Positions 1 through 64,000 of a stretch of 64,000 nt of DNA are shown here, one piece after another. The notes beneath the pieces are model-generated. The model ran no database searches. It was not told the DNA's origin and was given only the letters and a program-made list of their open reading frames with translations. Numbering within the stretch: the first letter of the stretch is position 1; every line of letters begins with the position of its first letter. The DNA comes from Actinomadura atramentaria DSM 43919. GTDB taxonomy: Bacteria > Actinomycetota > Actinomycetes > Streptosporangiales > Streptosporangiaceae. The stretch is taken from positions 124,001 to 188,000 of the forward strand of contig NZ_KB907211.1 of the NCBI RefSeq assembly GCF_000381885.1. The letters run 5' to 3'. A program made the position numbers and the translations under genes.

Positions 1-1
1 G

Positions 2-214
2 CGCCGCCACAACAGCGCGCAGCGGCTCCGCTCGGTGTGGAACGCCCTGTCCCTGCCCGACGAGGTCGCGGCGGCCGTCCGCGACGCGGACGGCCCGATC
101 CTCCTGGTGGACGACCAGGCCGACACCGGCTGGACCCTCACGGTCGCGTCCCGCGAACTCCGCCGCGCGGGCGCCCCGGCGGTGCTGCCGCTGGTCCTGG
201 CCGTCCCCAACTGA
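2..214 (+). CDS. RecQ-type helicase, C-terminal phosphoribosyltransferase-like end (partial)
   Basis: Only the last 70 residues lie in the window; the reading frame is open from base 2 and stops at 214. The tail carries ILLVDDQADTGWT, the PRPP-loop-like motif (VDD-x-x-DTGWT) of the phosphoribosyltransferase-like domain that actinobacterial RecQ-family helicases carry at their C terminus, followed by a hydrophobic VLPLVLAV strand. Family assignment rests on this motif and the run-in; the helicase core is outside the window, so a stand-alone phosphoribosyltransferase cannot be excluded. Confidence 0.6.
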   Translation, partial: RRHNSAQRLRSVWNALSLPDEVAAAVRDADGPILLVDDQADTGWTLTVASRELRRAGAPAVLPLVLAVPN

Positions 215-224
215 AACGCCCGGC

Positions 225-250
225 GCGGCGGGCGGACGGTCCGCCCCGCG
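225..250 (+). terminator. possible terminator hairpin after the helicase gene
   Basis: GC-rich inverted repeat (GGGCGGAC / GTCCGCCC with further flanking pairs) starting about ten bases past the stop. It lies between two convergent genes, where a bidirectional terminator is expected. No T-run follows, as is usual in high-GC actinobacteria. Confidence 0.4.
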
Positions 251-290
251 TGCGACGCGAGCGAACGAGCCCCGGCGGCGCCGGGAAGGG

Positions 291-1214
291 TCAGGTGATG
301 GGGTTGTTCTGAACGTCGAGGGAGGGGCGGGCGCCGAGGTGCTTCATCGCCTGGACGGCCAGGCGGCAGCCCGCGTTCAGGGCCTCCGCCGGGGGCTTGC
401 CGTCCAGCCACGGCGGCAGGAACCCGGCGATGAACGCGTCGCCCGCGCCGGTGCCGTCCACGATCTTGTCGATCGGCTCGGCGGCGACGGTGACCGGCTC
501 GGGGCGGCCGTTGGTGTACCACAGCGCGCCGTCCGCGCCGATCTTGATGACGACCTGCGGGTACCAGGCGGTGAGCACCTTGGCGGCCTGCTCGGGGGAG
601 TCGCGGCCGGTCAGCACCTCGGCCTCGTCGGCGTTGAGGACGAGCAGCCGCGCGCCCTGCGTCCACTCCAGGAACGGCTCCGCGCCGATCCGCTTGAGCG
701 GCGCGGACGACCCGGCGTCCACCGAGATCGACATCTTGGCCTTGCGGGCGGTCTCCAGCGCGTGGACGGCGGCCTTGCGCGACCCCTCGTTCAGCAGCGA
801 GTAGCCCGAGACGTGCAGGTGGGTGCCCTGCGCGAACAGCTCGCGGGACCGGTCGACGTCCTCGACCAGCAGCGCGGCGTTGGCGCCGGGGTCCGACAGC
901 ATGGTGCGGTCGCCCTTGTGGGTGACCATGACGACGCACGTGCCGGTGGGCCGCTCGGGGTCGCGGATGAGGCGGACGTCCACGCCGTAGCCCATCAGCT
1001 CCATGTCGCGGTTGCGGCCGAGGATGTCGGACCCGCACCGGCCGATGAACGCGACCTGCACGCCGTCCACGGCGAGCCAGGACGCCACGTTGGCGCCCGA
1101 GCCGCCGCCGTGGGTCGTCACGGCGGCCGGCGTGTCGCTGCCCTTGGCGAGGGGGAACGCGGCACGCGCCACGGTGTCAGTCATCAAGTCGCCAACCACG
1201 ACCACGCGCGTCAT
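291..1214 (-). CDS. PfkB/ribokinase-family sugar or nucleoside kinase
   Basis: Cytoplasmic ATP-dependent kinase of the ribokinase fold, 307 residues, normal for the family. The N terminus has VVVVGDLMTD and then the GGGSGANVA glycine signature of PfkB proteins; the C-terminal part has DGTGAGDAFIAGF, whose Asp is the catalytic base and whose glycines form the anion hole. The open frame extends seven codons further, but the ATG at 1214 (MTRVVVVGD) is preceded by GAGGTG at good spacing and fits the family. The substrate cannot be read from sequence; ribose, a nucleoside or another sugar are all possible. It is divergent from the GNAT/acyl-CoA synthetase gene. Confidence 0.85.
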   Translation of the reverse strand: MTRVVVVGDLMTDTVARAAFPLAKGSDTPAAVTTHGGGSGANVASWLAVDGVQVAFIGRCGSDILGRNRDMELMGYGVDVRLIRDPERPTGTCVVMVTHKGDRTMLSDPGANAALLVEDVDRSRELFAQGTHLHVSGYSLLNEGSRKAAVHALETARKAKMSISVDAGSSAPLKRIGAEPFLEWTQGARLLVLNADEAEVLTGRDSPEQAAKVLTAWYPQVVIKIGADGALWYTNGRPEPVTVAAEPIDKIVDGTGAGDAFIAGFLPPWLDGKPPAEALNAGCRLAVQAMKHLGARPSLDVQNNPIT

Positions 1215-1368
1215 GGGAGTCATCACCTCGATCAACGGCCCGCGTGAGCGGCGTACTGGGCGTGTGCTCGACCGTAACAGCTCCGGCGCTTCGATTAGGT
1301 CTCGAACGCGCAGCGAAAACGGGGAACGCGGTCTTTTTCCCCGGTGCGGCCCGTGCGGGCCGGTGTCA

Positions 1369-1374
1369 TACCCT
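1369..1374 (+). promoter_or_regulatory. -10 box of a leaderless promoter for the GNAT fusion gene
   Basis: TACCCT lies seven bases before the GTG at 1382. A TANNNT box 6-7 bases from the start codon places the transcription start on or next to that codon, the usual layout of actinobacterial leaderless genes. It supports choosing GTG 1382 over the upstream in-frame starts. Confidence 0.5.
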
Positions 1375-1381
1375 CGGGTAC

Positions 1382-3838
1382 GTGACCGAGGCGTATCCGG
1401 ACCATTGGGAGGCCGACGTCCTGCTGACGGACGGCGGGACGGCGCATCTGCGCCCCATCCGGAGCGGGGACGCCGAGCTGCTGCGCGAGTTCTACGCGCG
1501 CCTCTCGCCCGAGACGATCTACTACCGGTTCTTCTCGCCCCGCCCCCGGCTGAGCGACCGTGAGATCGCTCACTTCACGACCGTCGACCACGTGAACCGC
1601 GTCGCGCTGATCGCGACGATCGGCGGGCGGATGGTCGCGGTGGTCCGCTACGAGCGGTTGAAGGACCGCCCGAACACGGCCGAGGTGGCGTTCCTCGTCG
1701 AGGACGCGCACCAGGGCCGGGGCCTCGGCGCGGTGCTGCTGGAGCACATCGCGGCGGCGGCGCGGGAGCGGCGGCTGGACCGGTTCGTCGCGAGCGTCCT
1801 GCCCGACAACCGGCGGATGACGCGGGTGTTCCGGGAGGTCGGCTACCGGGCCGAGCAGCGGTTCGAGGACGGCGTGATCGAACTCGTCCTGGACCTGGAG
1901 CCGACCGAGACGTCGGTGGAGGTCATGGCGGCCCGCGAGCACCGCGCGGAGTCCCGGTCGATCCAGCGGCTGCTGACGCCCCGGTCGGTGGCGGTGATCG
2001 GCGCGAGCCGGTCGGAGCACACGGTCGGGCACACGGTGCTGCGGAACCTGCTGGCGGGGGACTTCACCGGGCCGGTGTACCCGGTCCATCCGACGGCGAC
2101 GGCGGTCGCGGGCGTCCGGGCGTACCGGTCGGTGCTGGACATCCCCGACGACGTGGACCTCGCGGTGGTCGCGGTGCGCGCCCCGTCCGTCCACGAGGTC
2201 GTGGAGCAGTGCGCCGGCAAGGGCGTCCACGGGCTGGTCGTGGTGTCGTCGGGGTTCGGCGAGACGGGCCCGGACGGCCGCGCCCGGCAGGAGGAACTCG
2301 TCCGCCTCGCCCGCGCGTACGGGATGCGCGTCGTCGGCCCCAACTGCCTCGGCATCGCCAACACCGACCCCGGCGTCGGCCTGAACGCCACGCTCGCCCC
2401 GACGATGCCGGGCCGCGGGCCGGTCGGGTTCTTCTCGCAGTCCGGCGCGCTCGGCATCGCGATCCTGCAGCGCACCGCCGAGCGCGGCCTGGGCCTGTCC
2501 ACGTTCGTGTCGGCGGGCAACCGCGCGGACGTCTCCGGCAACGACCTCATGCAGTACTGGGAGGAGGACGAGGGCACCCGCGCCGTCCTGCTCTACCTGG
2601 AGTCGCTGGGCAACCCCCGCAAGTTCACCCGGCTCGCGCGGCGGCTGTCGCGGCGCAAGCCGATCGTCGCGGTGAAGAGCGGACGCAGCACGCAGGGCGT
2701 CCCGCTCGGGCACGCGGCGTCGGCGCTGAGCCTGCCCGACCACGCGGTCAGCGCGCTGTTCGCGCAGGCCGGGGTGATCCGGGTGGAGGACCTGTCGGAG
2801 CTGTTCGACGTCGCGCAGCTCCTGGCGTACCAGCCGCTGCCCGGGGGCGACCGCGTCGCGATCATCGACAACTCCGACTCGCTGGGCCTGCTCGCGCACG
2901 ACGCGGCGGTCGCGGCCGGGTTGCAGGTGCGTCCGCCGGTGGACCTCGGGCCGGTCGCGGGCGCGGCCGAGTACGAGGAGGCGCTGGCGCGGGCGCTGGC
3001 CGACCCGGCGGTGGACGCGGTCGTCGCGCTGTTCACCCCGCCGACGATCGGCGGCTACGACGTGTCGGTGCCGGAGAAGATCCTGCGGCTGGCCGAGCGC
3101 TCGGGCAAGCCGATCGTGGCGACGTACCTGGGCGCCAAGGGCATGCCCGCCGAGCTGCGCGTCACCGGGCCGGACGGGGCGGCCGCCGCCGGTTCGGTGC
3201 CGTCCTACCCGGCCCCCGAGGACGCGGTGCGCGCGCTGGCCTACGCCATCCGGTACGCGCAGTGGCGGCGGCGCCCACCGGGGCGGCTCCCGGAGATCGT
3301 CGGCGCGGACCGGCGGCGCGCCCGCGCGCTCGTCGAGGAGTGGCTGGGCGACGGGGGGCCGGTCGAGGCGAGCGCGGCGCAGGCCGCCGAGCTGCTGGCG
3401 TGCTACGGCGTCGAGGTCGGCGGCCCGGACGGCGCCGACGACGCGGCGGGCGTCGCGACGCGGATCGTCTCGCTGGAGGACCCGTCGTTCGGCGCGGTCA
3501 TCTCCTTCGGCCTCGCCGACGAGACCGCCGCGCTGCTGGACGACCGCGCCTACCGGCTGGCCCCGCTCACCGACGTGGAGGCCGCCGGGATCGTCCGCGC
3601 GGTCCGCACCGCGCCGCTGCTGCTCGGGCACCGGGGCGCGGAGCCGGTGGACGTCGCGGCGCTGGAGGCGCTGCTGCTGCGCGTCTCCCGGCTGGCCGAC
3701 GACCTGCCGGAGGTGGCGCGGCTGGCGCTGTCGCCGGTGCTGGCGCGGACGTCGGGGACGTCGGTGCGCGGCGTGGAGCTGCGGCTGGCGCGTCCCGTCG
3801 GCCCGCGCCCCGAACTCGGCCCGCGCCGCCTGCGCTAG
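1382..3838 (+). CDS. GNAT acetyltransferase fused to NDP-forming acyl-CoA synthetase-like domains (Pat-type)
   Basis: 818-residue fusion. Residues about 15-180 are a GNAT domain (RPIRSGDAELLREFY start, acetyl-CoA loop EDAHQGRGLGAVLLEHI). Residues about 195-650 are the CoA-binding and succinyl-CoA-ligase-like domains of ADP-forming acetyl-CoA synthetases (SVAVIGASR; GPNCLGIANT; GFFSQSGALG). A short, degenerate ATP-grasp-like tail follows. This architecture is that of protein lysine acetyltransferases such as Streptomyces PatA, which acetylate and so inactivate acyl-CoA synthetases; the synthetase part is usually thought to be regulatory. The target enzyme here is unknown. The start is set by the leaderless -10 box and because the upstream in-frame extension resembles no family sequence. 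Confidence 0.85.
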   Translation: MTEAYPDHWEADVLLTDGGTAHLRPIRSGDAELLREFYARLSPETIYYRFFSPRPRLSDREIAHFTTVDHVNRVALIATIGGRMVAVVRYERLKDRPNTAEVAFLVEDAHQGRGLGAVLLEHIAAAARERRLDRFVASVLPDNRRMTRVFREVGYRAEQRFEDGVIELVLDLEPTETSVEVMAAREHRAESRSIQRLLTPRSVAVIGASRSEHTVGHTVLRNLLAGDFTGPVYPVHPTATAVAGVRAYRSVLDIPDDVDLAVVAVRAPSVHEVVEQCAGKGVHGLVVVSSGFGETGPDGRARQEELVRLARAYGMRVVGPNCLGIANTDPGVGLNATLAPTMPGRGPVGFFSQSGALGIAILQRTAERGLGLSTFVSAGNRADVSGNDLMQYWEEDEGTRAVLLYLESLGNPRKFTRLARRLSRRKPIVAVKSGRSTQGVPLGHAASALSLPDHAVSALFAQAGVIRVEDLSELFDVAQLLAYQPLPGGDRVAIIDNSDSLGLLAHDAAVAAGLQVRPPVDLGPVAGAAEYEEALARALADPAVDAVVALFTPPTIGGYDVSVPEKILRLAERSGKPIVATYLGAKGMPAELRVTGPDGAAAAGSVPSYPAPEDAVRALAYAIRYAQWRRRPPGRLPEIVGADRRRARALVEEWLGDGGPVEASAAQAAELLACYGVEVGGPDGADDAAGVATRIVSLEDPSFGAVISFGLADETAALLDDRAYRLAPLTDVEAAGIVRAVRTAPLLLGHRGAEPVDVAALEALLLRVSRLADDLPEVARLALSPVLARTSGTSVRGVELRLARPVGPRPELGPRRLR

Positions 3839-4056
3839 GACGGCGGGGGCGGCGGCCCCGGTCTGGGCGTCGGCGGGATCGGCGGGATCGGGTCGGGCTC
3901 GGGCGACGGCGGTCCGGGCGGCGGCATCGGCGGCCGGGGTGGGGGAGCGGGCTCCGGCGACGGCGGGACGGGCGACGGCGGGGGCGGCGCGGGGTCCGGT
4001 CCGGGCGGCGGGATCGGCGGCGGCGTCGGCAGCGGTTCACGATCGTCGTGCTTCAT
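3835..4056 (-). CDS. small proline-rich protein, unknown function
   Basis: 73 residues, of which well over half are proline, in PPxP and SPEP blocks after a charged start (MKHDDREPLPT). It has no signal peptide, membrane segment or recognised domain. The ATG at 4056 has TAACAG six bases upstream on its strand, close to a leaderless -10 box. The gene converges on the GNAT fusion and overlaps its stop by four bases. Low-complexity GC-rich DNA can keep frames open by chance, so it may not be a real gene. Confidence 0.4.
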   Translation of the reverse strand: MKHDDREPLPTPPPIPPPGPDPAPPPPSPVPPSPEPAPPPRPPMPPPGPPSPEPDPIPPIPPTPRPGPPPPPS

Positions 4057-4147
4057 GCGGATCTGTTACCCCATCTCGGGCGGAACGACCATGCGCCGCG
4101 TACGGGCTCATGTGCGCCCCCGGCCCCGACAGGGCAGGATGGGGGCC

Positions 4148-4732
4148 ATGAGGGAAACCCGAGCGACGTCTGAGGGGTTGCGCACGGCCATCGAGCGCAG
4201 CGGTTACTACCCGGCCCTGGTCGCGGACGCGGTCGAGTCGGCGATCGGCGACGAGCGGGTGCTCGCCTACGTCATCCACCACGAGGCGACGTTCGACCCC
4301 GCGATGGAGGTCCGGCGGCACGTGACCGTCCTGGTGCTGTCGCCGACGCGGCTGCTGGTGTGCCACACCGACGAGCACCCGCCCGGCGAGGGCATCGCGC
4401 AGCCGCACGCCTCCACCACCACCGAGGCGGTGAAGATCGAGCGGGTCCAGTCCGTCGCGGTCACCCGCGTCGTGCCCGACCCGGCGTCGTACGTGCCCGG
4501 CACGCAGCCCACCGAGGTCGTCCTGACGATCGGCTGGGGCGCCATCGCCCACGTCGACCTGGAGCCCGCGACCTGCGGCGACGAGAACTGCGAGGCCGAC
4601 CACGGCTACACCGGCAGCGTCACCGCCGACGACCTGTCGCTGCGCGTCAGCGAGGCCGCGGACGGCGCGGACGCGGTCGCGCAGGTCCTGGCCTTCGCCG
4701 AGGCGCTGTCGTCGGCGACGTCGGCGGGATGA
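4148..4732 (+). CDS. DUF5998 family protein
   Basis: 194-residue cytoplasmic protein matching the actinobacterial DUF5998 pattern as I recall it: an N-terminal helix (GLRTAIERSGYYPALVADAV), a beta-rich middle and a Cys/His cluster CGDENCEADHGY near residue 150 that could bind metal. Function is unknown. Two in-frame ATGs exist (4139 and 4148); the second, after a GGATGGGGG stretch, is used here. It is translationally coupled (ATGA) to the phosphodiesterase gene downstream. Confidence 0.7.
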   Translation: MRETRATSEGLRTAIERSGYYPALVADAVESAIGDERVLAYVIHHEATFDPAMEVRRHVTVLVLSPTRLLVCHTDEHPPGEGIAQPHASTTTEAVKIERVQSVAVTRVVPDPASYVPGTQPTEVVLTIGWGAIAHVDLEPATCGDENCEADHGYTGSVTADDLSLRVSEAADGADAVAQVLAFAEALSSATSAG

Positions 4733-5859
4733 GCGGGGGCGCGCCGCCGGTCCCCCGGTACGGGCGGTCGGCGCTGGCGGACCTGCCCGAGTCGGCGCTG
4801 GCGTCGCTGGGCGTGCCCGGCGCGGCCAACGCGCTCGGGCTGGCCGAGACGCGGCGCGTCTGCCTGCTGCTGGTGGACGGGCTCGGCTGGGAGCAGTTGC
4901 GCGCCCATCCCGGGCACGCGCCGTTCCTGACGTCGCTCGGCGGGCGTCCGCTCACCGCGGGCTTCCCCGCGACGACCGTCGCCAGCCTCGGCTCGTTCGG
5001 CACCGGCCTGCCGCCCGGCGGGCACGGGCTGCTCGGCCTCCAGGTCGCCGTGGACGGCGGCACGCGGCTGCTCAACCTGCTGCGCTGGAACGCCGACGAC
5101 ACGGACCCGGCCGAGTTCCAGCCCGCGCCGACCGCGTACGAGCGGGCGCGGGCCGCCGGGATCACCGCGACGTACGTCGGCGCCGGGCTGTACCGGAACA
5201 GCGCGCTCAGCCGCGCGACGGCGCGCGGCGCGGACTACGTCGGCGCGGACGCGCTCGGCCAGCTCGTCGCGGCGGCCGGGCGGGCGATGCGCGCGGGCGA
5301 CCGCTCGTACACGACCGTCTACCACCCCGATCTGGACTCCACCGGGCACCGGTTCGGCGTCGCGTCCGCCGACTGGCGCGACCAGCTCCGGTTCGTGGAC
5401 CTGCTCGCCGAACGGCTCGCCGCCGTCCTGCCGCCCGGCGCGGCGCTGCACGTCACGGCCGACCACGGCATGACCGACCCGGTCGAGCGCATCGACCTGG
5501 ACGCCGACGCGGAGCTGTCGGCGGGCGTGGCGCTGCTCGGCGGCGACGCGCGCTCCCGGTACGCGTACTGCGCGCCCGGCGCGCGCGACGACGTCCTGGC
5601 CGCGTGGCGCGAACGGCTCGGCGGCACGTGCTGGGTCCGGTCGCGGGACGAGGCCGTCGCCGAGGGCTGGTTCGGGCCGCTCGCGCCCGGGATGGCCGAG
5701 CGGATCGGGGACGTCGTCGCGGTCCCGCACGCCGACGTCGCGCTGGTCGCGTCCGAGCGGGAGCCGTGGCTGGCCGGGATGGTCGGGATGCACGGCTCGC
5801 TCGTCCCGGCCGAGCAGCTCGTTCCGCTGGTGAGCGTCACCGGCGCGGGGGCCGCGTAG
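4729..5859 (+). CDS. alkaline-phosphatase-superfamily phosphodiesterase (nucleotide pyrophosphatase type)
   Basis: 376 residues. The metal and nucleophile motifs of type I phosphodiesterase/nucleotide pyrophosphatases are visible: LLLVDGLGWEQL near residue 45 (first metal Asp), FPATTVASLGSFGTG (Thr nucleophile in TT/S), VYHPDLDSTGHRFG and VTADHGM (metal His/Asp). It lacks a signal peptide, so it is probably cytoplasmic. The ATG overlaps the DUF5998 stop. Substrate unknown; a phosphodiester or phosphonate is likely. Confidence 0.82.
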   Translation: MSGGAPPVPRYGRSALADLPESALASLGVPGAANALGLAETRRVCLLLVDGLGWEQLRAHPGHAPFLTSLGGRPLTAGFPATTVASLGSFGTGLPPGGHGLLGLQVAVDGGTRLLNLLRWNADDTDPAEFQPAPTAYERARAAGITATYVGAGLYRNSALSRATARGADYVGADALGQLVAAAGRAMRAGDRSYTTVYHPDLDSTGHRFGVASADWRDQLRFVDLLAERLAAVLPPGAALHVTADHGMTDPVERIDLDADAELSAGVALLGGDARSRYAYCAPGARDDVLAAWRERLGGTCWVRSRDEAVAEGWFGPLAPGMAERIGDVVAVPHADVALVASEREPWLAGMVGMHGSLVPAEQLVPLVSVTGAGAA

Positions 5860-5880
5860 GTGATCACGATTGGTCCGGGT

Positions 5881-5886
5881 TAGGCT
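5881..5886 (+). promoter_or_regulatory. possible -10 box upstream of the sulfurtransferase
   Basis: TAGGCT lies seven bases before an in-frame GTG at 5894. This may be a leaderless promoter, in which case translation would begin at 5894 rather than at 5951. Confidence 0.4.
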
Positions 5887-5950
5887 ACGGACCGTGACGC
5901 ATCTGGACACACCCTTCACGTCCGGGCGGCGCGCCGGTCAGACTGACGTC

Positions 5951-6775
5951 GTGCAGCCTCTCATCGACGTCGGCACGCTGGCCCGCCGGCTCTACCGCGA
6001 ACCGGCGCCCGTCCTGCTGGACGTCCGGTGGAACCTCGCCGGGCCGCCGGGCGTCGAGGCGTACCGGCGCGGGCACCTGCCGGGCGCGGTGTTCGTCGAC
6101 CTCGACCGCGACGTCGCGGGGGAGCCGGGCGCGGGCGGGCGGCATCCGCTGCCCGAGCCCGCCGCGTTCCAGGACGCGATGCGCCGCGCGGGGGTCCGCG
6201 CCGACCGCACCGTCGTCGTCTACGACGAGTCCGACTCCACCGCCGCCGCGCGGCTGTGGTGGACGCTGCGCTACTTCGGCCACGACGACGTGCGGGTGCT
6301 GGACGGCGGGTTCCGCGCCTGGTCGGGCGCGGGCCGTCCGGTCACCGCCGACGAACCCGCGCCGGAATCCGGCGACTTCACGGCCCGGCCCGGCGGGATG
6401 CCGCTGCTGGACGCCGAGGGCGCGGCGGCCGTCGCCCGCGAGGGCGTCCTGCTGGACGCGCGCGCCGCCGAGCGCTACCGGGGCGAGACCGAGCCGGTCG
6501 ACCCGGTCGCGGGCCGCATCCCCGGCGCGGTGAACGCCCCGACGCTCGGCAACGTGGACGGCGAGGGCCGGTTCCTGCCGTCGCTGGCGCTCCGCGAGCG
6601 GTTCGCGGCGGCGGGCGCGACGGACGCCCTGGACGTCGGCTGCTACTGCGGGTCGGGCGTCACGGCGGCGCACCAGATCCTCGCGCTGACGCTGGCGGGG
6701 GTTCCGGCGGCGCTGTACGTGGGGTCGTGGTCGGAGTGGATCACCGACCCGTCCCGGCCGACCGCCGCGGGCTAG
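5951..6775 (+). CDS. 3-mercaptopyruvate/thiosulfate sulfurtransferase (two rhodanese domains)
   Basis: 274 residues with two rhodanese folds. The first is inactive (VVVYDESDS in place of the Cys loop). The second has the active loop CYCGSGVTAAH near residue 230. CGSGVTA is the loop of 3-mercaptopyruvate sulfurtransferases such as E. coli SseA, whereas thiosulfate rhodaneses have CRKGVTA, so mercaptopyruvate is the better guess for sulfur donor. The GTG at 5951 (VQPLIDVG) fits the family N terminus; GTG 5894, which has a leaderless-type -10 box, would add 19 residues. Confidence 0.82.
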   Translation: MQPLIDVGTLARRLYREPAPVLLDVRWNLAGPPGVEAYRRGHLPGAVFVDLDRDVAGEPGAGGRHPLPEPAAFQDAMRRAGVRADRTVVVYDESDSTAAARLWWTLRYFGHDDVRVLDGGFRAWSGAGRPVTADEPAPESGDFTARPGGMPLLDAEGAAAVAREGVLLDARAAERYRGETEPVDPVAGRIPGAVNAPTLGNVDGEGRFLPSLALRERFAAAGATDALDVGCYCGSGVTAAHQILALTLAGVPAALYVGSWSEWITDPSRPTAAG

Positions 6776-6779
6776 CCGG

Positions 6780-9089
6780 TCACGCGCCGAAGCAGACGAA
6801 GCCCGCGGCGCCCGGTGTCCTGGCGGCGTCGGCGAGGGCGTGGGCGGGTGGGACGCCCGCCGCGAGCGCGCGGTGCAGGACCGCCATGAAACCGGGCGTC
6901 TCGGCGTCCGCGATGCGGGCGACCGGCGCGATCACCGTCGCCGCGCCGAGGCCGAGCAGGACGCCCGGCAGGCCGAGGACCGCGTCGCCGCCCGCCGACC
7001 GGCCCGTCTCGCACGCCGACAGCACCACCAGCGGCGGGATCGCCTCGACGGACTCCAGGTCGTGCGCGAGCAGCGGCCCGTCCGCCAGCCGCAGGCCGCA
7101 GAACAGCGGGTTTCCCGGCCGGAACACGCCGTGCGCGGCCAGGTGCGCGACGGCCGCGCCGTCCAGGGCGGCGCGCACGGCCGCCGTCCGCGCGGCGCGG
7201 CCCGCCAGCGCCGCCGCGTCCGGGTGGACGGCCGTCAGCGCGGCGACCTCCGCGTCCGCGTGCGCGAGGCCCGGCCCCGCGACCAGCAGCGCCCGGCCCG
7301 CCGGACCCGGCCCGCGCGCCCGGCGGCGGTGCGCCCGCAGCCACGCCGCCGCCGAGGGAGCCACCGCCAGCGGTCGCCCCGCCAGGCCCGGCAGGACACC
7401 CCACGGCAGCGCGTGCAGCGCGCCCGTGGGCGCGAGGACGACCTCGCGGTCCCCGATCACCCGGCGCAGCGGGGCCAGCAGGTCGGGCGCGGGCGGCGGG
7501 GCCGGGTCGCCGCGCGCGGCCAGGTCCACGGCCGTCCGCAGCAGCGCGCCGGCGCGGACGGCCGCCGCGAATCCGCCGAGGACGTGCCGCCGCGCCCGGC
7601 CGTCCCGGATCGTCACCGCGTGCAGCTCCGCGCCGACCCGCACCAGTTCCACCAGGACGCGCCCGGCCAGCGCGTCCGCCAGTTCGCCGAAGCCCGGCGG
7701 GGACGGGACGCGGTCGGTCGCGGGCCGCCGCAGCGCGTCCGCGCGCAGCCGCGCCTCCAGCACCAGCAGCCGCCGCTCCATGTCCGGGCACGCCGCGCCG
7801 CGCGCGGTCGCCTCGGCCTGGCGGGCGCTGAGCGTCCGGACCTGCGCGAGCGCCGCCGCCCGCGCCTCGTCGCGCGGCGGCCGGACCCGCACCGGGCGGC
7901 GCGCCAGCTCGCGGCGCGCTTCCTCCTGCGCGAGCAGGTCGCGGGGCGGGCCCGCCAGCTCGACGCCGAACGCCGCCAGGTCCGCGCCGAGGCCCGCCGC
8001 CCGGACGCGGGGCTCGTGCGCGCCGAGCGCGTCGGCGTACTCGGCGAGGATGCGCAGGCCCGCGCGGACGGCGATGCGCGCGCCCGTCCGGTCGCCGCGC
8101 GACCAGCGCGCCAGCGCCGTCAGATGCCACGCCGACGCGCGCAGCGCCGCCGGACCGTCCGGCTCCCGCGCCGGTTCCCGAACGGGCCGCCCGTACCGGA
8201 CGGCGATCCGCGCCTCGATCACCCGCGCCTCGGCGGCGGCCGGACCGAACCCGGCCGCGTCCAGCCGCGCCGCGACCGCCCGCGCCGTCGCCAGCAGCAG
8301 CGGCGACCGGTCGCCCGCCGCGAACCGGGCGCGCAGCAGCAGGTGCTCGGCGGGCGCGACCCAGCCCGGCCGGTCCTGCGCCGCGAACACCGCCCGCGCC
8401 CGCCCGGCGGACCGCGCGGCCGCCTCGGGGACGCCGTCCGCCAGCTCCGCGTGGCCGAGCAGCAGCAGGCCGTCCGCGACGACGCCCGCGTACCCGCCGT
8501 CGTCGGCCGCCGCGACCGCGCGGGACAGCAGGCCGCGCGCCTCACCGGGCAGTCCGGCGGCGACCAGCGCCTCGGCGCGGCCGAGGCGGCAGCGCAGCAG
8601 GCGCTCCCCGGCCAGGTCCGGTTCGGCGGACGCGAACAGCGCGAGGGCGCGCGGCAGGTCCCCGGCGCGCAGCGCGACGGTCGCCAGCTCGGCGCGCGCG
8701 ACCGCCGCGAGCGCGGGGAGGCCCGCGCCGTCCGCCGCCTCGGCGGCCTCCGCGAGCGCGGCCCGCGCGCACGCCGTCGAACCGCTGAGCGCCTGCGCCG
8801 CGCCGAGCGCCGTCAGCAGGTCGACGCGCGCGACCGGGTCGCCGCCGCGCCGGAGCCGCCGCAGCGCCGTCCGCGCGGTGCCCAGCGCCTCCGGCAGGCG
8901 GCCCGCGCCCGCCAGCGCCCGCGCGACCGCCGCCGCGAGCCGGTCGGCGTCCGTCCCGACGAGGACGGGTCTCGCCCGTTCGGCCTCGGCCAGCGCGGCC
9001 GCCGAGTCGCCGCGGGCCGCCAGGGCGTCCACCAGGTCCACCCGCCGCAGCGCGTCCGTGTACGAGATGAACGACGTGCCCGGGGCCAT
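6780..9089 (-). CDS. TPR-like repeat protein with C-terminal CHAT (caspase-like) protease domain
   Basis: 769 residues. Roughly the first 450 are alanine/leucine-rich helical repeats of TPR type. The last 300 form a CHAT domain, a relative of caspases and separases, with LAAHGVF (catalytic His near 653) and VLSACETG (catalytic Cys near 693), the two hallmark motifs. The gene is third in an operon with a sigma factor and a small beta-sandwich protein, three bases after the latter's stop. CHAT proteins act in signalling and conflict systems, where cleavage of a partner triggers the response. Its substrate is unknown; the adjacent sigma factor or its neighbour is an obvious candidate. The catalytic pair looks intact. 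Confidence 0.85.
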   Translation of the reverse strand: MAPGTSFISYTDALRRVDLVDALAARGDSAAALAEAERARPVLVGTDADRLAAAVARALAGAGRLPEALGTARTALRRLRRGGDPVARVDLLTALGAAQALSGSTACARAALAEAAEAADGAGLPALAAVARAELATVALRAGDLPRALALFASAEPDLAGERLLRCRLGRAEALVAAGLPGEARGLLSRAVAAADDGGYAGVVADGLLLLGHAELADGVPEAAARSAGRARAVFAAQDRPGWVAPAEHLLLRARFAAGDRSPLLLATARAVAARLDAAGFGPAAAEARVIEARIAVRYGRPVREPAREPDGPAALRASAWHLTALARWSRGDRTGARIAVRAGLRILAEYADALGAHEPRVRAAGLGADLAAFGVELAGPPRDLLAQEEARRELARRPVRVRPPRDEARAAALAQVRTLSARQAEATARGAACPDMERRLLVLEARLRADALRRPATDRVPSPPGFGELADALAGRVLVELVRVGAELHAVTIRDGRARRHVLGGFAAAVRAGALLRTAVDLAARGDPAPPPAPDLLAPLRRVIGDREVVLAPTGALHALPWGVLPGLAGRPLAVAPSAAAWLRAHRRRARGPGPAGRALLVAGPGLAHADAEVAALTAVHPDAAALAGRAARTAAVRAALDGAAVAHLAAHGVFRPGNPLFCGLRLADGPLLAHDLESVEAIPPLVVLSACETGRSAGGDAVLGLPGVLLGLGAATVIAPVARIADAETPGFMAVLHRALAAGVPPAHALADAARTPGAAGFVCFGA

Positions 9090-9092
9090 CGG

Positions 9093-9515
9093 CTAGATCC
9101 GAATCCAGCTCGTGACGACCGTCGAGCCGTCCGGGCGCTCGAAGGCCAGGCTCAGCGGGCCGGGCGCCAGGTCGGTGAACGCGAAGCGGCCCGCGTCGTC
9201 GGTCCGGCCCGGATGCGTCGCGCCGTCCGCGCGGCGGGCGGTGACGCGGGCCGGGGCGGCGGGCAGCAGTCGGCCCGCGAGGTCGCGGTCCAGGACCTCG
9301 ATCTCGATCGCGACGTCCGGGGCGGCGAACGCGAGCCGCCGCGCGGTGTCGGCGGCCCGGACGCCCGGCAGCGGCGACGCCTCGGCGGGCTCGGCGAGGA
9401 GCGCGCCCGGCAGCCGCCGCGCGTACGCGGCGCGGGCCGCCGCGAGGACCGGGTCCGGGACGGGATCGAGGGCGCGCAGCGCGTCGGCCGCGTCCCGCGG
9501 AACGTCGTCGGTCAC
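9093..9515 (-). CDS. small beta-sandwich (carboxypeptidase-regulatory-like) protein
   Basis: 140 residues. The N-terminal third is helical and the C-terminal 80 residues read as a carboxypeptidase-regulatory/transthyretin-like beta-sandwich (PARVTARRADGATHPGRTDDAGRFAFTDLAPGPLSLAF), with the typical T-D-x-x-G-R-F-x-F-x-x-L-x-P-G turn. The GTG at 9515 overlaps the sigma-factor stop (GTGA), so the genes are co-translated. It has no signal peptide and probably stays in the cytoplasm. Its position between sigma factor and CHAT protein suggests it links or regulates the two; this is inference. Confidence 0.72.
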   Translation of the reverse strand: MTDDVPRDAADALRALDPVPDPVLAAARAAYARRLPGALLAEPAEASPLPGVRAADTARRLAFAAPDVAIEIEVLDRDLAGRLLPAAPARVTARRADGATHPGRTDDAGRFAFTDLAPGPLSLAFERPDGSTVVTSWIRI

Positions 9516-10072
9516 CGGCCCAGCCTCCGCCGCAGCTCCGCGACGCAGCGGGCGCGCAGCGGGCCGACGCTGCCCACCGGCCGCTCCAGCGCCGCCGCCA
9601 GCTCCGCCTGGCCCGGTGCGAGCACCGCCAGCCGCAGCACGTCCTGGCAGCGGCGCGGCAGGCCGCGCAGCGCCGCGCCGACCTCCGCGACGCGGTCCCG
9701 CGCCGCCGCCAGCTCGTCCGGCGCGGCGGCTGCGCCGCGACCCACCGCGCCCGGCACCGCGTACGGGTCCGCGCCCGCCCCCGCGCACAGCGGTGCGAGG
9801 CCCCGGCGGTGCGCCGTGCGGCGCGCCTCGCGCCGGGCCGTGACGGCGAGCCACGCGCCGACGGCGTCCGGGTCGCGCAGCGCGTCCAGCCGCTCCACCA
9901 GCCGCAGCCAGGTGATCTGGACGACGTCGGCGCAGTCGGCGTCGCCGAGGCGGCACGCGCGCGCGATCGTCCACAGCAGCCCGCCGTACCGGCCGACCAG
10001 CGCGTCCCACGCCGCCGCGTCGCCGTCGCGGGCGCGGAGCAGCAGCTCACCGTCGCCCACCCGTTCGCCCAC
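9512..10072 (-). CDS. ECF-like RNA polymerase sigma factor
   Basis: 186 residues with sigma-70 region 2 (LLLRARDGDAAAWDALVGRYGGLLWTIARAC, then ADVVQITWLRLVERLDAL) and a shortened region 4 (LPRRCQDVLRLAVLAPGQAELAAAL, then GSVGPLRARCVAELRRRL). No anti-sigma factor is adjacent; the next genes encode a beta-sandwich protein and a CHAT protein. GTG 10072 was chosen because GGAGG lies four bases upstream; the open frame runs to 10144 without another good ribosome site. Many actinobacterial CHAT genes lie next to a sigma factor of this kind. Confidence 0.83.
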   Translation of the reverse strand: MGERVGDGELLLRARDGDAAAWDALVGRYGGLLWTIARACRLGDADCADVVQITWLRLVERLDALRDPDAVGAWLAVTARREARRTAHRRGLAPLCAGAGADPYAVPGAVGRGAAAAPDELAAARDRVAEVGAALRGLPRRCQDVLRLAVLAPGQAELAAALERPVGSVGPLRARCVAELRRRLGR

Positions 10073-10491
10073 TCGTCCTCCCGGTGTCACGGTCGCCGAC
10101 CGTAGCGGGACGTGCGCGCGGCGCGCCCGCGATGTGCCCGTCATGGTTACCGACTCGCCGCCGGGCCGTGCTCAACTCCTGATGATTGGACCCGCGCGCG
10201 GTCGGGTAGCCGCCCCGCCGGACGCCCCTGGACGGCTCCGGCGACTACGTCGCCGGACTGGTGTTTTCCACCGTCATCGGCACCGCGAAATGGGGATTTC
10301 TACGAACACGGCCACTGGCCGGGGAGAACTCCGCCACGCGGATCGGAAGGCGCGGTCAAGCGTTCGGCAAACAGTGTTCGCGCAGTGGTGCGTCCCGTTC
10401 CGATGATGCAGAATGAGCAACGCGGACGCCGCCCGTGGTGCGTACGAGGCCGTAGGGGAAGACGAGCCTCGGTACAGATCCAGGAGGTCCG
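10073..10491. other. divergent intergenic region, no gene seen
   Basis: About 420 bases between the sigma factor (minus) and the DUF3145 gene (plus). It must hold both promoters. Short frames here have no coding pattern. I found no clear operator or RNA structure. Confidence 0.5.
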
Positions 10492-10986
10492 GTGACCGCA
10501 CGTGGCGTTTTCTACGTCCACTCCGCGCCACCTGCGCTGAGCCCGCACATCGAGTGGGCGGCCGCAGGTGTCCTCGGCGTGCCCGTGTCCCTTGAGTGGG
10601 CCGACCAGCCCGCCGCGCCCGGGACGCTGCGCGCCGAACTGCACTGGGAGGGCAGGCCGGGCACCGCCGCCGGGATCACCTCCGCGCTGCGCAACTGGAA
10701 GCTCGCGCGGTTCGAATGCACGGAGGACCCCACCCCCGGCTGCGACGGGGTCCGCTACAGCTTCACGCCGTCCCTCGGCGTCTTCACCGGGGTCATCGGC
10801 GCGAACGGCGACATCATGATCCCCGAGGACCGGCTGCGCTCGGTCATGGCGACCGCCGCGCTCGGCAAGACCACCCTGGAGATCGAGCTGGACCGCCTGC
10901 TCGGCACGCCGTGGGACAACGAGCTGGAGCCGTTCCGCCGCGCCGGCGACGGCGCCCCCGTCCGCTGGCTGCACGCCGCCGTCTGA
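10492..10986 (+). CDS. DUF3145 domain protein
   Basis: 164 residues, nearly all DUF3145, an actinobacteria-restricted family of unknown function. Recognisable features are the FYVHSAPPALSPHIEWA start, SALRNWKLARFECTEDPT in the middle and LGTPWDNELEPFR at the end. The GTG is preceded by AGGAGG at ideal spacing. It probably has its own transcript, ending at the hairpin at 11102-11134. Confidence 0.85.
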   Translation: MTARGVFYVHSAPPALSPHIEWAAAGVLGVPVSLEWADQPAAPGTLRAELHWEGRPGTAAGITSALRNWKLARFECTEDPTPGCDGVRYSFTPSLGVFTGVIGANGDIMIPEDRLRSVMATAALGKTTLEIELDRLLGTPWDNELEPFRRAGDGAPVRWLHAAV

Positions 10987-11361
10987 CCCCGCGCGCCGTC
11001 CCCGCACCGGCACGCGACGACGCGGCGTCCCGCGGTCCTGCGTCCGCGCGGCTTCGGCTGCCCCGTCAGACCGTCGATCCAGCCTGCTCTTCGGGCAACG
11101 CGCAGTGCCCCTTCCACTCCGGGAGGGGCACTGCGAGCGCGGGTTGCAGCGAGAGGTTGCGACGATGGGCGCGTAGATAGCGCTTGCGGCCCGTTCACAT
11201 AGGACGCCGATGGAGAAAGGCGTGGGTCGCAGGAGAGTGAAGACGGGTGGTGACTGCCCATTAGTCTTGCTAGTTCACGGGCACCGGCCCATCGTGATCG
11301 TGTCCCGATGAAAATATCTTGATCCGATGGCGACTGAGGCGTGGAATGTTACCATGTCTCC
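10987..11361. other. intergenic stretch with terminator; GC content falls
   Basis: About 375 bases. It contains the hairpin at 11102-11134 and then sequence of lower GC leading into the unknown gene at 11362. No RNA gene was recognised. Confidence 0.5.
11102..11134 (+). terminator. intrinsic-type terminator of the DUF3145 gene
   Basis: Inverted repeat GCAGTGCCCC ... GGGGCACTGC with further pairing inside, giving a strong stem about 115 bases past the DUF3145 stop. No T-run follows. Confidence 0.6.
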
Positions 11362-11751
11362 ATGAATGACGAGCCCTCTCAAGGGGACGGCCACTCGGAG
11401 CGTGGACTTCCCGTTCCGCCGGCGCTGAATCCGAAAGATTTCGTTCGCGTTCCGGAAGATCCGTGGATCGCGTTGATCGTAGCTGCGGCGTCCGCTGTGG
11501 CGGTGGCAAGGAGGCGCGACCAGTCGGAAGAATTGTCGGAGGCCCTTGAAGCCCCCTACCGCCGCCTGGAGGAAGCGCTGCAAAAAATCAAGCTCCAGGC
11601 GGCGGAGGATGGCTTGGTCGACGCGACACTCGCCGCGATGAACGCTGCCGATGGCTATCTTGTAACGCCGCGTCTCGCGGCGGCGCATACCCGGATCAGC
11701 GTTGCGTTGCGCGAGGTGGCGGGTCTAGAACGACCAGAAGACCCATCGTGA
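11362..11751 (+). CDS. hypothetical protein, unknown function
   Basis: 129 residues, not recognised. Acidic N terminus, a short hydrophobic stretch (PWIALIVAAASAVAVA, about residues 40-55) that could be one membrane segment or a buried helix, then a long amphipathic helix (RRRDQSEELSEALEAPYRRLEEALQKIK) of coiled-coil type. Codon use is much less GC-biased than the surrounding chromosome. The last 27 bases overlap the lectin-like gene on the other strand. ATG 11362 was chosen over GTG 11341 because the upstream residues look non-coding. Confidence 0.6.
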   Translation: MNDEPSQGDGHSERGLPVPPALNPKDFVRVPEDPWIALIVAAASAVAVARRRDQSEELSEALEAPYRRLEEALQKIKLQAAEDGLVDATLAAMNAADGYLVTPRLAAAHTRISVALREVAGLERPEDPS

Positions 11752-12513
11752 GTTCTTCGGGACATTGGACCCATTGTCCTTCCAGAGAACGACATAGCGG
11801 TTTTCTGAAAGACCGCCCGCGACGTTTGCGGAGTAAGGGAAGCCGCCGGTCCATGCTGGCTTGAGCGCGTACACGTTGCTGCCGAGTTGCATGAACTCCC
11901 AAAGTTCGTTCTTGGCGACTCCGTCATCACAGTGCCAGGACAGGACGGCGGTGTTGTTGCGGTAGTCCCCGTGATCGACGTTCAGGCAGGAGAAGACGGT
12001 CTTGCCTGTCCCCGCGTTCTCGGGGCGATAGTTGTAGATCGCGAACCCGCATCGTTGGTAACCGTCTTGGTCGGAAAGGCAGTACGGAGTATCCGCTACG
12101 TACCAGTACTGGTTGGCTGCGCCGGTCCACTGCCACGTGATGACGTTGGTATTGGGCTTGTTTCCGCTCGCGTCCATGTACAGGCCGCTGTCTTCGTTGC
12201 CTGCTTCGACGTAGAACCCCTGGGCTGTCGCCGCATTTGTACTTTCGGTGCCGTAGGTTTTCTTCACCGTGACGCCGGGCCCCGGCGGCGGAGCGGGGAT
12301 ATTGACTTTATGTCCGGTGGGTGGCCCGCCATTTTGTGAGGGTGGGCCGGGTTTCTTGAGATCATCGGGGCTATTTGGGGCGAGGAAGCCTGGAGAAGGG
12401 GGGCCGGGGGTGGTCGGCTGACCCGCTCTGGCTCCGGGTTCTAGGAGGGTCAGTACCGCCAGCATGGTAGCGACAGCATATAAGGTCTGCTTGGCGGCCG
12501 TTCTGAAGCGCAT
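11725..12513 (-). CDS. secreted ricin-B/beta-trefoil-like protein
   Basis: 262 residues. The start has RFR followed by a hydrophobic core (YAVATMLAVLTLL) and ARAG, a Sec signal peptide probably cleaved near residue 30. A proline-rich linker (residues about 31-80) follows, then a domain with three QxW-like repeats (NQYWYV, NELWEF, NSRWVF) and paired cysteines, pointing to a carbohydrate-binding beta-trefoil fold. No catalytic domain is attached, so it may be a free lectin or an adhesion/inhibitor protein. GC and codon use are lower than in neighbours. An AGGAAGG ribosome site supports ATG 12513. Ligand unknown. Confidence 0.65.
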   Translation of the reverse strand: MRFRTAAKQTLYAVATMLAVLTLLEPGARAGQPTTPGPPSPGFLAPNSPDDLKKPGPPSQNGGPPTGHKVNIPAPPPGPGVTVKKTYGTESTNAATAQGFYVEAGNEDSGLYMDASGNKPNTNVITWQWTGAANQYWYVADTPYCLSDQDGYQRCGFAIYNYRPENAGTGKTVFSCLNVDHGDYRNNTAVLSWHCDDGVAKNELWEFMQLGSNVYALKPAWTGGFPYSANVAGGLSENRYVVLWKDNGSNVPKNSRWVFWSF

Positions 12514-12760
12514 GTGGGACTCGCCTTCCTGTACCGTGACTTTCGGTGTAATGCAAGTCAACATCATGGTTTCGTTGATTTCAATCTACCCAGTCGGGAT
12601 GGCCGCATCCGGCCCCCAGTATTTTCGGGTTGATCTGATCCACGCGAGTCGGGGCGCGGAAGGCGCCGACAGTTGACGGGGAGTACGACGAACCCACGGA
12701 GTCTCGCTCACTCGTGCGATACGCCGGTGGGGACCTGTCTCGAGAGCTGAACTTGCGCAC

Positions 12761-12804
12761 AACGCGCGACGCCCCTCCCGGAAGGGGGAGGGGCGTCGCG
12801 CGTT
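12761..12804 (-). terminator. strong terminator of the fatty-acid synthase operon
   Basis: Perfect 19-bp stem (AACGCGCGACGCCCCTCCC and its complement) with a tight 6-base loop, starting eight bases past the accD stop on the minus strand. No T-run, but the stem is exceptionally stable. It ends the fabD-accD transcript. Confidence 0.75.
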
Positions 12805-12811
12805 CGGGTTG

Positions 12812-14254
12812 TTACAGCGGGATGTTGCCGTGGGAGCCGCGGGCCGGGATGGCCTCGGCGATGGCGCGGGCCAGGGCCGTGCGGGTCGTGTCCGGGGTGA
12901 TGACCTCGTCCACGACGCCCAGGGCGCGGGCGCGCTCCAGACCGCCCGCGATCTTCTCGTGCTCGGCCGCCAGCTCGGCCTCCAGCGCCGGGCGCTCCTC
13001 CGCCGGGACGGCAGCGATCTTGCGCCGGTGCAGCACCCGCACCGCCGCGACCGCGCCCATGACCGCCAGCTCCGCCGTCGGCCAGGCGAACACCCGCGTC
13101 GCGCCCAGCGACCGCGAGTTCATCGCGATGTACGCGCCGCCGTACGCCTTGCGGGTCACCAGCGTGACGCGCGGGACCGTCGCGGCCGCGAACGCGTGCA
13201 GCAGCTTGGCGCCGCGCCGGACCACGCCCTCGTGCTCCTGGCCGACGCCCGGCAGATAGCCGGGGACGTCCACCAGCACCACCAGCGGCACCCCGAACGC
13301 GTCGCACATCCGGACGAACCGGGCGGCCTTCTCGGCGGACGTCGAGTCCAGGCAGCCGCCCAGCCGCAGCGGGTTGTTGGCGATGACGCCGACCGTCCGC
13401 CCGCCGAGCCGCCCCAGCGCCGTCACGACGTTCGGCGCCCACTTGGGGTGCAGCTCGACGTAGTCGCCCTCGTCGTCGTCCACGACGCCGCGCACCAGCG
13501 GGTGGACGCTGTACGCGCGGCGCGGGTTCTCCGGCAGGATGCCCGAGAAGTCCCGCTCGGCGACGTCGTCGAGGCGCAGCCGCCCCTGGTGCCCGAGCAG
13601 CACCGCCAGCCGCCGCCCCCGCTCGATCGCCTCGTCGTCGTCGCGGGCCACGACGTGGACCACGCCGGACTTGCGCGAGTGCGGCTCGGGGCCGCCCAGC
13701 GAGGCCATGTCGATGTCCTCGCCGGTCACCGAGCGGACCACGTCCGGGCCGGTCACGAAGATCTTGCCGCTCTGCGACAGCACGACCACGTCCGTCAGCG
13801 CCGGGCCGTACGCCGCCCCGCCCGCCGCCGCGCCCAGCACCACCGAGATCTGCGGGACGATCCCCGACGCCCGCGTCATCGCCGCGAACACCTGCCCGAC
13901 CGCGTGCAGCGACTCGACGCCCTCGGCGAGCCGCGCGCCGCCCGAGTGCCACAGCCCGATGATCGGCAGCCGCTCCCGGACGGCGTGGTCGTAGGCCGCG
14001 ACGATCGCCGCGCAGCCCGCCGCGCCCATCGCGCCGCCCTGCACGCGCGGGTCCGACGCGAACGCCACGACCGGCAGGCCCTCGACCCGGCCGATCCCGG
14101 CGAGCGCGCCGCTGCCGTCGTCCTCGTCGCTGAGGGGACGGAAGGTGGCGTCGTCGAAGAGCACCGACAGGCGGACCCGCGGGTGGCGCGGGTCGGGGGC
14201 CTGCTCGGGCTCCGCGTCCGCCGGGCCGACGACCCGGTTGTCGAGAACGGTCAC
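12812..14254 (-). CDS. accD: acyl-CoA carboxylase carboxyltransferase (beta) subunit
   Basis: 480-residue carboxyltransferase. The two crotonase-like halves carry the oxyanion glycine motifs: GCAAIVAAYDHA with LWHSGGARLAEG (N half) and VLVDVPGYLPGVGQEHEGVVRRGAKLLHAF (C half), which form the acyl-CoA and biotin sites. With a biotin-carrying alpha subunit encoded elsewhere it makes malonyl-CoA for the fab genes beside it. Last gene of the fab operon, like accD6 at the end of the mycobacterial fabD-acpM-kasA-kasB cluster. GTG 14254 has AAGGAG eight bases upstream. Confidence 0.9.
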   Translation of the reverse strand: MTVLDNRVVGPADAEPEQAPDPRHPRVRLSVLFDDATFRPLSDEDDGSGALAGIGRVEGLPVVAFASDPRVQGGAMGAAGCAAIVAAYDHAVRERLPIIGLWHSGGARLAEGVESLHAVGQVFAAMTRASGIVPQISVVLGAAAGGAAYGPALTDVVVLSQSGKIFVTGPDVVRSVTGEDIDMASLGGPEPHSRKSGVVHVVARDDDEAIERGRRLAVLLGHQGRLRLDDVAERDFSGILPENPRRAYSVHPLVRGVVDDDEGDYVELHPKWAPNVVTALGRLGGRTVGVIANNPLRLGGCLDSTSAEKAARFVRMCDAFGVPLVVLVDVPGYLPGVGQEHEGVVRRGAKLLHAFAAATVPRVTLVTRKAYGGAYIAMNSRSLGATRVFAWPTAELAVMGAVAAVRVLHRRKIAAVPAEERPALEAELAAEHEKIAGGLERARALGVVDEVITPDTTRTALARAIAEAIPARGSHGNIPL

Positions 14255-14301
14255 GTCAGTTGCTCCTTAGGTGCCTGCGCCGCGGCGGAGCGGAGCCCGC
14301 G

Positions 14302-15612
14302 TCAGACGGCGCGACGGAAGGCGACCGACACGTTGTGGCCGCCGAAACCGAACGAGTTGTTGAGAGCGGCGGCGGGGCCGTCCGGGATCGCGCGCGGCTC
14401 GCCGCGCACGACGTCCAGGTCGACCTCGTCGTCCATGTCCTCCAGGTTGGCGGTGGGCGGGACGAGCCCCTCGCGCAGCGTCAGGATCGTGATCACCGAC
14501 TCCAGCGCGCCCGCGCCGCCGAGCAGGTGGCCCGTCATCGACTTGGTGCCGGTGACGGTCAGCCGGTCCGCGACGTCGCCGAGCGCGGCGCGGATCGACG
14601 CCAGCTCGGCGATGTCGCCCGCCGGGGTCGAGGTCGCGTGCGCGTTGACGTGGACGATGTCCTCGGGCGTCAGCCCGCCGTCCTCGAGCGCCCGCAGCAT
14701 GGCCTTGGCCTGGCCCGCGCCGCTCGGGTCCGGCAGGACGATGTCGTAGGCGTCGTTGGAGTAGCCGCAGCCCGCCGCGATGGCGTGGATCTTCGCGCCG
14801 CGCGCGCGGGCGTGCTCCTCGGACTCCAGGATCATGACGGCCGCGCCCTCGCCGAGGACGAACCCGTCGCGGTTCTTGTCGTAGGGCCGGGACGCGCGCT
14901 CCGGCTCCTCGTTGCGCGTGGACATCGCGCGCATCGAACCGAACGACGCCATCTGCAGCGGGTGGATGCACGACTCGGTGCCGCCGCAGATCACCACGTC
15001 CGCGCGGCCCGCGCGGATCATGTCGATCGCGTACCCGACGGCCTCGCCGCTGGACGCGCACGCGCTCACCAGCGCGTGCGACCCCGCCGTCGCGCCGAAC
15101 TCGATGCCGACGTGCCCGGACGCGCCGTTCGGCATCAGCATCGGGACGGTGAAGGGCGAGACGCGCGCCCAGCCCTTCTCCTTGTAGACGTCGTAGCTGT
15201 TCAGCGCCGTGTGCAGGCCGCCGATGCCGCTGGACACCACGACGCCGAGGCGGTCCCCGTCCACCCGGAAGCCCTCGTCGGCGCCCGGCTCGGCCTCGAC
15301 CGGCTTGGCGCTCTTGGCGCGCCGCACCGGCGGCGCGAAACCCGCGTCCCGCCACGCCTCGCGCGCGGCTATCAGCGCGATGGCCTGGCTGCGGTCCAGT
15401 CGCCGGAGCTGCGCGCGCGGGATGCTCTCGGCCGGGTCCACGGCGAGCTGCGCGGCGAAGCGGACCGGCAGCTCGTCGACGTTGTCCCAGTCCAGCTTGC
15501 GGACCCCGGACCTGCCGGCGAGCAGCGCGGACCACGTCGACGGGACGTCCCCGCCGAGCGGTGTGGTCGCGCCGAGGCCGGTCACGACGACGGAGGTCGG
15601 GCTAGTGCTCAT
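14302..15612 (-). CDS. fabF: beta-ketoacyl-ACP synthase II
   Basis: 436-residue condensing enzyme that elongates acyl-ACP with malonyl-ACP. Catalytic Cys near residue 185 in VSACASSGEA, with the two His motifs NAHATSTPAGD and KSMTGHLLGGAGA. Residues about 95-113 (RRAKSAKPVEAEPGADEG) are a charged insertion compared with E. coli FabF. ATG 15612 has GAGGAG eight bases upstream; the six codons before it are not coding-like. It lies between acpP and accD, separated from acpP by a large stem-loop. Confidence 0.93.
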   Translation of the reverse strand: MSTSPTSVVVTGLGATTPLGGDVPSTWSALLAGRSGVRKLDWDNVDELPVRFAAQLAVDPAESIPRAQLRRLDRSQAIALIAAREAWRDAGFAPPVRRAKSAKPVEAEPGADEGFRVDGDRLGVVVSSGIGGLHTALNSYDVYKEKGWARVSPFTVPMLMPNGASGHVGIEFGATAGSHALVSACASSGEAVGYAIDMIRAGRADVVICGGTESCIHPLQMASFGSMRAMSTRNEEPERASRPYDKNRDGFVLGEGAAVMILESEEHARARGAKIHAIAAGCGYSNDAYDIVLPDPSGAGQAKAMLRALEDGGLTPEDIVHVNAHATSTPAGDIAELASIRAALGDVADRLTVTGTKSMTGHLLGGAGALESVITILTLREGLVPPTANLEDMDDEVDLDVVRGEPRAIPDGPAAALNNSFGFGGHNVSVAFRRAV

Positions 15613-15648
15613 CTTGAGTGCTCCTCGCAAACTGGGGGGTGCGGGTCG

Positions 15649-15719
15649 GCGCGCCGCCGGTTCCGCCGGAATCCGGACGGAACCGGCCTGTCGACCGGCC
15701 GGGAGGCCCGGCGGCGCGC
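15649..15719 (-). promoter_or_regulatory. long stem-loop between acpP and fabF
   Basis: A 12-bp perfect outer stem (GCGCGCCGCCGG and CCGGCGGCGCGC) encloses two smaller inverted repeats. It lies in the only sizeable gap of the fab operon, just after acpP. It may act as a partial terminator or RNA-processing/stabilising site that lets ACP be made in excess over FabF; this is inference from position. Confidence 0.5.
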
Positions 15720-15730
15720 TCCCGCGTCGC

Positions 15731-15994
15731 TCAGCCCTGCGGCTTCTGCAGGTTCTGGACGAAGTTGATGACGTCCTGCACCGTCTTCAGGTTGCGCAGC
15801 TCGTCATCGGGGATCTCGACGCCGAACTGGTCCTGCGCGGCAACGGCGATCTCTACCATCGACAGCGAGTCGATGTCCAGGTCCTCGATGAAGTTCTTCT
15901 CCGGGGTGACCTCGGACTTGTCGATGCCGACGATCTCGTCGATGATCTCCGCAAGGCCCTTCAGGATGTCCTGTTCGGTGGCGATGGCGGCCAT
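15731..15994 (-). CDS. acpP: acyl carrier protein
   Basis: 87-residue acidic four-helix carrier. The phosphopantetheine attachment site is Ser43 in DIDSLSMVEI. It carries growing acyl chains between the fab enzymes. GAAGGAG precedes the ATG. Lies between fabH and fabF, as in other actinobacteria. Confidence 0.95.
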   Translation of the reverse strand: MAAIATEQDILKGLAEIIDEIVGIDKSEVTPEKNFIEDLDIDSLSMVEIAVAAQDQFGVEIPDDELRNLKTVQDVINFVQNLQKPQG

Positions 15995-16046
15995 TGTTCT
16001 CCTTCGATGGGTGTGGGTCAGGGCCCGGACGCGGTGCGACCAGGGC

Positions 16047-17012
16047 CTAAGGGATCTGGATGACTTGGGCAGCGTAGGCCAATCCCGCGCCGAACCCGAC
16101 CAGCAGGGCCGGAGCGCCCGACGGCACGTCGCCGCGCTCGACCATGCGCGACAGGGCGATGGGAATGGACGCGCCCGAGGTGTTGCCCGACCGCACGATG
16201 TCGTCGGCGACGACGGCGTTGTGCGCCTTCACCTTCCGCGCGATGGCCTCGATGATCCGCAGGTTCGCCTGGTGCGGGACGACCGCCGCCAGCTCGGCCG
16301 GGGCCACGCCCGCCCGCTCGCACGCCGCCAGCGCCACCGGCGCGACCGCCGTCGTCGCCCAGCGGAACACGGCCTGGCCGTCCTGCCGGATGTACTCGTG
16401 GCGGCTCCCGATGCGGATGCGGTCGGACTGGCCGCCGTCGCTGCCCCACGCCACCGGGCCGACGCCCGGCTCGGCCGCCGCGCCGACGACCGCAGCGCCC
16501 GCGCCGTCCGCGAAGATGATGCAGGTCGACCGGTCGGACCAGTCGATCCACTGCGACATCTTCTCCGCGCCGATCACCAGCGCGTTGCGGGCGGAGCCCG
16601 TCCGGACGGCCGCGTCCGCCGCCGCCAGCGCGTAGCAGAAGCCCGCGCACGCCGCGTTCAGGTCGTACGCGCCCGGCGCGGCGATCCCGAGCCGGTGCGC
16701 GACGCTCGCCGCGTGGCTCGGCATCGGCGTCTCCGCCGAGCACGTCGCGACGATCACCAGGTCGATGTCGGCCGGGGCCAGGCCGCTGGCGGCGAGCGCC
16801 TTGCCGCCGGCCTGCGCGGCCATGTCCACGATCGTCTCGTCCTCGGCGGCGACGCGCCGCTCGACGATCCCGACGCGGCTGCGGATCCACTCGTCGTTGG
16901 TGTCCACCGTCGCGGCCAGGTCGTCGTTGGTGACGACCCGCGCGGGCCGGTAGTCGCCGAACGCGAGGACTCGCGAACCGGGGACCGTGTCGTTGATGCG
17001 GATCGTCGTCAT
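16047..17012 (-). CDS. fabH: beta-ketoacyl-ACP synthase III
   Basis: 321 residues. Initiates fatty-acid synthesis by condensing an acyl-CoA primer with malonyl-ACP; actinomycete FabH often prefers branched primers. Catalytic triad: Cys122 in NAACAGFCYAL, His in VPHQANLRI and Asn in SGNTSGASIP. The ATG overlaps the fabD stop (ATGA). A much longer in-frame extension exists upstream but runs antisense-like through fabD in another frame and is not coding. Confidence 0.94.
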   Translation of the reverse strand: MTTIRINDTVPGSRVLAFGDYRPARVVTNDDLAATVDTNDEWIRSRVGIVERRVAAEDETIVDMAAQAGGKALAASGLAPADIDLVIVATCSAETPMPSHAASVAHRLGIAAPGAYDLNAACAGFCYALAAADAAVRTGSARNALVIGAEKMSQWIDWSDRSTCIIFADGAGAAVVGAAAEPGVGPVAWGSDGGQSDRIRIGSRHEYIRQDGQAVFRWATTAVAPVALAACERAGVAPAELAAVVPHQANLRIIEAIARKVKAHNAVVADDIVRSGNTSGASIPIALSRMVERGDVPSGAPALLVGFGAGLAYAAQVIQIP

Positions 17013-17944
17013 GCGGTATGCGCCTTGACGAGCTCGCGCGCGCGGCCCAGGTCGTCCGGGGTCTTCAGGGCCAGCAGCTCGACGCCCTTCAGCTCCCGCT
17101 TCGCCAGGCCCACCAGGGTGCCCGCCGGGGGCAGCTCGATGATCGCGGTGACGCCCAGCTCGCGCATCGTCGCCATGCACAGATCCCAGCGGACCGGGGC
17201 GCTGACCTGCTCGGCCAGCCGCGTCACGTACTCCCGGCCCGACGCGACCACCGCGCCGTCCCGGTTCGACAGCAGCGCCGCCGACGGGTCCTGGACCGGT
17301 GCGCCCGGCGTCAGCGCGCGCAGCGTCGCCACCGCCGGGGCCATGAACGCGGTGTGGAACGCGCCCGCCACCGACAGCGACCGCAGCCGGGCCTTCTCCG
17401 GCGGGTCCTCCGCGAACGCCTGCAGCCGCGAGACCTCGCCCGCCGCCACCACCTGGCCCGCGCCGTTCACGTTCGCGGGCGTCAGGCCGTGCCTCTCGAT
17501 CGACGCCAGCACCTGCTCGGCGTCGCCGCCCAGCACCGCCGTCATGCCCGTCTCCGTCACCGCCGCCGCCTCGGCCATCGCCCGGCCGCGCTCGCGCACC
17601 AGCACCAGCGCCGCCTCCGGCGACAACACCCCCGCGACCGCCGCCGCCGCCAGCTCGCCCACGCTGTGGCCCGCCACCGCGTCCGGACGGGCCGGGGCCT
17701 CCGCGCCCGGAACCACGTCGAACAACTGCTCGTACGCCAGCAGCGCCGAACTCACCAGCAGCGGCTGCGCCACCGCCGTGTCGCGGATCTCCTCCGCGTC
17801 CGCCTCCGTGCCGTACCGCACCAGGTCCAGGCCCGTCACCGCCGACCACCACGCCAGCCGCTCGGCGACACCGGGCAGATCGAGCCACGGACGGAGGAAA
17901 CCGGGGGACTGAGCGCCCTGACCGGGCGCGGCGAGGAGAATCAC
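17009..17944 (-). CDS. fabD: malonyl-CoA:ACP transacylase
   Basis: 311 residues. Moves malonyl from CoA to ACP. The serine nucleophile is Ser94 in AGHSVGEL; the partner His lies in GAFHTAFM and the oxyanion Gln in PGQGAQ near the N terminus. GTG 17944 (VILLAAPGQG) was chosen from the family N terminus and a GAGGGGCAGG tract just upstream. First gene of the fab operon. The likely regulator, fasR, lies 5.3 kb upstream instead of next door. Confidence 0.93.
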   Translation of the reverse strand: MILLAAPGQGAQSPGFLRPWLDLPGVAERLAWWSAVTGLDLVRYGTEADAEEIRDTAVAQPLLVSSALLAYEQLFDVVPGAEAPARPDAVAGHSVGELAAAAVAGVLSPEAALVLVRERGRAMAEAAAVTETGMTAVLGGDAEQVLASIERHGLTPANVNGAGQVVAAGEVSRLQAFAEDPPEKARLRSLSVAGAFHTAFMAPAVATLRALTPGAPVQDPSAALLSNRDGAVVASGREYVTRLAEQVSAPVRWDLCMATMRELGVTAIIELPPAGTLVGLAKRELKGVELLALKTPDDLGRARELVKAHTA

Positions 17945-18026
17945 AGCGACAAGCCTGCCCCTCGCGGCGCACCCGTGCCGATACCGAACGGCACGAAGTT
18001 TGACGGCGGCCGTTTGTACGACTCCT

Positions 18027-18039
18027 ACAGTTTCACTGT
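18027..18039 (-). promoter_or_regulatory. palindromic site upstream of fabD
   Basis: ACAGTTTCACTGT: perfect 5-3-5 inverted repeat about 85 bases before the fabD start and directly beside the dispersed element. It could bind the FasR-type activator or another regulator. No experimental consensus is known to me that it matches. Confidence 0.35.
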
Positions 18040-18248
18040 GGGGGGCGACCCCCCACGCCCCCCGCGGCGCGAAGCGCCGCATCCTCGCTCCGCTGCGGTG
18101 CGGCGCTTCGCGCTGCGGGCGCCCGGCCGCTCGCCTGGCGGCTCGCGGCCGTGCGCCCGCCGGTGACCCCCTTCGGTTGCTGCTCGTTCGCGGGGGCGCC
18201 CTCGCTCGCTTCGCTTCGCTTTGGGGCTTCCCCGCGACTGGGTTTGGC
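18038..18248 (+). repeat. dispersed GC-rich repeat element, copy A
   Basis: About 211 bases, closely similar to the reverse complement of 36082-36304. It begins with the palindrome GGGGGGCGACCCCCC, then GCGGCGCGAAGC, a central tract with CGCCTGGCGGCTCGCGGCCG and a tail with CGCTTCGCTTCGC. It fills the gap between fabD (5' end) and the NUDIX gene (3' end). It does not encode a plausible protein and contains several inverted repeats, so it may be a structured, mobile or recombination-prone intergenic element. Confidence 0.75.
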
Positions 18249-18250
18249 TT

Positions 18251-18679
18251 CTACGAGGGGTTTTCGTGGGTGCTTGCCTGGGTGGGTGCTTGGTGGAGCA
18301 GGGGCTTGAGGGCGGGTGGCTTGATGTTGAGGGTCTTGATGGTGTCGGGGTGGTGTTGTTCCAGTTCGTACTTGCCTCGGGTCGAGTCGGTGAACTCTGG
18401 GCCGGTGCGGTTGTTGAAGTTCCACGATGTGATCGTGGCCAGGTAGATGTCTTGGATCGTGTCTGCCGTCTGGATCGTGTGTAGGTGTTTGACGATCTTT
18501 GCTTCGCCGCCGATCTCTTCTCGGATCTCGCGGCGTAGGGCGTCCTCGGGGGTTGGGTCATCTGGTTCCACGCCGCCGCCGATGAGGACCCAGTAGGGCG
18601 GGGTGTTGGGGCGGGTTCGTTTCATCAGGAGCAGGTCGCTGCTGGGGGTTAGTAGGACGGCGCGTACCGCGTGCCTCAT
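18251..18679 (-). CDS. NUDIX hydrolase
   Basis: 142 residues. The NUDIX box is visible as GGGVEPDDPTPEDALRREIREEIGG; REIREEIGG carries the metal-binding glutamates, while the usual first Glu slot seems shifted or replaced. NUDIX enzymes hydrolyse nucleoside diphosphates linked to another group; the substrate here cannot be told. Codons end in A or C far more often than in neighbours, and the gene abuts dispersed-element copy A, suggesting separate origin. Confidence 0.82.
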   Translation of the reverse strand: MRHAVRAVLLTPSSDLLLMKRTRPNTPPYWVLIGGGVEPDDPTPEDALRREIREEIGGEAKIVKHLHTIQTADTIQDIYLATITSWNFNNRTGPEFTDSTRGKYELEQHHPDTIKTLNIKPPALKPLLHQAPTQASTHENPS

Positions 18680-18771
18680 TGCTTGTGTCCTTCTGGGTTG
18701 GGCGGGGTTCCCGGTCTTGTCCTCCCCTCCTTGGGACAAGAGCGGGAACCCCGGTTCTTGGTGGCGGGTTT

Positions 18772-19188
18772 CTACATCTCGGCCCAGACGAGGCAGAAGC
18801 GTTCCTGGGCCGAGGCCAGGGAGTAGCCGAGGTCTCGGGCGAGGGTCGCCACCAGGAGGAGGCCGTGGCCGGAGACGGTTTCGCCGGTGGGGTGCCTCGC
18901 GGGGATTCTCGGGGTGGTCTTGGAGTGGCCGTCGTCCACGACGACCAGGCGCATCGTCCGGGTCGTCCCGTCCATCAGGAGGCGGACGTCCACGCCGCCG
19001 TCGCTGTAGCCGCTGGCCGAATGGCGCAGCGCGTTCGTGACCAGCTCGGACACGACCACCGCGAAGTCGTCGGGGTCCACCCAGGGCGCGGAGGCGCGGA
19101 CCCTGGCGACCGCCCACCGCCGGGCGCGGCGGACGAGGCGGGGGTGGGAGAACCGGTTCTCCCCGAACGCCGTCCAGCGCGGACTCAC
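18772..19188 (-). CDS. AbaA-OrfA/RsbW-type ATP-binding regulator
   Basis: 138 residues, a lone GHKL ATPase domain: N-box VVVSELVTNALRHSA, G1 box LVVVDDG and G2 box GHGLLLVATL. Such proteins resemble anti-sigma kinases and, in Streptomyces, the AbaA OrfA/WhiJ-associated ATPases of development and antibiotic control. The GTG overlaps the preceding gene (GTGA). It belongs with the two small genes upstream, the DUF397 genes and the WhiJ-type regulator as one functional group. Confidence 0.8.
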   Translation of the reverse strand: MSPRWTAFGENRFSHPRLVRRARRWAVARVRASAPWVDPDDFAVVVSELVTNALRHSASGYSDGGVDVRLLMDGTTRTMRLVVVDDGHSKTTPRIPARHPTGETVSGHGLLLVATLARDLGYSLASAQERFCLVWAEM

Positions 19189-19613
19189 CGCGCCCCCAGC
19201 AGTTCGCGCGCGGCCAGGCCGGGCTGCTCGACGGGGACTCGGCCGCCGCACCACAGATAGCGGTAGGCCCCGGACTCGTAGGCGACGAGGACGACGGGCC
19301 GGTCCGCCGGGCGCAGTCCCGGGCGCAGGACGGTCAGCGTGACGGACTCCGTGCCGCCCGCCGTCGTCAGGCGGCCGCCCACGCCGAGCAGCCACAGCTC
19401 GCGCTGGAGGTGGACCAGTGCCACGAGCCGCCGCGTGAGCAGGTCGCCCGCGCCGGCCGACGCGGGTTTCGCGGCGGGCGCGGGGGCGGGACCGCGCGTC
19501 GGGGCCGGGCGGCCCGCAGCGGTGCCCGCGATCGGGGCCGGTCCGCCCGGGGCGGTATCCGTGATCGGGGTCGGTTTGCCCGGGGCGGCGCCCGTGATCG
19601 GGGTCGGTCGCAT
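19185..19613 (-). CDS. hypothetical protein with N-terminal PTPI repeats
   Basis: 142 residues, not recognised. Residues 2-45 are four tandem copies of a ten-residue unit of the type PTPITGAAPG; the rest is a folded-looking alpha/beta region (LLTRRLVALVHLQRELWLLG, VVLVAYESGAYRYLWCGG). No signal peptide or membrane segment. It is translationally coupled to the ATP-binding regulator, so the two probably act together. Confidence 0.62.
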   Translation of the reverse strand: MRPTPITGAAPGKPTPITDTAPGGPAPIAGTAAGRPAPTRGPAPAPAAKPASAGAGDLLTRRLVALVHLQRELWLLGVGGRLTTAGGTESVTLTVLRPGLRPADRPVVLVAYESGAYRYLWCGGRVPVEQPGLAARELLGAR

Positions 19614-19727
19614 CGTTCGTCTCCTTGCACGGGGGTCGCTCGGGGCCTGGACGCTCGGGACGTGCCGTTCGGGGCCGGTGGTTCGGGGGCCGGTGGTTCG
19701 AGGGCTGGTCGTTCGGGTGCCGCCGCG

Positions 19728-20096
19728 TCACATCCGGACGCGCAGGACGCGGCCGATCGCGCGCGCGGCCTCGCGGACGTCGCCCCGGCCCGCGACGTCC
19801 TCGTCCCAGCTCCAGACGAAGACGACGGTCCCGTCCGCGTCGGTCCGGCACCGGATGTTCTCGGTCAGGTTGCCGACGGACGGCGCGCCGACACCCGTGA
19901 CGCACAGGAACGGGCCGTGCGCGTCGTCGGACCGCAGGAGCCGCGTCTTGAACCCCGGCCGCTCGTCCAGCGCGGCGCGGAGGGCGGTCAACGCGGCGGT
20001 GCGGGCGTCCGCGCGGGCGTCGGGACGGGTGCCGGGACGCGCGGCGAACCGGGCGGCGGGGCGGTCGGTCGGTTCGGGCGCGGGAGCGGTGGTCAT
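19728..20096 (-). CDS. hypothetical protein of the AbaA-like cluster
   Basis: 122 residues, not recognised. Ala/Arg/Pro-rich N terminus, then a small alpha/beta domain (TALRAALDERPGFKTRLL, then FLCVTGVG, VVFVWSWDEDVAG and AARAIGRVLRVRM). ATG 20096 starts the natural reading; the open frame extends to 20201 through the operator-like site. Small proteins of this look accompany ATP-binding regulators in many actinomycetes. Confidence 0.55.
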   Translation of the reverse strand: MTTAPAPEPTDRPAARFAARPGTRPDARADARTAALTALRAALDERPGFKTRLLRSDDAHGPFLCVTGVGAPSVGNLTENIRCRTDADGTVVFVWSWDEDVAGRGDVREAARAIGRVLRVRM

Positions 20097-20154
20097 GGCG
20101 GGTTCCCCTGGGGTTGCGGGTGCGACGCGGCGGGGGAGCGACTGGATTCGGTGC

Positions 20155-20167
20155 ATTGTCGGACAAT
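20155..20167 (-). promoter_or_regulatory. operator-like palindrome upstream of the AbaA-like genes
   Basis: ATTGTCGGACAAT: perfect 6-1-6 inverted repeat 59 bases before the ATG at 20096. The half-site GACAAT recurs at 20197-20202 and, before the WhiJ-type regulator gene, at 21930-21935 and 21947-21952. This makes it a candidate binding site for that XRE regulator. Confidence 0.5.
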
Positions 20168-20280
20168 CTCCCCATGATGATGATCCGCGTTGCTCGGACA
20201 ATCCTCAGTATGGAAACGATCGCATGAGTCGACAACGACTTTGGGCAAGGACAGCCCGGTCGGGCGGATTTTCGGGCATG

Positions 20281-20313
20281 CAAAAAGGGTCACAGCATGG
20301 TGCTGTGACCCTT
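20281..20313 (-). terminator. rho-independent terminator of the DUF397/regulator transcript
   Basis: 13-bp perfect stem (AAGGGTCACAGCA and complement) with a three-base loop, followed on the minus strand by a run of five T. It lies 19 bases past the last DUF397 stop. T-runs are rare in this genome, so this is the clearest intrinsic terminator in the window. Confidence 0.82.
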
Positions 20314-20331
20314 CGGGGCGGTCAGTTCGTC

Positions 20332-20541
20332 CTAGTTCAGATCATGTTGTCCGTGCTTGGCCTCGCTCAGAAACTCGCTCCAGGCTGCGTGGCCGAAAAC
20401 GAGGATCGGGCCGACGCCCTGCTGCTTGGTGTCACCGATGCCGATGCTGTCGGGGGCGTGGCCGACTTCGACGCAGTCGTGGTTGTTCCCGCTGCGAGAC
20501 GACTTGCGCCAGTCGCGGAACTGGTCGCGGATGTTGATCAT
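20332..20541 (-). CDS. DUF397 protein, copy 1 of a tandem trio
   Basis: 69 residues of the DUF397 family (BldB-like small proteins): DWRKSSRSGNNHDCVEVGHAP, then TKQQGVGPILVFGHAAWSEFL. Such proteins partner XRE regulators of the WhiJ type. About three quarters identical by hand count to the two copies upstream. Confidence 0.88.
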   Translation of the reverse strand: MINIRDQFRDWRKSSRSGNNHDCVEVGHAPDSIGIGDTKQQGVGPILVFGHAAWSEFLSEAKHGQHDLN

Positions 20542-20570
20542 CGTCTGGCTCTCCTTTCGGGCGCCCGGTC

Positions 20571-20780
20571 TTAGCGCAGGTCGTAATGCCCTTGCTTGGC
20601 GTGGCTCAGGAACTCGCTCCAGGCTGTGTGGCCGAGGACGAGGATTGGGCCGATGCCCTGCTGCTTGGTGTCGCCGACGCCGATGCGGCCGGGGGCGTGG
20701 CCGACTTCTACGCAGTCGAGCTTGTTGCCGCTGCGCGATGACTTGCGCCAGTCGTGGAACTCGTCGCGCGTGTAGATCAC
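20571..20780 (-). CDS. DUF397 protein, copy 2 of a tandem trio
   Basis: 69 residues, same family signatures as its neighbours (KSSRSGNKLDCVEVGHAP, GHTAWSEFL). Spaced 29 bases from copy 1 and 30 from copy 3, so the array has a 239-240-base period and arose by tandem duplication. Differences cluster in the SGNxxD loop and the last ten residues. Confidence 0.88.
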   Translation of the reverse strand: MIYTRDEFHDWRKSSRSGNKLDCVEVGHAPGRIGVGDTKQQGIGPILVLGHTAWSEFLSHAKQGHYDLR

Positions 20781-20810
20781 CGTCTAATTCTCCTTCTTCG
20801 ACTTGCGGCC

Positions 20811-21020
20811 TTAGTGCAGGTCATAGCCCCCTTGCTTGGTCTGGCTCAGGAAGACGCTCCAGGCTGCGTGGCCGAAAACGAGGATCGGGCCGACGCCCTG
20901 CTGCTTGGTGTCGCTGACGCCGATGCTGTCGGGGGCGTGGCCGACCTCGACGCAGTCCTTGTCGTGGCCGCTGCGCGATGACTTGCGCCAACCGTGGAAC
21001 TGGTCGCGGGTGTAGATCAT
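20811..21020 (-). CDS. DUF397 protein, copy 3 of a tandem trio
   Basis: 69 residues (KSSRSGHDKDCVEVGHAP, GHAAWSVFL). It directly follows the WhiJ-type regulator gene with a 13-base gap, so it is probably the original partner and the others its duplicates. Co-transcribed with the regulator. Confidence 0.88.
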   Translation of the reverse strand: MIYTRDQFHGWRKSSRSGHDKDCVEVGHAPDSIGVSDTKQQGVGPILVFGHAAWSVFLSQTKQGGYDLH

Positions 21021-21033
21021 TGCTTTCTCCTAC

Positions 21034-21900
21034 TCAGGCTCGCAGCCGTTCGGCCGCCTTGATGAGGTAAGCGTGGCTGTCTTCGACGGACAGCGACGCT
21101 GCGCGCAGGCCGTCGAAGATGGTGTTGTAAGCGGAGGTCTCCGAGTCATCGACAAGCACGACGTCGGTCGTCGCCGCCTCGATCGCGACGACGGTCGGGT
21201 CTCCGTTGACGTAGGTGAAGATCGTGAACGGGCAGATCGGGATGGCGAAGTTCGCGATCTGCGCGTCCACCGGCAGTACGCGCACCTTGATCCTGTCGTC
21301 CGCTTCCGCTGACTCGGCGATGTGCAGGAGCTGGTTGCGGAGAACGTCCGGCGGGACGGCCAGCCGCCGGATGGCGATCTCGTCGATGATGCCTTCGTAG
21401 TGGGCGCCGCCTCCAGGCCGCCGGAGAAGGCGCTGCCGGTTGCTGCGGCCGCGAAGGATGCCGTCGAGCGTCACGCCCGGGGCCATCGGGCGTTCGTCGC
21501 TGACCTCGACCCGCGCGCGGGTGTACTCGGGCGTCTGGAGCAGGCCCGGAATGAGGGCCTGCGGGTAGTCGCGGATGGTCTCGGCGCCCGCCTCCAGGTT
21601 GGCGATGAGCGCCTGCCGTTCGCCGATCTGCTTGGAGATCCCCTCCCACCAGCCGCGCGACGCCGCCTCGTTGGCGATCTGGATGACCTCGGTCCAGCGC
21701 AGGCCGGCCACGCCGAGGGCGTCGAGCAGCGACAGGACGTCGTCCTGGTCCGGGGAGATGTGCCCGTTCTCCAGCTTGGAGATCGTCTGCCGGTTGACGC
21801 CGGACCGGCGCGACAGCTCCTGGTGGGTGACCTTGTTCGACTGCCGCAGCTCGCGAAGCTCTTTGGCGAGCCGTAGCCGCCGGACATACGGGCTAATCAC
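21034..21900 (-). CDS. XRE-family regulator with DUF5753 (WhiJ-type)
   Basis: 288 residues. Residues 5-65 are an XRE helix-turn-helix (LRELRQSNKVTHQELSRRSGVNRQTISKLENG); the rest is a DUF5753 ligand-binding-like domain (YPQALIPGLLQTPEYTRA, then the IFTYVNGDPTVV and DSETSAYNTIFDGL motifs). In Streptomyces such WhiJ-type proteins work with DUF397 partners and AbaA-type ATPases; all three occur here. GTG 21900 (VISPYVRRL) with AGGGGG upstream is the likely start. GACAAT half-sites before it suggest autoregulation. Confidence 0.85.
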   Translation of the reverse strand: MISPYVRRLRLAKELRELRQSNKVTHQELSRRSGVNRQTISKLENGHISPDQDDVLSLLDALGVAGLRWTEVIQIANEAASRGWWEGISKQIGERQALIANLEAGAETIRDYPQALIPGLLQTPEYTRARVEVSDERPMAPGVTLDGILRGRSNRQRLLRRPGGGAHYEGIIDEIAIRRLAVPPDVLRNQLLHIAESAEADDRIKVRVLPVDAQIANFAIPICPFTIFTYVNGDPTVVAIEAATTDVVLVDDSETSAYNTIFDGLRAASLSVEDSHAYLIKAAERLRA

Positions 21901-22199
21901 GACGAACCCCCTGTCATCCCGTGATACAGGACAATCGCGAACTATTGACAATCAGCGTATCGGAGCGCGGCGCTACGGAACGTCGAAATCCTGTAACCCA
22001 AACAGGGGACAAAGCGGCCGGGTCGTGTCGGGTGGTGTCGCGTATGGCGTCGATGTCCATCTTCGTGGGTCGCGCCCGACCGGTCGAGCCCCCGGCCGTC
22101 CTGGCACGCGCCAAAACCGGGACGAAGCGGGAATGCGGACGCGATGGGCGTAGTTGATCAGCGCTGATCGGCTGTTCGCTCCCCGGAGGAAGGCGTCCC

Positions 22200-23189
22200 G
22201 TGAAGACGATGCGTGCTGTTCGGCTGTCCGAGCCTGGGCCTGTGGAGAACCTGCGGGTGGTGTCGTTGCCGGTTCCGGGGGAGCGGGACGGGTGGGTGCG
22301 CATCCGGGTCGAGGCGTTCGGGGTCAACCGGTCGGAGTTGAAGCTTCGGCTCGGGATGAGCGAGGGGGTCAGTTTTCCTCGGGTGCCGGGGATCGAGGCG
22401 GCCGGGGTCGTTGACGCCGCGCCGGAGGGGAGCGGGCTCGTCGTCGGGGAGAAGGTCGTCGCGATGATGGGGGACATGGGGCGTACCTACGACGGCGGGT
22501 ACGCCGAGTACACGTCGGTGCCGTTGTCGCAGGTCATTCCTGTGGAGACCGATCTGCCCTGGGAAGTGCTCGGTGCTCTGCCGGAGATGGTGCAGACCGC
22601 CTACGGGTCGTTGACCGTCGGGCTTGATCTCCAGCCCGGGCAGACGTTGTTGATTCGGGGTGGGACTTCTTCGGTGGGGCTCGCCGCTGCCGCGTTGGCT
22701 CGGTGGCGGGGGGCGACGGTGCTCGCCACTACGCGGCGAAAGGATCGGTTGGCCGCGCTCGCGGAACACGGCGTCGATCATCCGGTGCTGGACGACGGTG
22801 ATGTCGCGCGTGCCGTGCGGGAGCTGTACCCGGACGGCGTGGACGCCGCGCTTGATCTCGTCGGCACGCCGACGCTGCCCGACACCTTGCGCGCGGTGCG
22901 CGTCCACGGGACGGCCTGCTTCGGCGGCAGCCTCTCCAACCAGTGGACGGTGCGCGACTTCTCCCCGAACGAGTACCTGCCGCGCGGCGTCCGCCTGGCG
23001 GGCTACTTCGGCGACGCCGCCGACCTGCCGCGCGCGGCCTTCCAGGAGATCCTCGACGCGGTCGCGGCGGGCGACCTCGCCTTCCCCGTCGACCGCGTCT
23101 ACCACGGGCTCGACCAGGTGCGGCAGGCCCACGACGACATGGAGCGGAACCGGGCCACCGGCAAACTCGTCGTCCGCCTGGACGCCTAG
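22200..23189 (+). CDS. zinc-independent NADPH:quinone reductase-like alcohol dehydrogenase
   Basis: 329-residue medium-chain dehydrogenase/reductase. GroES-like start (MRAVRLSEPGPVENLRVV), FGVNRSELKLR, and the Rossmann motif GGTSSVGLAAAALAR. The zinc-binding Cys/His set is missing, which places it with quinone oxidoreductases/enoyl reductases. NADPH use is inferred. GGAGGAAGG precedes the GTG. The first 600 bases use many G/T-ending codons, whereas the last 400 have the normal GC-ending codons of this genome. Confidence 0.8.
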   Translation: MKTMRAVRLSEPGPVENLRVVSLPVPGERDGWVRIRVEAFGVNRSELKLRLGMSEGVSFPRVPGIEAAGVVDAAPEGSGLVVGEKVVAMMGDMGRTYDGGYAEYTSVPLSQVIPVETDLPWEVLGALPEMVQTAYGSLTVGLDLQPGQTLLIRGGTSSVGLAAAALARWRGATVLATTRRKDRLAALAEHGVDHPVLDDGDVARAVRELYPDGVDAALDLVGTPTLPDTLRAVRVHGTACFGGSLSNQWTVRDFSPNEYLPRGVRLAGYFGDAADLPRAAFQEILDAVAAGDLAFPVDRVYHGLDQVRQAHDDMERNRATGKLVVRLDA

Positions 23190-23194
23190 CCCGG

Positions 23195-24364
23195 CTACCG
23201 CTCCGCGAACCGCCCCAGCACCAGCGCCATCCGCAGCGTGAACGCGTTGCGGCCGTCCGCCGGGGCCAGCCCCGTCAGCTCCGCGACGCGCCGCAGCCGG
23301 TACCGGACGGTGTTCGGGTGGACGAACAGCAGCCGCGCCGTCGCCTCCAGCGACGAGCCCTGCTCCAGATACGTCGTGAGGGTGTCCAGCAGCGGCGCGC
23401 CCGCCGCGAGCATCGGCCGGTACACCGCCTCGACCAGGTACTCGCGGGCCGCGTCGTCCCCGTCCAGGGCGCGCTCGGGCAGCAGGTCGTGCGCGTGGAC
23501 GGGCCGGGGCGCGTCCGGCCAGCCCGCCGCCGCGCGCAGCCCCGCCATCGCCGCGCGTGCCGACACCGTGGACTCGTACAGGTCCGCGACGGACGGCCCG
23601 ACGACGACCGGCCCGGGGCCGCACTTGGCGGCGATGACGCGGGCCGCGCTCATCGCGTCCTCCGCGCCGCCGACGATCACCACGACGCGGCGGCCCTGCA
23701 CGCCCGCCAGCACGTCCACGCGGGCGCGGCGCGCGGCGAGCTGCATCTGGTCGATGGTGACCTCGGGCTCCTCGTCCTCGGGGGTCTGCCCCGCGACGAC
23801 CGTCACCGGCTTGGACGTCCAGCCGAGCGCCGCCGCCCACGAGTGCATCCCGTGGTCGACCTCGCCGCGCAGGACGGCGTTCACCACCAGCGCCTCCAGC
23901 CGGGCGTCCCACGCGGCGCGCGTCTCGGCGGCCTGCGCGTACACCTGCGCCGCGCCGAACGCGACGTCCCGCGTGTACCGCAGGATCGCCTCGCGGAGCT
24001 GCGCCGTGCCGCCGGGCGCGGCGAGGTCGTCCAGCCGTGTCTCGACCACGTCGATGATCACGCGGACCATGTCGACGGTGTGCCGCAGCTTGATCGACCG
24101 CATCAGCTCGCGCGGCGCGGTGCCGAACACCTCGCCCGCGATGGCGGGCCGGGACTGCTCGCCGTTCTTGAAGTACTCCACGAACGCCGCGATCCCGGCC
24201 TGCGCGACGAGCCCGATCCAGGACCGCTGGTCGGCGGGCATGCGCCGGAACCAGGGAAGCTGCTCCTCCATCGAGGCGAGGGCGGCGGTGCCGAACGTGC
24301 CCATCGCCTTCTCCAGGCGTTCGGTCGTCCGCGCGCGGATCAGGTCTTCGCTGGCGTTGTCCAC
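23195..24364 (-). CDS. fasR: PucR-type regulator of fatty-acid synthesis (FasR-like)
   Basis: 389 residues. The C terminus has the PucR helix-turn-helix LEATARLLFVHPNTVRYRLRRVAELTG; the middle is a GGDEF-like/sensory region. In Streptomyces, FasR activates the fabD operon and its gene lies directly upstream; the strong resemblance and the shared orientation support the same role. Here fabD is 5.3 kb away. The start GTG 24364 has a CACTCT box six bases upstream. Symbol by analogy. Confidence 0.8.
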   Translation of the reverse strand: MDNASEDLIRARTTERLEKAMGTFGTAALASMEEQLPWFRRMPADQRSWIGLVAQAGIAAFVEYFKNGEQSRPAIAGEVFGTAPRELMRSIKLRHTVDMVRVIIDVVETRLDDLAAPGGTAQLREAILRYTRDVAFGAAQVYAQAAETRAAWDARLEALVVNAVLRGEVDHGMHSWAAALGWTSKPVTVVAGQTPEDEEPEVTIDQMQLAARRARVDVLAGVQGRRVVVIVGGAEDAMSAARVIAAKCGPGPVVVGPSVADLYESTVSARAAMAGLRAAAGWPDAPRPVHAHDLLPERALDGDDAAREYLVEAVYRPMLAAGAPLLDTLTTYLEQGSSLEATARLLFVHPNTVRYRLRRVAELTGLAPADGRNAFTLRMALVLGRFAER

Positions 24365-24494
24365 CCGTCCAGAGTGCCACCGATCCGGTGGTGCGGGGAC
24401 CTGAAGGTCCTGGTCGCGGCCGGTCGGCCGCGTGCGGCGCGGCGTTCCCAGCGCCGCCGCCAGAGCCGCCGCAGCAGGCGCAGGACGCGCGACC

Positions 24495-25361
24495 TCACGA
24501 CGCCGTCCCGAGCGCGATGCGGGTGAGGGAGCGCAGCGCCGTCGTGCCGGGCCGCAGGTAGGCGCCGTGCGCGCCCGCGCCCGCGTCGAACGGGCGCGCG
24601 CCGAACGCGGGCGACACCGGGTCGCGGCCGAAGCCGAGCCCGGCGACGCGGACGTGCGGGACGTACCGCGTCCAGTCGCCGCGCGACCGCGCCGCCCAGA
24701 CGCGCGCCGTCGCGCTGACGTCCGCCGCGTCCGCGCGCGTCGTCCCCGGGCTCCCGTACAGCGCGATGTCGGTGACGGACCCGCCGAGGCGCGGCCCGGC
24801 GATCCCGCACACGACGCTGCCGTAGCTGTGGCACAGCAGCGCGACGGTCGCCCGCGCGTTGACGCGCCGCAGCCCGCCGACCAGGTCCGCCAGCGCCCGC
24901 GCCCCGTCGCGGGCGCGGCCCGCGGTGAGCACCGCCGGGCTCCGCGTGGACGGCGCGTCGTATCCCAGCCACGCCACCACGGCGAGCCGGACGCCGGGGG
25001 CGGTCCGCCGCGCCTCGGCGGCCAGCGCCCGCGCGCCGCCGCCGACCCAGACGGCCCCGTCGAAGTGCGCGAGAGACCCGTCCGCGCCGGGGACGAGCAC
25101 GGCGATCCGGTCGGCGCGGGCCAGGTCGCCCAGCACCTCGACGGCCCGGCCGCCGCGCGCGTCGAACGCCAGGAACGTCCGGCCGCCCGCCAGGAACCGG
25201 CTGAACGCCGGGTCGCCGGTCGCGGCGATCTCCGCGCGGACGGCCGCGTACCGGGCGGGGAGCCCGGCGGCGGACACCGCCGTGTCGAGGGGGGCGGGGG
25301 GCGCGCCGGGGACGGCGAGGCCCGCGGCGGTGAGGGCGAGCGGCGCGGCGAGCAGGCGCAT
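24495..25361 (-). CDS. secreted alpha/beta hydrolase (DUF1023-like)
   Basis: 288 residues. Short signal peptide-like start (MRLLAAPLALTAAGLAVPGAPPA). The hydrolase core has RIAVLVPGADGS (first strand), WLGYDAPS and the nucleophile elbow LLCHSYGSVV, with Ser as nucleophile. A typical pattern for actinobacterial alpha/beta hydrolases of DUF1023 type. ATG 25361 has GAAGGA upstream. Substrate unknown. Confidence 0.75.
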   Translation of the reverse strand: MRLLAAPLALTAAGLAVPGAPPAPLDTAVSAAGLPARYAAVRAEIAATGDPAFSRFLAGGRTFLAFDARGGRAVEVLGDLARADRIAVLVPGADGSLAHFDGAVWVGGGARALAAEARRTAPGVRLAVVAWLGYDAPSTRSPAVLTAGRARDGARALADLVGGLRRVNARATVALLCHSYGSVVCGIAGPRLGGSVTDIALYGSPGTTRADAADVSATARVWAARSRGDWTRYVPHVRVAGLGFGRDPVSPAFGARPFDAGAGAHGAYLRPGTTALRSLTRIALGTAS

Positions 25362-25478
25362 CGGGGGCGGTCCTTCCTGGTCGACGGGGGTCTGCACCAG
25401 GAAGGTAGGTTTTTGTGGTTGTCGCTTTGATCAACCCGTGGTGGGGTCTTTCGCGGTACTACCGGGGTATCACCCCGG

Positions 25479-26138
25479 TCAGTCGCCGGGCCGGACGAGC
25501 CCCACCTCGTACGCGTACACGATCGCCTGCGGCCGGTCGCGCAGCCCGAGCTTCATGAGGACGCGGCCGAAGTGCGTCTTCACCGTCTGCTCCGCGACGA
25601 TCAGGCTCTCGGCGATCTCCCCGTTCGACAGGCCCCGCGCGACCAGCGCCAGGACCTCGGTCTCCCGCTCGGTCAGCTCGTCCAGCTTCCCGCGGGACGG
25701 CGCGCGCGGTGCGCCCAGCCGGGAGAACTCCGCGATCAGCTTGCGCGTGACCGACGGCGACAGCAGCGCGTCGCCCGCCGCGACGACCCGCACCGCGTCG
25801 GCCAGCTCGCCCGCCGACGCGTCCTTCAGCAGGAAGCCGCTCGCGCCCGCGCGCAGCGCCTCGTAGACGTAGTCGTCCAGGTCGAACGTGGTGAGCATCA
25901 GGACCTTCGGGGCGTCGGCGGCGGCCAGCAGCCGCCGCGTCGCCTCCAGGCCGTCCATCACCGGCATCCGGACGTCCATCAGCACCACGTCCGGCCGCAG
26001 CTCCGCGACCCGCGCCAGGCCCGCCGCGCCGTCCGGCGCCTCCCCGACGACCTCGATGTCCGGCTGCGCGTTCAGCAGCACCCCGAACCCCGAGCGCACC
26101 ATGCCCTGGTCGTCGACGATGACCACGCGCACCGTCAT
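25479..26138 (-). CDS. NarL/LuxR-family response regulator
   Basis: 219 residues. Receiver domain with phospho-acceptor Asp in DVVLMDVRMP, Lys in FLLKDA; C-terminal LuxR helix-turn-helix (LTERETEVLALVARGLSNGEIAESLIVAEQTVKTHFGRVL). The ATG overlaps the stop of the sensor kinase (ATGA), so the two form one system. Target genes unknown. Confidence 0.9.
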   Translation of the reverse strand: MTVRVVIVDDQGMVRSGFGVLLNAQPDIEVVGEAPDGAAGLARVAELRPDVVLMDVRMPVMDGLEATRRLLAAADAPKVLMLTTFDLDDYVYEALRAGASGFLLKDASAGELADAVRVVAAGDALLSPSVTRKLIAEFSRLGAPRAPSRGKLDELTERETEVLALVARGLSNGEIAESLIVAEQTVKTHFGRVLMKLGLRDRPQAIVYAYEVGLVRPGD

Positions 26139-27457
26139 GCCGAGCCCCGGACGGGCAGGTCGGCCTCCACCGCGAAACCTCCTTCGGGCGTCGCCCCGGC
26201 GGCCAGGCCGCCGCCGAGCATCGCGGCCCGCTCCCGCATCCCGACGATGCCGTGCCCCGAACCGGGCGGCGATCCCGTGGGCCGCCGCCCCGGCGGGCCG
26301 TTGACGACGCGCAGCGCCAGTATCCCGCGCTCCCGGACCGCGCTCAGCGCCACCCGCGACCCGGGCGCGTGCCGCATGGCGTTGCTCAGCGCCTCCTGGA
26401 CGATCCGGTACGCGGTGAGCTGCACGCCCGGCGGCAGGTCGGCCAGGCCGTCCGACACCTCGGCCTCGACCGTCAGGCCGGTGCCGCGCGCGCCCGCGAC
26501 CAGCTCGTCCAGCCGGTCCAGGCCCGGCTGCGGGGCGGTGTCCGCGCCGTCCTCCGAGCGCAGGACGCCGAGGATGCGGCGCATCTCGGTGAGCGCGTCC
26601 AGCGCCGTCGCGCGGATCTCGGCGAGGTCGCCGCGCGTCTCGTCCGGCAGCTCCGCGACGCGGTAGGGGGCCGCCTCCGCCTGGATCGCGATCATCGACA
26701 TGTGGTGCGCGACGACGTCGTGCAGTTCGCGGGCGATCCGCTGCCGCTCCTTCAGGACGGCCTCCGCGTCCCGGTGCCGCTTGGCCTCGGCGGCGAGCCG
26801 CTGCCGGGACGTGCGCCGCGACCGGACGAGGTAGCCCGCCAGCAGCGGCAGCAGCACCAGGACCGTGCCGCCCGGCCCGACGTCCGGCCCGCCCTTGATC
26901 CACACCCCGGCGGCGGTGATCAGCGCGACGCCCGCCGTCGTCCGCCGCTCGCAGCGGACCGCCACGGCGAACAGCGCGGCGATCATCGTCAGCGACCCGG
27001 CCGGGACGAACGGGACCGACAGCCAGCCCCGGACGTCCACCACGGCCATCGACACGAAACTGAACCGCCACGCGCCCAGCGGATGCCGGTCCAGCAGCAG
27101 CAGCGGCAGGCACACCGCCAGCGCGATCAGCAGCAGCGTCGCCGCGGACGGCGGCGACACCTCCCACGCCCCCGGCTGCGGCGGCGCGTGCGGCGGCCGG
27201 ACGGGCCGGTGCAGCTCGCCGAACAGGTTCGAGTACGCCGCCGACACCATGAGCAGCGTGACCAGCGCCAGCAGCGCGTTCACCAACAGCCCAAACGGCA
27301 GCCGCCCGATCCCGACCGCCCGCGTCCAGCGCAGCCCGCGCGGCCACGGGCGGTCCAGCGGCGCGGGGTCGGCGCGGCCCGTCAGCGCGGCCGACGCGAT
27401 GCCGCCGAGGATCACCGACCGCAGCCGCGGCCCGGCGTCCGGCTCGTCGTCGCTCAT
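26135..27457 (-). CDS. sensor histidine kinase (HisKA_3)
   Basis: 440 residues. Several hydrophobic segments (about 55-75, 105-120, 155-170, 190-210) form a membrane sensor; the phospho-acceptor motif RIARELHDVVAHHMSM follows, then the ATPase boxes (AYRIVQEALSNAMRHA, GHGIVGMRERA). It phosphorylates the response regulator downstream. The signal is unknown. The ATG has TAGCCT seven bases upstream, a leaderless arrangement. Confidence 0.88.
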   Translation of the reverse strand: MSDDEPDAGPRLRSVILGGIASAALTGRADPAPLDRPWPRGLRWTRAVGIGRLPFGLLVNALLALVTLLMVSAAYSNLFGELHRPVRPPHAPPQPGAWEVSPPSAATLLLIALAVCLPLLLLDRHPLGAWRFSFVSMAVVDVRGWLSVPFVPAGSLTMIAALFAVAVRCERRTTAGVALITAAGVWIKGGPDVGPGGTVLVLLPLLAGYLVRSRRTSRQRLAAEAKRHRDAEAVLKERQRIARELHDVVAHHMSMIAIQAEAAPYRVAELPDETRGDLAEIRATALDALTEMRRILGVLRSEDGADTAPQPGLDRLDELVAGARGTGLTVEAEVSDGLADLPPGVQLTAYRIVQEALSNAMRHAPGSRVALSAVRERGILALRVVNGPPGRRPTGSPPGSGHGIVGMRERAAMLGGGLAAGATPEGGFAVEADLPVRGSA

Positions 27458-27464
27458 GCCGACC

Positions 27465-27470
27465 AGGCTA
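27465..27470 (-). promoter_or_regulatory. -10 box of leaderless promoter for the sensor kinase
   Basis: TAGCCT on the minus strand, seven bases from the ATG at 27457. Confidence 0.55.
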
Positions 27471-27566
27471 GGGACCGCAGGTCACGACCCGAATGCCACC
27501 GTGGTCCGACACCGGCGTCATACCGGGGTAGGGGTCGGCCGCCCCGGAAATGTCACCGGCGCCGCG

Positions 27567-27572
27567 TACGGT
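27567..27572 (+). promoter_or_regulatory. -10 box of leaderless promoter for the WYL regulator
   Basis: TACGGT, seven bases before GTG 27580. It lies about 100 bases from the divergent kinase promoter and decides the start of the WYL gene. Confidence 0.55.
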
Positions 27573-27579
27573 CGGCGGG

Positions 27580-28281
27580 GTGAACCGCACGGACCGGTTG
27601 TACGCCCTCGTCGAAGAACTGCGCGCCCGCGCCCCGCGCCGCGTCGCCGCCCGCGAACTCGCCGAACTGTACGAGGTGAGCGTGCGCACCATCGAACGCG
27701 ACATCGGCGCGCTCCAGCAGGCGGGCGTCCCCATCTGGGCGGACGTCGGGCGCGGCGGCGGGTACACGCTCGACCCGAGCCGCACGCTGCCGCCGCTGAA
27801 CTTCACGCCCGCCGAGGCCGTCGCCGTCGCGATCACCCTCGCGCGGGCCGGGGGCTCGCCGTACTCGCGGTCCGCGCGGACGGCGCTGCAGAAGATCGTC
27901 ACGGCGATGTCTGCGGGGGACGGCGCCGCGGCGCGGGACCTCGCCGGGCGCATCCACTTCCTCGCCCGGCCGGACGCGGCGCGGCCCGCGTCCGTCCCGG
28001 CGGTCCTCGAAGAGGCGATGACCGCGCGGCGCGTCGTCCGGCTCGCGTACGCCGACGTCGCCGGGACGGTCACCGACCGCGACGTCGAGCCCGTCGCGTT
28101 CACGGCGGGCTCCCGCGCCTGGTACCTCATCGGCTGGTGCCGCCTGCGCGGGGCCGCGCGCGTGTTCCGCATCGACCGCGTCCGCCGCGCGGTCCTGCTG
28201 GAGGAGACGGCCCCGAACCGCACGTTCGAGGAGCTCAAGGTGGACCACCCGGACCTGGTGGCTCAAGAGTTGGTCTTGTAA
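27580..28281 (+). CDS. HTH/WYL-domain transcriptional regulator (YafY-like)
   Basis: 233 residues. N-terminal winged HTH_11 (RLYALVEELRARAPRRVAARELAELYEVSVRTIERDI), then a WYL domain (SRAWYLIGWCRLRGAARVFRIDRV). Such regulators bind small ligands or nucleic acids through the WYL domain. The VOC protein 99 bases downstream is a common neighbour and probable target. Confidence 0.85.
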   Translation: MNRTDRLYALVEELRARAPRRVAARELAELYEVSVRTIERDIGALQQAGVPIWADVGRGGGYTLDPSRTLPPLNFTPAEAVAVAITLARAGGSPYSRSARTALQKIVTAMSAGDGAAARDLAGRIHFLARPDAARPASVPAVLEEAMTARRVVRLAYADVAGTVTDRDVEPVAFTAGSRAWYLIGWCRLRGAARVFRIDRVRRAVLLEETAPNRTFEELKVDHPDLVAQELVL

Positions 28282-28380
28282 CGGCGACTTCTGGAAACAC
28301 CGACAGGGGGTTGTCGCGACGCCAGTGCAAGCTCGTCCCACGGAATCCGGCAGCCCGCCGGTCGAGTGGAGGGATGAAGG

Positions 28381-28758
28381 ATGAGCGCTCCGGCCTACAA
28401 CTCGGTGGCCTGGTTCGAGATCGGCACCGACCGCCCCGCGGAGACGCGGCGGTTCTTCGGCGAGCTGTTCGACTGGACGTTCGCCGTCGGCGAGGACGGC
28501 GAACTGGCGTACCAGGAGATCACCGCGCCCGGCGCGACCGCGCCGAGCGGCGGGATCTTCCCGTCCGGCGGCAAGTTCCCCGACTACGCGGTGTTCTACG
28601 TGCTCGTGCGGGACGTCGCGGAGACCGTCGCCCGCGCCGAGGAGCTGGGCGGGAAGGTGATCGTGCCGCGCACGGAGACGGAGCGGGGCCTGGTGTTCGC
28701 GCACCTCGCCGACGCCGCCGGCCACCACTTCGGCGTCTTCACCCCGCCCGCCGCCTGA
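28381..28758 (+). CDS. VOC (glyoxalase/bleomycin-resistance-like) protein
   Basis: 125 residues, one VOC half with the FFGELFDWTF motif near residue 25 and the HFGVFTP end. The fold binds a metal as a dimer in dioxygenases, lyases and drug-binding proteins; which of these applies is unclear. GAGGGATGAAGG supplies the ribosome site. Probably regulated by the WYL protein upstream. Confidence 0.78.
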   Translation: MSAPAYNSVAWFEIGTDRPAETRRFFGELFDWTFAVGEDGELAYQEITAPGATAPSGGIFPSGGKFPDYAVFYVLVRDVAETVARAEELGGKVIVPRTETERGLVFAHLADAAGHHFGVFTPPAA

Positions 28759-28834
28759 GCCCGGGACCGGCCGCTCCGGCGCGGGTCCGCACACGGCCGC
28801 GCGCGTCCGCCTGCGCGCCCGCCCGGAACACGGA

Positions 28835-28866
28835 ACCGGCCCCCGCCCGAACGGGCGGGGGCCGGT
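28835..28866. terminator. bidirectional terminator between VOC and aceE
   Basis: Perfect 15-bp stem (ACCGGCCCCCGCCCG and complement) with a two-base loop between two convergent genes. Confidence 0.75.
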
Positions 28867-29015
28867 CCGCTGCGGAGACCGCGACCTACACCTTCGCGGT
28901 CTCCCCGGCGCGGGGGCCTGCCGGGAGGTGCCTCCCGGCGGGACACCGCCGACGTCGGCGCGCCGCCCGGCTGGCGGCGTCCCCGGCGCGCGGCCCCGGC
29001 CGGACTCCTACCGGG

Positions 29016-31802
<2,787 letters not shown>

Positions 31803-32076
31803 GGGGTCCCCTCTTGCTTACCGTTTCTGCTGGTGGGCCTCCTGCCCCCCGATGGGGGGCCTGATGCCCTGGAACGACTGTTGGTCGCAGTGGTTCGTGA
31901 TCCATCGTCGCCGTTCGTGGCGGCTAACGCATCTCTACCAACCGGTAACCATTCTCCCCGGTCGGAGGGGGTGCGGCCCCGTCCGGGGTGCCTCCGGGCC
32001 GCGCGGTGGACGGGCGGTTCGTGCCGGTTCGCCCGCGGGGTGCGTCGTGCGGGGCCGATCGGGTAGACCGGACATC

Positions 32077-32490
32077 GTGGAGAGCACTGTCATCGAGGCG
32101 ACCACGGGCGGGCACGAGACCGTCCACGACATCACCGCCGAGTGCGCCCGGTTCGCCGCGAGCGCGTCCGGCGGCGGGGACGGGCTGCTGCACGTCTTCG
32201 TCCCGCACGCCACGGCGGGCGTCGCCCTCATCGAACTCGGCGCGGGCAGCGACGACGACCTGCTGGCCGCCCTCGGCGACCTGCTGCCCGCCGACGACCG
32301 GTGGCGGCACGCCCACGGCTCCCGTGGCCACGGTCGGTCACACGTGCTGCCCGCCCTCGTCGCGCCCTACGCGACGATCCCCGTGCTCGGCGGCCGCCCC
32401 GCCCTCGGGACCTGGCAGTCGGTCGCCCTCGTGGACCTCAACGTCGACAACCCCGACCGCCGCGTCAGGTTGTCGTTCCTCGCGGGATGA
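32077..32490 (+). CDS. YjbQ/UPF0047 family protein
   Basis: 137 residues. Recognised by LLHVFVPHATAGVALIE (with invariant His), RWRHAHGSRGHGRSHVLPAL (His/Asp cluster) and GTWQSVALVDLNVDN. Members bind zinc and have been proposed as secondary thiamine-phosphate synthases; the in vivo role is uncertain. GTG 32077 is seven bases after TAGACC, a near-consensus leaderless -10 box. Confidence 0.83.
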   Translation: MESTVIEATTGGHETVHDITAECARFAASASGGGDGLLHVFVPHATAGVALIELGAGSDDDLLAALGDLLPADDRWRHAHGSRGHGRSHVLPALVAPYATIPVLGGRPALGTWQSVALVDLNVDNPDRRVRLSFLAG

Positions 32491-32683
32491 ACATGGGTTG
32501 TTACGCTCGGTGGGCGGGCGGTCACCGCGTTTCCGGTGATCGGCCAATGTCGCCGCCAAAAGCCGGGAAGACACTTGCGCGACGGCCCCACCCTTGTGTG
32601 GACTGTCCCGCAAACGCCGCGTCGGCGACCGCCCGCGAGCAGCGGCGGGAACGGCGCGGACTGACGACAAGGGGAGGACTTTC

Positions 32684-33109
32684 GTGAGCGCGACCGCGGG
32701 TCAGGCGCAGACGGAGCGCAGCCTGGCCGAACGACTCGGCCTCAAACCGGGTCAGGTGGTGCAGGAGATCGGTTTCGACGACGACGTCGACGAGGCGCTT
32801 CGCCGCTCCGTCGAGGCCGTCACCGGTGAACTGGTCGACGAGGACTACGACGACGTCGTCGACGTCGTGCTGCTGTGGTGGCGCGAGGACGACGGCGACC
32901 TGTTCGAGGGCCTCACCGACGCGATGGTCGGGTTGGACGGCGGTGGCCAGATCTGGCTGCTGACCCCCAAGGCGGGCCGCGACGGCCACGTCGAGCCGAG
33001 CGAGATCGGCGAGGCCGCGCAGACCGCCGGGCTCTCGCAGACGAGCAGCATCAGCGCTGCCGGGGAATGGTCGGGCACCCGCCTGGTCGCGCCCAAGGTC
33101 CGCAAGTAG
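32684..33109 (+). CDS. DUF3052 family protein
   Basis: 141 residues. Acidic actinobacterial protein of unknown function, recognised by LAERLGLKPGQVVQEIGFDDDVDEALR and the tail AGEWSGTRLVAPK. In Streptomyces and mycobacteria it lies between aceE and ahpE, as here. The GTG is preceded by GGGGAGGA. Confidence 0.85.
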   Translation: MSATAGQAQTERSLAERLGLKPGQVVQEIGFDDDVDEALRRSVEAVTGELVDEDYDDVVDVVLLWWREDDGDLFEGLTDAMVGLDGGGQIWLLTPKAGRDGHVEPSEIGEAAQTAGLSQTSSISAAGEWSGTRLVAPKVRK

Positions 33110-33408
33110 GGGTCGGCGCCGTCCGGGCGAGCGCCCCGGAGCCCCCGCGCGGGCGCGCCCCGGCGCGGCCGGTCGGCGGCCCGGGCCGCCGCGCCCACGG
33201 CCGGCGCGCCCCCGCCCACGACGGGCGCGTCCATCCCGGGCCCGCCGCCTTCGGGGCCGCGGGCTCTGCCACCGCGCGCCCACCGCCCCGCGCCCCGTCG
33301 ACCACGGGGATGCGAGGGGTCGGGGCGGTGGGAGACTGGCGGCGCGTCCCGCGACCGCGGGGCGCGGACCGAACCCGCCCGCGCGCGGGAACGACCGCTG
33401 GAGGGGCC
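33110..33408. other. GC-rich intergenic stretch
   Basis: About 300 bases between the DUF3052 and ahpE genes, over 80 percent GC with imperfect inverted repeats. No gene or clear promoter could be told apart from the composition bias. Confidence 0.5.
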
Positions 33409-33867
33409 TTGACCGTCAACGTCGGCGACACCGCACCGGACTTCGAGCTGAACGACCAGCACGGAACCCCGGTGAGGCTGTCCGGTTTCCGGGGCGACAA
33501 GACCGTCGTCCTCGTCTTCTACCCGCTCGCGTTCAGCGGCGTCTGCACCGGCGAGCTGTGCGCGATCCGCGACGAACTCCCGACCCTCGGCGGCGACGAC
33601 GTCCAGGTCCTCGCCGTCTCCGTCGACTCGATGTTCGCGCTGCGCGCCTGGTCCGACCAGGAGAAGTACCAGTTCCCGCTGCTCTCGGACTTCTGGCCGC
33701 ACGGTGAGACCGCCCGCCGCTACGGCGTCTTCAACGAGGACAAGGGGATCGCGACCCGCGGCACCTTCATCATCGACACCGAGGGCGTCGTCCGCTGGAA
33801 GGTCGAGAACGCCATCCCCGACGCCCGCAGCCTGGACGACTACCGCAAGGCCCTCCAGAGCCTCTGA
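33409..33867 (+). CDS. ahpE: AhpE-type peroxiredoxin
   Basis: 152 residues, the same length as mycobacterial AhpE. Reduces peroxides through the peroxidatic Cys in YPLAFSGVCTGEL near residue 45; a second Cys follows five residues later in the same helix (ELC). Pro and Thr of the active site are present. TTG 33409 is the start, with GGAGGGG upstream. Symbol by family. Confidence 0.9.
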   Translation: MTVNVGDTAPDFELNDQHGTPVRLSGFRGDKTVVLVFYPLAFSGVCTGELCAIRDELPTLGGDDVQVLAVSVDSMFALRAWSDQEKYQFPLLSDFWPHGETARRYGVFNEDKGIATRGTFIIDTEGVVRWKVENAIPDARSLDDYRKALQSL

Positions 33868-33928
33868 AGAGAACCCCTCCCGCATCGCGCCAGGCCGCCC
33901 GCCTTCCGTCCCGTCGCGGCGCCCCGCC

Positions 33929-34207
33929 TTGCGACTGGACGGGAGCGGCGCGGACGGCCTGTTCGACGTCCTGGCGCGGACCGTCGAGGCGACGCTGGCG
34001 GCGGCGCCGGCCGACGCGGGCGCGGACGCCGCGATGGCCGCGCCGGGGGCCCGCGCGATGATGGGCTCGGCGGTCGCGGCGATCGAGTGGTGGCTGCACG
34101 CCGATCCGGGCACGCCGCGCGCCGTCCTCGTCGGCTACCCGGCGGACCTGGCGTGGAACGGCGGGCGGGCGCTGCCCGGCGACTGGCTCGGTTTCGGCGG
34201 GGCCTAG
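33929..34207 (+). CDS. short hypothetical protein, possibly a truncated TetR C-terminal half
   Basis: 92 residues read from TTG 33929. Helical sequence (GLFDVLARTVEATLAA, then AMMGSAVAAIEWWLHADPGTP) looks like the ligand-binding half of a TetR regulator, but no helix-turn-helix fits in the 61 bases after the ahpE stop. It overlaps the next gene's stop by four bases. Either a remnant or a chance frame. Confidence 0.35.
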   Translation: MRLDGSGADGLFDVLARTVEATLAAAPADAGADAAMAAPGARAMMGSAVAAIEWWLHADPGTPRAVLVGYPADLAWNGGRALPGDWLGFGGA

Positions 34208-35838
34208 GGCCGTTCGGCCAGCAGGTCGGTGACCGTCCGCTGGGCGGTGCGGGCGACCTCGTCGGCGGGCGTGCCGGTGAGCGCGGCGATCTCGGCGGTG
34301 CCCAGGGCCGTCCAGACGCCCGCCATCTGGGGGACGGACGGCATCGGCGGGGCCGCCGCGCACAGCCGCTGGAAGCGGCGGATCTCGGGATCGTCGGAGA
34401 CCGTCGCGGTGAGGGCGACCGGGCTGGAGATCTCCGCCGACAGCGCGGCCATCACGCGGTTCTGGGACAGGTACTCGGCGAACAGGTCGTGCGCGATCTC
34501 CCGGTTCGGACCGTTCTTGATCATGACCAGGGCGTGGACGGACGTGAAGCCCGTCGCGGGACCGCCGTCGGCGAACGGCGGGACCGGGTCGACGGCGACG
34601 GCCAGGCCGGCGCGGCGCGCGTGGCGCAGGCCGTCCGAGCTGCACAGCAGGAACGGCGCCTGACCCGACGTGAACAGCTCGAACGCCTCGTCGTCGCCCA
34701 TCGACGGGGTCAGCAGGCCCTCGCCCGCCGTGCCGAGGGAGCGGAGCCGGTCGAACGCGGCGACCGACTCCGGGGCGTCCAGGCGGACGCGGGACGGGTC
34801 CCAGTGCCCGGCGGCGTCGCGGCCGAACAGCGCGCCGCCCGCGCTGGTGAACAGCGGCCAGACGTGGAACGGGTTGCCCTTCGGGCCGACGCGCGCCGCG
34901 AACGGGACGCGCGCCCGGCCCGCCGCGCACAGCTCGCGGCCCGCCGCGACCATGTCCTCGAACGTCGCCGGGGCGTCGGGGGCGAGCGCGACGTTGCGGA
35001 TCAGCGCGACCGTGTCGACGGTCGAGGGCACGCCGTACAGGTCGCCCTCGTAGGTGAGCGCGTCCAGCGCCCAGGCGGGGAACGCCTGCCGCTGGTCGGC
35101 GGCGAGCGCGGTCGGCTCGATGACGCCCTGCCGGACGAGGTTGCCGATGAGGTCGTGCGGGCAGATCAGCGCGTCCACGACGTCGTCGCTGCCGCGGTTC
35201 TCGGTGACGAAGCGCTCCGAGGCGAGGTTGGGGTGCCAGTCGCCGGTGCGGAACGTGACCTCGACGCCGTACGCGGCCTTGAAGTCCTCGTTGAACCGGG
35301 ACAGCGCGGCGGCGCGGCCGGGGCTGGTCTGGACGCGCAGCCGGGGCTGGAGTTCGACGAGGCGGCCGTACTCGTCGCGGAGCCAGCGGGCCCCGGCGGC
35401 GTCGGTGAAGCCGACCTTGGCGCGTTTCGTCGGATTGTCCTGCACTCGGCCCTCCACGGGGACTTCGGAGAATTCCGCCTCTGCCGCCGGTGGGACGACA
35501 GCATAGTGGACCTTGTTCCCGTCGGTCGTCCCGTCCGGCCCGAGGATGGTCATATAAGCCTGGTACACAGGTGTTTCCGAGGCATTGCGCAGATAAACCC
35601 CCCAGCCGCGCCGGGGATGCCGCCCCCACCACGCCGACACGAGCGTGGCCTGCGCTTTCCGCGCCTCGTCGTCCCGCTTCCGCCGGGCCTCCTCGTTGAC
35701 CCGGTCCCGCTCCGACTCGATCAGATAAGTACGCCGGGCGGCCACCGCCGCAACAGCGGCGAACAAGAGCGCAACAAGCGTGGCGAACGCAGAAATCCAG
35801 TCAGGAACATCCCCGAGCCCAATGGCCGCACTCGCCAA
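34204..35838 (-). CDS. membrane-anchored protein fused to an extracellular-type solute-binding domain
   Basis: 544 residues. Residues about 15-34 (ISAFATLVALLFAAVAAVAA) form one membrane helix, followed by Arg-Arg and a charged coiled coil (ESERDRVNEEARRKRDDEARK) and a small beta domain to about 160. Residues about 165-544 are a family-1/8 sugar-type solute-binding fold (SRFNEDFKAAYGVEV, DALTYEGDLYGVPSTVDTVALIRN, FTSGQAPFLLCS). No lipobox, and no ABC permease or ATPase gene is adjacent. Charges after the helix would leave the binding domain in the cytoplasm, which is odd for this fold. TTG 35838 follows GGGGAG at nine bases; a longer frame runs through the dispersed element and was rejected. 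Confidence 0.7.
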   Translation of the reverse strand: MASAAIGLGDVPDWISAFATLVALLFAAVAAVAARRTYLIESERDRVNEEARRKRDDEARKAQATLVSAWWGRHPRRGWGVYLRNASETPVYQAYMTILGPDGTTDGNKVHYAVVPPAAEAEFSEVPVEGRVQDNPTKRAKVGFTDAAGARWLRDEYGRLVELQPRLRVQTSPGRAAALSRFNEDFKAAYGVEVTFRTGDWHPNLASERFVTENRGSDDVVDALICPHDLIGNLVRQGVIEPTALAADQRQAFPAWALDALTYEGDLYGVPSTVDTVALIRNVALAPDAPATFEDMVAAGRELCAAGRARVPFAARVGPKGNPFHVWPLFTSAGGALFGRDAAGHWDPSRVRLDAPESVAAFDRLRSLGTAGEGLLTPSMGDDEAFELFTSGQAPFLLCSSDGLRHARRAGLAVAVDPVPPFADGGPATGFTSVHALVMIKNGPNREIAHDLFAEYLSQNRVMAALSAEISSPVALTATVSDDPEIRRFQRLCAAAPPMPSVPQMAGVWTALGTAEIAALTGTPADEVARTAQRTVTDLLAERP

Positions 35839-36081
35839 GGAGAACCGCTCCCCACAATTAGAAGAAGGGCAGAAGTGACACAGGAAAAGCGCCACGGCCC
35901 GGAGAGTGCGGCCCTCACCAGCGACTACACCCCGACCGCGCCACGGCCAGAAATGATCCCACCCCGAAAGAAAACACGTCAATACGACCCAACCGAAACC
36001 AGCCCGGAAGACAGACCCCAAACCAATGAATTTGGCACGTTCCATGATCGGGACCGGAACCCGGAAACCAAGGCCCCACCT

Positions 36082-36304
36082 GCCGAAACCCCTCGCGGGG
36101 GAGCCCCGAAGCGAAGCGAAGCAAGCGAGGGCGCCCCCGCGAACGGCGAGCCACCGAGGGGGGTCGAAACCGCGCGCGCACGGCCGCGAGCCGCCAGGCG
36201 AGTGGCCGGGCGCGCGCAGCGCGGAGGATGCACCGGAGCGGAGCGCTAGCGGAGTGAGGATGCATGCTTCGCGCCGCGGGGGGTGTGGGGGGTCGTCCCC
36301 CCAC
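36082..36304 (-). repeat. dispersed GC-rich repeat element, copy B
   Basis: About 223 bases, inverted relative to copy A at 18038-18248. Shared blocks, read on the minus strand: GACCCCCCAC, CCGCGGCGCGAAGC, CGCCTGGCGGCTCGCGGCCG, GCGGGGGCGCCCTCGCT. Copy B has about 12 extra bases near GCTAGCGCTCCGCT. It lies downstream of the phosphoribulokinase gene and upstream of the solute-binding fusion. Confidence 0.75.
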
Positions 36305-36315
36305 AAACAAACCGA

Positions 36316-36346
36316 GAGGGAGCCCGGCGCCCGTCGGGCCTCCCTC
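36316..36346 (-). terminator. terminator after the phosphoribulokinase gene
   Basis: Inverted repeat GAGGGAGCCCG / CGGGCCTCCCTC with one bulge and an eight-base loop, about 95 bases past the stop on the minus strand and just before dispersed-element copy B. Confidence 0.6.
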
Positions 36347-36438
36347 CCGGTCCCGGCGTGCCGCGCGGCCCGGTGTCCCGGGGCCTCCCCGCGCGGCGCG
36401 CGGCCTGTCCGGCGGCCCGTCGAGGCGGGCCGGCCGGA

Positions 36439-37410
36439 TCAGGCGGCTTGGCGGTGGTCCGCGTCGAGCAGGTGGTAGAGCAGGAGGAGCTGGGTGATCG
36501 CGAGGGGGTCGCTGGTGCCTTCGCCGAAGCGGCCGAGGGCGTCGGGGTCGAGGCGGCCGTTTCCGGCGCGGGGCCCGAGCCGGTCCCAGATGGCCTTCTT
36601 CACGATCTCCGACTCGTGGGGCTGGACGTAGCCGTGGACGTGGAGCGCGTCGACCGGCCGGCCGTCGTCGTCGCGGTGGAGGCTGAGGTGCATGGCGTTC
36701 TCGGCGCCGGCGGGGCGGGACTCGTCGAGGACGGTGCCGAGGTCGGGGTGGTCGATGGTGGGCCGCAGCAGCAGTTCGGCGGACAGCGGGGTGCCGGGCG
36801 GGTCGACGCGTCCGGCGACGGGCGCGAACCGCACGACGATGTCGGCCCAGCGGCGCTGCGGGCGGATGTAGGCGGCGCTTTCGGGTTCGCGGCGGGCGAG
36901 TTCGGCTTTGACCTGCTCGGGGTTGTAGCCGCGTTTGCCGCAGTCGCGCTGTTCTTTCCAGGTGTGGCGGAGGGGTTCGGGCGGGTCGAGGTAGACCGTG
37001 ATGTCGAAGCAGGCGCGGGCGAGGCGCGTGTGGAGGGGCAGGAGGCCCTCGACGATGACGAATTCCTTGGGCGTCACGAGTTCCGGCCGGACGAGTTCGC
37101 CGGTGGAGTGGTCGTAGACGGGTTTGAGGATGGGTTCGCCCATCGACAGGAGCTGGAGGTGCTGCTCCATGATGTCGATGTGGTTGCAGTCGGGGTGGAG
37201 CGCGGTGAACGGCTTGCCGACGCGTTCCTTGCGGTCGTAGCGGTGGTAGTCGTCCACGCAGACCGCGGTCATGCGGTCCGCACCGAGGCATTCCACGAGC
37301 CCCTTGGTCAGGGTGGTCTTGCCCGCCGCGCTGTCGCCGGCGATGGCGAGCATGACGGGGCGGCGGCCCGAGTCGCGCGCCCTGAGCATGTGCACGATCC
37401 GATGGGGCAC
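36439..37410 (-). CDS. prk: phosphoribulokinase (class II, cyanobacterial/plant-like)
   Basis: 323 residues. Phosphorylates ribulose-5-phosphate to ribulose-1,5-bisphosphate, the RuBisCO substrate. P-loop GDSAAGKTT near residue 25; then VCVDDYHRYDRKER (substrate Asp/His/Arg), KPVYDHSTG, and VEGLLPLHTRLARACFDITVYLDP. DDYHxxDR and PxYxHxTG mark the class II enzymes; a plain uridine kinase would be shorter and lack the C-terminal half. It lies 4.4 kb from cbbL on the other strand. The regulatory cysteine pair of chloroplast enzymes is not evident. Confidence 0.85.
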   Translation of the reverse strand: MPHRIVHMLRARDSGRRPVMLAIAGDSAAGKTTLTKGLVECLGADRMTAVCVDDYHRYDRKERVGKPFTALHPDCNHIDIMEQHLQLLSMGEPILKPVYDHSTGELVRPELVTPKEFVIVEGLLPLHTRLARACFDITVYLDPPEPLRHTWKEQRDCGKRGYNPEQVKAELARREPESAAYIRPQRRWADIVVRFAPVAGRVDPPGTPLSAELLLRPTIDHPDLGTVLDESRPAGAENAMHLSLHRDDDGRPVDALHVHGYVQPHESEIVKKAIWDRLGPRAGNGRLDPDALGRFGEGTSDPLAITQLLLLYHLLDADHRQAA

Positions 37411-37558
37411 CTGGCCTCCTCGGTGGTGGGGGTCAACGTGTCCTCGGCCACGGTAGGCGGGGGTCGGCTCACGGTCGTCCCCCGAACGGGTGAGGGCGGG
37501 GGTGAAGTGCCGGGAGCCTCGGCGGCACAGGGGCTACTGGTCAGTAGCTTGCGGTTGT

Positions 37559-37564
37559 TATCGT
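37559..37564 (+). promoter_or_regulatory. -10 box of leaderless promoter for the response regulator
   Basis: TATCGT, six bases before ATG 37571; it fixes the start against the longer in-frame GTG at 37490. Confidence 0.5.
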
Positions 37565-37570
37565 GCCGGG

Positions 37571-38227
37571 ATGAGCAGCCCCGTACGCGTCGTCCTGGTG
37601 GACGATCACGAGATGATCCTCGCCGGTCTCCAGGCGATGCTGGCGGGTTTCGCGGGCCGGGTGCGGGTGGTGGGCCAGGCCGCGAACTCGGCGGAGGCCA
37701 CCCGGCTCGTCGCCACGCTGCAGCCCGACGTCGTCCTGCTCGACGTCCGCCTCGGCCCGGAGAGCGGCTTGGACCTGTGCCGCGCGCTGACCGGCCGGTC
37801 CCCGAGCACCCGCGTGGTGTTCCTGTCGGTCTACGACGACGAGCAGTACGTCTTCGAGGCGCTGCGCGCCGGGGCGGGCGGCTACCTGCTCAAGCGCGTG
37901 GACGGCCCGGAGCTGGTGCGCCGCCTGGAGGAGGTCGCGCAGGGCGAGACCGTCGTCGACCCGACGCTGGCGGGCCGGATGGCCGTCACCGCCGCCCGGC
38001 TGACCCGCGGCGAGTTCTGGCCGGGCGCCAACCGGGGCCTCACCCAGCGCGAGAGCGAGGTGCTGTCGCTGCTGGTCGGGGGGCTGTCGAACAAGGCCAT
38101 CGCGGCGCGGCTCGTCCTCAGCGAGGAGACGGTCAAGAGCCACCTGCGCGCGCTGTACCGCAAGCTGGAGGTCGCGGACCGGTCCGCCGCCATCGCGGTC
38201 GCACTCCGCGAGGGACTGTTCCGTTGA
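37571..38227 (+). CDS. NarL/LuxR-family response regulator beside prk
   Basis: 218 residues. Receiver with phospho-acceptor in DVVLLDVRLG and Lys in YLLKRV; LuxR helix-turn-helix LTQRESEVLSLLVGGLSNKAIAARLVLSEETVKSHLRALYRKL. Divergent from prk and followed by its likely kinase, so control of the carbon-fixation genes is possible. Confidence 0.88.
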   Translation: MSSPVRVVLVDDHEMILAGLQAMLAGFAGRVRVVGQAANSAEATRLVATLQPDVVLLDVRLGPESGLDLCRALTGRSPSTRVVFLSVYDDEQYVFEALRAGAGGYLLKRVDGPELVRRLEEVAQGETVVDPTLAGRMAVTAARLTRGEFWPGANRGLTQRESEVLSLLVGGLSNKAIAARLVLSEETVKSHLRALYRKLEVADRSAAIAVALREGLFR

Positions 38228-38294
38228 GCGAGCTGGAGGCGCGCGCCGTGCGCTGGACTGAGGAGCGGCGGGAGCTTGCGACCAGAGCGACGAG

Positions 38295-38396
38295 GGAAGC
38301 GCGCGGCTCAAGGCGCGCCGTAGGCGAGCGGGAAACACAGTGAGCGAGCTGGAAGCGCGCGGCTCAAGGCGCGGCGTAAGTGAGCGGGAGACACAG
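38295..38396 (+). repeat. two tandem 46-base repeats before the sensor kinase
   Basis: Copies at 38295-38340 and 38351-38396, only a few differences apart, separated by TGAGCGAGCT. Each ends in ACACAG; the last G of copy 2 is the first base of the kinase GTG, so the repeat sets the start-codon context. The response-regulator stop (TGAGCGAGCTGGA at 38225) resembles the spacer. Confidence 0.7.
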
Positions 38397-39488
38397 TGAC
38401 CGGTGCGCTCGACCTGCTGGCCGGGCGCGGCCGGGATCTGCTGGTCCGGATCGTCACGGTCGCCTGCTCGGACCGGGAGCTGCCCGACATCGCGCACGAG
38501 CTGGCGGGTCTGGTCGTGCGGTCGGCGGAGGCGGTCGCGTTCTGCGACGTGTACGTCCTGGACCAGGAGGGCCGCCGGCTGGAGTGGGGCGGCCCGCCGG
38601 TGCCGCTCGGCGCGGGCGACGCGGGCTGGGCCGCCGCGCACGGCCGCGCCCGCGCGCACGCGGACGGCCGGGGCGTCGCGATCCCCGTCACCAGTTCGGG
38701 CGCGACGATCGCGGTGCTGGACATCCGGTCGGCGGGCCCGTGCCGTCCGGCGGACGTGACGCTGGTCACGGCGCTCGGGGAGCTGTTCGCCCCGGTGCTG
38801 TGCTCGGCGCGGCGGCTGCGCACCGCGCAGGAGCGCGAGTTCGCCGCCGAGCGGTTCGCGGAGCGGGCCGTCGAGGCGCAGGAGGCCGAGCGGACGCGGC
38901 TGAGCCGCGACATCCACGACGGCATCGCGCAGCGCCTGGCGAGCCTCGGCTTCCACCTGTCGGCGGCCGAGCGCGCGCTGCCCGACCACCATCCCGAGGC
39001 AGCCGAGCAGCTACGACTGGCCCGCGCGCAGTGCGACCTGGCGGGCGCGGAGACCCGCGCGGCGATCGGCGGCCTGCGCCCGCCCGTCCTGGACGACCTC
39101 GGCCTGTCGGCGGCGCTCGCGGGCCTCGCGCGCGAGACGGGCGCGTCGCTGGACGTCACGGTCACCGTCGCGGGCGAACTGGACGACGCGCTGCCCGACC
39201 ACGTCCAGACCGCGCTGTACCGCATCGCGCAGGAGGCCGTCGCGAACGCGCTCCGGCACGCCGCCGGGACGGCCGTGGACATCCTGCTGGAGAACGACCG
39301 CGACCGCGTCCGGCTGCGGATCGCCGACGACGGCCGCGGCTTCACCGTCCCCGACGCGGCGACGGCGCTGGACTGCTACGGCCTGCGCGGCATGGCCGAG
39401 CGCGCCGAGCTGCTGGGCGGCCGGGTGACGGTGTCGAGCCGGCCGGGCGTCGGCACGACGGTGGAGGCCGTCGTGCCGGTCCCGGCGC

Positions 39489-43217
<3,729 letters not shown>

Positions 43218-43218
<1 letters not shown>

Positions 43219-43640
43219 TGCGGATCACCCAAGGAACCTTCTCCTACCTGCCCGAGCTGACCGACGAGGAGATCGCCCTCCAGGTCGCCTACGTGCTCGA
43301 CCAGGGCTGGCCCTGCTCGATCGAGTTCACCGACGACCCGCACCCGCGCAACTCCTACTGGGAGATGTGGGGACTGCCGATGTTCGACCTCAAGGACCCG
43401 GCGGGCGTCCTGCTGGAGGTCAACGAGTGCCGCAAGGCGTACCCCGGCCACTACATCCGGCTGAACGCCTACGACGCGCGCTACGGGCGCCAGACCACGG
43501 CGCTGTCGTTCATCGTGCAGCGGCCCGCCGAGGAGCCCGGCTTCCGGCTGGAGCGCACCGAGGCGTCCGACCGGCGCGTGCAGTACACGACGCACCCGTA
43601 CGCGCTGGACCGTCCGCAGGGCGACCGGTACGCGCGATGA
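43218..43640 (+). CDS. cbbS: RuBisCO small subunit
   Basis: 140 residues. Starts one base inside the cbbL stop (TGATG). Recognised by [37 protein letters not shown] and the C-terminal tail ([16 protein letters not shown]), the beta-hairpin extension of red-type small subunits that takes part in assembly. Confidence 0.94.
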
Positions 43641-44608
43641 CCGAGACCGGTTCCGCGCGCGTCGGGTTCGGGATGCGCCCGGGCGGGGCCGCGGCGGCGG
43701 CCGAGGAGGAGGCCGCCGTCGTGGAGACCCTGCCGCCGGACGCGTCCATCGACCTGGCCGAGGAGCGCGCCGAGTCGCACGTGGACGAGGTGCTGGACGC
43801 GCTCGACCGGGAACTGGTCGGGCTCGTCCCGGTCAAGACCCGCATCCGGGAGATCGCGGCGCTGCTGCTGGTCGACCGGATGCGGGCCCGGTTCGGGATC
43901 GACTCCGGCCGCCCCAACCTGCACATGTGCTTCACCGGCAGCCCCGGCACCGGCAAGACGACCGTCGCCGTCCGGCTCGCGGAGCTGCTGCACCGCCTCG
44001 GGTACGTCCGGCGCGGCCACCTGGTGTCGGTGACCCGCGACGACCTCGTCGGCCAGTACGTCGGCCACACCGCGCCCAAGACCAAAGAGGTCCTGAAGCG
44101 CGCGATGGGCGGCGTGCTGTTCATCGACGAGGCGTACTACCTGTACCGCGCGGAGAACGAGCGCGACTACGGGCAGGAGGCCATCGAGATCCTGCTGCAG
44201 GTGATGGAGAACCAGCGCGACGACCTCGTGGTGGTCCTCGCCGGCTACAAGGACCGGATGGACTCGTTCTTCTCGTCCAACCCCGGCATGAGCAGCCGCA
44301 TCGCGCACCACATCGACTTCCCCGACTACGCCGCCGACGAACTCGAGGCGATCGGGACGATGATGATGGAGCGCGAGGGCTACAAGCTCGACCCCGCCGC
44401 CGAGCCCGTCTTCCGCGACTACGTCGAGCGGCGGCGCGCGCAGCCCCGGTTCGCCAACGCGCGGTCCGTGCGCAACGCGATCGAGCGGGCCCGGCTCCGG
44501 CACGCCAACCGGCTGCTGGACGCGGGCGGCGCCGTCGACCTCGCCGCCCTCACCACCCTGGCCGCCGACGACTTCCTCGGCAGCCGGGTCTTCGGCCCGC
44601 GACCGTGA
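43637..44608 (+). CDS. cbbX: red-type RuBisCO activase CbbX
   Basis: 323-residue AAA+ ATPase that frees inhibited RuBisCO by pulling on the CbbL C-terminal tail. Walker [10 protein letters not shown] near residue 101, pore loop YVGHT near 141, Walker [12 protein letters not shown] near 160, arginine-rich sensor regions after. Longer acidic N terminus than usual (about 40 residues). ATGA overlap with cbbS. Confidence 0.94.
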
Positions 44609-44670
44609 TCACATTCGGACCGGGGAAGAAGACCGCCATGTCCTAATGTTGACTTCATTCGACGTTGGAC

Positions 44671-45582
44671 ATGGGGGGTACGGTGCGCAACCCTGAGGAC
44701 CTGTACGAGCTGGAGGGGGACCTGCCCGAACTGGACGGGCCGGTCCTCCTCCACAGCCTCGACGGCTTCGTCGACGCCGGGTCCACCGGACAGCTCGTCC
44801 GCGAGCACCTGCTCGACACGCTCGACCACCGGGTCGTCGCGCGGTTCGACGCGGACGTGCTCATCGACTACCGGGCGCGCCGGCCGCTCATGACGTTCGA
44901 GCGGGACCACTGGTCGGCGTACGACACGCCCGAACTGGTCGTCCACCTGCTGCGCGACGAGGTCGGCACGCCGTTCCTGATGATGACGGGCCCCGAGCCG
45001 GACCGGCTCTGGGAGGGCTTCTCCGCCGCCGTCCGGTCGCTGGTCGAACGGCTCGGCGTGCGGCTCTGCGTCGGGTTCAACGGCATCCCGATGGGCGTGC
45101 CGCACACGCGCCCGGTCGGGATGACCTCGCACGGCACCCGTCCCGACCTGGTGAAGCGCGCGGCCTGGTTCGACACCATGCAGGTGCCGGGCAGCGCGTC
45201 CGCGCTGCTGGAGTTCCGGCTGGCCGAGGCGGGCCACGACGCGGTGGGGTACGCCGTCCACGTGCCGCACTACCTGGCGCAGGCGTCCTACCCGACCGCG
45301 GCGGTCGCCGCGCTGGAGGCCGTCGCGGCGGCGACCGGGCTGGTGCTGCCCTCGGACGGCCTCCGCGACGCGGCCACCCGCACCGACGCCGACATCGCCG
45401 AGCAGGTCAACGGCAACGCCGAGGTCGAGAAGGTCGTGCGCGCGCTGGAGGAGCAGTACGACGCCTTCGCGGGCGCGGCCGAGCGCGAGAGCCTGCTCGC
45501 CGACGACCGCGACATGCCCACGGCGGACGAGATCGCGGCCCAGTTCGAGCAGTTCCTGGCGGAGCAGGACAAGCCCGAGTAA
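44671..45582 (+). CDS. PAC2-family protein (proteasome assembly chaperone-like)
   Basis: 303 residues. VLLHSLDGFVDAGSTGQLVREHLL at the start and GFNGIPMGVPHTRPVGMTSHGT in the middle identify the actinobacterial PAC2 family, named for a eukaryotic proteasome assembly chaperone; the bacterial role is unknown. The C terminus is an acidic helical tail. GTG 44683, after GGGGGG, is an alternative start. Confidence 0.8.
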   Translation: MGGTVRNPEDLYELEGDLPELDGPVLLHSLDGFVDAGSTGQLVREHLLDTLDHRVVARFDADVLIDYRARRPLMTFERDHWSAYDTPELVVHLLRDEVGTPFLMMTGPEPDRLWEGFSAAVRSLVERLGVRLCVGFNGIPMGVPHTRPVGMTSHGTRPDLVKRAAWFDTMQVPGSASALLEFRLAEAGHDAVGYAVHVPHYLAQASYPTAAVAALEAVAAATGLVLPSDGLRDAATRTDADIAEQVNGNAEVEKVVRALEEQYDAFAGAAERESLLADDRDMPTADEIAAQFEQFLAEQDKPE

Positions 45583-45757
45583 CCGCTGGGCGACCCTCGC
45601 GTTTCTGTTCGCGGGTGAGGGTTCTGGCCGTCGCGCGGTCGCGTTCTCGCTCAGGTGCGGATCGCGTGTCGTCGCTGTTGACGTGGGGGTCTTGTTTACC
45701 GAACGTGATTCTGGGATCGTGTCCGAGTGATAAAAAAACGCCCATGTTCATTCGTGG

Positions 45758-45763
45758 TACGGT
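45758..45763 (+). promoter_or_regulatory. -10 box of leaderless promoter for the SDR gene
   Basis: TACGGT, seven bases before ATG 45771; it decides the start of the SDR gene. Confidence 0.55.
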
Positions 45764-45770
45764 CCCGCGC

Positions 45771-46652
45771 ATGAAGTTCACGAACCAGTCATCGCCGTCG
45801 CTCACCGGGCGTCGCGTCCTCATCACCGGCGCGGCGCGCGGGATCGGGGCGGCGCTCGCGGACCGGCTGCACGCGCGCGGGGCGCGCGTCGCCGTCGCCG
45901 GGCTCGAACCCGATCTGCTCGCCGCCGTCGCCGCCCGCTGCGGCGACGCGCCCTGGAGCGTCTGCGACGTCGCCGACCGCGACCAGGTCGAGGCCGCCGT
46001 CGCCCACGCCGTCGCCGCGCTCGGCGGGCTCGACGTCGTCGTCGCCAACGCGGGCGTCGCCGCGCAGCTCCCCGTCCTCGGCGGCGACCCGCGCGTCTGG
46101 GACGCCACGCTGCGCGTCAACGCCACCGGCACGTACAACACACTGCGCGCCGCCGGACCGCACATCGCGCACCGGCGCGGGTACGCGCTCGCCGTCTCCT
46201 CGGCCGCCGCCGCCGTCAACCTGCCGCTGCTCGGCGCGTACAGCGCGTCCAAGGCCGCCGTCGAGGCGCTCGGCAACACGCTGCGCGCCGAGCTGCGGCC
46301 CACCGGCGCGCGCGTCGGCGTCGCCTACTTCGCCGAACTCGACACCGACATGACCAGCCGCGGCTTCGGCACCCAGGCCGCCGCGGCGCTCATCGGCAAG
46401 CGGCGGTCGGCGTCCGGGCTGTCGGGCGTCACGCCGCTGTCCGCCGGGATCGACGCGCTCGAACGCGGCATCGCGCGGCGCTCCCGCCGCGTCGTCGCGC
46501 CCGGCTGGGTCGGCGCGGTGCTGCCCGTCCGGATGCTCGCGCAGCCCGTCATGGACCTGCTCGTCCAGCGCGGCCTCGCCCGCGCCCTGGAGATCGCCCG
46601 CACCGAGGACGCGCCGCTCACCACCGCGCAGCCCGCCGGGGAGGACGCGTGA
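45771..46652 (+). CDS. short-chain dehydrogenase/reductase
   Basis: 293 residues. NAD(P) motif TGAARGIGAA, NAG in VVVANAGVAA, catalytic Ser-Tyr-Lys (SSAAAAV ... YSASKAA). Oxidoreductase of unknown substrate; the C terminus has an extra hydrophobic stretch (GAVLPVRMLAQPVMDLLVQRG). Coupled by GTGA to the carboxymuconolactone decarboxylase-like gene. Confidence 0.85.
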   Translation: MKFTNQSSPSLTGRRVLITGAARGIGAALADRLHARGARVAVAGLEPDLLAAVAARCGDAPWSVCDVADRDQVEAAVAHAVAALGGLDVVVANAGVAAQLPVLGGDPRVWDATLRVNATGTYNTLRAAGPHIAHRRGYALAVSSAAAAVNLPLLGAYSASKAAVEALGNTLRAELRPTGARVGVAYFAELDTDMTSRGFGTQAAAALIGKRRSASGLSGVTPLSAGIDALERGIARRSRRVVAPGWVGAVLPVRMLAQPVMDLLVQRGLARALEIARTEDAPLTTAQPAGEDA

Positions 46653-47200
46653 CGCCCCGCGTCCGGCCCGGCCGCCTCGCCGACACCGGCCTGTTCACCT
46701 GGCTGTTCGCGCGCGCGGCGGGCCGCGTCGCCCGCACCGCCCCGCCGAGCCTGTTCCTCACCCTCGGGCGGCGGCCCCGGCTGTTCCACACCTGGCTGCT
46801 GTTCGCCGGGTCGCTGATGCCCGGCGGGTCGCTGCCGCGCCGCGAGTGCGAGCTGGTCATCCTGCGCGTCGCGCACCTGCGGGACTGCCGGTACGAGTTC
46901 GAGCACCACGTCCGGCTCGGCCGCCGCGCCGGGGTCCGCTCCGCCGACGTCGAACGGCTCGCCGCCGGGCCCGACGCGCCCGGCTGGACGCCGCGCGAGG
47001 CCGCGCTGCTCACCGCCGTCGACCGGCTTCAGGAGGGCCGCGACCTCGACGACGCCGCGTGGGCGGCGCTGCGCCGGCACCTCACCGAGCCCGAGTGCGT
47101 CGAGTTCCTGATGCTCGCCGGGCACTACGACATGCTCGCGACCGTCATCACCGCGCTGCGGCTCGTCCCGGACGCGCCTACAGGACGCCGGCGTCCCTGA
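46649..47200 (+). CDS. carboxymuconolactone-decarboxylase-like (AhpD-fold) protein
   Basis: 183 residues. AhpD/CMD helical core: RRECELVILRVAHLRDCRYEFEHHVRLGRRAG (Cys and His of the family) and the C-terminal MLAGHYDMLATVITAL. It has one active-site-type Cys rather than the CxxC of AhpD. Second gene of the SDR operon; it converges on the TetR gene with a 23-base overlap. Confidence 0.8.
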   Translation: MTPRVRPGRLADTGLFTWLFARAAGRVARTAPPSLFLTLGRRPRLFHTWLLFAGSLMPGGSLPRRECELVILRVAHLRDCRYEFEHHVRLGRRAGVRSADVERLAAGPDAPGWTPREAALLTAVDRLQEGRDLDDAAWAALRRHLTEPECVEFLMLAGHYDMLATVITALRLVPDAPTGRRRP

Positions 47201-47798
47201 GCCGCGCCACGTGCCGGACCGTGTCGGCGGCGATCCGCCGCACCCCGTCCGGGTCATCGCGCACCAGCGGCCCGACCACCATCGAGCCGACCGCCGCGAC
47301 CACCGCGCGGCACGCGAACCGCGCGTCGTCGGTCTCCGCGCCGAACAGCTCCGCGATCGTCGTCGACAGCAGCTCCTGGAACTCCATGCGGCGCTCGATC
47401 GCCGCCGGGCCCGCCGCGTGCGCCTCGATCAGGAACAGCCGCGCGTACTCCGGCTGCGTCGCCAGGCCCTCGGCGTACGCGCCGACCGCCCGCTCGAACT
47501 GCTCCATCGGCGTGCCGCCCGCCTCGACGGCCTCCCGCAGCCGCGTCTCCAGCAGCGTCGCCGCCGCGTCGAACGCCGCCATGAAGCAGTCGAGCTTGGA
47601 GCTGAACAACTGGTAGAACGTCTGCCGCGACACCCCGGCGAGCTTGAGGACGTCGCCGACGGACGTGTCCACGAACCCGCGCTCGGCCATCGCCTGCGCC
47701 ATCGCCAACAGGAGGCGGCCGCGCTGCGTGCGCGCGACCTCCTCGGGCGGAAGGGCATGACGCCCACGGGGTAGCCGACGATGCACCGAGACGCTCAC
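47178..47798 (-). CDS. TetR-family regulator
   Basis: 206 residues. Helix-turn-helix at about 25-70: RGRLLLAMAQAMAERGFVDTSVGDVLKLAGVSRQTFYQLF. Ligand-binding helices follow. The GTG is seven bases from TAGGGT, so translation starts leaderlessly here. It probably controls the convergent SDR/CMD genes or the divergent DHFR-like gene. Confidence 0.86.
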   Translation of the reverse strand: MSVSVHRRLPRGRHALPPEEVARTQRGRLLLAMAQAMAERGFVDTSVGDVLKLAGVSRQTFYQLFSSKLDCFMAAFDAAATLLETRLREAVEAGGTPMEQFERAVGAYAEGLATQPEYARLFLIEAHAAGPAAIERRMEFQELLSTTIAELFGAETDDARFACRAVVAAVGSMVVGPLVRDDPDGVRRIAADTVRHVARLRDAGVL

Positions 47799-47805
47799 GC
47801 CACCA

Positions 47806-47811
47806 ACCCTA
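47806..47811 (-). promoter_or_regulatory. -10 box of leaderless promoter for the TetR gene
   Basis: TAGGGT on the minus strand, seven bases from the GTG at 47798. Confidence 0.55.
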
Positions 47812-47924
47812 GAACAAGTTTCGCCTTCCGCCTTGGCCTGGGGCGACGAGTTCTGTCGGACGCGGCGGTCATAGTGGGCGTCGGCCGGGCGGTCCGGCCG
47901 CGTCGCTCACCTTTGGAGCCCGTC

Positions 47925-48473
47925 ATGGGACAGATCACCGCGAACTTCTTCATCTCGCTCGACGGCGTGGTCGAGCGGCCCGACCAGTGGCACTTCCCTT
48001 ACTTCAACGACGAGATGGGCGCGGTCATCGGCGCGGGCATGGAGACCTACGACGCGTTCCTCATGGGCCGCGTCCTGTACGGGGAGTGGTCGCAGTACTG
48101 GCCGTCCGCGTCCGCCGACCAGGAGTTCGGGGCCTTCATCAACGCGATCCCCAAGTACGTCGTCTCCGACAGCCTGGAGAGCGCCGACTGGACGAACACC
48201 ACGCTCCTGCGCGGCGACACCGCCGCCGCCCGCCTGCGCGAACTCAAGGAGACGACCCCCGGCGGCATCGGCATGTCCGGCAGCGCGACGCTCGTCCGCT
48301 GGCTGCTCGCCGAGAACCTGCTGGACCGCCTCGACCTGCTCATCCACCCGATCGCGGTCGGCCACGGCGCGCGCCTCTTCGAGGACACCCCGACCTACCC
48401 GCTGGAGCTGCTGCGGCAGACGACCCTCAGCACGGGCGTCCTGCACGCCACCTACGCCCCCGCGAAACCCTGA
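47925..48473 (+). CDS. dihydrofolate-reductase-like (RibD C-terminal family) protein
   Basis: 182 residues. ITANFFISLDGVVERPDQWHF start and FLMGRVLYGEW are marks of the RibD_C/YwjB family; the G-G-x-x-M-S-G-S-A-T loop binds NADPH. Distinct from true FolA; the natural substrate is not known. GGAG lies seven bases upstream. Confidence 0.8.
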   Translation: MGQITANFFISLDGVVERPDQWHFPYFNDEMGAVIGAGMETYDAFLMGRVLYGEWSQYWPSASADQEFGAFINAIPKYVVSDSLESADWTNTTLLRGDTAAARLRELKETTPGGIGMSGSATLVRWLLAENLLDRLDLLIHPIAVGHGARLFEDTPTYPLELLRQTTLSTGVLHATYAPAKP

Positions 48474-48555
48474 ACCCGCCCGCACACCCACGCCCACCCC
48501 ACCCGCAACCGAGTACAGCAAACCGGACCGGAGGCGGTATCGTCTTTGCGGTCAA

Positions 48556-48628
48556 GGGGCTGTGGCGCAGTTGGTAGCGCGGCGAGCTTACACCTCGTAG
48601 GTCGTCGGTTCGAGTCCGGCCAGCCCCA
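48556..48628 (+). tRNA. tRNA-Val (anticodon TAC)
   Basis: Cloverleaf folded by eye: acceptor GGGGCTG pairs with CAGCCCC; D arm GCGC ... GCGC; anticodon stem GCGAG/CTCGT around loop CTTACAC with anticodon TAC, which reads GUA; T arm with GGTTCGAGTCC. CCA is not fully encoded. No duplicate of its 3' end was found nearby. Confidence 0.93.
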
Positions 48629-48742
48629 CCTTGCGGTCCTTACTAGGACTCTGCGTCAACGTGGCGTGTTCCGGAACAGCCGCCGCGCCGCTCCCAGCGC
48701 CTGGGCCGCCTCGACGGGAACGGGTTCGGGTGTGTCCGCTTT

Positions 48743-48748
48743 TAGGGT
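48743..48748 (+). promoter_or_regulatory. -10 box of leaderless promoter for the SMI1/KNR4 gene
   Basis: TAGGGT, six bases before ATG 48755. Confidence 0.55.
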
Positions 48749-48754
48749 CGGCGT

Positions 48755-49408
48755 ATGAGTGCTGATGCGGATGGTGTGGAGCGGCTGGTTGCGGCGTGGG
48801 GTCGGATCGAGTCCTGGCTGCGGGCGCACGCCCCGGCGTCGGGCGCGCTGCTGCGTCCCCCGGCCGGCGAAGCCGACATCGCCGCGGCGGAGGCCGCGAT
48901 GGGTGTCGAGCTTCCCGCGACGCTGGCGGCCTGGTACCGGATCCATGACGGAGTGGATGAGGACCGGGCACCGTCGGGTGCGGCGAGGATCGCCGGGATC
49001 CTTCCTTCGGGCAAGACGATGCTGCCGCTCGACAGGGTGGTCGGTGAATACCAGATGCGTACCCGGGAGTGGGAGCGGGCGGCGGGCATTGTGCCGTTCG
49101 CGCGGACTCCCGGGGACGTCTGGTACGGCTGGTACGTCGATGCGCGCAAGGGCGGGGCTTCGTACGGCAACCTCGGCCGGTGGGCGGTTGATGAGGCGGA
49201 CGAGCCGTACCCGTGGCCGTCGCGCGGATGGCCCTTGCCGGACTGGCTGGTTGAGATCGCTGCCGTGCTCGAGCAGGGACGCCCGATGCGGCGCCCGGAC
49301 GGCACCGAGAACGTGGGGGATCGGCCCGCGCTGTACCGGGGTGGGCTGACGTGGGTGGATCCGAGGGATCTGCGGATCGACGCGGTCGTGGTCGACGGAC
49401 CGCGGTGA
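48755..49408 (+). CDS. SMI1/KNR4-family protein
   Basis: 217 residues. The family signature is visible as DIAAAEAAMGVELPATLAAWYRIHDGVDE near residue 50, then TMLPLDRVVGEYQ. In bacteria such proteins are often immunity proteins of contact-dependent or polymorphic toxins, but no toxin gene is adjacent; a regulatory role is also possible. Lower GC bias than the neighbours. It is the first gene after tRNA-Val. Confidence 0.8.
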   Translation: MSADADGVERLVAAWGRIESWLRAHAPASGALLRPPAGEADIAAAEAAMGVELPATLAAWYRIHDGVDEDRAPSGAARIAGILPSGKTMLPLDRVVGEYQMRTREWERAAGIVPFARTPGDVWYGWYVDARKGGASYGNLGRWAVDEADEPYPWPSRGWPLPDWLVEIAAVLEQGRPMRRPDGTENVGDRPALYRGGLTWVDPRDLRIDAVVVDGPR

Positions 49409-49560
49409 CCAGGCGTGGTCGGGGCAGGCCCGGCAGCCGGTACTCAGGCTGAAGCCGCCGGAGAACCGCGCCATCGATCCGCTGTTCATCCAGCCTGACA
49501 TCGCCGAGCGGCCACTGGCGACGGTCCAGGGGAAACGGCCGACAGGGCGAACAGGCTTTT

Positions 49561-50127
49561 CTACAAGGTTCCGAGATCGACCGCGACGGAGAACGGTGCG
49601 GCGGTCTTCACCGCGCCGGTGAAGATCTCGCCGTCCCGATAGACCCTGTTGGCGGGGTCGAGGACGTAGGTGTAGACGATCGGAATGCCTGTGGCGGCCC
49701 GTTCGATGCGCCAGTAGAAGGGGATCCCGGCTTTGGCGTACTGGTCGACTTTCACGATCCGGTCGGTGGTCTCCGAGCCCGGCGACACGATCTCGACCAC
49801 GAGAAGCACATGCTCCGGACGGGTAGGTGCGTCATCGATGGTCTCCGCCCGGTAGACGGTGACGTCGGGACGCCGGTTCGTGAGAGGTACGTCCTGGAGG
49901 CGGATGTCGAAGTCGGTGTCGGCGTTCCATTCCGGACCTGCGGCGGCGTCGAGAGCGTTGGCCAGGATTCGGGCCAGGCGGTTGTGCCGTTTGGAGGCGC
50001 TCGGGCTCACGACGACCATCCCGTCCACGATCTCGATGCCGGCGCTCTGCTCCTCGGACCAGGAGTCGTACTGCTCGGCGGTGATCTGCGTGTGCATCCA
50101 CGCGGGCGCGACCATCTCCACAGTCAT
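49561..50127 (-). CDS. Uma2-family (DUF820) nuclease-like protein
   Basis: 188 residues. PD-(D/E)XK fold family: IEIVDGMVVVSPSASKRHNRLARILANAL, then NRRPDVTVYR and VLLVVEIVSPGSETTDRIVKVDQYAKAGIPFYWRIE, with catalytic Asp, Glu and Lys in RPDVTV and VEI-x-SPGS ... K. Biological role unknown; often in several copies in actinomycetes. GGAGGAGG precedes the ATG. Confidence 0.85.
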   Translation of the reverse strand: MTVEMVAPAWMHTQITAEQYDSWSEEQSAGIEIVDGMVVVSPSASKRHNRLARILANALDAAAGPEWNADTDFDIRLQDVPLTNRRPDVTVYRAETIDDAPTRPEHVLLVVEIVSPGSETTDRIVKVDQYAKAGIPFYWRIERAATGIPIVYTYVLDPANRVYRDGEIFTGAVKTAAPFSVAVDLGTL

Positions 50128-50681
50128 GCGTACCTCCTCCGAGGTCAGGTCCGGTCCTGCCAGCGTACTGCCTCTCCAGGCGGAACACCCGCCTCGGACG
50201 TGAGCGCGCACCGCCCGTCCGGAAGGCGCCGCGGGGGTGTCGAGGTGTGTTGTTCTCGGCGCTTCCAACGTGGCGGGCGACGGGCGTGGGCCGGTGATCC
50301 GGCCGGTGGTCCGCCTCGGCCCAGGTTCGCGCCATTGCCGCCGCCAGGCGGCAGTGCCCGCCCGGGCGGTCGCGCTCGGGCGGGCGGTGCGCCGACCGGC
50401 GGCGGGCCCGTTCGCCGGGGGTCCAGAGGGACGGGCGGCCGTGCGGTGCCGCGATCGTTGTGAATCAAATGCCGCTGATGTCGCACGTTGGTGTCGAGTG
50501 GTAGTGCGTATGACGCTCAGAATCGCAACGCAAACGGCCGAGGCCGGTTCTGCTGTGACTTTACCGAGGCTCCGGTTCGTGGTATGGATCTGCGGCTACA
50601 CTCGGGACCCGGACACCATCCTTTGGCGACTGGGCAGCCTAATCTTGCAAAGCGTTCGATGCGGACCGGAGGGATTGGATC
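50128..50681. other. 554-base intergenic region, no gene recognised
   Basis: Between the divergent Uma2 and signal-peptidase genes. GC-rich at first with inverted repeats (GCCCGCCCGGGCGG and CGGGCGGGCGGTGC near 50357-50393), then lower GC from about 50460. It may hold decayed coding sequence. Confidence 0.5.
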
Positions 50682-51533
50682 GTGCAATCTGATGTCGGAG
50701 ACCAGCAGGACGGCTACTCGCCGGAGGTGTCCGGTACCTCTGATGAGAAAGGTTCGGGCAACAAGGAAAGTAGACCGTTTTGGAAAGAGTTGCCCATCCT
50801 GATCCTCGTAGCGGTGATCCTCGCGCTGGTCGTCAAGGTACTCGCGATACAAGCGTTCTATATCCCTTCGGGTTCGATGGAGAACACGCTCCATATCGGC
50901 GATCGCGTTCTCGTCAACAAGATCGTTTACCGTACTCGGGACGTCAGGCGCGGGGAGGTCATTGTCTTCAAGGGGCCACCGTCCTGGGATTCCGAAGGGC
51001 AGATGGCTCCGCCGAAGGGGCCATTGCAGAAAACATTCCGCTGGATCGGGGGTGTTATCGGGTTCGCGCCTAGTGGAAAAGATTTCATCAAACGTGTCAT
51101 CGGTATCGGTGGCGACCACGTGAAGTGCTGCGATACCGAAGGGCGCGTCACGGTCAATGGCGCTCCATTGAACGAGCAGTCTTATCTTTTCAAAGATCCG
51201 GTCACGCATGTTCAGAGCAAGCCGTCCGATGAGTCGTTCGATATCACCGTCCCTCCAGGTCGGCTTTGGGTGATGGGTGACCACCGGAACATGTCGGCAG
51301 ACTCTCGTTATCATCAGGGGGATTCCGCAGGGGGTACGATTCCGGTCGGCAATGTGATCGGCCGGGCCTTCGTTGTCATATGGCCGGTGGGCCGTATTGG
51401 CAACCTTCCTGTCCCTTCCACATTCGAACAGTCGGGCCTTGAGGGAGCGGCCCTCCCGGGCCTGCCCGCCAGTCCCTCGACCGGCTACGTGGAGGCCGTG
51501 GCCGGCCTGGCTCCTGAGAGTCGGCGCTATTGA
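50682..51533 (+). CDS. lepB: signal peptidase I
   Basis: 283 residues. One N-terminal membrane helix (ILILVAVILALVVKVLAI, about 40-57), then the catalytic Ser in FYIPSGSMENTL and Lys in KRVIGIGGDH; MGDHRNMSADSRYHQGD is the typical box E. Cleaves Sec and Tat signal peptides outside the membrane. The acidic 35-residue N terminus is cytoplasmic. GC content is low for this genome and the usual rplS/rnhB neighbours are absent. GTG 50682 has GGAGGG upstream. Symbol by family. Confidence 0.9.
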   Translation: MQSDVGDQQDGYSPEVSGTSDEKGSGNKESRPFWKELPILILVAVILALVVKVLAIQAFYIPSGSMENTLHIGDRVLVNKIVYRTRDVRRGEVIVFKGPPSWDSEGQMAPPKGPLQKTFRWIGGVIGFAPSGKDFIKRVIGIGGDHVKCCDTEGRVTVNGAPLNEQSYLFKDPVTHVQSKPSDESFDITVPPGRLWVMGDHRNMSADSRYHQGDSAGGTIPVGNVIGRAFVVIWPVGRIGNLPVPSTFEQSGLEGAALPGLPASPSTGYVEAVAGLAPESRRY

Positions 51534-51653
51534 TCGAACAGGTGCTCTGGCGCCTTCTCCTGCTTGGCCGAGCAGGCTGATCATTTGGAGACCGGGTGGT
51601 TTCGAGGGAGGCGGCGTTCAGGTCGTCCGAGGATGGGGTTTGCGTGTTCTGGG

Positions 51654-52439
51654 TCAGCGGGCTGGGACTACTGTGGGGAGGTTGTCTTCTGGGTCGTTGA
51701 AGACGTGGGCTTTCAGGTTGAAGCCTTTGAGGAGCATTTCTTTGGTCATGACTTCTGCGGGTGGGCCTTCGGCTAGGAGTTGGCCGTCTTTCATTACTAC
51801 CAGGTGGTCGCTGTAGCGGGCGGCCAGGCTCAGGTCGTGGAGGACCATGACTATTGTTCTGGTGGTTTCTCGGCACAGGCGGTGGATCAGGTCCAGGACC
51901 TGGACCGCGTGGGCCAGGTCCAGGTAGGTTGTTGGTTCGTCCAGTAGGAGGACGTTCGGTTGTTGGGCCAGGGCCATTGCTATCCAGGCGCTTTGGCGTT
52001 GGCCGCCGGATAGTTCGTCCAAGGCCTTGTCTGCCAGGGCTTGGACGCCTGTTGCTTGTAGGGCTTCTTCTACTATTTTGGCGTCTTCTGGGGTCCAGGC
52101 CCGGTACCAGGGTTGGTGGGGTTGGCGGCCTCGGGATGCCAGGTCTCGGACGGTCATGCCTTCGGGGGCTACCGGGTTCTGGGGGAGTACGGCTAGGCGG
52201 GTCGCTATTTGGCGGGGGCGTAGGTCGGCCAGGCGTTCGCCGTCTAGGTAGACGTTTCCGGCTGATGGGGTTAGGAGTCGGGCCAGGACTTTCAGGAGCG
52301 TTGATTTTCCGCAGCCGTTGGGGCCGACGATGGTGGTGACTCGGGCGCGTGGGATTTCCAGGGAGACGTCGCGCAGGACGGGTGTGCGGGAGTAGCCCGC
52401 GGTGATGTGCTCGGCGCGCAAAGGGCTGGTGTCAGGCAC
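51654..52439 (-). CDS. iron-siderophore ABC transporter ATP-binding protein (FecE-like)
   Basis: 261 residues. Walker A GPNGCGKST near residue 40, signature LSGGQRQSAWIAMALAQQ, Walker B VLLLDEPTTYLD, H-loop VLHDLSLAAR: the FecE/FhuC subfamily. It drives the two FecCD permeases upstream. The 5' 120 bases have normal codon bias but the rest uses unusual A/C-ending codons. Overlaps the permease stop by eight bases. Confidence 0.92.
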   Translation of the reverse strand: MPDTSPLRAEHITAGYSRTPVLRDVSLEIPRARVTTIVGPNGCGKSTLLKVLARLLTPSAGNVYLDGERLADLRPRQIATRLAVLPQNPVAPEGMTVRDLASRGRQPHQPWYRAWTPEDAKIVEEALQATGVQALADKALDELSGGQRQSAWIAMALAQQPNVLLLDEPTTYLDLAHAVQVLDLIHRLCRETTRTIVMVLHDLSLAARYSDHLVVMKDGQLLAEGPPAEVMTKEMLLKGFNLKAHVFNDPEDNLPTVVPAR

Positions 52440-53508
52440 TTGTTCTCCGGCGGTACTGGTTGAGCAGGTAGAGCAGGCTCGGGGCGCCGATCACGGCGGT
52501 CGGGACGCCCACGGGCAGTTCGGTGGGCAGGCGGGCGGCGGTCAGGTCGGCGGCGAGGACCAGCAGGGCGCCGACCAGGCCGCCCGCCAGTGGCGGCGGG
52601 CCTGCGGTGCCGAAGGCGCGTAGTGCCGCCTGCGGGGCGATGAAGGCGACGAAGGCGATGGGTCCGGCGACCGCTACCGCCCCGGACGTCAGCAGGACGG
52701 CGACCAGCAGCGCTACCGCCTCGGTGCGGCCGGGCGGTGTGCCGAGCGTCGGTGCGACGTCGCGGCCCAGGCGCAGGGCGGCCAGGTCGCGGGCGAGTAT
52801 CGCGCAGACGGCCGCGCCGATGAGGGCGAGCGGCGCGAGGAACAGCACGTCGCCCATCCGGGCCCCCGCCAGCGAGCCCGTCAGCCAGCGGGTCGCGGCC
52901 TGCGCGTTCTCCAGGTCGGCGCGGGTGAGCAGGAACGACACCCCGGCCAGCGCGATGGCGTTGACGCCGAGGCCGACGAGGATCAGCCGCATCCCGTCGA
53001 ACCCGGCCCGCCAGGACAGGCCGAGGATCAGGGCGGTCGTCAGCAGGCCGCCGACGATCGCGGCGGGCGCGAGGAGCTGCCCGGCCGGGTGGTCGCCGAA
53101 CGCCTTCGCCGTCTCGGGACGGGTGACGAGGAAGACCGCGAACAGCCCGGCCCCCGCGCTGACGCCCATGATGTCGGGGCTGGCGATCGGGTTGCGGGTG
53201 ATGGTCTGGGTGAGCGCCCCGGCGCAGCCGAGCGCGAACCCGACCAGGACGGCGGCCAGCGCCCGCGACAGCCGGTGGTCGACGACGACGAGGTTCTCGA
53301 TCCGCGTGCCGTCCCCGGCCAGCGCCGCCAGCGCGCGGCCGACCGGAATGTCCAGGTCGCCCGTCAGCACGGAGACGGCCAGCAGCACCGCCAGCAGAAG
53401 GACCACGACGACGCCCGCGACGACGGACCGCGTCCGCATCACGAGCCCGACCGGCCCGACCAGCACCCCGCGCCCCCGTCCGGCGCGCGCCGTCGCGAAG
53501 CCCGTCAC
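52432..53508 (-). CDS. FecCD-type siderophore ABC permease (second subunit)
   Basis: 358 residues with about nine hydrophobic helices. Family motifs: DHRLSRALAAVLVGFALGCAGALTQTITRNPIASPDIMGVSAGAG and the C-terminal GPIAFVAFIAPQAALRAFG. Forms a heterodimer with the other permease. GTGA overlap with the upstream gene. Confidence 0.92.
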   Translation of the reverse strand: MTGFATARAGRGRGVLVGPVGLVMRTRSVVAGVVVVLLLAVLLAVSVLTGDLDIPVGRALAALAGDGTRIENLVVVDHRLSRALAAVLVGFALGCAGALTQTITRNPIASPDIMGVSAGAGLFAVFLVTRPETAKAFGDHPAGQLLAPAAIVGGLLTTALILGLSWRAGFDGMRLILVGLGVNAIALAGVSFLLTRADLENAQAATRWLTGSLAGARMGDVLFLAPLALIGAAVCAILARDLAALRLGRDVAPTLGTPPGRTEAVALLVAVLLTSGAVAVAGPIAFVAFIAPQAALRAFGTAGPPPLAGGLVGALLVLAADLTAARLPTELPVGVPTAVIGAPSLLYLLNQYRRRTSA

Positions 53509-54521
53509 AGCGCCGCCAACCGGCGTCGGCGGGTGACGGCGAGCAGCACGGGCGCGCCGAGCAGCGCCATGACGATGCCCGCCTCCAGTTCGCCGGGCCG
53601 CGCGATGATCCGGCCGAGGGTGTCCGCGACGAGCAGCACGATCGCCCCGATCAGCCCGGCCAGCGGCACCAGCCAGCGCTGGTCGTGCCCGGCGAGGGCG
53701 CGCGCGCCGTGCGGGGCGACGAGGCCGAGGAACGCGATCGGCCCGCAGATCGCGGTCGCGGACCCGGCGAGCAGCGTGATCGCCGCGACCCCCGCGACGC
53801 GGCTGGTGCGGACGCGCGTGCCGAGCGACCGCGCGACGTCGTCCCCGAGCCCGAGCGCGTTGAGGGAGAACGCGTTGGCCACCGCGAGGACGCACCCGGC
53901 GAGCGCGGCGGGCGCGACCCACGCGGCCGCGGCGTAGTCGCGGTCGGACAGCGCGCCGACCTCCCAGAACCGCAGGACGTCCAGCGTCCCCTTGTCGAGC
54001 AGGATGAGCGCGGACGTCAGCGCGCTGAGCAGCGCCTCCAGCGCGGTGCCCATGATCGCCAGCCGTACGAGCGAGCCGCCGGAGACGCCGCGCAGCCCGA
54101 ACAGCACGACGAGCGCGGCGGCGATGCCCGCGCCGAGCAGCGCGGCGACGACGGTGAGCGCGGGCGAGGCGACGCCGAGGCCGAACGCCAGGCACGCGAC
54201 GCCGAACGCCGCGCCCGCGTTGACGCCGAACAGCCCGGGGTCGGCGAGGGGGTTGCGCGTGTGGCCCTGCATCAGCGCGCCCGCCATGCCGATCGCGAGT
54301 CCGGCGGCGAGGCCGAGCAGCGTGCGCGGCAGCCGCTGGGAGGTGATGACGGTCGCGTTGTCGGAGTCGACGCCCGCGAACAGCGCGCCGAGCACCTGCC
54401 GGAGCGGGATCGCGTTGCTGCCGAAGGCGAGGCTGAACAGCACGGCGAGGGCCGTCCCCGCGACGAGCGCCCCGGCGATGGCGGGCAGTGCGCTCCCGGG
54501 GGGCCGGGCGGGTGATCTCAT
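53505..54521 (-). CDS. FecCD-type siderophore ABC permease (first subunit)
   Basis: 338 residues. TSQRLPRTLLGLAAGLAIGMAGALMQGHTRNPLADPGLFGVNAGAA and GPIAFLGLVAPHGARAL are FecCD marks. First gene of the import operon, divergent from the binding lipoprotein across the iron box. Confidence 0.92.
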   Translation of the reverse strand: MRSPARPPGSALPAIAGALVAGTALAVLFSLAFGSNAIPLRQVLGALFAGVDSDNATVITSQRLPRTLLGLAAGLAIGMAGALMQGHTRNPLADPGLFGVNAGAAFGVACLAFGLGVASPALTVVAALLGAGIAAALVVLFGLRGVSGGSLVRLAIMGTALEALLSALTSALILLDKGTLDVLRFWEVGALSDRDYAAAAWVAPAALAGCVLAVANAFSLNALGLGDDVARSLGTRVRTSRVAGVAAITLLAGSATAICGPIAFLGLVAPHGARALAGHDQRWLVPLAGLIGAIVLLVADTLGRIIARPGELEAGIVMALLGAPVLLAVTRRRRLAAL

Positions 54522-54533
54522 GCGGGAAGACTA

Positions 54534-54559
54534 GCCTAAGTTAGGTTAGGCTTCCCTAA
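54534..54559. promoter_or_regulatory. overlapping iron boxes (DmdR/IdeR-type) in the divergent promoter
   Basis: TTAGGTTAGGCTTCCCTAA at 54541-54559 fits the 19-base iron-box consensus (TTAGGTTAGGCTAACCTAA) except for two bases in the second half. A second, overlapping inverted repeat AGCCTAA-N6-TTAGGCT lies at about 54533-54552. Between the permease and the lipoprotein gene, both would be repressed by iron-loaded regulator. Confidence 0.8.
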
Positions 54560-54634
54560 CTACCCCGTCCGATGAACGGCGCGATCGGGGTCATTCCGCC
54601 CTGCGCGCCCACCAAGTATGGAACGAGACAAACA

Positions 54635-55609
54635 ATGATACGTGGGGCACGCGCGGCAATCGCCGCGGTGGCGCTGTGCGCCGTGGCGACACTGTCCGCC
54701 TGCGGCGGATCGTCCGAGGGCGACGGCGGCAAGGACACCGGCGGCACGCGGACGGTCACCGGCACCTTCACCGGGGACGTGACCGGCGTCCCGAAGAACC
54801 CCAAGCGCGTCGTCGGACTGTGGCGCACCGGCACCGAGCTGGCCGAACTCGGCGTCGTGCCGGTCGCGACGCTGCAGGGCGAGTTCCTGGAGGACGAGCT
54901 GGGCCCGCAGCTCTACTCGAAGGTGAAGGACGTCCCCACGGTCGGCAGCTTCCAGGGCGTCGACATCGAGAAGGTCATCAAGGCCAAGCCCGACCTCATC
55001 GTCGGCATGGACAACGGCGGCCTGAGCATCGACTACAAGGAACTTCAGGACATCGCCCCCACGGTGATCTTCAAGATCGCCGAGCCGCCGGACGTGTGGA
55101 CGAACTACCCCAAGCTGGCGGACGTCCTCGGCAAGACCACCGACTGGTCGCAGCGCAACGCCGCCCTCGACAAGTCCCTCGCCGCGATCAGGACCGAGCA
55201 CGGCGCGAAGGTGTCGGGCCTCAAGGCCGTCTCGCTGGGCGTCAACAGCGCCAAGACCTACGTTGACACCAGCAAGTCGCTGAACTACCAGCGCCTGAAC
55301 GCGGCGGGCTTCGGCTACCTCGGCGCGTACACCGCGAACCCGGCCCGCTACCGCGCCGAACTGCCCAGTGAGAAGCTCCCCGACCTGAGCGACGCGGACG
55401 TGATCTTCTACGACGCCACCATCGACGGCAAGCCGAGCCCCGGCACCGAGAAACTGCTGGACACGGCGTCGTTCAAGCGGCTGCCCGCCGTGAAGGCCGG
55501 GAACGTCTTCCCGCTGACGATGGGCACGGTGTTCACGTTCGACGCGGCGGACAAGGCCGTCGCGGACATCCGGAAGGCGGCCGAGTCCGCCAAGGACGTC
55601 CGGCGATGA
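54635..55609 (+). CDS. siderophore-binding lipoprotein (FepB/FecB family)
   Basis: 324 residues. Lipoprotein signal: MIRGARAAIAAVALCAVATLSAC, lipobox LSAC with Cys near residue 23. Then the periplasmic-binding fold: RVVGLWRTGTELAELG, KPDLIVGMDN, and the helix spanning domains. Delivers ferri-siderophore to the FecCD permease. ATG 54635 was chosen because the signal peptide begins there. Regulated by the iron box. Confidence 0.9.
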   Translation: MIRGARAAIAAVALCAVATLSACGGSSEGDGGKDTGGTRTVTGTFTGDVTGVPKNPKRVVGLWRTGTELAELGVVPVATLQGEFLEDELGPQLYSKVKDVPTVGSFQGVDIEKVIKAKPDLIVGMDNGGLSIDYKELQDIAPTVIFKIAEPPDVWTNYPKLADVLGKTTDWSQRNAALDKSLAAIRTEHGAKVSGLKAVSLGVNSAKTYVDTSKSLNYQRLNAAGFGYLGAYTANPARYRAELPSEKLPDLSDADVIFYDATIDGKPSPGTEKLLDTASFKRLPAVKAGNVFPLTMGTVFTFDAADKAVADIRKAAESAKDVRR

Positions 55610-57396
55610 GCGCGGGCGGGCGCGAGCACCGGCCGTTCCCGATCGTCCTCCGGGACCTGGAGGTGCTGGAGGCGTACGACGTCACGCCGGGGATGCGGCG
55701 GGTCGTGCTGACCGGCGACCAGCTTGGAGCGTTCCGGTCGAACGGGCACGACATCTTCCCGTTCCGCACGGAGAACGCCGACGACCACGTCAAGCTCGTC
55801 TTCCTCGACGGCACGGACGTCCCCGCGCCCGTCCAGGAGGACGGCACGCTCGACTGGACGCGGGAGGCGCTGATGCGCTCCCGCGACTACACGCCGCGCC
55901 GCTTCGACGCCGCCGCGCGGCGGCTGGAGCTGGACTTCGTCCGGCACCGGGGCGGGCTCGCCGCCGAGTGGGCCGAGCGCGCCGCGCCGGGCGACCGCGT
56001 CCTGGTCGCGGGGCCGCGCGGGACGACCGTGCTGCCGCCCGGCATCGACTGGTATTTCCTCGCCGGGGACGAGACGGCGCTGCCCGCCATCGCGCGGCGC
56101 GTCGAGGAGCTGCCCGCCGGGACGCCGGTCACGGCCGTCGTCTCGGTGCCGTCCGCCGCCGACGAGCAGGCGTTCGAGCACGCCGCGGACCTGCACGTCA
56201 CCTGGGTCCACCGCGATACGGCCGGGCCGGACGCGTTCATGGACGCCGTCCGGGACGCGCCGTGGCGCGACGGGCGGGTGTACGCGTGGGCGGCGGGCGA
56301 GGCCGGGATGCTGCGGCCGCTGCGCCGCTGGTTCAAGGACGTCCGCAAGGTCGACAGGGGCTGCACCGACGTCGCCGGGTACTGGCGCGCGGGCCGCAGC
56401 CAGGACCAGCACGCCCTCGACCTCGGTGCGCTGCGGCACGCCGCCGACCTGGGCGTCCCGTACGCGATCCGCGCGGCGGTCACGCTCGGCCTCGCGGACC
56501 ACGTCGCGGACGGGCGCACCACGGTGGACGCGCTGGCGGACGCCGCCGGGGCGCGGCCGGGCGGCATCCGCCGGCTGGTCGGGCTGCTGGCGTTCGAGAA
56601 GCTGTTCACCCTCGCCGCGGACGGCACGGTCGGGCTCGGCCCGAAGGGCTACCTCCTGATGGAGGACACCGTCCGCGCCATGCTCGACCGCCGCAGCGGG
56701 CACGCGCGGCTCGACGACGCCTGGCCGGGGCTGCTGCACGCCGTCCGCACCGGGCGGTCGGGCTTCGAGCACGCCCGGGGCCACTCGTTCTGGGACGAAC
56801 TGGACGGCGAGGCGGGCCTGCGCGAGAGCTTCGACCGGACGCTGGCCGAATGGTCCGACGTGTGGGCGCCGCAGGCCGTCGCCGCCCTCGGCCTGACCGC
56901 CGAGCACGTCGTGGACGTCGGCGGCGGGACGGGCGCGCTGCTCGGCCGCGTCCTCACCGCGTACCCGGAGACGCGGGGCACGCTCGTCGAACTGCCCACC
57001 CCGGCCGCGCGCGCCGAGGCGCACCTGACGGGCCTCGGCCTGGGCGACCGGGCGGCCGTCGCCCGGCAGAGCTTCTTCGAGAAGCTGCCCGCGGGCGACG
57101 TGTACCTGCTCGCGCAGGTCCTGCACGACTGGCCGGACGAGGAGGCCGCGGCGATCCTGCGCCGCGCCGCCGAGGCCGCCGGACCGGACGGGCGCGTGGT
57201 GCTGGTCGAGCGGCTGCCCGAGGACGAGCCGCACGACCACGACCTGGTGTTCGACCTGCGGATGTACGCGGTGTTCGGCAGCGGCGAGCGCACCCGCGAG
57301 GAGTACGACGCCCTCGCGGCCCGCGTCGGGCTGCGCGTCGCGTCGGTCGCCCCGCTGCACGACGCGATCCACCTGCTGGAACTCCGCGCCGCCTGA
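55606..57396 (+). CDS. siderophore-interacting FAD reductase fused to an O-methyltransferase
   Basis: 596 residues. Residues about 1-265: SIP family ferric-siderophore reductase (RSRDYTPRRFD FAD motif near residue 95; YAWAAGEAGMLRPLRRWFKD NADPH motif; GYWRAGRSQD end). Residues about 270-596: class I SAM O-methyltransferase with a plant-type dimerisation region (DALADAAGARPGGIRRLVG), SAM motif VVDVGGGTGALLGRVL and catalytic-type AQVLHDWPDEE. ATGA overlap with the lipoprotein gene. The reductase releases iron; what the methyltransferase modifies is unknown, perhaps the siderophore or a quinol. Confidence 0.85.
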   Translation: MSAGGREHRPFPIVLRDLEVLEAYDVTPGMRRVVLTGDQLGAFRSNGHDIFPFRTENADDHVKLVFLDGTDVPAPVQEDGTLDWTREALMRSRDYTPRRFDAAARRLELDFVRHRGGLAAEWAERAAPGDRVLVAGPRGTTVLPPGIDWYFLAGDETALPAIARRVEELPAGTPVTAVVSVPSAADEQAFEHAADLHVTWVHRDTAGPDAFMDAVRDAPWRDGRVYAWAAGEAGMLRPLRRWFKDVRKVDRGCTDVAGYWRAGRSQDQHALDLGALRHAADLGVPYAIRAAVTLGLADHVADGRTTVDALADAAGARPGGIRRLVGLLAFEKLFTLAADGTVGLGPKGYLLMEDTVRAMLDRRSGHARLDDAWPGLLHAVRTGRSGFEHARGHSFWDELDGEAGLRESFDRTLAEWSDVWAPQAVAALGLTAEHVVDVGGGTGALLGRVLTAYPETRGTLVELPTPAARAEAHLTGLGLGDRAAVARQSFFEKLPAGDVYLLAQVLHDWPDEEAAAILRRAAEAAGPDGRVVLVERLPEDEPHDHDLVFDLRMYAVFGSGERTREEYDALAARVGLRVASVAPLHDAIHLLELRAA

Positions 57397-57403
57397 CGCC
57401 CGC

Positions 57404-57435
57404 GCGGCCGGCCCCGGCTGACCGGGGCCGGCCGC
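57404..57435. terminator. bidirectional terminator
   Basis: Perfect 14-bp GC stem (GCGGCCGGCCCCGG and complement) with a four-base loop, between the convergent reductase-methyltransferase and response-regulator genes. Confidence 0.75.
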
Positions 57436-57436
57436 G

Positions 57437-58096
57437 TTAGGGGCGGCGGGGGGCGACCAGGCCGGATTCGTAGGCCAGGACGACGAGTTGGGCGCGGTCG
57501 CGGGCGTGGAGTTTGGTCATCGCGCGGCTGACGTGGGTCTTGGCCGTTGTCGGGCTGATGACCATGTGGGCGGCGATCTCGTCGTTGGACAGGCCGCGGG
57601 CGACGAGGGCGGTGACCTCGCGTTCGCGGTTGGTGAGGACGTCGAGCGCGCCGGGCGCGGGGGAGGGGCGGCGGGCGACGTACTCCCCGATGAGGCGGCG
57701 GGTGATCGCCGGGGACAGCAGCGCGTCGCCGCGCGCCGCGACGCGGACGCCCTGGAGCAGGTCGGCGGGCTCGGTGTCCTTGACCATGAATCCGCAGGCC
57801 CCGGCGCGCAGCGCGTTGAAGACGTACTCGTCCAGCCCGTAGTTGGTGAGGATCACGACGTGGACCCCGGACAGCCGCTCGTCGGCGGCGATGAGCCGGG
57901 TGGCCTCGATGCCGTCCATGACGGGCATCTGGACGTCCACCAGCGCGACGTCGGGCCGGTGCTCGCGGGCGAGCGCGACGCCCCGCTCGCCGTTGGCGGC
58001 CTCCGCGACGACCTCGATGTCATCCTCGATCTCCAGGAGCGCGCGGAAGCCGCCGCGGATGAGCGCCTGGTCGTCCACGAGCAGGACGCGGATCAC
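57437..58096 (-). CDS. NarL/LuxR-family response regulator
   Basis: 219 residues. Phospho-acceptor DVALVDVQMP, Lys in FMVKDT; LuxR helix-turn-helix LTNREREVTALVARGLSNDEIAAHMVISPTTAKTHVSRAM. GTGA overlap with the kinase stop. Targets unknown; the iron genes or the drug-efflux genes next door are candidates. Confidence 0.88.
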   Translation of the reverse strand: MIRVLLVDDQALIRGGFRALLEIEDDIEVVAEAANGERGVALAREHRPDVALVDVQMPVMDGIEATRLIAADERLSGVHVVILTNYGLDEYVFNALRAGACGFMVKDTEPADLLQGVRVAARGDALLSPAITRRLIGEYVARRPSPAPGALDVLTNREREVTALVARGLSNDEIAAHMVISPTTAKTHVSRAMTKLHARDRAQLVVLAYESGLVAPRRP

Positions 58097-59229
58097 GCGG
58101 GACCGCCCAGCGGGAGTTCGGCGCGGACGGTGAAGCCGCCCTCGGCGCGGGGCTCGGCGCGCAGCCGCCCGCCGAGCGCGGCGACGCGCTCGCGCATCCC
58201 GAGCAGGCCGGTGCCGGGGACGGGCGGCGCGTCCGGGTCGGCGCGGCCGTCGTCGTCCACCCGCACGACCAGCGCCGCGTCGGCGTAGTCGATGCGGACG
58301 GCCGCCGCCGCGCCGCCGGAGTGCCGGGACACGTTGGTCAGCGCCTCCTGGACGATCCGGTACGCGGCACGGTCCACCTCGGCGGGCAGTTCGCGGCGCG
58401 CGCCGGACACCGCGACGGTCGCCGACAGGCCCGTCGAGCGGGCGCGTTCCACCAGGTCGTCCAGCCGGTCGAGGCCGCTGGCCCGCGTGTCCTCGGTGCC
58501 GTCGTCGCGCAGGACCTCCAGCGTGGCGCGCAGCTCGCGCATCGCGTCGGAGCTGGCCTCCTGGATGGCCAGCAGCGCGGGCGGCACGTCCTCGCCGCGC
58601 CGCCGCGCGAGGTGGACGGCGACCCCGGCCTGGACCTTGATGATCGAGATGCTGTGCGTGAGCGAGTCGTGCAGCTCGCGCGCGATGCGCAGCCGTTCCT
58701 CGCCCGCGCGGCGGCGGGCGGTCTCGTCGCGGGTGCGCTCGGCCTCGGCGGCGCGCCGCTCGGCCTCTTCCAGGTACGCCTGGCGGTGCCGGGTGACGAC
58801 GGCCGCGATGCCGGACGCGACGAACCAGCCCATGAGCAGCGACGTGTCCTGTAGATCCCGAACGGTCGTGGACGAACCGTGCAGATGCGTCGCCAGATCC
58901 CCGCCGAGGTAGGCGGCCGCCGCCAGCGCGGCGGGCACCCGGTGCCCCGCGTGGACGGCCGCGAACACCGTCACCATCACCGGGAACGCGGCGGTGAGGC
59001 CGGGCTGCACGTGCAGCGCGACCGGGAGCATGCACGCCGTGCTGACGATCAGCGCGGCCAGCGGCGCGCGCCGCCAGCCGACGAGCGCCAGCGCGCCCGC
59101 GAGCGCTCCCGCGAGGTCGAGCGCGCCCGCGTCCGGCGTGTTCGCCACGACGACCGCCAGCAGCGCGGCCATGACGAGGGCGAGCAGGCCGTCCTCGACG
59201 AGCGGCCGCGACCGGTCCGAAATGCTCAT
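58093..59229 (-). CDS. sensor histidine kinase (HisKA_3)
   Basis: 378 residues. Four to six membrane helices in residues 1-150, a coiled coil (EEAERRAAEAERTRDETARRRAGEERL), phospho-acceptor motif RIARELHDSLTHSISII, then ATPase (AYRIVQEALTNVSRHS, GTGLLGMRERV). Partner of the response regulator downstream. Leaderless -10 box TAATCT supports ATG 59229. Confidence 0.88.
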   Translation of the reverse strand: MSISDRSRPLVEDGLLALVMAALLAVVVANTPDAGALDLAGALAGALALVGWRRAPLAALIVSTACMLPVALHVQPGLTAAFPVMVTVFAAVHAGHRVPAALAAAAYLGGDLATHLHGSSTTVRDLQDTSLLMGWFVASGIAAVVTRHRQAYLEEAERRAAEAERTRDETARRRAGEERLRIARELHDSLTHSISIIKVQAGVAVHLARRRGEDVPPALLAIQEASSDAMRELRATLEVLRDDGTEDTRASGLDRLDDLVERARSTGLSATVAVSGARRELPAEVDRAAYRIVQEALTNVSRHSGGAAAAVRIDYADAALVVRVDDDGRADPDAPPVPGTGLLGMRERVAALGGRLRAEPRAEGGFTVRAELPLGGPA

Positions 59230-59235
59230 TCGCGT

Positions 59236-59241
59236 AGATTA
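59236..59241 (-). promoter_or_regulatory. -10 box of leaderless promoter for the sensor kinase
   Basis: TAATCT on the minus strand, six bases from the ATG at 59229. Confidence 0.55.
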
Positions 59242-59386
59242 CGGCGGTCGGACGCCGGAAGTCCTCGTCGCCGGGTCGTAAGAAACCGCTACTCCCCAGG
59301 TAGTACGAGCGCCGGACGTACGCCCCCGGTGCCGGGCCGAAGAGTCATCCCCGGCACGACGACCGCGAACCGGTCCGAAGCCCACG

Positions 59387-60838
59387 ATGTCCGGCATGAA
59401 CACGACCCACGTCCGGGGCGGCCGCCGCCCCCTCGCCGCACCCGCGGCCCGGCCGGGACTCGTCCTCGCCGCCGTCGCCGTCGTCCAGTTCATGGTGTCG
59501 CTCGACCTGTCGGTGGTGAACGTCGGGCTGCCGGAGATCGGGCGCGGCCTCGGGTTCAGCACCGCCGGGCTGACCTGGGTGATCCACGGCTACGCGCTCA
59601 CGTTCGGCGGGCTGCTGCTGCTCGGCGGGAAGGCCGCCGACCGGTACGGGCACAAGCGCGTCCTGCTGTCCGGGCTCGGGCTGTTCGGGCTGGCGTCCCT
59701 GCTCGGCGGGTTCGCGCAGGAGCCCGGCCAGCTCGTCGCCGCCCGCGTCGCGCAGGGCGTCGGGGCCGCCGCGCTCGCCCCGGCCGCGCTCGCGCTGCTG
59801 GCCACGACGTTCCCCGAGGGCCGGGCGCGGGTTCGCGCCTACGGCGTGTGGAGCGCGACGAACGCCGCCGGGGGCGCGTTCGGCGTGCTGATCGGCGGCC
59901 TGCTCACCGAGTACACGAGCTGGCGCGCGGTGATGTTCGTGAGCGCGCCGATGGCCGCCGGGGCGCTGGTCATGGCGTGGCGCGGGGTGGTCGCGGCGCC
60001 GCCCGCGCGCGACAGCCGGCCGGACGTCCTCGGCGCGGCCCTGGTCACGGGGGGCATGGTGGCGCTGGTGTTCGGCGTCGTCCGCACGGACCGGTACGCG
60101 TGGACGTCGCCCGTCACGCTGGCGACGCTCGGCACGGCCGCCGTCCTGCTGGCCGCGTTCGTCGTGGTCGAGCGGACGACCCGCCGCGATCCGCTGATCA
60201 GGCTCGGCCTGTTCGCCAACCGCTCCGTCGCCGGGGCCAACGGGTTCAGCATCCTGGTCGGCGCGGCCATGGCCTCGTCGTTCTACTTCATGTCGCTGTA
60301 CCTGCAGCAGGTCCTCGGGAAGGGCGCGGCGCTGACCGGGGCCATGTTCCTGCCGTTCGCGCTCGGCGCGGTCGTCGGCGCGGTGATCGCCATCAAGCTC
60401 GGCTACCGGTTCCGGCCCCGGACGCTGATGGTGGTCGGCGGGTTCATGGCCGCCGCCGGGTTCGTCTGGTTCGGGATGATCAGCCCGGACGGGAGCTACG
60501 CGGTCGACGTCCTCGGCCCGTCCATCCTCGCCAGCGTCGGGTTCGGGCTCTGCCTCGGGCCGCTCGCCGCGACGGCCACGACGGGCGTCGCGCCCGGCGA
60601 GACCGGCACCGCGTCCGGCCTGCTCAACAGCTCGCGGCAGATCGGCGCGTCCCTCGGCCTGGCCGCCCTCGGCACCGCCGCCGAGCACCGCACCGGCCAC
60701 CTGGTGACGGCCGCGACCCTGAGCGACGGGTACGCGCTCGGGCTGACGCTCGGGGCCGCGCTGCTGGTCGCGGGGACGCTCGTCGCGGTCGCCGTCCTGC
60801 CCCGCACCGGCGCCGCGCCCGTCCCCGACGCCGCCTGA
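59387..60838 (+). CDS. MFS drug/multidrug efflux transporter (DHA2, EmrB/QacA-like)
   Basis: 483 residues with 14 hydrophobic segments. SLDLSVVNVGLPEIG (motif D1), GGKAADRYGHKRVLLSG (motif A), AARVAQGVGAAALAPAALAL (motif B) and GGAFGVLIGGLL (motif C). Proton-driven export of drugs or a natural product. ATG 59396 is an alternative start. Heads the cluster with the cupin and two ABC transporters. Confidence 0.87.
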   Translation: MSGMNTTHVRGGRRPLAAPAARPGLVLAAVAVVQFMVSLDLSVVNVGLPEIGRGLGFSTAGLTWVIHGYALTFGGLLLLGGKAADRYGHKRVLLSGLGLFGLASLLGGFAQEPGQLVAARVAQGVGAAALAPAALALLATTFPEGRARVRAYGVWSATNAAGGAFGVLIGGLLTEYTSWRAVMFVSAPMAAGALVMAWRGVVAAPPARDSRPDVLGAALVTGGMVALVFGVVRTDRYAWTSPVTLATLGTAAVLLAAFVVVERTTRRDPLIRLGLFANRSVAGANGFSILVGAAMASSFYFMSLYLQQVLGKGAALTGAMFLPFALGAVVGAVIAIKLGYRFRPRTLMVVGGFMAAAGFVWFGMISPDGSYAVDVLGPSILASVGFGLCLGPLAATATTGVAPGETGTASGLLNSSRQIGASLGLAALGTAAEHRTGHLVTAATLSDGYALGLTLGAALLVAGTLVAVAVLPRTGAAPVPDAA

Positions 60839-60868
60839 CCCGCCGCAACCGCAGAGAGGACGCCCGCC

Positions 60869-61249
60869 GTGGCCGTCTCCCCGATCGACCTCTTCACGTC
60901 CGACATCCGCTTCGGCCCGGACGGCCGGGTGCGCGCCGAACCGGCCGCGCCCGCCGCCGCGCGCGACGGCTGGCGGCTGACGGCGCGGCACGCCAAGACC
61001 GCCGCCGACGTCCGCGCGGACCAGTGGGAAATCCACCCCGAGGCCGACGAGATCGTGTCCTGCCTCATCGGCAAGATCCGCCTCCACCTGCGCCCGGAGC
61101 GCCCCGGCCAGGCCGAGGAGGTCGTCCGGCTGCGCGCCGGGACCGCCGCCATCGTGCCGTGCGGCCGCTGGCACCGCATCGAGCTGGACGTGCCGAGCAG
61201 CATCATCGCCGTCACGCTCCCGCGCGGCAGCCGCCGGGAGGGGCGATGA
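60869..61249 (+). CDS. cupin-domain protein
   Basis: 126 residues, a single cupin barrel (HPEADEIVSCLIGKIRLHL, then GTAAIVPCGRWHRIEL) with the His/Glu metal ligands partly preserved. Function unknown. 30 bases after the MFS gene and ATGA-coupled to the ABC transporter, so all are one operon. Confidence 0.75.
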   Translation: MAVSPIDLFTSDIRFGPDGRVRAEPAAPAAARDGWRLTARHAKTAADVRADQWEIHPEADEIVSCLIGKIRLHLRPERPGQAEEVVRLRAGTAAIVPCGRWHRIELDVPSSIIAVTLPRGSRREGR

Positions 61250-62991
61250 CCGGGGACGCCGGGCTGCTCCGCCCGTACCGCTGGAGCTTCGCCGCCGTCG
61301 TCGGGTCGCAGGTCGTCGGGGCGGTGGCGGGGCTCGCGCCGCTGCTGGCCGTCGCCGAGCTGGGCCGGGCACTGCTGGCGTCCGGGCCGGTCGACCACGG
61401 GCCGGTCGACCACGGGCGTGTATGGACGGCCGTGGCCGTGGGCGCGGCCGGGCTGCTGGTCCGGCTGGTGTTCACCGCCGCCTCGTCCGGCCTCGCGCAT
61501 CTGCTGGACGGCCGGGTGCAGCTCGCGTTCCGGCGGCGGCTGGCCGCGCGGCTCGGGCGCGCGCCGATCGGCTGGCTGTCGGGGCGGCGGACGGGCGAGC
61601 TGGCCAAGGCGGTGGGGGAGGACGTCAGCGCCGTCCACCCGTTCATCGCGCACACGCCCGGCGAGCTGATCTCCGCGTTCCTGGTGCCGCTGGTGTCGCT
61701 CGTCTACCTGTTCACCGTGGACTGGCGGCTGACGCTGATCACGCTCATCCCCGTCGTGCTGGCGGTGGCGCTGGTGCCGCTGATGATGACGCCGTTCCGG
61801 CTCCGCGAGCAGCAGGAGTTCGACGACGCGATGGGGCGCATCGCGAGTTCCGCCGTCGAGTTCGTCGAGGGCATCGCGGTCGTGAAGACGTTCGGCGGCT
61901 CCGGCCGCGCGCACCGGCGCTTCCGGCAGGCCGCCGACGACTTCGCCGCGACGTTCACCCGGTGGGTGCGCGGCGTGTCGTGGATCGCCGCCGGGATGCA
62001 GCTCGCGCTGTCGCCGCCGTTCGTGCTGCTCGTCGTCCTGACGGGCGGCGCGGTCCTGATCACGAACGGGTCCATGCCCGCCGCGGACCTCCTGCCGTTC
62101 CTGCTGCTCGGCCTCGGGCTGACCGCCCCGGTGGCCGCGCTCGGGCACGGGTTCGACGACATGCAGGCAGCCCGGCGCGCGCTCGGCCGCATCCGGGACG
62201 TGCTCGCGGTGCGGCCGCTGCCCGAGCCCGCGCGGCCCGTCGCGCCGCGCGGGCACCGGGTGGAGCTGCGCGACGTCCGGTTCGCCTATGAGGACGGGCC
62301 TGACGTGCTGCGCGGCGTCGACCTGGTGCTCGAACCGGGGACGGTCACGGCGATCGTCGGCCCGTCCGGCAGCGGGAAGTCGACGCTCGTCCAACTCCTG
62401 CCGCGCTTCTTCGACCCGACGGGCGGCTCCGTCCGCCTCGGCGGCGTGGACCTGCGGGAACTGGGCAGCGCGCGGCTCTACCGGATGGTGTCGTTCGTGT
62501 TCCAGGACGTCCGGCTGCTGCGGGCGTCCGTCACCGACAACATCGCGCTCGCCGTGCCGGACGCCGATCCGGACGCCGTCGTGCGCGCGGCGCGGCTGGC
62601 GAACATCCACGACCGCGTCCTCGAACTGCCGCGCGGCTACGAGACGGTCCTCGGGGAGGAGTCGGGCCTGTCCGGCGGCGAGGCGCAGCGGATCGCGCTG
62701 GCCCGCGCGCTGCTCACCGACGCGCCCGTCCTGGTCCTGGACGAGGCGACGGCGTTCGCCGACCCCGGGACCGAGCGGGCCGTCCGCAATGCGCTGGAGA
62801 CGCTGCGCGGCGACCGGACGATCCTCGTCATCGCCCACCGGCTGGAGACCGTCGCCGGGGCCGACACCGTCGTCCTGCTGGACGAGGGCGCGGTGGTCGA
62901 GCGCGGCGCGCCCGCCGAACTGCTGGAGCGCGACGGGGCGTTCGCCGCGTTCTGGCGCTCCCACCTGCGAGAAGAGGAGAACGCCCGATGA
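61246..62991 (+). CDS. ABC exporter half-transporter (permease-ATPase), first of a pair
   Basis: 581 residues. N-terminal membrane domain of about six helices, including the TGELAKAVGEDVSAVHPFIAHT coupling region; ATPase with Walker A GPSGSGKST, signature LSGGEAQRIALARALL and Walker B VLVLDEATAFADP. Type IV exporter. Resembles the IrtA/IrtB-like heterodimers of actinobacterial siderophore transport but lacks a SIP domain. A 15-base direct repeat encodes GPVDHGPVDHG near residue 48. Confidence 0.88.
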   Translation: MTGDAGLLRPYRWSFAAVVGSQVVGAVAGLAPLLAVAELGRALLASGPVDHGPVDHGRVWTAVAVGAAGLLVRLVFTAASSGLAHLLDGRVQLAFRRRLAARLGRAPIGWLSGRRTGELAKAVGEDVSAVHPFIAHTPGELISAFLVPLVSLVYLFTVDWRLTLITLIPVVLAVALVPLMMTPFRLREQQEFDDAMGRIASSAVEFVEGIAVVKTFGGSGRAHRRFRQAADDFAATFTRWVRGVSWIAAGMQLALSPPFVLLVVLTGGAVLITNGSMPAADLLPFLLLGLGLTAPVAALGHGFDDMQAARRALGRIRDVLAVRPLPEPARPVAPRGHRVELRDVRFAYEDGPDVLRGVDLVLEPGTVTAIVGPSGSGKSTLVQLLPRFFDPTGGSVRLGGVDLRELGSARLYRMVSFVFQDVRLLRASVTDNIALAVPDADPDAVVRAARLANIHDRVLELPRGYETVLGEESGLSGGEAQRIALARALLTDAPVLVLDEATAFADPGTERAVRNALETLRGDRTILVIAHRLETVAGADTVVLLDEGAVVERGAPAELLERDGAFAAFWRSHLREEENAR

Positions 62992-64000
62992 TCCGGACGC
63001 TGCTGCGCGTGCTGGGCGACGAGTACGCCCGGCCCGTCCGCCGCACGCTGGCGCTGCTGGCGGCGGCGGCCGTGGCCGAGGGTTTGGCGTACGGGCTGCT
63101 GGTCCCCGTCCTGCGCGCCCTGCTCGGCGACGACCCGGCGGACGCCCGGCCGTGGCTCATCGCGTTCGGCGCGGCTTTCGCCGGATACGCGGTGCTGCGG
63201 TACTTCAGCGACCTGTCGGGGTTCCGCGCCGGGACCGTGCTGCTGCGCGGCATGTACCACCGGCTCGGCGACCACCTGGCCCGGCTGCCCGTCGGCTGGT
63301 ACGGCGCGGGCCGCGTCGGGGAGGTGTCGGTGCTGGCCAGCCGGGGCGTGCTCCAGGCGATGAGCGTGCTGGCGCACCTGCTCGGGCCGTTCGTGTCCGC
63401 GTGCGTGACGCCGCTGACGATCGTCGGCGTGATGCTCGTCTTCAACTGGCAGCTCGGGCTCGCGGCGCTGGCCGCCGTACCGGTCGTCGCGGCGGTGCAG
63501 ATCTGGACGGGCCGCGCCACGGCCGCCGCCGACGCCGCCCGGCACGACCGCGACCACGACGCCGCCGCGCGCGTGGTCGAGTACCTGCGGGCGCAGCCGG
63601 TGCTGCGCGCCGGAGGCCGGACGGGCGAGCGCTTCGGGCTGCTGGACGACGCGCTGCGCGGGCTGGAGCGCACGTCCCGCCGAACCGTGCTGGCGGCGCT
63701 GCCCGGGGTGCTCGGCCTGACGGCCGTCGTCCAGGCGGTGTTCACCGCGCTGCTCGTCCTCGGCGCGGCGCTCGCGCTCGGCGGGCGCGTCGGCGCGGCG
63801 GAACTGCTGGCGGTGCTCGTCCTCGCCGCCCGGTGCGCGGACCCGCTGCTGTCGCTGGCGGAGGCGGGCGGCAAGCTGCGCGCCGCGCGCTCGGAGCTGG
63901 CGCGGCTCGACGCGGTGCTGAGCGCCGAGCCGCTGCCGGAGCCGCGCGAGCCCGTCCGGCCGCGCGGGCACGGGCTGGCGTTCGAGTCCGTCACGTTCCG
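62988..64000 (+). CDS. ABC exporter half-transporter, second of a pair (cut by window end)
   Basis: Reads from ATG 62988 (ATGA overlap) to the window edge, 337 residues: six-helix membrane domain (VGWYGAGRVGEVSVLASRGV coupling region) and the start of the ATPase (GHGLAFESVTF). Partner of the preceding half-transporter. The ATPase motifs lie beyond the window. Confidence 0.87.
   Translation, partial: MIRTLLRVLGDEYARPVRRTLALLAAAAVAEGLAYGLLVPVLRALLGDDPADARPWLIAFGAAFAGYAVLRYFSDLSGFRAGTVLLRGMYHRLGDHLARLPVGWYGAGRVGEVSVLASRGVLQAMSVLAHLLGPFVSACVTPLTIVGVMLVFNWQLGLAALAAVPVVAAVQIWTGRATAAADAARHDRDHDAAARVVEYLRAQPVLRAGGRTGERFGLLDDALRGLERTSRRTVLAALPGVLGLTAVVQAVFTALLVLGAALALGGRVGAAELLAVLVLAARCADPLLSLAEAGGKLRAARSELARLDAVLSAEPLPEPREPVRPRGHGLAFESVTF

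Follow-up and report, generated by a model that had tools for sequence, protein, structure and literature searches.

The two similar stretches in a 64,000-nucleotide piece of the genome of Actinomadura atramentaria DSM 43919 (hereafter the window) are copies of a repeat that we read, with somewhat better than even confidence, as a dispersed non-autonomous palindromic insertion element of Actinomadura, which would in addition serve as a two-way hairpin cluster at transcript ends. The element combines a short head, which is inserted DNA occurring genus-wide, with a hairpin-forming body that is nearly species-specific, and the resulting composite sits at gene ends.

Two minus-strand genes flank copy 1 (18030-18250, plus strand): fabD, whose product has an acyltransferase domain and whose start side faces the copy, and a NUDIX gene, which adjoins it with its 3' end. 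Copy 2 (36082-36305, minus strand) lies between a solute-binding-protein gene and a gene of the PRK/uridine-kinase family, the latter with its 3' end towards the copy. The earlier note had matched 18038-18248 to the reverse complement of 36082-36304, and BLAST indeed aligns 18037-18245 with 36305-36086 (minus) at 83% over 223 columns. Since the local alignment score of 262 compares with a maximum of 46 in 300 Markov-shuffled pairs, composition alone, low-complexity composition included, does not account for the similarity. The description of the two as an inverted pair is correct in that they are opposite to each other, but this is nothing special, both orientations being found throughout the genome. 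As the note had supposed in seeing no convincing protein, our own codon-usage gene caller places no gene in 18030-18250 or 36082-36305, even if mechanical ORFs do cross copy 1. A coding function for the short frame MRRFAPRGVWG.. was rejected on inspection of the sequences: the loop is 3 nt long in some copies and 4 in others, so that the frame shifts, and its variable base falls at a second codon position.

The end of conservation in the fabD region adjoins the start of copy 1: of 64 other Actinomadura genomes, 60 match this region as far as 18029, one each as far as 18034 and 18032, and two less far, and one genome (G009) has a head-like match 12 nt beyond the end of its fabD-region match. 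Upstream of fabD, a TTTGTACNACNCCTACA-like block (17960-18029), probably a promoter or operator, is conserved across those relatives for which the sequence before fabD was compared. As for the PRK/uridine-kinase family gene (36439-37395; L165), its 83% ortholog in A. madurae (L224) also has a head at its 3' end; that head points its tail to the gene, and it and copy 2 are therefore probably independent insertions in the same gap.

The anatomy of the element is modular. The head consists of TGTGGGGGG-nCGA-CCCCCCA and a second C6 tract, with no T run after either run of C, and the copies share TTGTGGGGGG-(n)CGA-CCCCCCAC-R-CCCCCC, after which come the long hairpins 2 and 3 and, in the longest copies only, a third, hairpin 4. 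In copy 1 (all plus strand), the conserved head (TGTGGGGGG-CGA-CCCCCCA and second C6 tract) occupies 18037-18063, and the inverted repeats that fold into hairpins are hairpin 2 at 18061-18119 (21-nt arms 18061-18081 and 18099-18119), hairpin 3 at 18115-18160 (21-nt arms 18115-18135 and 18140-18160) and hairpin 4 at 18188-18237 (arms 18188-18201 and 18224-18237). In copy 2 (all minus strand), they are the head at 36278-36306, recognised by conserved sequence and with loop ACGA, hairpin 3 at 36172-36217 (arms 36172-36192 and 36197-36217) and hairpin 4 at 36093-36142 (arms 36093-36106 and 36129-36142), the latter two again by inverted repeat and folding. The loop of hairpin 2 is often CTCCGCTNGCGCTCCG, which occurs exactly 36 times in the genome of the window species. 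Composites measure about 140-220 bp, and several copies have complementary ends such as GTTCC/GGAAC. Inverted repeats are abundant in both window copies, which fold as successive hairpins with z-scores of -6.5 (copy 1) and -5.8 (copy 2) against 200 dinucleotide shuffles each.

That two copies within the window implied many in the genome has also proved right. A covariance model (R1), built together with its alignment (A1) from 25 of 30 loci (L002, L005, L009, L017 and L022 were left out, the locus set before alignment having kept 28 of 30), matches the 6.71-Mb genome at full length 53 times (E<=1.3e-7). Two of these matches (C1:758772 and C18:145561) represent a single locus that appears at the ends of two contigs, with identical flanks. 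A DNA search of the genome, in which 40 of 389 candidates were scored, lists at least 58 matches. Within the genome, copies have a median identity of 92% to their nearest neighbour and of 82% over all pairs. Five full-length matches, including the two from the duplicated locus, are no more than about 130 bases away from the end of a contig, and the element seems to break assemblies. No Rfam family matches it at gathering score, and a k-mer count on contig C2 returned coding-type k-mers only.

The head is inserted DNA: at four sites within genes, one lineage has it and relatives do not, the net difference in length being 42, 45, 45 and 45 bp. These are (i) a sugar-ABC ATPase gene, where G012 (at this locus 100% identical to Actinomadura sp. 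KC06) and G064 carry a 42-bp insert and the 14 other relatives compared are shorter by exactly 42 bp, (ii) the pfkB kinase gene of sp. 7K507, with a 45-bp insert of which 13 of 15 relatives lack exactly 45 bp, one 39 and one 30, (iii) a polyketide synthase of sp. K4S16 and (iv) a gene of sp. KC216 without a Pfam family, the last two each with a net 45 bp against one relative. The aligned sites have no consistent target duplication, a shared GTC being possible at one of them (L212). All six frames of the 45-bp insert examined are free of stop codons, which makes in-frame insertion survivable. The 117 distinct heads of relatives are a sample shaped by retrieval, and the pattern that selected loci from a scan of 84,980 species included the second C tract. 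Twenty-nine of the 117 fall within called genes, 30 nt or more from both ends, some of them near gene ends or in tandem arrays (L240, L259, L290, L299) where the gene caller may err. Twenty-four of the 29 read in three of the six frames, as VGGRPPT-, GGRGGSSPH- or CGGTTPH-like peptides, and two are in orthologous phosphoglycerate kinases, which have extra residues there when compared at protein level with solved chains. The inspection of empty sites that the earlier note had proposed covers, for the head, these four in-gene sites and, for the composite, a single site, far shorter in two relatives. There, two convergent genes are 614 nt apart in the window species, with two copies tail to tail, 51 nt apart in G010 and 21 nt in G016, the gap ranging from 20 to 1248 nt across 11 relatives in which both genes were compared; the stop codon of one gene, TAG in G010 and G016, is TAA here, joined to the TTGTGG of the element. 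Copy number and this one compared site lead us to infer that the composite itself moves. No composite was seen inside a gene in frame. The intergenic location first ascribed to the element holds for the long form in the window species, but not for the head module, which is also found inside protein genes of related species.

Other arrangements were observed around such sites. At the 614-nt site, G058 and G014 (L308 and L312) bear another multi-hairpin element after the same gene, akin to this one but distinct, whose head is CCAGGGGGnCGACCCCCTGG and whose loop is of CTCCGCTGG type. At the fabD-fabH junction of G078 (L056), the head occurs in two tandem units that include the gene-start-like ATGACCGAGCG.., and relatives are 99-126 nt shorter. 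Three loci of sp. NBRC 104412 (L239, L243 and L246) differ mutually by 87-88 nt at the head, and these differences in length suggest tandem units.

Head and body differ in their distribution. The exact head is present in 43 of 65 genomes of the genus (none for the reversed control), and a DNA search with the head region has matches in all 24 genus genomes tried and weak ones in 4 of 16 others. In a scan of 84,980 species (one genome per species), the exact head was found in 92 stretches, and the 80 that were listed comprise 79 from Actinomadura and one from an actinobacterial MAG. In other species, 25 of 31 heads have ACGA, GCGA, TCGA or CGA as their loop, and 26 have the second C6 tract in full. 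The long body, in contrast, matches the model at E<=1e-5 in only 5 of 64 other genomes of the genus (a search with stricter filters and 45 candidates scored per genome), with a best score of 64.9 bits against 164.8 here, and on these comparisons is nearly private to the window species. A plasmid or phage origin was rejected, as the composite has no match in the plasmid and phage collections.

The earlier note had also called for folding with covariation. The folds beat shuffles; the RNAalifold covariation term within the species is weak (-0.11 kcal/mol), with two-sided change in 3 of 39 pairs. Any rewriting of stems is not visible at this level because the alignment varies too little. Across species, 26 dissimilar stems around the fixed loop have an arm-pairing score sum of 274, against a maximum of 201 in 20,000 permutations, and a score of at least 12 is reached by 12 of 26 matched arm pairs versus 15 of 650 swapped ones; the 26 include several loci that are single matches in other genera, which works against the reading. 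In G422, another genus of the same family, 8 of the 9 stretches compared have the head followed by the CTCCGCTNGCGCTCCG loop on stems of their own. The matched arms and the G422 stretches together argue that the hairpin is retained while the sequence of its stem gets replaced, which could come about because the fold is selected or because template switching rewrites the two arms together. What counts against the preferred reading is the abundance of CTCCGCTNGCGCTCCG in G379, of another family, which has 38 copies on other stems and no such head in the stretches compared. A similar but separate repeat class, consisting of many long palindromes of type TGGTCGAGTAG..GGTCTCGATACGGGCTCCGCTNGCGCTCCG, is found in G379 as well (L329-L334).

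As to placement relative to genes, both neighbours were called for 47 of the 53 copies placed (by our own codon-usage caller, for which starts are approximate), giving 17 copies in convergent, 27 in co-directional and 3 in divergent gaps, counts that are partly dependent since tandem copies share neighbours. On contig C2, divergent gaps make up 31.5% of intergenic bases and 26% of gaps, and they are therefore avoided (p 3.5e-5; by gaps 6e-4), while convergent gaps are favoured (p 1.5e-4). The two ends of the element also differ: 14 of 30 head ends, but 0 of 34 tail ends, have a facing stop codon within 8 nt (Fisher p 3e-6). TAA makes up 5 of these 14 stops, compared with 38 of the 626 genes of contig C2 (p 0.0014; 42 of 51 rows were used for the flank profile). 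Of 78 intergenic heads in relatives that have a neighbour on each side, 72 have a gene end facing them on at least one side; 44 of the 78 are in a co-directional gap and point to the start of the following gene, and a distance of 5-60 nt separates 27 of 53 head-side starts from the head. These heads shortly before starts are awkward for a plain terminator.

The mechanism that we favour runs as follows. The minimal mobile unit is a 42-45 bp foldback made of the head hairpin, the second C6 tract and, in several copies, complementary ends, which has been inserted repeatedly at new sites, including in frame within protein genes. In the window species, the heads bear the longer body, with its two or three strong hairpins, and the composite sits mainly at downstream gene ends, its head often fused to the stop codon. 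There, the cluster would stop or protect transcripts in both directions, as a U-tract-less terminator or a 3'-end protector. Spread would depend on an enzyme supplied in trans, or on template switching at the foldback; a search of the window species' genome with the Y1_Tnp profile (PF01797) for such a mobilising enzyme gave no match, the same profile matching 5 of 14 control genomes. A more ambitious reading is rather unlikely: a genus-specific foldback of 42-45 bp would spread without a transposase of its own (through hairpin-templated copying or a host enzyme reading the fold), its conserved G6-TGT-G6-TCGN-C6 strand and C6-ACA-C6 mirror partner could form an intramolecular triplex, and it would dock at stop codons and acquire hairpin bodies peculiar to each species, both arms of a stem changing as a matched pair while the loop stays fixed. 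The genus would thereby gain mobile two-way transcript ends, and its essential enzymes ready-made flexible loops.

The main competitor, possible if on balance unlikely, is selfish palindromic DNA without a role at gene ends, inserted widely and then lost from promoters and most coding sequences. In-gene insertions and the avoidance of divergent, promoter-bearing gaps speak for it. However, loss alone does not give heads, rather than tails, that abut stops, nor stems that stay paired through sequence change, even if an insertion preference combined with template switching could yield both. A classical MITE, that is, an internally deleted IS remnant moved by the transposase of that IS, is improbable: the element is inserted, non-autonomous and provided in several copies with complementary ends, but the aligned sites show no consistent target duplication, no two heads are 400-4000 bp apart in the loci of relatives compared (many of only 3 kb) and no parent element was found among the IS families covered, which were Y1 only. 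Vertically inherited terminators kept alike by constraint without movement would fit the gene-end placement and the head sites common to several species (L230/L253/L237), but are very improbable given filled and empty in-gene sites, which disfavour this reading for the head, and a body common to about 50 loci of one genome yet nearly absent from congeners.

Two prospects follow. Palindromic insertion elements that sit in frame have been described chiefly in Rickettsia (PMC1950309, PMC2229807), and the Actinomadura group, with copies even in phosphoglycerate kinase, would let the movement of transposase-less palindromes be examined by species comparison. The long form, for its part, offers about fifty similar hairpin clusters, most of them at gene ends, as a natural series in which termination in a GC-rich genome could be measured.

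How does the element compare with known systems? No description of it was found in the literature searched by topic and sequence pieces, a body of text mostly without subscription papers. REP/REPIN sequences, which go with a RAYT transposase, are short, high-copy, dispersed palindromes lying mostly between genes (PMC3116915, PMC2817692), and to this extent they are like the Actinomadura element, which differs by its in-frame insertion in genes and its large species-specific bodies; membership of this class was rejected because the genome of the window species has no match to the Y1 (TnpA-REP/RAYT) transposase (PF01797). Bacterial MITEs (ERIC/RU, Correia/NMIS, RUP) are small non-autonomous repeats, some intragenic with open frames (PMC2229807), whereas the Actinomadura unit is shorter and showed neither a consistent target duplication nor, with Y1 alone covered, a parent IS. 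In Streptomyces clavuligerus, GC stem-loop 3' ends without a U-tract, some of them bidirectional, have been described (PMC8269248), and the strong GC stem-loops of the element resemble these I-shaped, U-lacking terminators, with the difference that here they are known from sequence and would be supplied by one dispersed family. The nearest known kind is the Rickettsia palindromic elements, likened by description rather than by sequence. These are palindromic and non-autonomous and occur both between genes and, in frame, inside them (PMC1950309, PMC2229807, PMC2635572), some of the genes encoding conserved enzymes (PMC1950309, PMC2229807), at lengths of 105-146 bp (PMC2229807), or 25-102 bp in one spacer (PMC1950309). 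The Actinomadura element is likewise a palindromic foldback, whose head occurs in spacers and, in relatives, in frame inside genes, but its inserts measure 42-45 bp rather than about 105-146 bp, and it belongs to another phylum, where a genus-specific head is joined to a composite long form.
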